From assembly GCA_903920145.1 (NCBI GenBank), contig CAIXKV010000075.1, positions 1 through 37,087 of the forward strand: a DNA stretch of 37,087 nt, read 5' to 3'. The notes under the pieces were generated by a model. It did no database searches. It was not told where the DNA came from and saw only the letters and a program-made list of their open reading frames with translations. The DNA is from an uncultured Rhodospirillales bacterium. Its GTDB lineage: Bacteria; Pseudomonadota; Alphaproteobacteria; Azospirillales; Azospirillaceae. This document shows, in pieces, positions 1-37,087 of this stretch. How positions within the stretch are numbered: the first letter of the stretch is position 1; each line of letters starts with the position of its first letter. The position numbers were made by a program, and so were the translations under genes.

Positions 1-238
1 ATACATGGCAAGGCCAACTCCGACCGCATCATGGGGCGGCCCGCCGGCAACGGCGCGGTGCCGACCCCGAAAAGAACCATGAGCCCGGACAAAGGCACGG
101 GTGGGATAACGGCGGCAAAATTACAAGGGCTTGCGATCCGGTACGGATGCAAGGGGGCCAGCCCCCTGCACCCCCGCCAAGGGTCGCGGACCCTTGGAAC
201 CCGCGAAAAGAGCTTGACAGCAGCACCCCGAACTAAAG
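1..238. other. Left-edge region, no confident gene
   Basis: No gene can be assigned with confidence. The plus-strand frame beginning at base 1 is open from the window edge to a stop at 370-372 and could be the 3' end of a gene starting outside the window. However, it runs on through the hairpin repeat at 239-382, and other frames are also open for long stretches, as is common in GC-rich DNA. The stretch 143-205 holds two palindromes, a GGGGGC-type stem near 150-165 and an AAGGGTC-gcg-GACCCTT stem near 178-196. They resemble the double hairpin at 15519-15562. Confidence 0.3.
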
Positions 239-382
239 AACCAATGGTCTTGGACGTTGACACGTCTGCGGCGCCCTCAGACGCCGGGCGGGCGCATCCG
301 CGCCCTTGGCTTCGCGCCATGGGGCGCGCGGCGGCGGTCGCCGCCGATACCAACGCACGGATCATTGTCTAGGACCGGGTAT
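239..382 (+). repeat. Five-hairpin dispersed repeat, copy A (variant)
   Basis: A diverged copy of the roughly 150-bp element that recurs through the window. The central segment (CAGACGCCGGGCGGGCGCAT and onward) is identical to other copies. The first hairpin is changed to GACGT-tgac-ACGTC, and the third to CGCGCC-atgg-GGCGCG. The fourth reads GGCGGC-ggtc-GCCGCC, so the bases differ from the usual copy but pairing is kept. The last hairpin (ATACC...GGGTAT) is decayed compared with copy D, which shares the same subtype. Confidence 0.85.
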
Positions 383-420
383 AACCCCAAACTCCGGCCC
401 CTTGGGGCGATGGCGGCATA

Positions 421-456
421 CGATCGAGACTTGATGTTGGCATATCAAGGCTCGCC
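421..456 (+). repeat. Solo first hairpin of the dispersed repeat
   Basis: This stretch matches only the left end of the dispersed element (compare CGAGCCTTGATG...CATCAAGGC). It forms CTTGAT-gttggcat-ATCAAG. It overlaps the 3' end of the histidine kinase gene on the minus strand, and the kinase stop codon TGA (445-447) lies inside it. It is either a decayed fragment or a separately moved module. Confidence 0.6.
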
Positions 457-1584
457 AGGACCGGACTCAGCGACTGGCAGCAGGATGGTGAAGGTTGCCC
501 CTTTTCCAGGAAGACTGGTCACCGCAATGTGGCCGCCCCAGTCCTTGACGATGCCCTCGACCACCGACAGCCCGAGTCCGGTGCCCTGGCCAACAGGTTT
601 GGTGGTGAAAAAGGGTTCGAAAATCCGATCCCGAATATCCGCCGGAATGCCGGGACCAGTATCGCCGATTTCGATACGGATAACCTCGGAGGTCGCCATG
701 CCGTTCAGGCTGCGTTCGTGCGGTGCGAGCGAAGCCCGCTGGACCGAACAACGAAGCTTTCCGTATTCGCTCATGGCATCGCAGGCATTGTTGAAAAGAT
801 TCACCACAATTTGCGACAGCTCGCTGGCATTCCCTAAGACCTTGGTGGTGCAATCTGAGATATCGGCATCAATAACAACCGAAGGCGGTAAGGCTTGACG
901 CAACAGATGAACACGTTCGGCAATCACTTCCCCGCATGCCACCGGCCCGGTGGATGGCGTCATTTGGCGGGCATAGGTCAAAACGCTTCGGACAATCTGG
1001 GCCGCTTTCCAGCCATTTTCATGAATGGTCTCGAGATACATCCGCAAAGGCTGACTGTCCCCGATTTGGGATAGGGACAGCTTGGACAGCATGGTGATCG
1101 GAACCAGCAAATTATTGAATTCGTGAGCCACGCCCCCGGCCAATTGGCCCAGGCTTTCCAATTGCTGACGGCGGCGCTCGGCAGCCAGACGATGGCGTTC
1201 CTCGGTAATCAGGGTTGAGGTTCCCAGATAACCGGCGAATCGACCGTCACTGGTGAACAAGGGATGGCCGCTCATGCGGACCCATTCGGGCTCGCCGCCG
1301 GATGCTCGCACGGGAAAAGCACAATTTCGAAAGGGCTGGCGTGCCTCCACCGCTGCACGCAAACGAGGGAAATCCTCCGCTGGCAATGTTGGGTCCAAAA
1401 ACTCATCGGCTTGGCGCCCCAACAAAGCGCCCAACGCCCCCCGCTGGTCGGTGATCTTGCCTTGAACCATGGTCAAGCGCAGCTCGGCATCACATTCCCA
1501 AATGTCATCCGAGGTTAATTCCAATAAAATCCGCAGACGCTCGATCACGCTGCCTGGGCCGTCCCCTGAAGAAAGAGGAGCCAT
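445..1584 (-). CDS. PAS-domain sensor histidine kinase (soluble)
   Basis: A 379-aa two-component histidine kinase. There is no signal peptide or membrane segment, so it should act in the cytoplasm. Residues about 20-130 form a PAS-like sensing fold ending in the PAC-type stretch GYLGTSTLITEE. The dimerisation/phosphoacceptor motif GGVAHEFNNLL puts the phosphorylated histidine at H154. The ATP-binding domain shows the N box (VNLFNNACDAM, N266), G1 (GDTGPGIP), F box (FEPFFTTKP) and G2 (GTGLGLS). This NtrB-like HEFNN subtype usually works with an NtrC-like or receiver partner. No response regulator is adjacent, so the partner and signal are unknown. The start codon lies 3 nt after the gabD stop, so the two are almost certainly co-translated. 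The stop codon falls inside a repeat-derived hairpin. Confidence 0.93.
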   Translation of the reverse strand: MAPLSSGDGPGSVIERLRILLELTSDDIWECDAELRLTMVQGKITDQRGALGALLGRQADEFLDPTLPAEDFPRLRAAVEARQPFRNCAFPVRASGGEPEWVRMSGHPLFTSDGRFAGYLGTSTLITEERHRLAAERRRQQLESLGQLAGGVAHEFNNLLVPITMLSKLSLSQIGDSQPLRMYLETIHENGWKAAQIVRSVLTYARQMTPSTGPVACGEVIAERVHLLRQALPPSVVIDADISDCTTKVLGNASELSQIVVNLFNNACDAMSEYGKLRCSVQRASLAPHERSLNGMATSEVIRIEIGDTGPGIPADIRDRIFEPFFTTKPVGQGTGLGLSVVEGIVKDWGGHIAVTSLPGKGATFTILLPVAESGPGEP

Positions 1585-1587
1585 GCG

Positions 1588-3066
1588 TTAAAGTCCCCCT
1601 TGGCAGACATATTTGATCTCAACAAAATCATCGATGCCGGACCGGGAACCTTCGCGGCCAATCCCGGATTGCTTGATGCCGCCGAAAGGGGCGACTTCGG
1701 TTGAGATGATCCCTTCATTTACACCGACGATGCCATATTCCAAGGCCTCGGCGACTCGCCAAATTCGCCCCACATCCCGAGCGTAAAAATAGGCCGCCAA
1801 GCCATACTGGGTATCATTGGCCATCGCGATGGCCTGGGTTTCCCCGGAAAACCGAAACAACGCCGCCACCGGACCAAAAATCTCTTCGCGCGCCACCCTC
1901 ATCTTGGGCGTAACGTCCAGCAGCAATGTCGGCTGATAGAATCCGCCGCCCAATCGGTGACGCTCTCCGCCCAGAGCCACCCGAGCCCCTTTAGCCACGG
2001 CATCGGCCACCAAAGCATCGACCTTGGCCACGCCAGCAGCATTGATCAGCGGCCCCTGTTGGACGCCGGGTTCGGTCCCCGGCCCAACCGTCAAGCCGGA
2101 CATCGCCTGCCCTAATGCCGCAGCAAAGGCATCGTAGACGGTATCGTCCACCAAAAAGCGGTTGGCACAGACGCAGGTTTGGCCGGCGTTTCGAAATTTC
2201 GAAGCCATGGCTCCCTGAACGGCGGCTTCGAGATCAGCATCATCGAACACGATGAAGGGCGCATTACCGCCCAATTCCAGCGACACTTTTTTAACAGTCC
2301 CGGCACACTGCCCCATCAGCAACCGCCCCACCTCGGTGGAGCCCGTGAAGGACAGCTTGCGGACCACAGGATGAGTCGACAGTTCCAACCCCACTAATTC
2401 TGGTCGGCTCGTCGTCACGACGTTGAACACGCCCGCCGGCACTCCAGCCCGTGCCGCCAGAACGGCTAGAGCCAAAGCCGAGAAGGGCGTGTCCTCAGCC
2501 GGCTTCACCACCACTGGGCAGCCCGCCGCCAGGGCCGGCGCCACCTTTCGAGTGATCATGGCGTTGGGGAAATTCCAGGGGGTGAGCGCCGCCACCACCC
2601 CGATGGGCTCCCTCAGTACCAACAGCCGCCGGCCCGGTGTGGTGGCTGGGATGATCTCGCCATAGACCCGCTTGGCCTCCTCGGCGAACCACTCGAGAAA
2701 CGAAGCGCCGTAAGCCACCTCGCCGCGCGCTTCAGCCAGCGGCTTACCACATTCCAACGTCAGCAAAAGCGCCAGATCGTCCTGGGCCTCTAAAATCAGG
2801 TCGTGCCACCGTCGCAGCACCGCCGCCCGATCCCGAGCCGTGCGCGCCCGCCATGCCGGCCAAGCCGCTGCCGCCGCCTCGATGGCCCGACGGGTTTCGG
2901 CCACCCCCAAATCCGCCACCCGCCCCAGCCGCGTCCCATCGGCAGGGTTGGTGACCTCGAAAGAGGCGGTATCGTCGGCCTCAACCCAGGCCCCATCGAG
3001 ATAGGCCCGTTCGCGGAAAAGCGCGGCATCCCTGAGAACAGGAGCGGAAGAGCGATCGATCGGCAT
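1588..3066 (-). CDS. gabD: Succinate-semialdehyde dehydrogenase (NAD(P)+)
   Basis: A 492-aa aldehyde dehydrogenase that oxidises succinate semialdehyde to succinate, the last step of GABA breakdown. It is soluble and expected to be tetrameric. Visible family motifs are TPWNFP (162-167, with active-site N165), FTGSTEVG (cofactor loop), SLELGGNAP with general base E264, and FRNAGQTCVCANR with nucleophile C298. EEIFGPV and the C-terminal PFGGIKQSGIGREGS are also present, the latter typical of GabD-type enzymes. The start at 3066 is preferred because GGAG sits about 9 nt upstream; an in-frame start at 3123 would add 19 residues unlike the family. No gabT transaminase is present in the window. The histidine kinase follows 3 nt downstream. 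Related dehydrogenases such as glutarate semialdehyde dehydrogenase cannot be fully excluded. Confidence 0.93.
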   Translation of the reverse strand: MPIDRSSAPVLRDAALFRERAYLDGAWVEADDTASFEVTNPADGTRLGRVADLGVAETRRAIEAAAAAWPAWRARTARDRAAVLRRWHDLILEAQDDLALLLTLECGKPLAEARGEVAYGASFLEWFAEEAKRVYGEIIPATTPGRRLLVLREPIGVVAALTPWNFPNAMITRKVAPALAAGCPVVVKPAEDTPFSALALAVLAARAGVPAGVFNVVTTSRPELVGLELSTHPVVRKLSFTGSTEVGRLLMGQCAGTVKKVSLELGGNAPFIVFDDADLEAAVQGAMASKFRNAGQTCVCANRFLVDDTVYDAFAAALGQAMSGLTVGPGTEPGVQQGPLINAAGVAKVDALVADAVAKGARVALGGERHRLGGGFYQPTLLLDVTPKMRVAREEIFGPVAALFRFSGETQAIAMANDTQYGLAAYFYARDVGRIWRVAEALEYGIVGVNEGIISTEVAPFGGIKQSGIGREGSRSGIDDFVEIKYVCQGGL

Positions 3067-3229
3067 AGGGGAGGTCTCCGGAAGCCTCGGGCCCACAAGC
3101 ATCCGAATCCATGGCATTGGCAATCAGATGACGGCGCAAACCACCGTAACGATGCATGTGGGTGGGCATAATAGGTGAGCACGCATACGGGGGCCAGCGT
3201 TCTTGTGTATGAACTTATGTCCTATCCCA
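3067..3229. other. gabD upstream region
   Basis: Non-coding, as far as can be seen, between the gabD start and repeat copy B. It should hold the gabD promoter on the minus strand, but no convincing -35/-10 pair stands out. Short ORFs here do not look like genes. Confidence 0.4.
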
Positions 3230-3336
3230 AAACCATCGGGCCTTGATGTTGACTCATCAAGGCTGCCCTCAGACGCCGGGCGGGCGCATCCGCGCCCCCG
3301 AGAGTCCACACACTGGGGCTTCGCGTCCATGAGCCG
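3230..3336 (+). repeat. Five-hairpin dispersed repeat, copy B (degenerate)
   Basis: The first hairpin (GCCTTGATG-ttgact-CATCAAGGC) and second hairpin (GGGCGC-atcc-GCGCCC) are intact. After them about 20 bp of unrelated sequence interrupts the element, then a partial third module (CTTCGCGTCCATGAG) follows and the rest is lost. A short CAATTG...CAATTG palindrome lies just beyond (about 3345-3362). The copy sits between the divergent gabD and Anbu genes. Confidence 0.8.
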
Positions 3337-3494
3337 CCGATATCAATTGCCCCTCTCAATTGACACCGGGCTGTTGGCGGGGCACAGTCGGGCCGCATCC
3401 AGAAACAGACGCCATGAACCACAGGGGTGACCCGGATACGGTTGGGTTACGCCTCGCGAAGCGATCGCATGGCGCCTCAAGGAAACCGCAGAGC

Positions 3495-4277
3495 ATGACT
3501 TATTGTTTGGGAATCAAGGTAAAAGATGGATTGATCGGCTTGGCCGACGGTCGCATCACCAGCGGAAACCAAGTCTCCGCCGCTCAAAAGTTGATCATGA
3601 TGGACAGCTTGGGCCATAAGTTCTTTGTCATGACATCCGGTTTACGCAGTGTCCGTGACAAGACGCTGGCCTACATGCGGCGCACCCAGGCCCATGAACG
3701 CCACCAGGGTTTTTCCAGCATGCTGGACGCGGTCAACTGCTTTTCCTCCTGTTTACGTCAGGTGGCCAAGGAGGACCGGGAGGCCTTAGAAGGCTCTAAG
3801 CTGACCTTCAACCTTCATGCGATCCTTGGAGGCCAGCTCTCGGTCGACAGCGAGCCTCATATGTTCCTGGTCTACCCTGAGGGGAACTGGATCGAGGTGG
3901 ACGAGCGCACGCCCTATCTGTCCATCGGTGCCACCGGATACGGCAAGCCCATCCTAGACCGGGCTTTACGTTTCAACACGCCGATGCAGATGGCGCTGAA
4001 GATCGCTTACTTATCGTTCGACTCGAGCCGTTTCAGTTCATCGGACGTTGGCTACCCCATCGACCTGACCACCTTCACGCCCCAGGACCGCCAGTGGCGG
4101 GATGCCACCTTTGAGTATGATGATCTGGTCGAACAGCGGCAATGGTGGAACCGCCATATCACGGCACTATCCCAGGGGCTTCCCGACTCTCCTTGGATGT
4201 CGCGGCTGGTCTCTCCGGCGATCATCCGAGCCGGGGCTCCGTCCCCAACTGAAGCCGCACCAGAGCCGGATCGCTGA
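3495..4277 (+). CDS. anbu: Anbu-type proteasome-like peptidase
   Basis: A 260-aa Ntn-hydrolase of the bacterial Anbu family (COG3484, related to HslV and the 20S proteasome beta subunit). The start is set by MTYCLGIKV: removing Met exposes Thr as the N-terminal nucleophile. In mature numbering the expected active-site Asp17 is in LADGRI and a lysine follows at position 31 (AQKL). The family stretch YGKPILDRAL followed by a SFDSS segment is also present. Family members assemble into rings or open helices; their substrates are not established. AAGGA lies about 9 nt upstream of the start. An in-frame upstream start at 3360 would bury the catalytic Thr and is rejected. Anbu genes are normally co-transcribed with an alpha-E protein, a transglutaminase-like protein and a circularly permuted ATP-grasp protein. 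None of these is adjacent here. Confidence 0.85.
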   Translation: MTYCLGIKVKDGLIGLADGRITSGNQVSAAQKLIMMDSLGHKFFVMTSGLRSVRDKTLAYMRRTQAHERHQGFSSMLDAVNCFSSCLRQVAKEDREALEGSKLTFNLHAILGGQLSVDSEPHMFLVYPEGNWIEVDERTPYLSIGATGYGKPILDRALRFNTPMQMALKIAYLSFDSSRFSSSDVGYPIDLTTFTPQDRQWRDATFEYDDLVEQRQWWNRHITALSQGLPDSPWMSRLVSPAIIRAGAPSPTEAAPEPDR

Positions 4278-4520
4278 CTGAAGAAATAAAAGGAGTCGCA
4301 GGCAGGGGAAGCCAATAGTCCATCGGCGCCGAAGGAATAAGGCCGTGGCCTTTGCGGGGCTTTGCCCTGCCTTCCCCTAATCTCTTCTGTATCATAATTT
4401 AATTATATTTACTTAAGCAAGATTCAGTATTGATGATTATTTTGATTTTCGTCGCTACATCCATCAGGCAATACGATGATGCACTCATTAACTAGGGGAT
4501 ATAAGCTTATCAACCTGTGG
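4278..4520. other. Intergenic region with an AT-rich tract
   Basis: No gene is seen. The first 100 bases include AAGGCC-gt-GGCCTT and GCGGGGC-ttt-GCCCTGC palindromes (about 4340-4372), which may end the Anbu transcript. From about 4376 to 4500 the DNA is strikingly AT-rich for this genome (for example TAATTTAATTATATTTA at 4395-4411). It looks like either a regulatory region or imported DNA. Confidence 0.5.
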
Positions 4521-4521
4521 C

Positions 4522-4550
4522 TTGACAGCACTCCACCAGCAAGCTTTATG
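4522..4550 (+). promoter_or_regulatory. Possible sigma-70-like promoter
   Basis: TTGACA at 4522-4527 is a perfect -35 match. About 17 nt downstream is TTTATG (4545-4550), a poor -10 match. It would start transcription just ahead of the unknown ORF at 4574. The weak -10 keeps confidence low. Confidence 0.25.
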
Positions 4551-4573
4551 GCTTCTCGTTGGCAAAGCAGGTG

Positions 4574-5227
4574 ATGAGGCCCAAAAAAGTGATCCCCGCT
4601 TCACATCGGATCGCCGCCGTTGAAGCTTCGATTCCGTGTGGAGCCTGTACCGGCTACGCTCTCCTTGGAGGAGAACTGATTGAATCGCATCTTGACAGCC
4701 TCGAAGTGGTCGTTTCCGTCAATCCAGAAGGGGAACAATTTAAGTCTTTTCTCGTGCCGACGGGAGATGAGGCCAGAATTAGCCTGGAAGATGTGTATGT
4801 TAGGGGCGTGATGGCTGGAATCGAAGGAATGAACGAGACCCACGGCCTCCCATCGAGGGCTAGCCTTCATTTTCGCTGGGCGGCCCACGGAGAGGTCGGC
4901 TCGTCAGTCTTGATGTTTGCAATGCTGAGTCGCCTTGTTTTGCAGCTTTTAGCAGTACCAAGGGATGCCTCATACCATCGAGCCTTGATGGTGACTCATC
5001 AAGGCTGCCCTCAGACGCCGGGCGGGCGCATCCGCGCCCTTGGCTTCGCGTCCACGAGGACGCGGGGCCGCCGTCGCGGCCCGATACCGGCAGTGTGTCA
5101 TCGTTATAGCTCGCCGGTATCAGAGGAAGAGATCAGGGATATCGCCCTCGAATCAACCCGGATAGGCCAGTTTACGGCTACTTTACCGCCGAACTCCCCG
5201 CTGCGCTACAAAACCGATCCCGTATAG
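4574..5227 (+). CDS. Hypothetical protein with an embedded repeat-derived segment
   Basis: Not recognised. The ORF is 217 aa from ATG 4574 (in-frame TTG 4559 or GTG 4571 are alternatives, and no strong ribosome binding site supports any of them). The first 133 residues look like an ordinary soluble alpha/beta protein with a hydrophobic stretch near MFAMLSRLVLQLL. Then repeat copy C (4972-5120) is read in frame without a stop, giving an Arg/Gly/Pro-rich block (VTHQGCPQTPGGRIRALGF and onward). About 35 non-repeat residues follow. This could be a working gene that tolerates the insertion, or a gene broken by it whose reading frame survives by chance. An 8-codon ORF starting at ATG 4548 ends in a TGATG overlap with ATG 4574. 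Confidence 0.4.
   Translation: MRPKKVIPASHRIAAVEASIPCGACTGYALLGGELIESHLDSLEVVVSVNPEGEQFKSFLVPTGDEARISLEDVYVRGVMAGIEGMNETHGLPSRASLHFRWAAHGEVGSSVLMFAMLSRLVLQLLAVPRDASYHRALMVTHQGCPQTPGGRIRALGFASTRTRGRRRGPIPAVCHRYSSPVSEEEIRDIALESTRIGQFTATLPPNSPLRYKTDPV
4972..5120 (+). repeat. Five-hairpin dispersed repeat, copy C (inside an ORF)
   Basis: A full-length copy from ATACC to GGTAT. The hairpins in order are GCCTTGATG/CATCAAGGC, GGGCGC/GCGCCC, CGCGTCC-acga-GGACGCG, GGGCCGC-cgtc-GCGGCCC and ATACCGGC/GCCGGTAT. The third stem differs in sequence from the usual CGCGCGC-atgg-GCGCGCG, yet all seven pairs are kept. The copy lies within the ORF at 4574-5227. The flanking base is C on both sides. Confidence 0.95.
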
Positions 5228-5236
5228 CAAAAGCTT

Positions 5237-5384
5237 ATACCATCAAGCCTTGATGGTGACTCATCAAGGCTGCCCTCAGACGCCGGGCGGGCGCATCCGC
5301 GCCCTTGGCTTCGCGCCATGGGGCGCGCGGCGGCGGTCGCCGCCGATACCAACGGCACGGATCATTGTCTAGGGCCGTTGGTAT
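5237..5384 (+). repeat. Five-hairpin dispersed repeat, copy D
   Basis: Full length, from ATACC at 5237 to GGTAT at 5384, and the same subtype as copy A. Modules three to five are CGCGCC-atgg-GGCGCG, GGCGGC-ggtc-GCCGCC and an 11-bp closing stem ATACCAACGGC/GCCGTTGGTAT. All are compensated relative to other copies. It sits between the converging unknown ORF and the M15 peptidase gene, and its last base forms the third base of the peptidase stop codon. Confidence 0.95.
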
Positions 5385-6136
5385 TACGACCCCGCCAGCC
5401 CGCGACGTCGATGGTCCCATAACAAAGCCCGCCGATGCATCGCCAGACTTCGGGCTTGGGCCGGGGTCAGATGCATGGGCCGCCCTCCCATCATCACCGA
5501 CTCGCGTCCCATCGGCTGCATGGGGGCCGCGCCGCCGAAGGCCCCCCATTGCCGAACCGGCCCGACATCGACATGAATAAAATTGTGAGCGGGATAATAG
5601 CCAACACCACCGCCCCGAGCCGACAATGCCGCCCGGTGCAGCTCGTCCAACGAACAACCGGGAATACAGAAATCAATGGCTTGGCCGCGCATGTGGTAGC
5701 TATTGACCGCGACGCTTTCATCGGCCAAACGCAAAACCGAATTGGTGTGTGGCGAACGATAGCCGGACAACACCTGAAGCGTGGTATGGGCGCCGCCTCC
5801 CACCGATCGAACGATGGTAAACACCAAATCCAGCAGCCTCGAGTCGATCTCGTGATCACTGCCGTCGTGATGATCGTGGAGCAAATGGCGCACCGCCGGC
5901 ATCGCGCCGGGCACGACCCTGCCATCCAGCCCATACGGAACCGCCAACGCCTCGGCGGTATGGACATTCAGGAATGACAGAACATGGGGCGACAGCAAAT
6001 CCGCCAAACGTCCGGCAGCCTGTCCAGAACCGGCAGCCATGTCCACGGCTCCGGCAGCCATCGCCGCAGCAACACAGCGCAAAAACCGCCGCCGACTTGG
6101 CCGAAACGGTCCTTTCCACTCATCATGCCTCGTCAT
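5384..6136 (-). CDS. Tat-exported DUF882/M15-type peptidoglycan peptidase
   Basis: A 250-aa protein of the YcbK-like DUF882/peptidase M15 family. These are zinc proteins of the D-Ala-D-Ala carboxypeptidase fold, thought to act on the cell wall. The N-terminus carries a twin-arginine signal (SRRRFLR at residues 14-20, then an alanine-rich hydrophobic run), so export as a folded protein to the periplasm is expected. Zinc/active-site motifs are SGYRSPHTN, SYHMRGQAIDF (His, Asp) and the C-terminal HNFIHVDVG (His). The start at 6136 is supported by GGAGAG 5-6 nt upstream; the longer frame to 6202 is not needed. The extra C-terminal tail (about 40 residues, rich in Met and Arg) is unusual. The stop codon TAA is completed by the first base of repeat copy D. 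Confidence 0.88.
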   Translation of the reverse strand: MTRHDEWKGPFRPSRRRFLRCVAAAMAAGAVDMAAGSGQAAGRLADLLSPHVLSFLNVHTAEALAVPYGLDGRVVPGAMPAVRHLLHDHHDGSDHEIDSRLLDLVFTIVRSVGGGAHTTLQVLSGYRSPHTNSVLRLADESVAVNSYHMRGQAIDFCIPGCSLDELHRAALSARGGGVGYYPAHNFIHVDVGPVRQWGAFGGAAPMQPMGRESVMMGGRPMHLTPAQARSLAMHRRALLWDHRRRGLAGS

Positions 6137-6218
6137 TGTCTCTCCGCTCGGCGCCACGCACGACCGGAGGCCAGCCGGCCCCCCTTGAGGGAGGCCGACC
6201 AACGCACCGCAACGACGT

Positions 6219-6803
6219 TTAGCGCACTTCCACGCGAACAGCTTCCGGCCCCTTCTGGCCTTGACGAACCGTCAGCCGAACCGGCTCACCGTCTGCCAAA
6301 GCTTGCAGCCCCGACCGCTCCAGGGCGCTCCGATGAACAAACACATCCTTACCGCCGCCAGCAGGCGCCACGAATCCAAAGCCCTTGTCGGCGTTGAACC
6401 ACTTCACCGTGCCATCGACGGAGGTACCGTCACCATCGTCATCCTGAGCATCCCAACCGCCACGACCACCGCCGCTCCGGCCAAAATCGCTCCGGGGAGC
6501 GGAAGGACGCGGAGGCCGACCGCCACCACCCATTTTGGCCGTCGAGGTGTCCACCGAAGAAATGGCCGCCACCTGCGGCCCCTTGGGACCGTGGGACAGG
6601 TCACAGATCAGAGTCGCGCCCTCCGGCAGCGCGTCATAGCCGGCGGACTGCACAGCCGAAATGTGCAGAAACGCGTCCGGGGATCCGTCCTCTGGCGTCA
6701 CAAAGCCGAAGCCTTTGGTGGGATTGAACCATTTCACGGTGGCCCGAGCCCCACTATGGGTGATCGCGGGTGCATTGAAGGAACGGGGGGGGCGATCGTA
6801 CAT
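6219..6803 (-). CDS. Tandem cold-shock-domain protein
   Basis: A 194-aa protein with two cold-shock domains, the double-CSD layout common in alphaproteobacteria. CSD1 (about 20-85) contains ATVKWFNPTKGFGFV and FLHISAV. CSD2 (about 130-193) contains GTVKWFNADKGFGFV and VFVHRSAL. These carry the RNP1/RNP2 aromatic residues that bind single-stranded RNA or DNA. The linker (about 90-128) is Gly/Arg/Asp-rich and probably disordered. It likely acts as an RNA chaperone in the cytoplasm. It is transcribed alone or with the downstream peptidase, 82 nt away. The ribosome binding site is weak. Confidence 0.93.
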   Translation of the reverse strand: MYDRPPRSFNAPAITHSGARATVKWFNPTKGFGFVTPEDGSPDAFLHISAVQSAGYDALPEGATLICDLSHGPKGPQVAAISSVDTSTAKMGGGGRPPRPSAPRSDFGRSGGGRGGWDAQDDDGDGTSVDGTVKWFNADKGFGFVAPAGGGKDVFVHRSALERSGLQALADGEPVRLTVRQGQKGPEAVRVEVR

Positions 6804-6927
6804 GCCGTCGTCTCGTCATAGGGAAAAAGAACGTGTCCACCCAGGATGACGATATGGCGCCAAGATGCAAGACCGGAGTGATCGATTCCGATAAATCCTC
6901 TGATCCGCCCCTTCGGCGAGCCTTCCT

Positions 6928-9651
6928 TCAAGGGGGAGACGTCACCCCTCCAAGCCGGCGCCAGACCTCCAGAACCCCCGGATCATCCGGGTCGTCCCGG
7001 CGGGTAAAGCCCATTTTCCGCGCCAGCCGCAGCATGCCGGTGTTTTCCCGCAGCACCTCGGCGAAGACCTCACCGATGCTGCGCGCCTCGGCATAGGTGA
7101 CGATTTTCCGCATCAATAAAGTGCCAAGCCCCCGGCGGGATTGGGCACTTCGGACCATAGGCGCAAATTCGGCCCGGCGCAAATCCGGGTCCGCGATCAG
7201 ATGCGCCACCCCCAGAATGTCCCCACCCAGAGACTCGGGCGTGATCAGCACGAACGCCATTTCGCGGTCATAATCGATCTGGGTCATGCGTGCCGCCGTT
7301 TGATGCGACAGCCGCCGGGTTGGCGCGAAAAAGCGCAACCGCAGGTCTTCCGCGCTCATGGCTGCGATCATGGCGTGAAGGCGGGGCTCATCTTCGGGGC
7401 GAATCGGACGAATCAAAACCGGCGTCCCGTCCAGCAGCGTTGCCTGTTCTTCCAATTGTTTGGGATAGGGCTGAATCGCCAGACGAGGCCCCTGGGTCGG
7501 AGCCGGCCTCGCCACCCGAATCCGCGCCCCCAGCGCCAACACCCCCTGTTTGGTGGCAAACACCGGGTCTATTTCCAGCTCGGCGATTTCGGGCCGGTCG
7601 ATGACCAGTTGAGAGACCTTGATCAGTGCCTGGGCCAGAATGTCCAGATTCACCGGCTCTCGCCCCCGATAGCCGTGCAGCAATCTCCACACCCGAGTGC
7701 GCGCCATTAAATCGCGGGCCAAATTCATATTCAACGGCGGTAGCGCCAAGGCTTCGTCACCCAGCACCGAGCCACTGCCGCCCCCATGGCCGAACCGCAG
7801 CACCGGCCCAAACAGCCGGTCCTCGGTCATGCCGATCACCAGCTCCTGGGCTTCACCCAAATCGGCCATGGCCTGAACCGTGAAAGCGTCCACCGCAATG
7901 GGCGGATCGACCTCGCGGGCCTGCCGAAGCAGATGTTCGGCGGCGGCCTTAACCTGCTCCGGGTCTTTCAGATTCAGCATCACCTCGTCGAAATCGACGC
8001 GATGACTAAGGTCGGCGCCACGAAGTTTCAACGCTACAGGTCGGCCAATCATCCGAGCCGCTTCAGCGGCTTCTTCCGGTGTTTCAACGCACCACGTCTC
8101 TTGGGTGGGAATGCCATAAGCCGCCACCACTCGAAGCGCCTCTGGCTCGGTCAACCACTGCCGATTGCTCTTCAAAGCCGCTTCGATGATCGTCCAAACC
8201 GCCTCATCGTCCACCTCGAATTGATCGGGAAGAGAGGGCGGAGTCTCCATCAGCAGTTCTTGATTGTGATGATACTCCATCAGCTGAAGGAAGCCGCGAA
8301 CGGCACTATCGGGTGTGTCATAGGTCGGGACACGCGCAACCGCAAACTGGCGGCGCGCTTCGGCAGCCGCCCCCTCGCCCAGCCAACTGGTCAGAATCGG
8401 ACGAGCCCGCCCGCCCGTATTGGGTCGTCGGCTGACATCAATCACCGCCTGGGCGCAGGCTACGCCATCTCCCATCGATGCCGGATAGTTGAGCACCAAC
8501 ACTGCGTCGTTGGTCGGATCCTGACGCAACAGCTCCAGGGCATCGCCATAGCGTTTAGCCGAAGCGTCGCTCCCGATATTAACCGGATTGCCGTGGGACC
8601 AACCGGACGGCAACTCCTGATTGAGACGCTCAACCGTTCCAGGAGAAAGCGCCGCGACTCGCCCCCCCCCGGCGATCAGGGTATCGGTGGCCAGAGTCGC
8701 AATGCCGGCGCCATTGGTCAGAATCGCCAACCGACCCGGCCCCGGCGGCGCGCCCGCCATGGAAACCCCCATCCCCAGGGTTTGGGCGGCATCGAAAAGC
8801 TCGGACAGATGGCCAACCCGCAGAATCCCGGCCCGACGAAAGGCCGTATCATACACCTCGTCTGACCCCGGTTGCGCGCCAACCCGCGCACTGGCCCGGC
8901 ATGTGGCTTCCAGATTGCGTCCGGCCTTGATCACGATCACCGGCTTGTGACGCGCGGCGGCCCGCGCTGCCGACATAAAGGCCCGCGCATTGCCCACCGC
9001 TTCGATATGCAGCAGGATCGCCCGAACGCCGCCGTCCATGGCCAAGGCGTCCATCAGATCGCCGACATCGACATCGGCGGCATCGCCGACCGCGACCACA
9101 TGGGAAAAACCGACGCCCCGTTCGCCGGCCCATTCCACCACCGCACTAACCACAGTCCCGCATTGGCCAATCAGCGCAATATCGCCCTTGGCCGGACGAG
9201 TTCGCACGATGCTGGCGTTCATCCCCCGAGCCGGCACCATGACTCCCGCGCTATTGGGGCCGATCAGCCTTAATCCATAGGGTTGGGCGGCTTCGATCAG
9301 GCCGCGCCGCAGACCCAACGCGTCCGAATTGGCAAAGTCCAGCCCCCCCTCTCCGATCAACAGCGCCGCACGGGCGCCTCGCCGCCCCAATTGATCGATC
9401 ATGGCCGGAGTCTGGTCGGCCTGATCGCAGATCACCGCCAGATCCGGGACCACCGGCAGCGCCGCCACCGATCGGTAGGCCAACACGCCTTCCACCGCCG
9501 TCTGATCCGAAACCGGCATGATCGGCCCGCGAAAGCCGCCATGAAACAAATGGCGGGCCAAAATCGCCGCCGGAGACCGGGGCGCCTTACCGGCGCCGAC
9601 CAGTGCGATGGCATCCGGTTGAAAGAGGGCATCGAGGTTGTGGATGGGCAT
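6928..9651 (-). CDS. pat: Protein acetyltransferase Pat (ADP-forming acyl-CoA synthetase-like + GNAT)
   Basis: A 907-aa fusion. Residues about 1-140 are a CoA-binding Rossmann domain, 150-470 the succinyl-CoA-ligase-like domains, 480-715 an ATP-grasp domain, and 735-900 a GNAT acetyltransferase (acetyl-CoA loop around SRRGLGTLLM). This is the layout of E. coli PatZ/YfiQ and other Pat enzymes, which acetylate lysines of metabolic enzymes such as acetyl-CoA synthetase. The loop that in active ADP-forming synthetases carries the phosphorylated His (SHTGA type) reads ASARVGAQPGSD here, with Arg256 in its place. The synthetase half is therefore probably regulatory rather than catalytic, as known for Pat. 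The start at 9651 (MPIHNLDALFQP) is chosen over 9735 because family members begin there. It appears monocistronic. Confidence 0.92.
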   Translation of the reverse strand: MPIHNLDALFQPDAIALVGAGKAPRSPAAILARHLFHGGFRGPIMPVSDQTAVEGVLAYRSVAALPVVPDLAVICDQADQTPAMIDQLGRRGARAALLIGEGGLDFANSDALGLRRGLIEAAQPYGLRLIGPNSAGVMVPARGMNASIVRTRPAKGDIALIGQCGTVVSAVVEWAGERGVGFSHVVAVGDAADVDVGDLMDALAMDGGVRAILLHIEAVGNARAFMSAARAAARHKPVIVIKAGRNLEATCRASARVGAQPGSDEVYDTAFRRAGILRVGHLSELFDAAQTLGMGVSMAGAPPGPGRLAILTNGAGIATLATDTLIAGGGRVAALSPGTVERLNQELPSGWSHGNPVNIGSDASAKRYGDALELLRQDPTNDAVLVLNYPASMGDGVACAQAVIDVSRRPNTGGRARPILTSWLGEGAAAEARRQFAVARVPTYDTPDSAVRGFLQLMEYHHNQELLMETPPSLPDQFEVDDEAVWTIIEAALKSNRQWLTEPEALRVVAAYGIPTQETWCVETPEEAAEAARMIGRPVALKLRGADLSHRVDFDEVMLNLKDPEQVKAAAEHLLRQAREVDPPIAVDAFTVQAMADLGEAQELVIGMTEDRLFGPVLRFGHGGGSGSVLGDEALALPPLNMNLARDLMARTRVWRLLHGYRGREPVNLDILAQALIKVSQLVIDRPEIAELEIDPVFATKQGVLALGARIRVARPAPTQGPRLAIQPYPKQLEEQATLLDGTPVLIRPIRPEDEPRLHAMIAAMSAEDLRLRFFAPTRRLSHQTAARMTQIDYDREMAFVLITPESLGGDILGVAHLIADPDLRRAEFAPMVRSAQSRRGLGTLLMRKIVTYAEARSIGEVFAEVLRENTGMLRLARKMGFTRRDDPDDPGVLEVWRRLGGVTSPP

Positions 9652-9833
9652 GGGACTTTGAGTCCTAATCCTGGTGCGGAACGAGCCTATCACTGCCAGC
9701 CAACGGACGAACTGAAATGACTTGACAGCTTCCACGACGACTTGTCAAGCCACCCCCCCAACAGCCAACCAGCCCCACACGCAGGGAGCGCGGGCATCTC
9801 GCCCACCACGAGAGCTTGCCATCAACGCTTATG
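9652..9833. other. Intergenic region upstream of pat
   Basis: No gene is seen. A palindrome CTTGACA...TGTCAAG (9721-9749, loop about 15 nt) sits 70 nt upstream of the pat start and could be an operator or part of a promoter. Nothing else stands out before repeat copy E. Confidence 0.4.
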
Positions 9834-9974
9834 ATACCATCGAGCCTTGATGGTGACTCATCAAGGCTGCCCTCAGACGCCGGGCGGGCGCATCCGCGCC
9901 CTTGGCTTCGCGCGCATGGGCGCGCGGGGCCGCCGTCGCGGCCCGATAGTGTGTCATTGTTAGCTCGCCGGTAT
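9834..9974 (+). repeat. Five-hairpin dispersed repeat, copy E
   Basis: A nearly full copy between divergent genes. Modules one to four are perfect (GCCTTGATG/CATCAAGGC, GGGCGC/GCGCCC, CGCGCGC/GCGCGCG, GGGCCGC/GCGGCCC). The last hairpin has lost its left arm (CCGATAGTGTG instead of CCGATACCGGCAGTGTG) but keeps the GCCGGTAT end. The flanking base is G on both sides. Confidence 0.95.
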
Positions 9975-10223
9975 GAGTTCGTGCTCATCACGATTTGCTA
10001 TTGCCACCCTGTGGCTTGACCTTCCCCTGTAGCCTCGCCATCATGCCGGCACGAAACCGACGCCCCCCGCTATCCCTTCGAGGACTAGACGGGAGCCGAG
10101 CCTCGTGCAATGATCGCCTCCGTCAGGTAGCGATCAGATGGGTTTCGGGCGAAGTCTCTTTCAGAATCAATTCGCCCTCGGCTTGCCGTGCCCATCCTTA
10201 AAGGGAGCAATTAGGACCATCTC
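9975..10223. other. Intergenic region before the 386-aa unknown gene
   Basis: No gene is seen. The region leads into the plus-strand ORF at 10224, with TTAGGA about 9 nt before its ATG as a likely ribosome binding site. No clear promoter is visible. Confidence 0.4.
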
Positions 10224-11384
10224 ATGGCGACAACACCCGTAAAAGGATTTTCGCCCGTATTGGACGCCATCTTGCATGGAGGGTCCAGCGTCTCCATGAA
10301 TGTCATCGAGATGGCGCGGAACTTCCCGAAAGAAAAGCTCCTTTTCAGGTCCACGGCCATGAACGCCGTGGTGATCTTCAAGTTCCCCAACTTTGTTGAT
10401 GACGTTAACAAAGAGCTGATGGGCGCCTTTGGAGGACCGGGGGGTGGAGAGTATCATCCGATCGAAACCGGCGTTTATCTGCCATACTCGACCGAAGCCC
10501 CCCAGGATGGCGGATGTGCCATCTATATGAGGCAGAAAAACTATCAGCAACTTCTGGGAGATTATGTCGGACTCCCTGCCGAGGGCACTCCTGACACCAA
10601 TAATCTGAGCCAAGATATTAAGCTTCTGTCGTTGATGGATACCATTCCGTCTTTGGATCCGTTCCTGCTCAAGGAATGCTTTGACGCCAATGGGATATCC
10701 TATGATTCGTCGGTTCTCCGCCTTGATCCTCGGGAAGAAGAAGACATCAAACGGATGATCTCGGAGAAACTGTCTCCGATCGTCCAGAAAGCCTTCGACT
10801 CCGAACGGACCACCTCGAGCCGCGAGCGGCTGTTGGCAGCGCTGTGGAATCCAACCATGCCCGAAGCCCGGAACTTCGTGCGCGCCTTCGGCATCGCCGA
10901 CTCCGAAGCCGTCGCGGTGTTCACCGCATGGAAGGGCGTGACCTTCTATCAAATGCAGGTACGGGTCATTGGGCCTAGAATTCGTGAGGTTTTGGCTTGG
11001 ATGAAGTCGAAGGATTCAGTTCCTGTCGATGCCACCATGAATAAAATGTATATGCCACAACTTCAGATGTTTAATGTTAAAATTATCAGTTTGATCAATC
11101 AGAACGTTGCCGATATGCGGACTATTTTGACCCGCTATGAAAACTGCTTTGAATCCTTCATCGACGGAAACCCGAGCGAGTTGACCAACTTTCTGCGCTC
11201 GGCCCGCCAAGTCTACTACGTTCTCGGCTACTGCATCTCATCCCTGAACAGCGCCATCGCGATTTTCTTCCGGGAAATCCGGCCCCCCAGCCGGATGCGC
11301 CTGAGTTTCGAAGAGACCAACCGGCTCTATATCCGCCTCGACACCACCCTGAGCCGCAAGCGCGACGTTCCAACAAGCCTGTAG
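10224..11384 (+). CDS. Hypothetical protein, 386 aa
   Basis: Not recognised. The ORF is long and begins at an ATG with AGGA about 8-11 nt upstream. There is no signal peptide or convincing membrane span, so it should be cytoplasmic. The N-terminal 130 residues look mixed alpha/beta with Gly-rich turns (FGGPGGGEYHP); the rest appears mostly helical. The C-terminal third is rich in Met, Asn and Ile (MNKMYMPQLQMFN, IISLINQNV). The DNA coding for that part (about 11030-11130) is noticeably more AT-rich than the flanks. It ends 59 nt before the rpsD promoter and stands alone between repeat copy E and rpsD. It could be an imported gene or a poorly conserved lineage gene. Confidence 0.75.
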   Translation: MATTPVKGFSPVLDAILHGGSSVSMNVIEMARNFPKEKLLFRSTAMNAVVIFKFPNFVDDVNKELMGAFGGPGGGEYHPIETGVYLPYSTEAPQDGGCAIYMRQKNYQQLLGDYVGLPAEGTPDTNNLSQDIKLLSLMDTIPSLDPFLLKECFDANGISYDSSVLRLDPREEEDIKRMISEKLSPIVQKAFDSERTTSSRERLLAALWNPTMPEARNFVRAFGIADSEAVAVFTAWKGVTFYQMQVRVIGPRIREVLAWMKSKDSVPVDATMNKMYMPQLQMFNVKIISLINQNVADMRTILTRYENCFESFIDGNPSELTNFLRSARQVYYVLGYCISSLNSAIAIFFREIRPPSRMRLSFEETNRLYIRLDTTLSRKRDVPTSL

Positions 11385-11442
11385 CATCACCGCCCCGGCG
11401 GCGGATCGTCTCCAACAAAAACGCCGGGATTCAACCGCCGGG

Positions 11443-11471
11443 TTTGACTCTCGGCGGGGCGTGCGTATAGT
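11443..11471 (+). promoter_or_regulatory. rpsD sigma-70-type promoter
   Basis: TTGACT at 11443-11448 and TATAGT at 11466-11471 are separated by exactly 17 nt, a near-consensus housekeeping promoter. Transcription would start near 11478, giving a leader of about 110 nt ahead of rpsD. A leader of this length leaves room for S4 autoregulation, but no specific structure was identified. Confidence 0.75.
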
Positions 11472-11588
11472 GCGCGCCTCATCCCGAGAATGTGGGCATG
11501 TCGATGTGTCGCATGCCCCGTCGCCGCGCTTTGGCGGATCGACCTATCGGGACAAAACCAACCCTACTCTAAAGGGCCGTTACCGATC

Positions 11589-12203
11589 ATGAGCAAGCGT
11601 CAAGAATCCAAGTATAAAATCGATCGCCGCCTCAACGTCAATTTGTGGGGCCGCCCCAAGAGCCCGATCAATCGCCGCGCCTATGGCCCCGGCCAGCATG
11701 GCCAGCGCCGCAAGAAGCCGTCCGATTTCGGCTTGCAATTGATGGCCAAGCAGAAGCTCAAGGGGTATTACGGCAACATCGGCGAGCGCCAATTCCGACG
11801 GCTGTATGCCGAAGCGGTGCGGCGGCGGGGTGATACCGGCGAGAACCTGATCCAATTGCTAGAGCGCCGACTTGACGCCGTGGTCTACCGGATGAAGTTC
11901 GCACCGACCCCGTTTGCAGCGCGCCAGTTCGTCAATCACGGCCATATTTTGGTCAATGGTCGTCGAGTCAACATCCCGTCCTTCCAGGTCCGTGACGGCG
12001 ACACCATTGAAGTCCGCCAAAAGGCCAAGAAGATCGGCGTAATCTTGGAAGCCGTTTCTTCCGGCGAGCGCGATGTCCCCGACTACCTGACCGTCGACCG
12101 GCAGCAGCTCAAAGGCACCTTTGTGCGCGCCCCGGCCCTAGCCGATGTCCCCTATCCGGTCCAGATGGAGCCGAATCTGGTGGTCGAATACTACTCGCGC
12201 TAA
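11589..12203 (+). CDS. rpsD: 30S ribosomal protein S4
   Basis: A 204-aa primary 16S rRNA-binding protein that nucleates small-subunit assembly. The N-terminus [14 protein letters not shown] and the segment [19 protein letters not shown] are typical of alphaproteobacterial S4. The S4 RNA-binding domain follows (about 95-155), with [33 protein letters not shown] and the C-terminal NLVVEYYSR. Length matches the family (about 205 aa). The upstream in-frame extension to 11490 is rejected because it overlaps the leader and is not family-like. The gene stands alone rather than in the alpha operon, with its own promoter and terminator, as is usual in this class. Confidence 0.98.
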
Positions 12204-12220
12204 GAGTGGCATCCTGAACT

Positions 12221-12264
12221 CAAGCCCCACGGATGGTCTTCATCCGTGGGGCTTGTCTGTTTTC
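12221..12264 (+). terminator. Rho-independent terminator of rpsD
   Basis: A perfect 15-bp stem, 12221-12235 pairing with 12241-12255, with a 5-nt loop (GTCTT). It is followed by the T-rich run TCTGTTTTCT. It begins 18 nt after the rpsD stop. Confidence 0.93.
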
Positions 12265-12349
12265 TCAGGAAGCTTCGTCCCGTGGGAAGCTTCGCCCCAT
12301 AGGTGGGCGCGCAGAGCCACAGCGGCCCAAGCCAGACCGATTCGAGTTT

Positions 12350-13186
12350 TTAGCGCCCCGCCAACACCGACAGATCAGGAATCTGGCGACTCAGTCGCCC
12401 TCCCAGCCGCACAGGCTCGATCCAGCGGGCCAGCCCCGTCCGGTCGTCGGTCTCGACCAACGCACCGCACAGCGTGGCCTCGCCCTCAGCCGGGGTCAGC
12501 CGCTCGGTTGGCAGTTGCCGGACAAAACGAGCCACCGATAATTCCTTACGCATGCCAATGACGCTGTCATAATCGCCGCACATGCCGGCATCGCTCTGAT
12601 AAGCGGTCCCGCCGGCCAAAACCATGGCGTCGGCGGTAGGGATGTGGCTGTGACTGCCGATCACCGCTGAAACCCGACCATCCAGATGATGCCCCATGGC
12701 CATCTTTTCACTGGTCGCTTCGCCGTGGAAATCGACCAAAATGGCATCGACGCCGCCGGCACCCAGGCGGTGTTGGCGCAACAGGCGATCCATGGCGACG
12801 AAGGGATTATCCAGATTTTCCATAAACAACCGCGCCATCAGGCAGACCACCAGAACCCTGCGCCCATTCCGAGTCGTCAACAACGTAGCGCCTCGGCCCG
12901 GTGTCCCTTCGGGATAGTTCAGCGGACGCAGCAAGCGAGGATCCCGATCAATGGCGGCAATCAGCTCGCGCTGGTCCCAAACGTGATTGCCAGTGGTCAC
13001 GCCATCGACGCCGGCTTCATAGAATTCAGCGGCGATCTTGACGGTAATCCCGTAGCCCCCTGCCGCGTTCTCGCCATTAACGATGATAACATCGGGAGTC
13101 AACTGCTCCCGCAGCCAGCCTAGATGGCGCAAGACCGCTTCCCGACCACTTCGACCCATCACATCGCCTAGAAAAAGCAGCCGCAT
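12350..13186 (-). CDS. ymdB: YmdB-family metallophosphoesterase (TIGR00282)
   Basis: A 278-aa calcineurin-like phosphoesterase. Members of this family hydrolyse 2',3'-cyclic nucleotides with a two-metal centre; their wider role is in stress and developmental regulation in some bacteria. Metal ligands are visible: D8 in FLGDVMGRSGR, E39 in VNGEN, N67/H68 in TGNHVWDQ, H154 in DFHGEATSEK, and H179/H181 in GSHSHIPTAD. The end segment TAYQSDAGMCGDYDSVIG is also family-typical. The start at 13186 has GAGGG 5 nt upstream; the in-frame TTG at 13198 is rejected. It lies 90 nt downstream of 5-FCL on the same strand, so it may belong to the zapA-6S-fau transcription unit. Confidence 0.93.
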   Translation of the reverse strand: MRLLFLGDVMGRSGREAVLRHLGWLREQLTPDVIIVNGENAAGGYGITVKIAAEFYEAGVDGVTTGNHVWDQRELIAAIDRDPRLLRPLNYPEGTPGRGATLLTTRNGRRVLVVCLMARLFMENLDNPFVAMDRLLRQHRLGAGGVDAILVDFHGEATSEKMAMGHHLDGRVSAVIGSHSHIPTADAMVLAGGTAYQSDAGMCGDYDSVIGMRKELSVARFVRQLPTERLTPAEGEATLCGALVETDDRTGLARWIEPVRLGGRLSRQIPDLSVLAGR

Positions 13187-13276
13187 GCCGGCCCTCAACG
13201 TTAGAGGGGCGGATCATCCGGCCCCAGGACAAAAATGATAAAGACAAACCCATGAGAGCCGCAACGCGATGCCGAC

Positions 13277-13939
13277 TCAACCAGGCCGAATCCGATGGGC
13301 TTCGGTTTCGGTCACAATCCAGTCGAGTGGTTGGTCATGGGGCTCCACCGGAACGGCAGCCTGCTCCTGACCGGCAAAGGCCAGCCCCACCGCCAACACC
13401 GAGCCGTGCGACCGCAACCGCTCCAGCGTCCGATCATAATAGCCGCCGCCCTGTCCCAACCGATGGCCAGCCCGATCAAAGGCCAGCATTGGCACCAGAA
13501 TCACGGCGGGCGTCACTTCCGGGGATCCAGCCAGCGGCTCCTGGACGCCATGACGGCCAGCCACCAACGACTCGCCGACTCGCCACCGCCGAAAGCGCAA
13601 AGACGCCGAAACGCCGTCGATCACGGGCAAGGCGCAACCCCACCCCGCCGCGCCAAGCCCCTGCAACAAGGGCCGGCAATCCAACTCGGCACCAATCGGC
13701 CAGTAACCGGCCACGACCGCACCACCACCACGGCCATCAGGCACCCTCTGCAAGACACCAGCCTTGGCGACCACCGTCACCATCGCCCGCGCGGCCTGCT
13801 CGCCGCCCTGATCCCAAAGCACGCGCCGCCGACGGCGGGCGCAGCAACGCAACGCCGCCTTGATATCAGGGGCGCCACATTCTTGGTCGACGAAAGGGCT
13901 TTCGAGGGAAAAGGAAGAAGCCGCCCTGGCCGTTGGCAT
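13277..13939 (-). CDS. ygfA: 5-formyltetrahydrofolate cyclo-ligase
   Basis: A 220-aa enzyme converting 5-formyl-THF to 5,10-methenyl-THF with ATP, in one-carbon metabolism. The signature VPMLAFDRAGHRLGQGGGYY is visible (Mg-ATP and substrate loop), as are the N-terminal basic segment CARRRRRVLW and the middle segment VVAGYWPIGAELD. The start ATG 13939 has a perfect GGAGG 7 nt upstream (13947-13951). The gene directly follows the 6S RNA, the classic ssrS-ygfA arrangement. Compared with E. coli YgfA (about 180 aa) it has a longer N-terminus of roughly 20 residues. Confidence 0.95.
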   Translation of the reverse strand: MPTARAASSFSLESPFVDQECGAPDIKAALRCCARRRRRVLWDQGGEQAARAMVTVVAKAGVLQRVPDGRGGGAVVAGYWPIGAELDCRPLLQGLGAAGWGCALPVIDGVSASLRFRRWRVGESLVAGRHGVQEPLAGSPEVTPAVILVPMLAFDRAGHRLGQGGGYYDRTLERLRSHGSVLAVGLAFAGQEQAAVPVEPHDQPLDWIVTETEAHRIRPG

Positions 13940-13944
13940 TGATG

Positions 13945-14083
13945 ATCCTCCGCGACCTGCGTTTGCAGGTGGGCGCCATGTACCGGAACCAAGGGCTCCG
14001 ACAGAGACAGCTCCCGAGAGGTGTGATTATCGGCCCCGGGGATGAAATGCCTGACGCACCGGACAGCCTCTTCCCAACGCAGA
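13945..14083 (-). ncRNA. ssrS: 6S RNA (candidate)
   Basis: Position and fold both support 6S RNA, the RNA that mimics an open promoter and sequesters RNA polymerase-sigma70. It lies between zapA and 5-FCL on the same strand, the conserved location. Reading the minus strand: an outer stem CTGCGT/ACGCAG, then GG(T)GCGTCA paired with TGGCGCCC. A large bubble follows, with GGCATTTCATC on the 5' side and a small GGAGCC-ctt-GGTTCC hairpin on the 3' side. An apical rod has GGG.CCGA/TCGG..CCC and ACA.CTC-tcgg-GAG.TGT. Ends are approximate; the 3' end may overlap the 5-FCL ribosome binding site. It was folded by eye and not compared with a covariance model. Confidence 0.8.
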
Positions 14084-14086
14084 AGC

Positions 14087-14470
14087 CTACGCCTGTTCCA
14101 GCCGTGCCGCAAGGTCTTCGATGCGACGCGTGACATTATCAACGGCGGTCGCTCGTTCTACGTCTTTCTGGGCGGCCTCTTTCTGGGCCGCTTCCCTTTG
14201 AACGGCCTCCCTTTGGGCCGCGTCTCTCTGGGCTGCGGTGGTCAGCAACCGAGGCCGATCGGCTCCCTCAACGGCATCAAAGAGCTGATCGGTAATCACC
14301 AGACAGGCCAACACCAGCATATGAGCATCGCTGCCGGTGACGCCGCTGTCATTCAGCTCCCGTAGACGACCGCCCACATGGTCGGCCAGCTCGCGCAGCC
14401 GGGGCTCGTGGCCGGCCTCGCACGAGACGGTGTATTTGCGACCGCTGAGATAGATATCGACGAGAGGCAT
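14087..14470 (-). CDS. zapA: Cell division protein ZapA
   Basis: A 127-aa Z-ring-associated protein that bundles FtsZ filaments. The N-terminal globular head (residues 1-about 70) begins MPLVDIYLSGRKYTVSCEAG and contains LRELADHVGGRLRELN. The rest is a coiled-coil tail carrying short near-repeats of AAQREA/AAQKEA (about 79-104), which lengthen it. GGAG about 11 nt upstream supports the start. The gene is 5 nt downstream of the small coiled-coil gene at 14476-14700 and immediately upstream of the 6S RNA, the standard alphaproteobacterial order. Confidence 0.93.
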   Translation of the reverse strand: MPLVDIYLSGRKYTVSCEAGHEPRLRELADHVGGRLRELNDSGVTGSDAHMLVLACLVITDQLFDAVEGADRPRLLTTAAQRDAAQREAVQREAAQKEAAQKDVERATAVDNVTRRIEDLAARLEQA

Positions 14471-14475
14471 GGTGA

Positions 14476-14700
14476 TTACCGCTCCAGAACCGAATTGAGC
14501 TGCTCAATCGCTCCATCGAGCCGAGACGCCACCCCATCGGCCACAGCCTGGGTGTGCGCCTGATCGGCGCGAGCCGCTTGCAGCGCCTGGACCAGCCCGG
14601 CGCCCTCCTTCTCCGAACGCTGTTCGCGCTGATCCAGCGCGGCCTCCAGCCGGTCGACGGCCCGGTCGAGGCGTTTTAAAGCGGCATCGAACTGATCCAT
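14476..14700 (-). CDS. Small coiled-coil protein upstream of zapA (DUF4164-like)
   Basis: A 74-aa, highly charged, all-helical protein beginning MDQFDAALKRLDRAVDRLEA, predicted to be one continuous coiled coil. Small proteins of this kind precede zapA in many alphaproteobacteria and are annotated as DUF4164 or hypothetical. The start at 14700 is preferred to 14760 because the helical pattern begins there. With a 5-nt gap to zapA it is surely co-transcribed, suggesting a role near the Z ring, but no function is proven. Confidence 0.8.
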   Translation of the reverse strand: MDQFDAALKRLDRAVDRLEAALDQREQRSEKEGAGLVQALQAARADQAHTQAVADGVASRLDGAIEQLNSVLER

Positions 14701-14804
14701 GGGAGACAACCGAGGCAAGAACAAACGAAAGGCGCGAAGGAAACACTTCCAAGAGCGCAATGCGCAGTTAAACCGCGTCGGTCATCGCCGTCAACAGTTC
14801 ACTC

Positions 14805-14953
14805 ATACCATCGAGCCTTGATGGTGACTCATCAAGGCTGCCCTCAGACGCCGGGCGGGCGCATCCGCGCCCTTGGCTTCGCGCGCATGGGCGCGCGGGG
14901 CCGTCGTCGCGGCCCGATACCGGCAGTGTGTCATTGTTATAGCTCGCCGGTAT
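14805..14953 (+). repeat. Five-hairpin dispersed repeat, copy F
   Basis: Full length with all five hairpins. The fourth stem is GGGCCG-tcgtcg-CGGCCC, slightly changed from copy E. It separates the zapA operon start from the NADAR gene end. Its terminal base completes the NADAR stop codon (TGA, 14953-14955). Flanking base C on both sides. Confidence 0.95.
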
Positions 14954-15444
14954 CAAAGGGCCGATGGGCCCTTTGCGGGGGCGAGCGAAGCCCGCGAAAG
15001 GCGCTCTCGCTCGGCCATCAACAGACGGCCCAGGCGGTTTTCACCAACGCCAAGCGGACATTGCCCCCAGATCCGATCGAACCAATGGTTGCCCTCGATC
15101 AATTCGGCGGTTCCAGTCGCCAAAAGCTGTTCCCTCAGTCCAGGATCAGCGAATTTCAGAGTCAGTAGGGCAGCCATAATATCGGTCTTGGCCACTTCCC
15201 AATCCGGGCGCAAAACCAAGCGCCGTCCGTTCGCTTTGGCGTCGGCAGGGTGCGGGAGGGCGGCGATCCGACGACGGCTCTCCAGATCCAGAGTCTTCGC
15301 GGCCTGAAAGGCATGCTCGACGGTGGGATAGGCGAGTCCTTCCCACAACAACGGACTCGGCGCGAAATTCGACAGAAAGGCGTAATCGTCGTCGAATTCG
15401 GTAATGGCCGGGACTGCCGGCGCAGCAGACGAAGAAGAGTCCAT
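14953..15444 (-). CDS. NADAR family protein (YbiA-like)
   Basis: A 163-aa protein of the NADAR/YbiA (DUF1768) family. Members hydrolyse N-glycosidic bonds of riboflavin-pathway intermediates or remove ADP-ribose from guanine in DNA. Key motifs are FLSNF (23-27), YPTVEHAFQAAK (39-50), NHWFDRIWG (119-127) and GENRLGRLLM. The start at 15444 (MDSSSS) is a choice; an in-frame start at 15543 exists, but that stretch is made of palindromic DNA. The last roughly 12 residues (SLAPAKGPSAL) are encoded by a palindromic repeat that recurs upstream at 15594-15645. The stop codon is completed by repeat copy F. NADAR genes are often mobile or linked to defence, but no such partner is seen here. Confidence 0.88.
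   Translation of the reverse strand: MDSSSSAAPAVPAITEFDDDYAFLSNFAPSPLLWEGLAYPTVEHAFQAAKTLDLESRRRIAALPHPADAKANGRRLVLRPDWEVAKTDIMAALLTLKFADPGLREQLLATGTAELIEGNHWFDRIWGQCPLGVGENRLGRLLMAERERLSRASLAPAKGPSAL
14955..15000 (+). repeat. Palindromic direct repeat, 3' side of the NADAR gene
   Basis: The sequence AAAGGGCC-gatg-GGCCCTTT followed by GCGGG...CCCGCGAAA. It matches the element at 15594-15645 in the same orientation (AAAGGGCCGA.. ..CCCTTTGCGGG.. ..AAGCCC.CGAAA). It encodes the C-terminal end of the NADAR protein on the minus strand. Confidence 0.75.
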
Positions 15445-15518
15445 CGACGCGAGCCCTGAGTAAAGACCGTCGGCACCACCCCCATGGACGCTAGGATAAG
15501 GCCGTTCCTCTGGCTTTC

Positions 15519-15562
15519 GCAGGGCTCCGCCCTGCACCCGCAAGGAGGCACAGCCTCCTTGA
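15519..15562. repeat. Double palindrome GCAGGGC/GCCCTGC and AAGGAGGC/GCCTCCTT
   Basis: Two adjacent perfect hairpins (7 bp, loop TCC; 8 bp, loop ACA) joined by ACCCGC. The stretch at about 143-205 has the same layout with different stem bases (GGGGGC/GCCCCC and AAGGGTC/GACCCTT joined by TGCACCCCCGCC). A single-hairpin relative lies near 4355-4372. This suggests a second, smaller palindromic family. Confidence 0.6.
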
Positions 15563-15593
15563 CCTCAAAGACATTATAGAGAAAACGTCAAGA

Positions 15594-15645
15594 CCGCAAA
15601 GGGCCGACCGGCCCTTTGCGGGTGTAGACAAAGCCCACGAAAAGC
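15594..15645 (+). repeat. Palindromic direct repeat, 5' side of the NADAR gene
   Basis: A perfect 10-bp hairpin GCAAAGGGCC-gacc-GGCCCTTTGC, followed by GGGTGTAGACAAAGCCCACG. It is the partner of the element at 14955-15000; together they bracket the NADAR gene as direct repeats. By position it could also terminate transcription between gltD and the NADAR gene, although no clear T-run follows. Confidence 0.75.
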
Positions 15646-15685
15646 TCAATCGACCTGAGCGCTCATGGGGCGTAGAGCCCTTCTG

Positions 15686-17123
15686 TCATCGCGGCAGGTC
15701 AGAACTGCCCATCAAATACTCATCCACGGCACGAGCAGCCTGCCGGCCTTCGCGAATCGCCCAAACCACCAAAGACTGGCCCCGCCGCACGTCACCCGCC
15801 GCGAACACCTTATCCACCGAAGTCCGATAGGTTTCGGTGTTGGCCGCAACATTCCCCTGGGCTGTCAGCGTGACCCCCAACGCCTCAAGCAAGCCTTGGC
15901 GCACCGGATGCACAAAGCCCATGGCCAGCAACACCAAATCAGCGCGCAATTCGAACGCGCTGCCGGGAACCTCGGTCATCCGGGGACGACCATCGGGGCC
16001 GGCTTGCCAGTCCAACCGAACCCCGTGCAGAGTCCGAACCGCTCCGGCACCATCATCCGAGAAGCGTTTGGTTGCAACGCTCCAATCGCGTTGACACCCT
16101 TCCTCATGGGAGGACGAGGTCCGCAGCTTGTTGGGCCAATGCGGCCAAGTCAGCAGCCCATTTTCCTTTTCAGGAGGCCGAGGCATGATCTCGAGCTGGG
16201 TCACCGACAAGGCGCTCTGACGAATTGAGGTGCCAATACAGTCAGAGCCGGTATCACCACCGCCGATCACCACCACATGCTTGCGCCGGGCGCTGATCTT
16301 TTGCTCCCCACCCATAGCCGCACCGGCATTGCGGCGGTTTTGCTGGACCAAGAAGTCCATGGCAAAGTGAACGCCCGCCAACTCCCGACCGGGAACCGGC
16401 AAATCACGCGGATGCTCGGACCCCGCCGCCAACACCACGGCATCAAAACCCGACAGCAGGTCGCTACCCGGCAGAGTCACGCCGACATGACAGCCGGTGC
16501 GGAATTCCACTCCTTCCGCCGTCATCTGCTCGACCCGACGGTCAATCAACGGCTTTTCCAGCTTAAAGTCGGGAATGCCGTAGCGCAGCAGCCCACCCAC
16601 CCGATCGGCCTTTTCGAACACGGTCACGGCATGACCGGCCCGCGCCAATTGTTGAGCGGCGGCCAACCCGGCTGGCCCCGAGCCAACCACCGCCACCCGC
16701 TTGCCAGTAGGCTGGGCGGCGGGTTCGGGTTGAATCCAGCCCTCTTCCCAGCCCCGATCAACGATCGCGCACTCGATGGTTTTGATCCCCACCGCGTCAT
16801 CATTGATGTTCAGGGTGCAGGCGGCCTCGCAGGGAGCGGGGCAGATACGGCCCGTGAACTCCGGGAAATTGTTGGTGGAATGCAGAGTCAGCAGCGCTTC
16901 GCGCCACTGGCCCCGATACACCAGATCATTCCAGTCCGGGATCAGATTGTTGACCGGACAGCCCATGTGACAAAACGGAATGCCGCAGGCCATGCAGCGG
17001 GCTCCCTGCTCGCGCACCACCGGCTCGGACAGGGGCAGAATGAATTCGCGATAATCCTCGATCCGATCGGCAACGGGCAACGACTCGCGATTGCGGCGCC
17101 GAAACTCCAGGAACCCCGTGGGC

Positions 17124-17131
<8 letters not shown>
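15686..17131 (-). CDS. gltD: Glutamate synthase (NADPH) small subunit
   Basis: A 481-aa FAD-dependent subunit that passes electrons from NADPH to the GltB subunit. The N-terminal region holds the cysteines for 4Fe-4S clusters ([17 protein letters not shown] and [10 protein letters not shown]). The FAD Rossmann motif is [16 protein letters not shown] and the NADPH motif [15 protein letters not shown]-terminal [17 protein letters not shown] closes the FAD site. The start at 17131 ([10 protein letters not shown]) is family-typical and overlaps the gltB stop by 8 nt, indicating translational coupling. Confidence 0.97.
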
Positions 17132-21770
<4,639 letters not shown>

Positions 21771-22065
21771 CCGACCGTAACTCCCTCGTGAACCACACGC
21801 CTTCGTGAACCACCGCACAACAACCACCGTGTCCGTCGGCGCCCGCAATCCACACTCAATTCCGACGCCGCGATCGCCTCACGCTGCGGCCATCACCCTT
21901 CGGCACCACACCCACCCAGACACGCTTATTCTATGGTGCGCCGCCACACTATGCCATATCCATCGCCGATTCCGAAGACAAACTAAAGAGGCCCTCCAAA
22001 GACCGGGGGCTGAAAACCAGAACCGCCCCCGCTTCGGATGAAGCGATATCCGACGCGATGAGAAG
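21771..22065. other. Intergenic region upstream of gltB
   Basis: No gene is seen. The 11-mer TCGTGAACCAC occurs twice (21786-21796 and 21803-21813), 17 bp apart, just ahead of the gltB start. It may be a regulatory site or a chance duplication. A gltB promoter must lie here on the minus strand, but no consensus sigma-70 or sigma-54 element was convincing. Confidence 0.35.
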
Positions 22066-23862
22066 CTATCCCCTTCGTTGGGGAGGCAAACGCCAAGGCT
22101 GAGTGGCGGCCAGCCGTTGCCGACGACGTTCGCCAGCCACTTGAAACAATTCGGTCAAGGCGACCCGCACCGCAACCGGCGTACCGGGCGGACCACGGCG
22201 AGCAATCTCGGCGCGAAGCCGGATCAATTCGGCTTCGCGTTCGGCCAGTATCTCGCCGGCCCGAATGACTCCGCGTCGGGTCTCCTCCAGGTCAGCATCA
22301 AAGGCCTGCTGCCGTTCGAGGGTCTGCGTCAAAGCGCCATCAAGGTCGGCGATCCGACCATTCACGGCATCCAACTCGGCCTGGGCGGTTTTGACCCGTT
22401 CGCCAAGCTCATCGAGCAGAGCTTGGAATTCGGCAGCCCGGCGATCTCGTTCGGCCAAAGCCAGTTCCAGCTCGCCGGCCAAACGGTCGCGCGTCGCCAA
22501 CTCGGCATTCAGCGCCAAAACTCGGCGATCCCGCTCGACCAAGGCCGTTTCCAGCTCGCCAACCCGCTGGGCGCGAGCCGCAAGATCGGCGTCCAGCACC
22601 AAAACCCGGTTATCCCGTTCGGCCAAGGCCGCTTCCAGCTCGCCAACCCGCTGGGCGCGAGCCGCAAGATCGGCGTCCAGCACCAAAACCCGGCTGTCTC
22701 GCTCGGCCAAGGCTCGTTCCAGCTCACCGACCCGCTGGGCGCGGGCCGCAAGATCAGCATCCAACGCCGAAACCCGGTTATCCCGTTCGGCCAAGGCCGC
22801 TTCCAGCGCACCAATCCGGCAATCCCGCTCGGCCAAGACCGCATCCAGCCCCAAAGCGTGGCGATCCCGTTCCGCCAAAGCCGCTTCCGACAGATGCGCT
22901 TGCCGATCCTGTTCGGCAACAACGGCATCCAACTCTTGAATCCGACGATCCCGCTCAACCAGGGCCGCTTGCGAGACCTCCGCTTGCCGATCTCGTTCCG
23001 CGACCACGGCATCTAACTCTTGAATCCGACGGTCCCGCTCAACCAGGGCGGCTTGCGAGACCTCCGCTTGCCGATCTCGTTCCGCGACCACGGCATCTAA
23101 CTCTTGAATCCGACGATCCCGCTCAACCAGGGCGGCTTCTCCGTCCCGAGCCTGCCGATCCCGCTCGGCCAGCACGGCATCCAGCGCCAGAACCCGCAAG
23201 TCGCGCTCACCGAGATTCGCCTCAAGCGCGCCAATCTGGAGGTTGCGTTCGGCCAACACGGAGTCCAGGCTCGAGACGCGCCGGTCACGGTCGGATAAAG
23301 CGGCCTCAAGCGCCACCACCTGCCGATCACGATCGGAGAGAGCCTCCCCGGCCTGAACGGCCTCATCGTTGGCCTGGGCCAAGGCCGCCGTCAGTTGCTC
23401 GATGGTGGCCCGCAAATCCAGATAGGCGTCGACGTCTTGAACGCCGGCCTCCGGCACCGATTCCGGCGCCGCTTCACCGACGGGAGCGATCGCCGACGCC
23501 TCGAGAGCAACAGACCGACGAGCCAGCGCCGCCTCCAGCGCAGCAATCCGATCGTCACGCTCGACCGCCGCCGCTGCGGCTTCGTTTTTGGCCTGAACAG
23601 CCTCGTCCTTGGCCTGGGCCAAAGCCGCCGTCATTTGCTCGATAGTGACTCGCAGGTCCAGATAGGCGTCGACGTCCCCCACCCCGGAGTCAACGGGCTC
23701 TCCAGAGTCAAGGCCGCCCTGAACGTCACGCCCTCGGGCGTTTTTGGCTCCTTTGGCGGCTTTCTTGCCTCCCCGACGACCAAAGCCGTCGCTCCGGACT
23801 TCTGAATCCGCCGCGCCGCCAGCCTTGCCTTCGGCGTTTTTCACTACCGGTTGTTTCGCCAT
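22066..23862 (-). CDS. Long repetitive coiled-coil protein, 598 aa
   Basis: Function unknown. The N-terminal 50 residues are basic and Gly/Ala/Lys-rich (RRGGKKAAKGAKNARG), suggesting DNA, membrane or polymer contact. Next, a module containing DVDAYLDLR, TIEQ and TAALAQA occurs twice (about 64-94 and 142-172), evidently duplicated. From about 180 to 500 the protein is built of degenerate 14/28-residue units of the type ALAERDRRVxxLDAxL, forming a long continuous coiled coil. In DNA these are 84-bp tandem units, some nearly identical (22933, 23017 and 23101; 22593, 22677 and 22761). The C-terminus is a basic tail (ERRRQRLAATQPWRLPPQRRG). No signal peptide or membrane span is present. It could be a cytoskeletal or scaffold protein. 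Copy number probably varies between strains through slippage. Confidence 0.85.
   Translation of the reverse strand: MAKQPVVKNAEGKAGGAADSEVRSDGFGRRGGKKAAKGAKNARGRDVQGGLDSGEPVDSGVGDVDAYLDLRVTIEQMTAALAQAKDEAVQAKNEAAAAAVERDDRIAALEAALARRSVALEASAIAPVGEAAPESVPEAGVQDVDAYLDLRATIEQLTAALAQANDEAVQAGEALSDRDRQVVALEAALSDRDRRVSSLDSVLAERNLQIGALEANLGERDLRVLALDAVLAERDRQARDGEAALVERDRRIQELDAVVAERDRQAEVSQAALVERDRRIQELDAVVAERDRQAEVSQAALVERDRRIQELDAVVAEQDRQAHLSEAALAERDRHALGLDAVLAERDCRIGALEAALAERDNRVSALDADLAARAQRVGELERALAERDSRVLVLDADLAARAQRVGELEAALAERDNRVLVLDADLAARAQRVGELETALVERDRRVLALNAELATRDRLAGELELALAERDRRAAEFQALLDELGERVKTAQAELDAVNGRIADLDGALTQTLERQQAFDADLEETRRGVIRAGEILAEREAELIRLRAEIARRGPPGTPVAVRVALTELFQVAGERRRQRLAATQPWRLPPQRRG
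22590..22800. repeat. 84-bp tandem repeats within the coiled-coil gene, block 1
   Basis: Successive units start near 22593, 22677 and 22761 and share CCAGCACCAAAACCCGG-type starts, exactly 84 bp apart. The unit codes for 28 residues (four heptads), so gain or loss of a unit keeps both frame and coiled-coil register. Confidence 0.85.
22933..23140. repeat. 84-bp tandem repeats within the coiled-coil gene, block 2
   Basis: Units start at 22933, 23017 and 23101 (CTCTTGAATCCGACG...), 84 bp apart. The first two differ at only a few bases, implying recent duplication or ongoing homogenisation. Confidence 0.9.
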
Positions 23863-24019
23863 GGTGCCCGTCCCGCCCAGCCAGGGTAGTCACCCAACTA
23901 TAACCTACCGCGAGCGACAAACAACCCTGCGATAACGATCCGACGGGACAGGCACCCCCGAACAGACGGGGTCAAACAAACACCCCCAAATGGGCATCGG
24001 CACCATCGGGGTAAAATCT

Positions 24020-24457
24020 TCACCGCATGTGTTCGGCGTACTGAGATTCCATCTCGTGCAGGCTATCCAGAACCGCCACCTCGTTACCCACGAAATCGCG
24101 CATGGACACCACCCCCACAACACGCCCCTCCGCTGCCACCGGCAAATGCCGAATTCCCTTCGCATCCATAGTCTCCAGGGCTTCGCGAACGGTCTGCTCT
24201 GAAGAAATTGTCGCCGGAGCGAGTGTCATCACTTTACTCAAGGGGGTTTCGTCTGGATTAAGACCGGGAACAACCACCCGATCCAACAAATCACGCTCGG
24301 TAAAAATCCCCTCCAGACGATCATCCTGCCCGGTGATCAGGACCGCTGCGACATGGCGAGCCGACATCTCTCGAGCCGCTTCGCGAACGCTGACGGTCGG
24401 CCCCAGATGCAGCAGGCGTTGATTTCTGAGAACTTCCTGAATTTGGCGATGTGGCAT
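24020..24457 (-). CDS. CBS-domain pair protein
   Basis: A 145-aa protein made almost entirely of two CBS domains (about 15-75 and 80-138), which together form a Bateman module binding adenine nucleotides or similar ligands. Signature segments are TVSVREAAREMSARHVAAVL with GIFTERDLLDRV, and TISSEQTVREALETMDAKGI with GVVSMRDFVGNEV. The start at 24457 is supported by GGGAG about 10 nt upstream; longer in-frame starts reach into unconserved sequence. Small stand-alone CBS proteins are usually energy or redox sensors of unknown target. It is upstream of, and on the same strand as, the coiled-coil gene, separated by 157 nt. Confidence 0.9.
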   Translation of the reverse strand: MPHRQIQEVLRNQRLLHLGPTVSVREAAREMSARHVAAVLITGQDDRLEGIFTERDLLDRVVVPGLNPDETPLSKVMTLAPATISSEQTVREALETMDAKGIRHLPVAAEGRVVGVVSMRDFVGNEVAVLDSLHEMESQYAEHMR

Positions 24458-24769
24458 GGCTGTTCTCCCTCGCGTCTTACCAATCATGATCCCGGACGGT
24501 TCCGACACGAAACGGCGACGACCGCCCAGCGCCTTAATGAAATAGGCCGGCCCGTCGTATCGCCGAGCGTTCCCCCCGAGGGATTCGGCTCGATCCGTCG
24601 CACCGCCAAAGCAACAAGCCGACGGTGACCGGCGAACCACGCCCCCTTCTTAGAGATGGGACTGCGCGCCGGAGTCACCCCGTGACAGTTTGCCGCTCCC
24701 CCCATTTCATTTCAGCGAACAAAACCCGCCAACGCCCAGAGCCTTTCTGAAAATGCCGCGCAGCCCCGA
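24458..24769. other. Divergent region between the CBS gene and pstS
   Basis: No gene is seen. A perfect palindrome GTCAC-ccc(c)-GTGAC lies at 24674-24686 and contains CTGTCAC on the minus strand, one good PhoB half-site. It may belong to a second PhoB site facing the CBS gene, but only one half is convincing. Confidence 0.35.
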
Positions 24770-24803
24770 GAGTCACAAAACTGTCACCGCCCCGTCGTAT
24801 AAC
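24770..24803 (+). promoter_or_regulatory. Pho box and promoter of the pst operon
   Basis: Three PhoB-type half-sites lie on an 11-bp spacing: GAGTCAC (24770-24776), CTGTCAC (24781-24787) and CCGTCGT (24792-24798). The middle one matches the E. coli half-site CTGTCAT at 6 of 7 bases. TATAAC at 24798-24803 is a -10 element placed 10 bp after the first Pho box, the classical PhoB-activated layout in which the box replaces the -35. Phosphate-starvation control of pstS follows by inference. Confidence 0.75.
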
Positions 24804-24926
24804 CATCGCGGTGCATCGGTAACGTCCTGCCAGCTCCAGAGAATCGGAGATCGCCGGTTCCTGTCCCGTCAGGGCGGCTTAAAGGCGTTTGCAGCTCCGA
24901 TAAAACCACCGAAAGGACTCCTCCTC

Positions 24927-25955
24927 GTGTTCACCAAACAAGTCCTCCTGGCGACCGTCGCGGTCGCAACGGGCATCACGTTGGCTGCCGGTCCGGCGAA
25001 CGCCGAATCGCGCGACCAAATTCGGATCGTCGGTTCATCGACGGTATTTCCGTTTTCGACCGTGGTGGCGGAAAACTTCGGTAAACTCGGCAAGTTCAAG
25101 ACTCCGGTGGTCGAATCGGTGGGCACCGGCGGCGGGTTCAAAGCCTTCTGCGTCGGCGTCGGCCCGCAATATCCAGATATCTCCAATGCGTCGCGGCCCA
25201 TCAAGGACAGCGAGCGGGAAACCTGCGCCAAGAATGGCGTAACCGATATCACCGAATTCACCATCGGCTATGACGGCATCACGGTGTCGGTCAATGCCAA
25301 GACCCAGCCCTTCCCGTTGACCACCAAGGAGTTGTGGTTGGCCCTGGCCGCCCAAGTGCCGGTTGACGGCAAGCTGGTGCCGAACCCCTACACCAAATGG
25401 AGCGAGGTGGACAAATCGCTTCCCAACACCGATATCGAAGTCTACGGGCCGGCCAAAGTGCATGGCACCCGCGACGCCTTCAACGAGTTGGCAATGGACG
25501 ACGGCTGTAAAAGCTTCCCAGAGATCGCAGCCTTGCAGGGAGAGGCCAAGGCGGCGGCCTGTCAGACCATCCGTGAAGACGGTGCGTGGGTTGATGTGTC
25601 CGAAGATTACGCCCTGGTGGTCGGCAAGCTGGCGGCCAGCCCGACGGCGGTTGGCGTGTTCGGCTTCTCGTTCGTTGATCAGAACAAGGACAAGGTTCAC
25701 CCGTTGACCATCAACGGCATCCCGGCTAGCTTCGAAAATATCGCGTCCAAGAAATACCCGCTGGCACGGCCTTTGTTCTTCTATGTCAAGAACGCCCATG
25801 TCAAAACCATTCCTGGCATGGCCGAATATGTCAACGAATTCGTCAGCACCAAAGCTGCGGGCGCCGATGGTTATTTGATTGACAAGGGATTAATCCCACT
25901 GCCGGCGGCAGAGTTGAAGAAGCAACAGGCAGCAGCGGCGGCTCTGTTGAAGTAA
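24927..25955 (+). CDS. pstS: Periplasmic phosphate-binding protein PstS
   Basis: A 342-aa substrate-binding protein of the high-affinity phosphate ABC transporter. The start is GTG 24927, with AAGGA about 9 nt upstream. It begins a clean signal peptide (KQVLLATVAVATGITLAAG, cleavage after PANA, about residue 26). The longer frame starting at 24690 is rejected because it would overlap the promoter. The phosphate-binding loop VGSSTVFPFS, the segment VGTGGGFKAFC, and SRPIKDSE are typical of the larger alphaproteobacterial PstS type. It is the first gene of the operon and is followed by a strong hairpin, so PstS should be made in excess over the membrane subunits. Confidence 0.95.
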   Translation: MFTKQVLLATVAVATGITLAAGPANAESRDQIRIVGSSTVFPFSTVVAENFGKLGKFKTPVVESVGTGGGFKAFCVGVGPQYPDISNASRPIKDSERETCAKNGVTDITEFTIGYDGITVSVNAKTQPFPLTTKELWLALAAQVPVDGKLVPNPYTKWSEVDKSLPNTDIEVYGPAKVHGTRDAFNELAMDDGCKSFPEIAALQGEAKAAACQTIREDGAWVDVSEDYALVVGKLAASPTAVGVFGFSFVDQNKDKVHPLTINGIPASFENIASKKYPLARPLFFYVKNAHVKTIPGMAEYVNEFVSTKAAGADGYLIDKGLIPLPAAELKKQQAAAAALLK

Positions 25956-25969
25956 AGCACGGTTTAACG

Positions 25970-26001
25970 GATCGGAGGGCGGCTGCCCTCCGATCTTTTT
26001 T
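25970..26001 (+). terminator. Intercistronic terminator between pstS and pstC
   Basis: A perfect 11-bp stem GATCGGAGGGC/GCCCTCCGATC with a GGCT loop followed by six Ts. It lies between pstS and pstC on the same strand, so it probably acts as a partial terminator that lowers expression of pstC onward. A separate pstC promoter is not evident. Confidence 0.9.
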
Positions 26002-26023
26002 CATCAAAAACCATGGCTAACCC

Positions 26024-27397
26024 ATGCAGACCACTCTCCTCCTGACGGTTATTGCGGCTTTGTCGGTGGTCGGTTACTTTGTCGGTCGTGGCCGAGCGGT
26101 GACTGTCGCTGCCGGACGTCTATCGACCTTGCATTCCGTCCCCCCGTATCACGGCTTCTATGTGGCCTTGTGGGCGGGGGTGCCGGCCCTGATTTTATTG
26201 GCCGGATGGGTGAGCTGTGAGGGACAAGTCATCATGTCCCTGGTTCTGAACCAGTTGCCCGAGGCACTGGTCCCTCAGGACGCCCAAGCCCTGACCCTGC
26301 TCCAAACCGACATTCTAAACCTCGCGGCGGGAGTCAGCACCGGACGCGACCCCGACCCGGCGATTGCCGATGCCGCTCGCCTCTACAACGGGTTCCACGC
26401 GATCGCCGAAAATTGCCTCCTGGCCTTGGGGGCGGCACTGGCGGTGGCAGGGTTAACCCTGGCCCAACGACGGATTCACCCGGCACTGCGGGCCCGGAAT
26501 CGGGTTGAAGCCACTCTCAATGTGCTACTGATCCTGTGCTCTCTGGTGGCCATCTTGACCACGGTGGGCATCGTCCTCTCCCTGCTGTTCGAGGCGATCC
26601 AGTTTTTCACCAAGGTTCCGCTCACCGACTTTCTGTTCGGCTTGCACTGGAACCCGCAAACGGCCTTTTCCGGGGATGTGAAAGGATCGTTCGGAGCGGT
26701 CCCGCTTTTCACCGGCACGCTGCTCATCACCAGCATCGCCATGGTGGTTGCGGTTCCCGTCGGTTTGATGGCGGCGGTCTATATGTCGGAATATGCCGCT
26801 CCGGCGGTGCGGGCGGTGGCGAAGCCGGTTCTGGAGATTTTGGCCGGTATTCCCACGGTGGTCTACGGCTTCTTTGCTGCCTTGACCATGGCCCCAGCAA
26901 TCCGAGATGCTGGCAACGCCCTGGGGCTTGACGTGAGTTCCCAATCGGCACTGGCGGCGGGCGCCGTGATGGGTGTGATGATTATCCCGTTCGTCAGTTC
27001 GCTGTCGGACGATGTCATCAACGCCGTTCCGCAGTCCCTCCGCGATGGTTCTTACGGATTGGGCGCCACCCGTTCCGAAACCATCCGCGAAATCGTGCTG
27101 CCTGCGGCTTTGCCTGGCATTGTTGGGGCGGTGATGCTCGCCGTCAGCCGCGCCATCGGCGAAACCATGATCGTCGCAATGGCGGCGGGCCTGGCCGCCA
27201 ACCTGACCGCCAACCCACTGGCGGCAGTCACCACAGTCACGGTCCAAATCGCCTCCACGATCCGGGGCGACCAGGAGTTCGACAGTCCGAAAACCTTGTC
27301 GGTGTTTGGACTTGGGCTCGTCCTGTTCATCGTGACGCTGATACTCAACGTCATCGCCCTCCGGGTGGTGCGCAAATACCGAGAGAAATATGACTGA
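26024..27397 (+). CDS. pstC: Phosphate ABC transporter permease PstC
   Basis: A 457-aa inner-membrane permease. It is longer than E. coli PstC (about 320 aa) because of an N-terminal extension of about 150 residues. That extension carries extra membrane spans (about 1-22, 50-70 and 125-145) and a periplasmic or cytoplasmic loop, as seen in many alphaproteobacteria. The canonical six-span core starts around 165. The ABC-contact EAA-type loop is visible as GATRSETIREIVLPAALPG. The stop overlaps the pstA start (ATGACTGA), indicating coupled translation. The ribosome binding site is weak. Confidence 0.95.
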   Translation: MQTTLLLTVIAALSVVGYFVGRGRAVTVAAGRLSTLHSVPPYHGFYVALWAGVPALILLAGWVSCEGQVIMSLVLNQLPEALVPQDAQALTLLQTDILNLAAGVSTGRDPDPAIADAARLYNGFHAIAENCLLALGAALAVAGLTLAQRRIHPALRARNRVEATLNVLLILCSLVAILTTVGIVLSLLFEAIQFFTKVPLTDFLFGLHWNPQTAFSGDVKGSFGAVPLFTGTLLITSIAMVVAVPVGLMAAVYMSEYAAPAVRAVAKPVLEILAGIPTVVYGFFAALTMAPAIRDAGNALGLDVSSQSALAAGAVMGVMIIPFVSSLSDDVINAVPQSLRDGSYGLGATRSETIREIVLPAALPGIVGAVMLAVSRAIGETMIVAMAAGLAANLTANPLAAVTTVTVQIASTIRGDQEFDSPKTLSVFGLGLVLFIVTLILNVIALRVVRKYREKYD

Positions 27398-28703
27398 TAT
27401 CGCCCAAGACACCGTTTTGAGGCGCTCGGCCTATAAATCCGAGGCTTTCGAAGCTCGATTGCGGCAACGCTACCGAGCGGAACGCCGCTTCCAGATTGCC
27501 GGCATCGCCTCTATCGCCTTTGCGGCGGTGATGCTGGTCGTTCTGTTGAGCACAATCACACTGAACGGCTACAGCGCATTCTGGCAAAGCCGGTTCGATA
27601 TTGATGTCACATTCGACCCAGACGCCATCTCGCCGTCGGGCAGCCGGGATCCGGCGGTTCTGGCGGTGGGGGATTATCCGGCCCTCGTGCGACAGGCGCT
27701 TCAGACCGAACTGCCCGATGCCACCGGGCGCGAGGAACGTCGGGCGTTAATGGAGTTGGTCAGCACCGCCGCCGCCTACGCGCTGCGCGACATGGTTCTG
27801 GCCCACCCCGAAATCATCGGAACCCGCCAAAAGGTCAGCCTGTTGGCTTCGGATACGGCAGACCAGTTCATCAAAGGGCATATCCCGCGCACTGTGACCG
27901 AAGACAAGCGCAAGGTTTCGGATCGTCAGGTCGCCTGGATCGACCAACTGACCGCTCGGGGTCTGTTGGCAACCCATTTCAGCATGGACGTGTTGACCCA
28001 ATCCAACAGCCGGCAGCCAGAGCAAGCCGGCATGTGGGGCGCAGTGATTGGTTCGATCATGACCATGTTGGTGACGTTGGGGCTATCGGTGCCGGTTGGG
28101 GTTGCGGCGGCGGTTTATCTGGAGGAATTCGCCCCCCGGAACCGCTGGACCGACATCATCGAGGTCAACATCAACAACTTAGCGGCGGTTCCGTCCATCG
28201 TGTTCGGCCTGCTGGGACTGTCGATGTTTCTTAACTTTTTCGGCATGCCCCGGTCTTCGGCCCTGGTGGGGGGCGTGGTACTGGCGCTGATGACCTTGCC
28301 CACGATCATCATCGCGTCGCGGGCTGCTCTCAAAGCGGTTCCGCCGTCGATTCGCGAGGCCGCCCTGGGTATCGGGGCCTCGTCGCTTCAGGTGGTGATC
28401 CATCATGTGCTGCCCCTGGCGGCGCCCGGCGTTCTGACCGGCACCATTCTCGGTCTGGCCCGAGCCCTTGGCGAAACCGCTCCCCTCCTGTTGATCGGCA
28501 TGGTGGCGTTCGTCGTGGACGTTCCCGGTACCTTGTCCGACCCGGCAACGGTGTTGCCGGTTCAAATTTTCATGTGGTCCGATGGTTCAGAGCGCGGGTG
28601 GATTGAACGCACCTCGGCGGCCATCATGCTGTTGTTGGGATTTCTCATCATCATGAATGCCATTGCAGTCTATCTGCGCAAGAAATTCGAGAGGCGGTGG
28701 TAG
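27390..28703 (+). CDS. pstA: Phosphate ABC transporter permease PstA
   Basis: A 437-aa partner permease of PstC. A cytoplasmic N-terminus and first membrane span (about 32-55) are followed by a soluble, probably periplasmic insertion of about 150 residues (the DUF3333-type extension of alphaproteobacterial PstA). The permease core then runs from about residue 210, with the EAA loop [21 protein letters not shown]. Length therefore exceeds E. coli PstA (about 296 aa). Translation is coupled to pstC by an 8-nt overlap. Confidence 0.95.
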
Positions 28704-28707
28704 GACA

Positions 28708-29535
28708 ATGCATATGGATAGCATCACGTTAGCCACGGTTAGCCGGCCTAGTCCGGTGGTCCGCAGCGCCCCCGACGTTACCAATAAGATCACAGCCCGC
28801 GACGTTAATGTTTATTACGGCAGCAAGCGGGCGCTGAAAGACATCAATCTTGACATCGAAGACCATCGCGTCACCGCTTTGATTGGCCCCAGCGGTTGCG
28901 GCAAGTCGACATTCCTCCGTTGCCTCAACCGGATGAATGACACCATCGACATTTGCCGGATCGAGGGACGGATTGAACTCGATGGTCAAGATATCTACGC
29001 CAAGGTGATTGACACGGTCCAGCTTCGGGCGCGGGTCGGCATGGTGTTTCAAAAGCCGAATCCGTTCCCGAAGTCGATCTACGACAACATCGCCTACGGC
29101 CCCCGCATTCACGGCTTGGCCCAACGCGGCCCGGAAATGGACGAGGTGGTTCGCTCGTCCCTGGAACGGGCCGGCCTGTGGGGCGAAGTCAAAGACCGGC
29201 TAAAAGAACCAGGCACCGGGCTTTCCGGCGGCCAGCAACAGCGCCTTTGCATTGCCCGCGCCATCGCGGTCAGTCCCGAAGTGATTCTGATGGACGAGCC
29301 CTGTTCGGCCCTAGACCCCATCGCCACGGCTCACATCGAGGAGCTGATTGACGAATTGAGGGCCAGCTACACCATCGTCATCGTGACTCACAACATGCAG
29401 CAAGCGGCGCGGGTCTCTCAAAAGACCGCATTCTTCCATCTGGGCGAAATGGTCGAGTGCAACGATACCGAAGAGATCTTCACCAATCCTCGGGATGAAC
29501 GGACGCAAGGCTATATCACTGGACGTTACGGCTGA
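28708..29535 (+). CDS. pstB: Phosphate ABC transporter ATPase PstB
   Basis: A 275-aa ATPase that powers PstCA. Walker A is GPSGCGKST (60-68), the Q-loop is in FQKPNPFP, the ABC signature LSGGQQQR is at 172-179, Walker B VILMDEP is at 192-198, and the H-loop is H228. These are all intact and PstB-typical. ATG 28708 is taken as the start. ATG 28714, two codons later, has better spacing (8 nt) to AGGA and is an equal alternative. About 25 N-terminal residues precede the ABC core. It follows pstA by 4 nt. Confidence 0.96.
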
Positions 29536-29552
29536 TCGGAAGGCAGAATTTC

Positions 29553-30326
29553 ATGAACAGGGAACATATCGTTCGGTCTTTTTCCGAAGAGCTGCGGCGC
29601 CTCAACACTCTCCTGACCCAGATGGGAGGCGTCGCCGAAGCCCAGGTGGAGACGGCGGTGCGGGCGGTGGCCAAGCGCGATGCCGTTCTAGCGGCCAGCG
29701 TCGTTCAGTCGGATGCGCGTCTCGACGAATATGAGCGGGAAATTGACGCCGAAGCCATCCGTATGCTGGCGTTACGCCAGCCCATGGGCGGAGACCTGCG
29801 CGAGATTGTCTCGGCGCTGAAGATCAGCGCTGATCTGGAGCGGATCGGCGACTATGCCGCCAACATCGCCAAGCGCGCCATGGTGTTGGCCCAGGTGCCG
29901 CCGGTTCGGCCTGCTGGGGGCATTCCCCGGATGGGCCGGATGGTCCAGGAAATCATGAATGAGGTGTTGGATGCGTTCATCGACCGCGATGTCACTAAAG
30001 CAATTGCGGTCTGGCGGCGTGACGAGGAACTGGATGATCTTTATACCAGCCTGTTCCGGGAAGTCTTGACCTACATGATGGAAGACCCACGGAATATAAC
30101 GCCTTGTACCCATCTGTTGTTTATTGCCAAGAATTTGGAGCGGATCGGCGATCACGCCACCAACATTGCCGAGACAATTCACTTTCTGGTGGTCGGTCAT
30201 TCCCTCAAGGCGATCCGACCCAAGGGGGATACCACAAGCTTTGCGGTGATCAACCCCGAAGACGATGGTCCGTCCAGGGGAACACCCGCCGATCCGGTGA
30301 CAGCCCCTGCCGATGAACCGGCCTGA
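29553..30326 (+). CDS. phoU: Phosphate signalling protein PhoU
   Basis: A 257-aa, all-helical protein with two PhoU repeats. Each repeat carries the metal-binding helix motif: LKISADLERIGDYAANIAK (about 89-107) and LLFIAKNLERIGDHATNIAE (about 187-206). PhoU links the Pst transporter to the PhoR/PhoB system and restrains phosphate uptake. The C-terminal 35 residues (Pro/Asp-rich) extend beyond the usual length and look disordered. It lies 17 nt after pstB. Confidence 0.96.
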   Translation: MNREHIVRSFSEELRRLNTLLTQMGGVAEAQVETAVRAVAKRDAVLAASVVQSDARLDEYEREIDAEAIRMLALRQPMGGDLREIVSALKISADLERIGDYAANIAKRAMVLAQVPPVRPAGGIPRMGRMVQEIMNEVLDAFIDRDVTKAIAVWRRDEELDDLYTSLFREVLTYMMEDPRNITPCTHLLFIAKNLERIGDHATNIAETIHFLVVGHSLKAIRPKGDTTSFAVINPEDDGPSRGTPADPVTAPADEPA

Positions 30327-30443
30327 TCCAAGGCCCGGCGGGAGGTCTCGGACGAAGAGTCGTCCCGCCGGTCCATCGAACGAAAAGAAAACGGCGATCC
30401 GAAAAACGGGATACCCGGAATATCACATGATCCAGGAGTTGCC

Positions 30444-31148
30444 ATGAGTTCGGCGCTGAAGCCGCAGATATTGGTCGTCGAGGACGAACCCGGCCTCGTC
30501 GAGATGTTGGCCTACAACCTGGAGCGGGAAGGCTTCCAGACAGCCACCGCCGGTAATGGCGAAGAGGCGCTATTGATGGCCGCCGAGCGGACACCGCATC
30601 TCATCCTGCTGGACTGGATGTTACCGCTCATGTCGGGCCTGGAAGTCTGCCGGCAGTTGCGCCGCAGCCCCAAATCCCGCGATATCCCGATCATCATGCT
30701 GACGGCCAGAGGCGAAGAAGCAGATCGTGTGCGCGGCCTGAATTCAGGAGCCGACGACTACATCGTCAAACCCTTCTCTCCGGCGGAATTGATCGCTCGG
30801 GTCCGGGCCGTATTGCGCCGCACCAGCCCATCGCTGGGCGAAGAAGTCTTGCGCTTTGGCGATATCGTCATGGACTTGGCCGGGCATCGGGTCCGGCGCA
30901 ATGGGCGGGATGTCCATCTTGGTCCCACTGAATTCCGGCTGCTCCGCCATTTCATGCAGCATCCGGGTCGGGTGTTTTCCCGCGAACAATTGCTGGATCT
31001 GGTCTGGGGCCATGACGTTTACGTTGAGTTGCGCACCGTCGATGTTCATATCCGCCGACTGCGCAAGGCCCTCAATGATGAAAATGACGAAGACGTGATC
31101 CGCACCGTCCGTTCCGCCGGTTATGCCATGGACCTGAAGACGGCGTAG
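30444..31148 (+). CDS. phoB: Phosphate regulon response regulator PhoB
   Basis: A 234-aa OmpR/PhoB-family regulator. Receiver domain 1-120: acidic pocket VVEDEP (10-16), phosphoacceptor D57 in ILLDWMLP, T87 and K109 (DDYIVKPFSPAEL). The winged-helix DNA-binding domain 135-230 includes LGPTEFRLLRHFMQHPGR and the recognition helix region LRTVDVHIRRLRKAL. Neighbours and strong similarity to PhoB make this the regulator acting on the Pho box at 24770. AGGAG lies 5 nt before the ATG. The partner kinase PhoR is not encoded in the cluster. Confidence 0.95.
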   Translation: MSSALKPQILVVEDEPGLVEMLAYNLEREGFQTATAGNGEEALLMAAERTPHLILLDWMLPLMSGLEVCRQLRRSPKSRDIPIIMLTARGEEADRVRGLNSGADDYIVKPFSPAELIARVRAVLRRTSPSLGEEVLRFGDIVMDLAGHRVRRNGRDVHLGPTEFRLLRHFMQHPGRVFSREQLLDLVWGHDVYVELRTVDVHIRRLRKALNDENDEDVIRTVRSAGYAMDLKTA

Positions 31149-31207
31149 TTAAAAAAGTCCTCCCTGAGAGCGCGGAGATCCGGCCCGCCCCCGAAACGCC
31201 CGTAAAA

Positions 31208-31229
31208 CGATACGGGGCCGCCGGTATCA
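31208..31229 (+). repeat. Mini relic of the dispersed repeat's right end
   Basis: GATAC-ggggccgccg-GTATC, followed by A. The sequence GGGGCCGCCG matches the start of module four, and CCGGTATCA matches the right end of full copies, as if the middle had been deleted. It supplies the stop codon (TGA, 31227-31229) of the DsrE-like gene on the minus strand, at the same position as in copies F and H. Confidence 0.5.
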
Positions 31230-31688
31230 GACGAACAGCAGTGCCCCGTCGCCAACGGCAGCAAGAAAGCCGACGATCCCGCCAAGCGTGGTGGGAACGT
31301 CGTTCCGTAACCGAGTCGTTGCTGGCCAATCGAGAGCCCGCAGCCCCATTTCGCAGACTGTGACCGAAACGTCCAGCGCAACACAGGCGGCCAACAGCTC
31401 CTCGAAGGTGGCAACGCCACGACTGGCTAAACAACCGTCTCGATCGGCGGGAGAGCGGCCATCATCGGCGGCATCCAAGCCATGCCAACCATAAGGGGGG
31501 CCCGATTCGGATTCGGACTGAGACTCGGCCCCCAGGGCCAGCAACGCCCGGCCCGTGATTAAAATCGAGACACGCCGCCCACTCGCCGCCGCTGCCGCCG
31601 CCATGGCCAGGGCGTAATGAACCCGGTCATAGCCACCGGAAAACATCACCAAACCCAAGCCCCCGGCCCTGCCGCCTTTATCATCCAC
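31227..31688 (-). CDS. DsrE/DsrF-like family protein
   Basis: A 153-aa protein of the DsrE/TusD fold. It starts with the typical beta-alpha segment GLGLVMFSGGYDRVHYALAMAAAAAASGRRVSI (split as GLGLVMFSGG and YDRVHYALAM). Two cysteines (CVALDVSVTVC) lie where related sulfur-relay proteins keep reactive cysteines, and the C-terminal segment GIVGFLAAVGDG is present. Function is unknown; sulfur transfer or a peroxiredoxin-like role is only suggested by the fold. The start is GTG 31688 with AAGGA about 10 nt upstream, overlapping the end of the Cys-rich gene (6-nt gap), so the pair is co-transcribed. The stop codon is repeat-derived. Confidence 0.8.
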   Translation of the reverse strand: MDDKGGRAGGLGLVMFSGGYDRVHYALAMAAAAAASGRRVSILITGRALLALGAESQSESESGPPYGWHGLDAADDGRSPADRDGCLASRGVATFEELLAACVALDVSVTVCEMGLRALDWPATTRLRNDVPTTLGGIVGFLAAVGDGALLFV

Positions 31689-31694
31689 CGTCCG

Positions 31695-32069
31695 TCAATC
31701 CTTGATACGGAATTGATAATAGACCCGACATTGGGCCGAAAGCATTACGCTGTTGGTATGTAAACAGTCATGAATATGATTTTGACCTGGCTCGACAGTC
31801 GCACAGAACTTATCGACATCGCTCCAACAGACACCCTGAGCCACTTTGACCTTGCAGTCCAGGGCCAGAGCATCAAGATTCTTCTTTAAGCATTCGCTTA
31901 GTTTGCCCTCTCCGGGATGAACTGTTGGGCAGAACTTCTTCACATCAGGGTCGCAAACTGGCGACACTTCGGATGTCGGAGTGGCTATCTGCGCCTGGGC
32001 GGGACGAACCACGCCCGTCATCAGACACACAGTAAGGAACCCAAGAGCCAATAAACCTGCCTTCAGCAT
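31695..32069 (-). CDS. Secreted cysteine-rich repeat protein (GLG1-like repeats)
   Basis: A 124-aa protein with a signal peptide (MLKAGLLALGFLTVCLMTG ... AQA, cleavage near residue 26). Two cysteine-rich repeats of the GLG1/Cys_rich_FGFR type follow: CDPDVKKFCPTVHPGEGKLS-ECLKKNLDAL and CWSDVDKFCATVEPGQNHIH-DCLHTN. Each has four spaced cysteines likely forming disulfides in the periplasm. Small bacterial versions are common in alphaproteobacteria with unknown function. GGAG about 8-10 nt upstream supports the start. It is co-transcribed with the DsrE-like gene. Confidence 0.85.
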   Translation of the reverse strand: MLKAGLLALGFLTVCLMTGVVRPAQAQIATPTSEVSPVCDPDVKKFCPTVHPGEGKLSECLKKNLDALALDCKVKVAQGVCWSDVDKFCATVEPGQNHIHDCLHTNSVMLSAQCRVYYQFRIKD

Positions 32070-32161
32070 CGCGCCCTACTCCTAAAGTGGTTTACGACAG
32101 TGTGTGGTTCGTGACTATGCCCTAACGGCGGGCGCCACTCCAGACCTTACCCAGCCGGCGG

Positions 32162-33187
32162 TCATCGCCAAACCACTGGTGGCAACGGCATCAGACGAAA
32201 AGGCCCGACATGAACGAATCGGTCGTGGAGAGACAGGGGAATTTTCGCTATCGGGTTGTCTGACGGCACACCCCCTTCGGTCTTTTGAGTCAGACCTGCC
32301 AGAACCGCCTTGGTGGTTTTGACGTTTTTGGGCTTGATCCAACCGGCGGCCGCCAATTCGTCGACGGCGACATCAAAGCCTTCCACTTCGGCGACGAGGG
32401 TTCCGGCGGGCTGGAGGCTCTGATCAAGCCCCAATGACCCTTCAGCCCCCAGCGTCAGGGCGCCCCAACGCAGGTTGGCGGTGTCCAGCTCCAGAGTTCC
32501 CCCCTCGCGACTCCAGGCCGACAGGCTCTCATGCTCTAAACGGGGCGGCGCTCCTGTCACGCGCGCCGTGGCGGAGAGCGACTCGATCAGCGTTCCCAAA
32601 GCCGCCGAGCCGGCCTCCAGGACGTGAACGCCGTCTGCCGCCACCGTCACCATCAAGCCGGTATCGGCATGACTGCTCACCACCGCTGCCGGGACACTCG
32701 CGCTCAGTTCGATCCGCTTCACCGTCACAGGCTCCAGACCGAGCCCCGACAACACGATCCGGGCTTCCGTAAAGCCCTGGATACCACCAAGCGTCAGCCA
32801 AGCGTCGGCACCGTCCACCGAAATCGCCATTCCGCCTAACGCCGCCGGCAATCGACCGTCCTGATGCCCAACCAACTGCACATGCGGAGTCTTGACTCGC
32901 CACAACGGCATATCCAGACTAACCTCCGGTCCGTGCCAGACTAAACCGTCCGGTCGGCTCACCGTGACATCGCCGATGGTTGCACGAACCCGCAACGGGA
33001 AGCCGCTTATCTGCGGGCCGGTAAAGTGAAGCTCGCTGCCTTGGGCCCGTTCGGCCACAACCCAGGAGTCCAGCGTATTTTTGAGCGTATGACTCGCCAA
33101 AAACCACAAATAAACCCACCCGGCAGCAACCAATGTGATCAACCCTAATAGGATCAAACCCCGTCGAGACATGCGGTTGCCCAGCAT
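32162..33187 (-). CDS. DUF2125 family protein
   Basis: A 341-aa protein anchored by one N-terminal membrane span (about residues 8-30: GLILLGLITLVAAGWVYLWF), with the rest probably periplasmic. The DUF2125 hallmarks are ISGFPLRV soon after the anchor, the VWHGPEVSLD region, and the C-terminal LHDRFVHVGPFRLMPLPP. The beta-rich pattern resembles AsmA-like lipid-transfer or assembly proteins, but no function is established. The start at 33187 has GGGAG 7 nt upstream. It lies 92 nt upstream of the Cys-rich gene and is divergent from chaC. Confidence 0.85.
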   Translation of the reverse strand: MLGNRMSRRGLILLGLITLVAAGWVYLWFLASHTLKNTLDSWVVAERAQGSELHFTGPQISGFPLRVRATIGDVTVSRPDGLVWHGPEVSLDMPLWRVKTPHVQLVGHQDGRLPAALGGMAISVDGADAWLTLGGIQGFTEARIVLSGLGLEPVTVKRIELSASVPAAVVSSHADTGLMVTVAADGVHVLEAGSAALGTLIESLSATARVTGAPPRLEHESLSAWSREGGTLELDTANLRWGALTLGAEGSLGLDQSLQPAGTLVAEVEGFDVAVDELAAAGWIKPKNVKTTKAVLAGLTQKTEGGVPSDNPIAKIPLSLHDRFVHVGPFRLMPLPPVVWR

Positions 33188-33288
33188 CGAATCACTCCCT
33201 GAATGGCCCGGCGGGACCGTAGCGCGAAGACGTTCGAAATGCTAGGAAGCGCGCTTTCCGCCTTCCGCTTTGCTGTGACGCTGATCCC

Positions 33289-33894
33289 ATGTCCGATTCT
33301 GCTGTGCTGACCCCCATCACCCCTGAAACCCTCGCCTCAACCCTGCCACCCGACCAGGATCTCTGGATATTCGGCTATGGTTCGTTGATGTGGGATCCAG
33401 GCTTTCCGTTTGTGGCTCACGAGACCGGCATTTTGCGGGGCTATCATCGCCGCTTTTGCATTTACTCGACCCGCCACCGTGGCACGCCAGAACGTCCGGG
33501 CCTCGTGTTCGGCCTCGACCATGGCGGTTCGTGCCGGGGCATGGTGTTCCGAGTCGCCGCCAAGGAGATTGCGCCGGTTCTGGACTATCTTTGGGGACGA
33601 GAAATGTCGTCCCATGTCTACCGGCCCAAACTGCTTCCGGTGCTCTTGGAAAGCGGTCGCCGGGTTTCGGCCTGTGCCTTTGTGGTGGATCGAAGCCATC
33701 CCCAATACTGCCGGGATATTGACTTGGAACGGTCGGTGGCCCTGATCCGGGCGGGAATCGGAGGACGTGGTCCCAATATCGACTATTTGACCAACACGGT
33801 CGAACATCTCTCCCAACTCGGGATTGTTGACCACGGCTTGAAGGCGTTGTTGGCAGCGGTGACGAAGCCAACGGATTATGCCGGCAAGCCATAA
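33289..33894 (+). CDS. chaC: ChaC-like gamma-glutamylcyclotransferase
   Basis: A 201-aa cytoplasmic enzyme of the ChaC family, which splits glutathione into 5-oxoproline and Cys-Gly. The substrate loop WIFGYGSLMWDPGF, the segment RGYHRRFCIYSTRHRGT, and the catalytic glutamate in YLWGREM are visible, along with the C-terminal GRGPNIDYLTNTVEHL motif. Length is as expected. The last residues (YAGKP) and the stop codon are encoded by the diverged end of repeat copy G, so the C-terminus has been re-formed by the insertion. Confidence 0.92.
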   Translation: MSDSAVLTPITPETLASTLPPDQDLWIFGYGSLMWDPGFPFVAHETGILRGYHRRFCIYSTRHRGTPERPGLVFGLDHGGSCRGMVFRVAAKEIAPVLDYLWGREMSSHVYRPKLLPVLLESGRRVSACAFVVDRSHPQYCRDIDLERSVALIRAGIGGRGPNIDYLTNTVEHLSQLGIVDHGLKALLAAVTKPTDYAGKP

Positions 33895-34027
33895 CGATAA
33901 CACGTTGCCGGTCCTCGGGTTGCGACGGCGGCCCCGCGCGCCCATGCGCGCGAAGCCAAGGGCGCGGATGCGCCCGCCCGGCGTCTGAGGGCAGCCTTGA
34001 TGAGTCACCATCAAGGCTCGATGGTAT
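33878..34027 (-). repeat. Five-hairpin dispersed repeat, copy G (inverted)
   Basis: A full-length copy in the opposite orientation between the converging chaC and MoxR genes. Read on the minus strand it runs ATACCATCGAGCC... through intact modules one to three. In module four the plus strand reads GGGTTGC-gacg-GCGGCCC, so pairing on that strand is kept through G-T pairs. The far end is diverged (ATGCCGGCAAGCCATAACG against ATACCGGCGAGCTATAACA) and overlaps the last codons and stop of chaC. Confidence 0.9.
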
Positions 34028-34035
34028 AACGGGTC

Positions 34036-35049
34036 TCAAGCCAGCGGTTGGCATAGCCGGTCAATGAGGTCGTCCACGGTCAACCCATCGGCCCGCGCGG
34101 CAAAAGTCAAAGCCATCCTGTGACGGAGGACGGGTTTGGCCAGGGCCAGGACATCATCCAAAGACGGCGATAAGCGTCCCTCCAGAACGGCTCGGGCACG
34201 GGCGGCCAGCATCAGCGCCTGACTGGCGCGAGGGCCCGGCCCCCAGGCTACATGGGCGCGGACGTCGGCGATGTCCGATCCATCGGGGCGACCGCTTCGC
34301 ACCAAGCTGAGAATCCCGTCGACCACGGCGTCGCCCACCGGAATCTGGCGGACCAACTGTTGGGCCGCCAGCAAATCCGCCGAACCGAGGACTGCCGTAA
34401 GGGAAGGGGCCGGCGTGCTGGTCGTGGTGATCATCATGCGGCGTTCGGCGTCGCGGTCGGGATAGCTCACGTCGATCTGCATCAAAAAGCGATCGAGTTG
34501 GGCTTCGGGCAGTGGGTAGGTTCCTTCCTGCTCCAGGGGATTCTGAGTCGCCAGCACGTGAAACGGTTTAGGGAGCGGGTGATAATGGCCAGCCACCGAA
34601 ACTCGATGCTCCTGCATTGCCTGAAGCAGCGCCGATTGCGTGCGGGGACTGGCGCGGTTGATCTCGTCGGCCATCAACACTTGGCAGAACACCGGCCCCG
34701 GAATAAAGCGGAACGAGCGTCGGCCACTTTCGCTTTCCTCCAGCACTTCTCCGCCCAGAATGTCGGCGGGCATTAAGTCGGGGGTGCATTGGATGCGTTT
34801 ATCATCCAGTCCCAGCACAACTCCCAGGGTTTCCACCAACCGGGTTTTGGCCAGACCGGGCACACCGATCAAAAGCGCATGCCCACCCGACAGCAGTGTC
34901 ATCAGAGTCAGGTCGATGACATCTCGTTGGCCGAAGATGACGTGACCGATGGCGCTGCGAACCGCGTCAAGCTGTTGCCCGAGCCGTTCGACTTCGGCGA
35001 CGAGGCCATCTGCGCTGAGGAGCGGGGGACTCTGGTCGAGACTCGGCAA
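34036..35049 (-). CDS. MoxR family AAA+ ATPase
   Basis: A 337-aa MoxR-type chaperone ATPase. Walker A GVPGLAKT is at 62-69 and Walker B VLMADE at 124-129, continuing INRASPRTQSALLQAMQE. Sensor 1 is in VLATQNPLEQEGTYPLPEAQ and a C-terminal AAA lid follows. MoxR proteins help load metals or mature partner proteins, usually with DUF58 and von Willebrand-A proteins encoded directly downstream. Here the downstream side is repeat G and then chaC on the opposite strand, so the usual partners are absent. The start is TTG 35049 with AGAGGG about 10 nt upstream. The stop lies 9 nt from the repeat edge. Confidence 0.92.
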   Translation of the reverse strand: MPSLDQSPPLLSADGLVAEVERLGQQLDAVRSAIGHVIFGQRDVIDLTLMTLLSGGHALLIGVPGLAKTRLVETLGVVLGLDDKRIQCTPDLMPADILGGEVLEESESGRRSFRFIPGPVFCQVLMADEINRASPRTQSALLQAMQEHRVSVAGHYHPLPKPFHVLATQNPLEQEGTYPLPEAQLDRFLMQIDVSYPDRDAERRMMITTTSTPAPSLTAVLGSADLLAAQQLVRQIPVGDAVVDGILSLVRSGRPDGSDIADVRAHVAWGPGPRASQALMLAARARAVLEGRLSPSLDDVLALAKPVLRHRMALTFAARADGLTVDDLIDRLCQPLA

Positions 35050-35269
35050 GCGATGGTTTCCCTCTTCAAGGCCGCGATTTGGCCATATCTCAAGTGCGTT
35101 GTGAACCCATGATGGAACGACGGTACCGTGTCGGGTTACGGTGGGTCAACAGGAGCCAAGGACGCGCGCGGTGAAAGCGTCGCGGGGGGAGCGGTGGCAA
35201 AGAGCCGCCGCACGCCTTGTGGCGCAGAGCCCGCATCAAAGGTCGTTGGTGTAAGAGCAAGAGGGCAAA

Positions 35270-35932
35270 ATGGATCAGGGAGAAAGGGGCCGTATCTCCG
35301 GCGAGGCCGAGACGATGCTCACCGAGCTGCGCCGGCGGCTCAGACGAGACGAAGCGGGGGCATCGTGGCATAGTCCCCGGATTCGCGGCGATCACGATCT
35401 GAATCCCGGCATGGGCATCATGAACCCCCTACGCGAAGCGGCGGTCCTGGTGCCCTTAGTCCGGCGACCGGATGGCATCACCCTCATTTTCACCCGGCGA
35501 ACCGCCCATCTTGCTTATCACGCCGGCCAAATCAGCTTTCCCGGCGGCCATATTGAACCCGAAGACGAGGATCCAGAAGCGGCGGCGCTTCGCGAAACCT
35601 GGGAAGAAATCGGGCTGCATCGGGATCATGTGGAACCCTTGGGGCGGCTTGATACCTACATCACGCGCACAGGATTTCGAGTGACGCCCGTGGTCGGACT
35701 GATCCAGCCGCCCTTCCAGTTGAAACCGGATCCCCAAGAGGTGGCCGAGGTGTTCGAAGTGCCGTTGACGGTGATCATGGACCCCGCTTTGCCCCGCCAA
35801 GAAAGCCGCAACCTGTCGGGCGTTTCCCGTTTCTTTTACGCCTTTCCCTACCGGAGCGACTCTATCTGGGGCGCCACCGCCGGGATGCTGGTGAATCTGC
35901 GCGAGGTGTTGGGGGCGCTGCCGAAATGGTGA
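35270..35932 (+). CDS. NUDIX hydrolase, CoA pyrophosphatase type
   Basis: A 220-aa NUDIX enzyme likely cleaving CoA or acyl-CoA to phosphopantetheine and 3',5'-ADP. The NUDIX box is at about 97-120: GGHIEPED then EAAALRETWEEIGL, with the metal-binding glutamates. It is preceded by the CoA-type UPF0035 signature (HAGQISFPGG). The C-terminal part (SRFFYAFPYRSDSIWGATAGML) is also typical of NudL/CoAse enzymes. The start has GAGGG 6 nt upstream. It is divergent from the MoxR gene. The expected alphaproteobacterial neighbour genes (DUF1285, CCA-adding enzyme) are not seen in this window. Confidence 0.93.
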   Translation: MDQGERGRISGEAETMLTELRRRLRRDEAGASWHSPRIRGDHDLNPGMGIMNPLREAAVLVPLVRRPDGITLIFTRRTAHLAYHAGQISFPGGHIEPEDEDPEAAALRETWEEIGLHRDHVEPLGRLDTYITRTGFRVTPVVGLIQPPFQLKPDPQEVAEVFEVPLTVIMDPALPRQESRNLSGVSRFFYAFPYRSDSIWGATAGMLVNLREVLGALPKW

Positions 35933-35955
35933 TGCTGGACATCCCGGAAATGGTG

Positions 35956-35983
35956 ACGCCCGGTCTGGGGGGAGACCGGGCGT
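35956..35983 (+). terminator. Hairpin after the NUDIX gene
   Basis: A perfect 11-bp stem ACGCCCGGTCT/AGACCGGGCGT around a six-G loop, 24 nt after the NUDIX stop. No T-run follows, so its role as an intrinsic terminator is uncertain. The 130 nt beyond it hold no visible gene. Confidence 0.5.
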
Positions 35984-36117
35984 CCGAAGCTCCGTCGGGA
36001 ACCTAAGCTGCAGTAGGGGAAACCGCGCTCAGGCGATCGTGCGATGGCGTTACGATCACTTCTGAAGAGTGAGATTGCAACGATCTGACCGATTTCCAAT
36101 GCAAATGCGGTATGGCA

Positions 36118-36186
36118 GCTTCGCGCGCGGGGCCGCCGTCGCGGCCCGAGGACCGGCGATGTGTCAGTATCAGGGCTCGCCGGTCT
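36118..36186 (+). repeat. Five-hairpin dispersed repeat, copy H (partial)
   Basis: Only modules three (internally deleted), four and five remain. Module four is GGGCCGC-cgtc-GCGGCCC. Module five is ACCGGCG...CGCCGGT with a G-C pair (GGACC/GGTCT) where other copies have T-A (GATACC/GGTATC), a clear compensatory change. Its edge forms the stop codon of the membrane-protein gene on the minus strand. Confidence 0.85.
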
Positions 36187-36959
36187 CAAGGAAGGCCGGC
36201 GGCCAGGGTCAAAACCAGAAATAGGGAGGCCCCCACCAGAAACTCGGCAACCTCGGTGCCTTGTTTCAAATAGGGCTGATCGGAAGGAAGGCGCCAGCCG
36301 ATCTCATAGGCCGGGAACAGTCCGGTCAGGATCGCCCATCCCAAACCAGGATCAAAGGCCAAAGCCGGGGCCACAATGAGCGTTGCCCGTATCAGTTCAA
36401 TTTCGCTGGAGCCGGCATAATGCCAAAGCTCCTTGCGCCAGGATGGCCACGCTCGGTCATAGGGGCCAAAGACCGTTTCAAGCCAATCGGTCAGAGGCGT
36501 GGTTTGCCGGTAGTCGGCGGGTTCATCATCCAGGCCGGCACCACTGCGCTGGTGTGCAGCATGTCCGAAAAGCTGCCCGGCGAAGGTCGTTCCGGCAACG
36601 AGAGGTGCCAACCACCATGCCCCAGCAAGACCTGCCACCAACAGGCCGGTGGGCACCGCCCACACGAGGCGCGCGCCTTGGGTGCCAATCCCCAAGTCCA
36701 AGGCTCCGCCCCGTTGCCGATAGAGCATGCCTCCGGCCATGGCGGTTCCCGAGACCGCCGCCATGGGCAACAGCACCGGAGCGCATCCCGATGGAGTCGT
36801 GATCAGCAGGGCGAGAATCAGCAGTCGCGCCAGCCGGTTGTGCCATTGGGCCGGTGTCTGTGTACGTGTACGCGCCGATGTACGTGTGCATGGGGGCGCG
36901 GGGCCGTCGTCGCGGCCCGATACCGGCAGTGTGTCATCGTTATAGCTCGCCGGTATCAT
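36186..36959 (-). CDS. Hypothetical membrane protein bounded by repeats
   Basis: Not recognised. The 257-aa ORF has several hydrophobic segments. About 45-60 (LILALLITTPSGCAP) could be a signal anchor or lipoprotein signal. About 95-125 is a Trp/Ala/Leu-rich span, about 185-215 an IVAPALAFDPGLGWAILTG stretch, and the C-terminus ends FLVGASLFLVLTLAAGLP. The only in-frame ATG before the hydrophobic region is 36957-36959. It is formed at the junction of repeat copies I and J, so the first roughly 24 residues (MIPASYNDDTLPVSG...) are repeat-encoded. The stop codon is at the edge of copy H. Either the repeats replaced the native ends or the real gene uses an unconventional start. Confidence 0.6.
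   Translation of the reverse strand: MIPASYNDDTLPVSGRDDGPAPPCTRTSARTRTQTPAQWHNRLARLLILALLITTPSGCAPVLLPMAAVSGTAMAGGMLYRQRGGALDLGIGTQGARLVWAVPTGLLVAGLAGAWWLAPLVAGTTFAGQLFGHAAHQRSGAGLDDEPADYRQTTPLTDWLETVFGPYDRAWPSWRKELWHYAGSSEIELIRATLIVAPALAFDPGLGWAILTGLFPAYEIGWRLPSDQPYLKQGTEVAEFLVGASLFLVLTLAAGLP
36886..36956 (+). repeat. Five-hairpin dispersed repeat, copy I (partial)
   Basis: Modules four (GGGCCG...CGGCCC) and five (ATACCGGC...GCCGGTAT) are intact. Module three is degraded (GTGTGCATGGGGGCGCGGGG). It abuts copy J with only a single C between them, so this is a tandem pair. Next to it is a short GTACGTGTACGC/GTACGTGTGC near-repeat (about 36860-36890). Confidence 0.85.
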
Positions 36960-37087
36960 ACCCTCGAGCCTTGATGTTGACTCATCAAGGCTGCCCTCAG
37001 ACGCCGGGCGGGCGCATCCGCGCCCTTGGCTTCGCGCGCATGGGCGCGCGGGGCCGTCGTCGCGGCCCGATACCGGCAGTGTGTCAT
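36958..37087 (+). repeat. Five-hairpin dispersed repeat, copy J (cut by the window end)
   Basis: Modules one to four are present and match the consensus (first hairpin GCCTTGATG-ttgact-CATCAAGGC). The fifth is cut at the window edge. It follows copy I directly in the same orientation. Confidence 0.92.

Follow-up and report, generated by a model that had tools for sequence, protein, structure and literature searches.

A dispersed hairpin repeat of the uncultured Rhodospirillales bacterium studied here is very probably a non-autonomous, MITE-like DNA transposon that duplicates a TNA triplet at its target, as judged by comparing its copies within this genome and among relatives. It is short, non-coding and dispersed in high copy number, it has terminal inverted repeats and a target duplication, and a precise empty site is found in a relative. 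Its transposition and the TNA duplication place it with MITE-like elements rather than with REP/RAYT elements, and it represents an unnamed and oddly structured kind of miniature transposon. Nearly 600 copies, amounting to up to ~2% of the genome, have accumulated in a single lineage.

Copies in the Window and Anatomy of the Element

The window is the whole stretch of DNA that was analyzed, 37,087 nucleotides long. An earlier note on this DNA had listed ten copies of the repeat. All ten are confirmed; eight of them have a full core and two are 3′-half fragments. A covariance model of the core recovered eight full cores in the window (E 6e-7 to 1e-16), at 274, 3266, 5008, 5273, 9870, 14841, 33917 (minus strand) and 36994, and one partial core at 36881-36918 (E 0.018); the fragment near 36118 was picked up only by a direct-repeat and inverted-repeat search.

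The named copy (4970-5122, plus strand) consists of TCA at 4970-4972, TACC...GGTA at 4973-5119 and TCA at 5120-5122. Matching target repeats also flank the plus-strand copies at 5235-5386 (TTA/TTA), which has a type-B right end, at 9832-9976 (TGA/TGA) and at 14803-14955 (TCA/TCA), and the inverted copy at 33876-34029 (minus strand) has flanks TTA/TAA that do not match. Other plus-strand copies are a divergent one with a type-B left end (239-380) and one with an altered 3′ half, the CCGAGAGTCCACACACTGGGG insert variant (3230-3360). The two fragments, both on the plus strand, comprise hairpins C-E (36117-36186, from the repeat search) and hairpins D-E (36881-36955); the latter ends in GGTA and is followed directly by TCA and the next copy, which is truncated by the contig end (36959-37087, plus strand).

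Full-length copies, aligned from 1.31 Mb of the host genome, share the order TNA, TACC, hairpins 1-A-B, TTGGCTT, hairpins C-D-E, GGTA, TNA. The element encodes no protein and has no coding capacity, is dispersed on both strands and is about 149 bases long (mostly ~139-170 bp), in agreement with the size of about 150 bp proposed earlier. Other parts of that first description need refinement: the ends read as ATACC and GGTAT are in fact TACC...GGTA borders with TNA direct repeats outside them, and the multi-hairpin layout stands with six hairpins instead of five, the sixth being a weak, invariant 4-bp GCCC/GGGC hairpin between the first and second hairpins of the earlier note.

In the named copy, all on the plus strand, the left terminal hairpin 1 (4981-5006; GAGCCTTGATG / CATCAAGGCT) has GACTC in its loop and is followed by hairpin A (5007-5023; GCCC-TCAGACGCC-GGGC), which is near-invariant class-wide, and by hairpin B (5024-5039; GGGCGC-ATCC-GCGCCC), in which compensatory changes occur between genera. 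The conserved linker TTGGCTT (5040-5046) leads to hairpins C (5047-5064; CGCGTCC-ACGA-GGACGCG) and D (5065-5082; GGGCCGC-CGTC-GCGGCCC), both with compensatory changes, and the right terminal hairpin E (5083-5119; ATACCGGC...GCCGGTA) is an imperfect inverted repeat of the left end. Hairpins 1 and E are thus mutual imperfect inverted repeats (e.g., TACCATCGGGCCTTGATGGTGACTCATC / TACCGGCGAGCCCTGATACTGACACATC); the terminal inverted repeats TACC/GGTA are present, and the extended, imperfect repeat scored above all 200 shuffles in four of the seven copies tested. The core has a G+C content of 76-84%, and the sequence at 4970-5122 folds much better than dinucleotide shuffles, with z -5.1 for RNA, z -5.6 for DNA and 0 of 200 shuffles as good.

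These parts behave as freely combining modules: the left end comes in two types and the right end in two or three, C/D has several variants, and there is an insert variant, CC(T/G)AGAGTCCACACAC; tandem copies and fragments are also present. In addition, single-hairpin versions of 41-54 bp occur, and because some of them have matching TNA repeats, they suggest that a terminal hairpin alone may suffice for mobility.

GANTC, the recognition site of the cell-cycle methylase CcrM, is present in the left hairpin region of 36 of the 45 full-length host copies (e.g., GACTC at window 4993-4997) and in none of six left ends of copies from two other species. As a separate observation, the Azospirillum ramasamyi plasmid NZ_CP029835.1 carries a single 54-bp terminal hairpin between TGA/TGA repeats (L237:39667-39720), a minimal mobile form.

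Several other features of the window are recorded here. A second dispersed hairpin repeat, CAAAGGGCCGACCGGCCCTTTGCGGG...CCCACGAAAAGC, occurs at 14954-15009 and 15480-15652, with dozens of copies in the same-genus genome G003 and others in G001. Tandem repeats of 84 bp (28-residue units) at 22437-23276 lie within ORF 22066-23862 (minus strand), a long coding frame that weakly matches coiled-coil/SMC-like profiles, and a 6S RNA (RF00013) is found at 13914-14072 (minus strand, 78.8 bits).

Transposition with Target-Site Duplication

A 3-bp direct repeat, TNA, flanks the element. Among the 37 copies with intact NAT-ACC...GGT-ATNA ends, 26 have the same N on the left and on the right, compared with a permuted mean of 11.4, and 0 of 20,000 permutations reached 26. 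Since the match is that of a direct and not of a complementary repeat, base pairing cannot explain it. The repeats are found beyond the host as well: copies in A. ramasamyi have TCA/TCA, TGA/TGA and TGA/TGA, three copies in Azospirillum sp. RU38E have TTA, TGA and TAA, and TTA/TTA flanks a copy (L220) from a more distant family.

Nesting provides a second line of evidence. At locus L133 (~10443-10595), one copy lies precisely within hairpin A of another, where the TCA of that hairpin served as the insertion target and is duplicated, giving the junction CCCTCA / TACC...GGTA / TCAGACGCC (slashes mark the borders of the inner copy). The corresponding empty site is the uninterrupted CCCTCAGACGCC, known from hundreds of copies.

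Synteny of the window with the same-genus genomes is too broken to look for empty sites there, and other insertion sites were therefore used, the joined flanks of three of them being searched in four same-genus genomes. At L055:1216-1367, the host has TTA-element-TTA, whereas G003 has CTCTTACCCC with a single TTA, and G001 (the uncultured Rhodospirillales MAG AM-2014_bin-1497) has contiguous sequence, also without the element. At a second joined-flank site (L056:2737), the relative carries other DNA. Taken together, the matching TNA repeats, the nested insertion and the orthologous empty site indicate that the element transposes with target-site duplication. Of the options raised in the earlier note, that of a non-autonomous mobile element is consequently well supported.

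Copy Number and Lineage-Specific Expansion

In the host draft (4,260,553 bases, 269 contigs), the 32-base core with at most three mismatches has 582 matches, 261 on one strand and 321 on the other, and the reversed control has none. The copies are therefore not confined to the window. The high density described earlier is real, but with about one copy per 7.3 kb genome-wide, the window is typical of its own genome and not exceptional in it.

With the same mismatch limit, the core was found in 24 of the 145 genomes searched. Judged by identical positions, relative genus g2 corresponds to Nitrospirillum (BR 12005) and g12 to Azospirillum sp. RU38E, which suggests that the host is an Azospirillaceae-type bacterium. 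The four same-genus genomes have only 0-5 copies and none of the 145 relatives has more than 50, so the expansion in the host is lineage-specific. It has also shaped the assembly: element sequence lies within 200 bp of the contig end at 63 of the 104 ends examined, vs. ~3% of random 200-bp stretches, which makes the element the main reason that the assembly is fragmented into hundreds of pieces.

Insertion Sites Relative to Genes

Insertions are mostly intergenic, with an excess at stop codons and at the 3′ ends of genes. Based on simple ORF calls, 31 of 78 intergenic cores away from contig edges lie between convergent genes, compared with 97 of 512 gaps overall (Fisher p 3e-6). Given this enrichment, the earlier suggestion of a transcript-end or mRNA-stability element is compatible with the data only as a side effect.

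Whatever its middle base, TNA reads as a stop codon on one of the two strands (TAA/TGA, or the complements TTA/TCA). Insertions at the last codon of a gene would therefore be harmless, and for that reason such insertions would persist, a trick that rests on this property of the target. At 10 of 49 clean sites, an ORF of at least 150 codons has the target triplet as its stop codon, whereas 3.5 such sites would be expected judging by TNA sites within 150 bp (p ~0.002). Two cases are in the window: ORF 5384-6202 (minus strand) stops at the right TTA (5384-5386) of the copy at 5235-5386, and ORF 14953-15543 (minus strand) stops at the right TCA (14953-14955) of the copy at 14803-14955. Strong targeting of stop codons was considered and is weakened by this local control, as the enrichment (10 vs. 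3.5) leaves most insertions elsewhere. Separately, a full element in A. ramasamyi NZ_CP029832.1 (L194:299-460) lies inside an annotated "hypothetical protein" CDS, WP_162630128.1, where it may be read through as protein or be mis-annotated.

Class-Wide Conservation of the Core

Cores from Azospirillaceae, Kiloniellales, Magnetospirillum and another Rhodospirillales MAG were aligned (n = 17). Near-invariant across the class are CCCTCANNCGCCGGGC and TTGGCTT; thus hairpin A and the linker hardly change, while hairpins B, C, and D vary in compensating pairs. In the 17 cores, 91.7% of cells are paired and two-sided changes occur in 12 pairs (38 cells), giving a covariation score of 0.265; shuffles score 0.070 and slid partners no more than 0.089 (0 of 500). 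The full-length alignment agrees with this result. One-sided changes are rare, being found in one cell of the core alignment and in nine, vs. 44 two-sided, of the full-length alignment, and their near absence suggests that hairpin arms are replaced whole, or that selection acts on the structure as DNA. Between genera, the MAFFT alignment of hairpins 1 and E is structurally inconsistent, and we therefore claim covariation only for A-D, and for E in part.

A class-wide search with the covariance model R1, in which 12 matches per genome were scored, found the core in at least 31 of 385 alphaproteobacterial genomes (E at most 1e-5), which belong to many families. Outside Azospirillaceae, many cores are without TACC/GGTA ends and adjoin stop or start codons or form tandem arrays.

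As a rule, a bacterial MITE is derived, at the species level, from a single insertion sequence, and the interior of a passive MITE need not stay conserved across families. Here, by contrast, many alphaproteobacterial families have kept the same hairpin architecture, with stem changes that compensate each other and an invariant hairpin, and from the aligned cores the two-sided covariation and the invariant hairpin appear to exceed what a passive MITE interior should show. We tentatively consider, as a possibility with the odds against it, that the class-wide module (hairpin A, TTGGCTT and covarying B-D) is under selection for a role in its own right, such as that of a signal in folded DNA or RNA which a conserved alphaproteobacterial protein recognizes, and has been repeatedly packaged into TNA-duplicating hairpin transposons.

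A related alternative, similarly doubtful, is that the core (A-D) might be primarily a functional RNA or DNA signal, namely a transcript 3′-end or intercistronic stability element or a protein-binding site, which was captured by a transposon in some lineages. The near-invariance of hairpin A and TTGGCTT, the covarying B-D and the distribution over many families would fit such a signal, as would the enrichment in convergent gaps and the several genomes in which cores devoid of TACC/GGTA ends lie just past stop codons or just ahead of start codons. However, copies in different genomes adjoin unrelated genes and form tandem arrays, as mobile debris would, and the covariation is nearly all two-sided, with G-U intermediates almost absent (38 vs. 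1 cells), a pattern that the exchange of whole palindromic arms fits as well as RNA selection. The element is also well suited to studying how palindromic modules are kept intact.

Proposed Mechanism and Search for a Transposase

For such a MITE-like transposon, a DDE transposase supplied in trans would recognize the terminal hairpins, cut TNA with a 3-bp stagger and then insert the element, and, where the last codon of a gene was the target, the duplication of TNA would restore the stop. Conserved hairpins A-D would help the element, e.g., as a single-stranded DNA, cruciform or RNA structure that would be bound, for example, by the transposase or by host proteins. It is also plausible, with less confidence, that the enzyme would be related to the IS1031 group of the IS5 family.

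The earlier note had proposed to look for a transposase with matching ends, and none was found in host contigs of at least ~3 kb or in the relatives' loci. In these host contigs, the PF13340 profile had no hits; PF01609 had five host hits, which we read as another IS type and which lack matching TACC/GGTA ends in their flanks; PF13586 had one fragment in the host, and no matching flanks in the loci examined in 30 relatives. Within 1.3 Mb of host sequence, pairs of TNATACC...GGTATNA located 400-3000 bp apart showed no clear excess of equal N, and a self-comparison for repeats of >500 bp returned only the tandem repeat of the window itself. An autonomous copy is likewise absent from a whole 290-kb A. 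ramasamyi plasmid. A collapsed multi-copy insertion sequence would sit in host contigs of less than ~3 kb, which were masked as N.

It is very unlikely that the repeat is instead a REP/BIME/REPIN element spread by a RAYT, the IS200/IS605-type single-strand tyrosine transposase. Hairpins, intergenic positions and high copy number would be expected of such an element, and the host does have one RAYT-like Y1 transposase gene (L246; G000:C169:9982-10302) and one IS605-type TnpA gene (L243; G000:C266:16591-16953), with none in three same-genus genomes. Y1 transposition, however, is not known to make a target duplication, and here a 3-bp duplication is present. Moreover, no copy of the element lies within ~1.3-1.5 kb of the RAYT or TnpA gene in either direction, the size classes range from 41 to 171 bp, and the ends are TACC/GGTA, not GTAG/CGTC tags (PMC3733652). 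Because these genes are not flanked by the element, a target duplication exists and the tags are absent, we reject RAYT and IS605 as the mobilizer. Most improbable is that the repeat was spread by nothing more than homologous recombination, gene conversion or replication slippage, with no transposase involved. Such spread would account for mosaic hairpin modules, tandem copies and fragments, but the target duplications refute it as the sole mechanism; it can explain neither the correlated TNA repeats found at unrelated sites nor the precise nesting of one copy in another and the precisely empty orthologous site. Very likely, recombination, gene conversion or slippage also operates on the MITE-like transposon, shuffling its modules.

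Comparison with Known Families

The earlier note had allowed that the repeat might prove to be an already named REP, BIME or MITE family, and no such match emerged in Rfam or by sequence in the literature. No family of Rfam 15 matched the element at gathering (best E 0.74, far under the gathering score of that family). Searches of open-access text by name and by core sequence returned nothing relevant, subscription papers possibly differing, and the sole 14-mer match to the core was an unrelated Klebsiella paper.

Regarding the target, the element resembles the IS1031 group of the IS5 family, which uses TNA and makes exclusively 3-bp direct repeats (PMC12016507). However, its ends are TACC..., whereas the terminal inverted repeat of the published member of this group is GAACCTG... 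(PMC12016507), and no transposase of the group was found in host contigs of at least ~3 kb. Because the ends differ, we do not claim membership.

REP, BIME and REPIN elements are likewise palindromic, dispersed, intergenic, mostly located at gene 3′ ends and present in Alphaproteobacteria, in which CGTC-tagged REPs are known (PMC3733652). They are tagged hairpins of 20-40 bp that are moved without target duplication, whereas our element has no GTAG or CGTC-AT tag-stem, has six hairpins and a TNA duplication, and at ~149 bp is larger than a classical REP, as had been pointed out from the start.

CIR elements of Caulobacter and Brucella have a linker between two arms and carry GANTC as a conserved mark (PMC2229807). 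Like them, the element is alphaproteobacterial, forms hairpins and has GANTC in a loop (36/45 host copies), and CIR elements are of ~110 bp; GANTC is, however, not kept across species in our element (0/6 elsewhere), which is set apart by the description of CIR and not by alignment.

The bacterial MITEs ERIC/IRU, Correia/NEMIS and RUP are the closest in general form, being less than 200 bp, protein-free and intergenic, with terminal inverted repeats, a target duplication and a structured transcript (PMC2229807), all of which the element shares. These families are mostly A+T-rich, with TA termini and a long end-to-end stem (PMC2229807). In contrast to their TA target, TNA is duplicated here, a separation made by description and not by sequence, and the element further differs from ERIC, Correia and RUP in its G+C-rich core, its 3-bp duplication, its six separate hairpins and its exchangeable modules.
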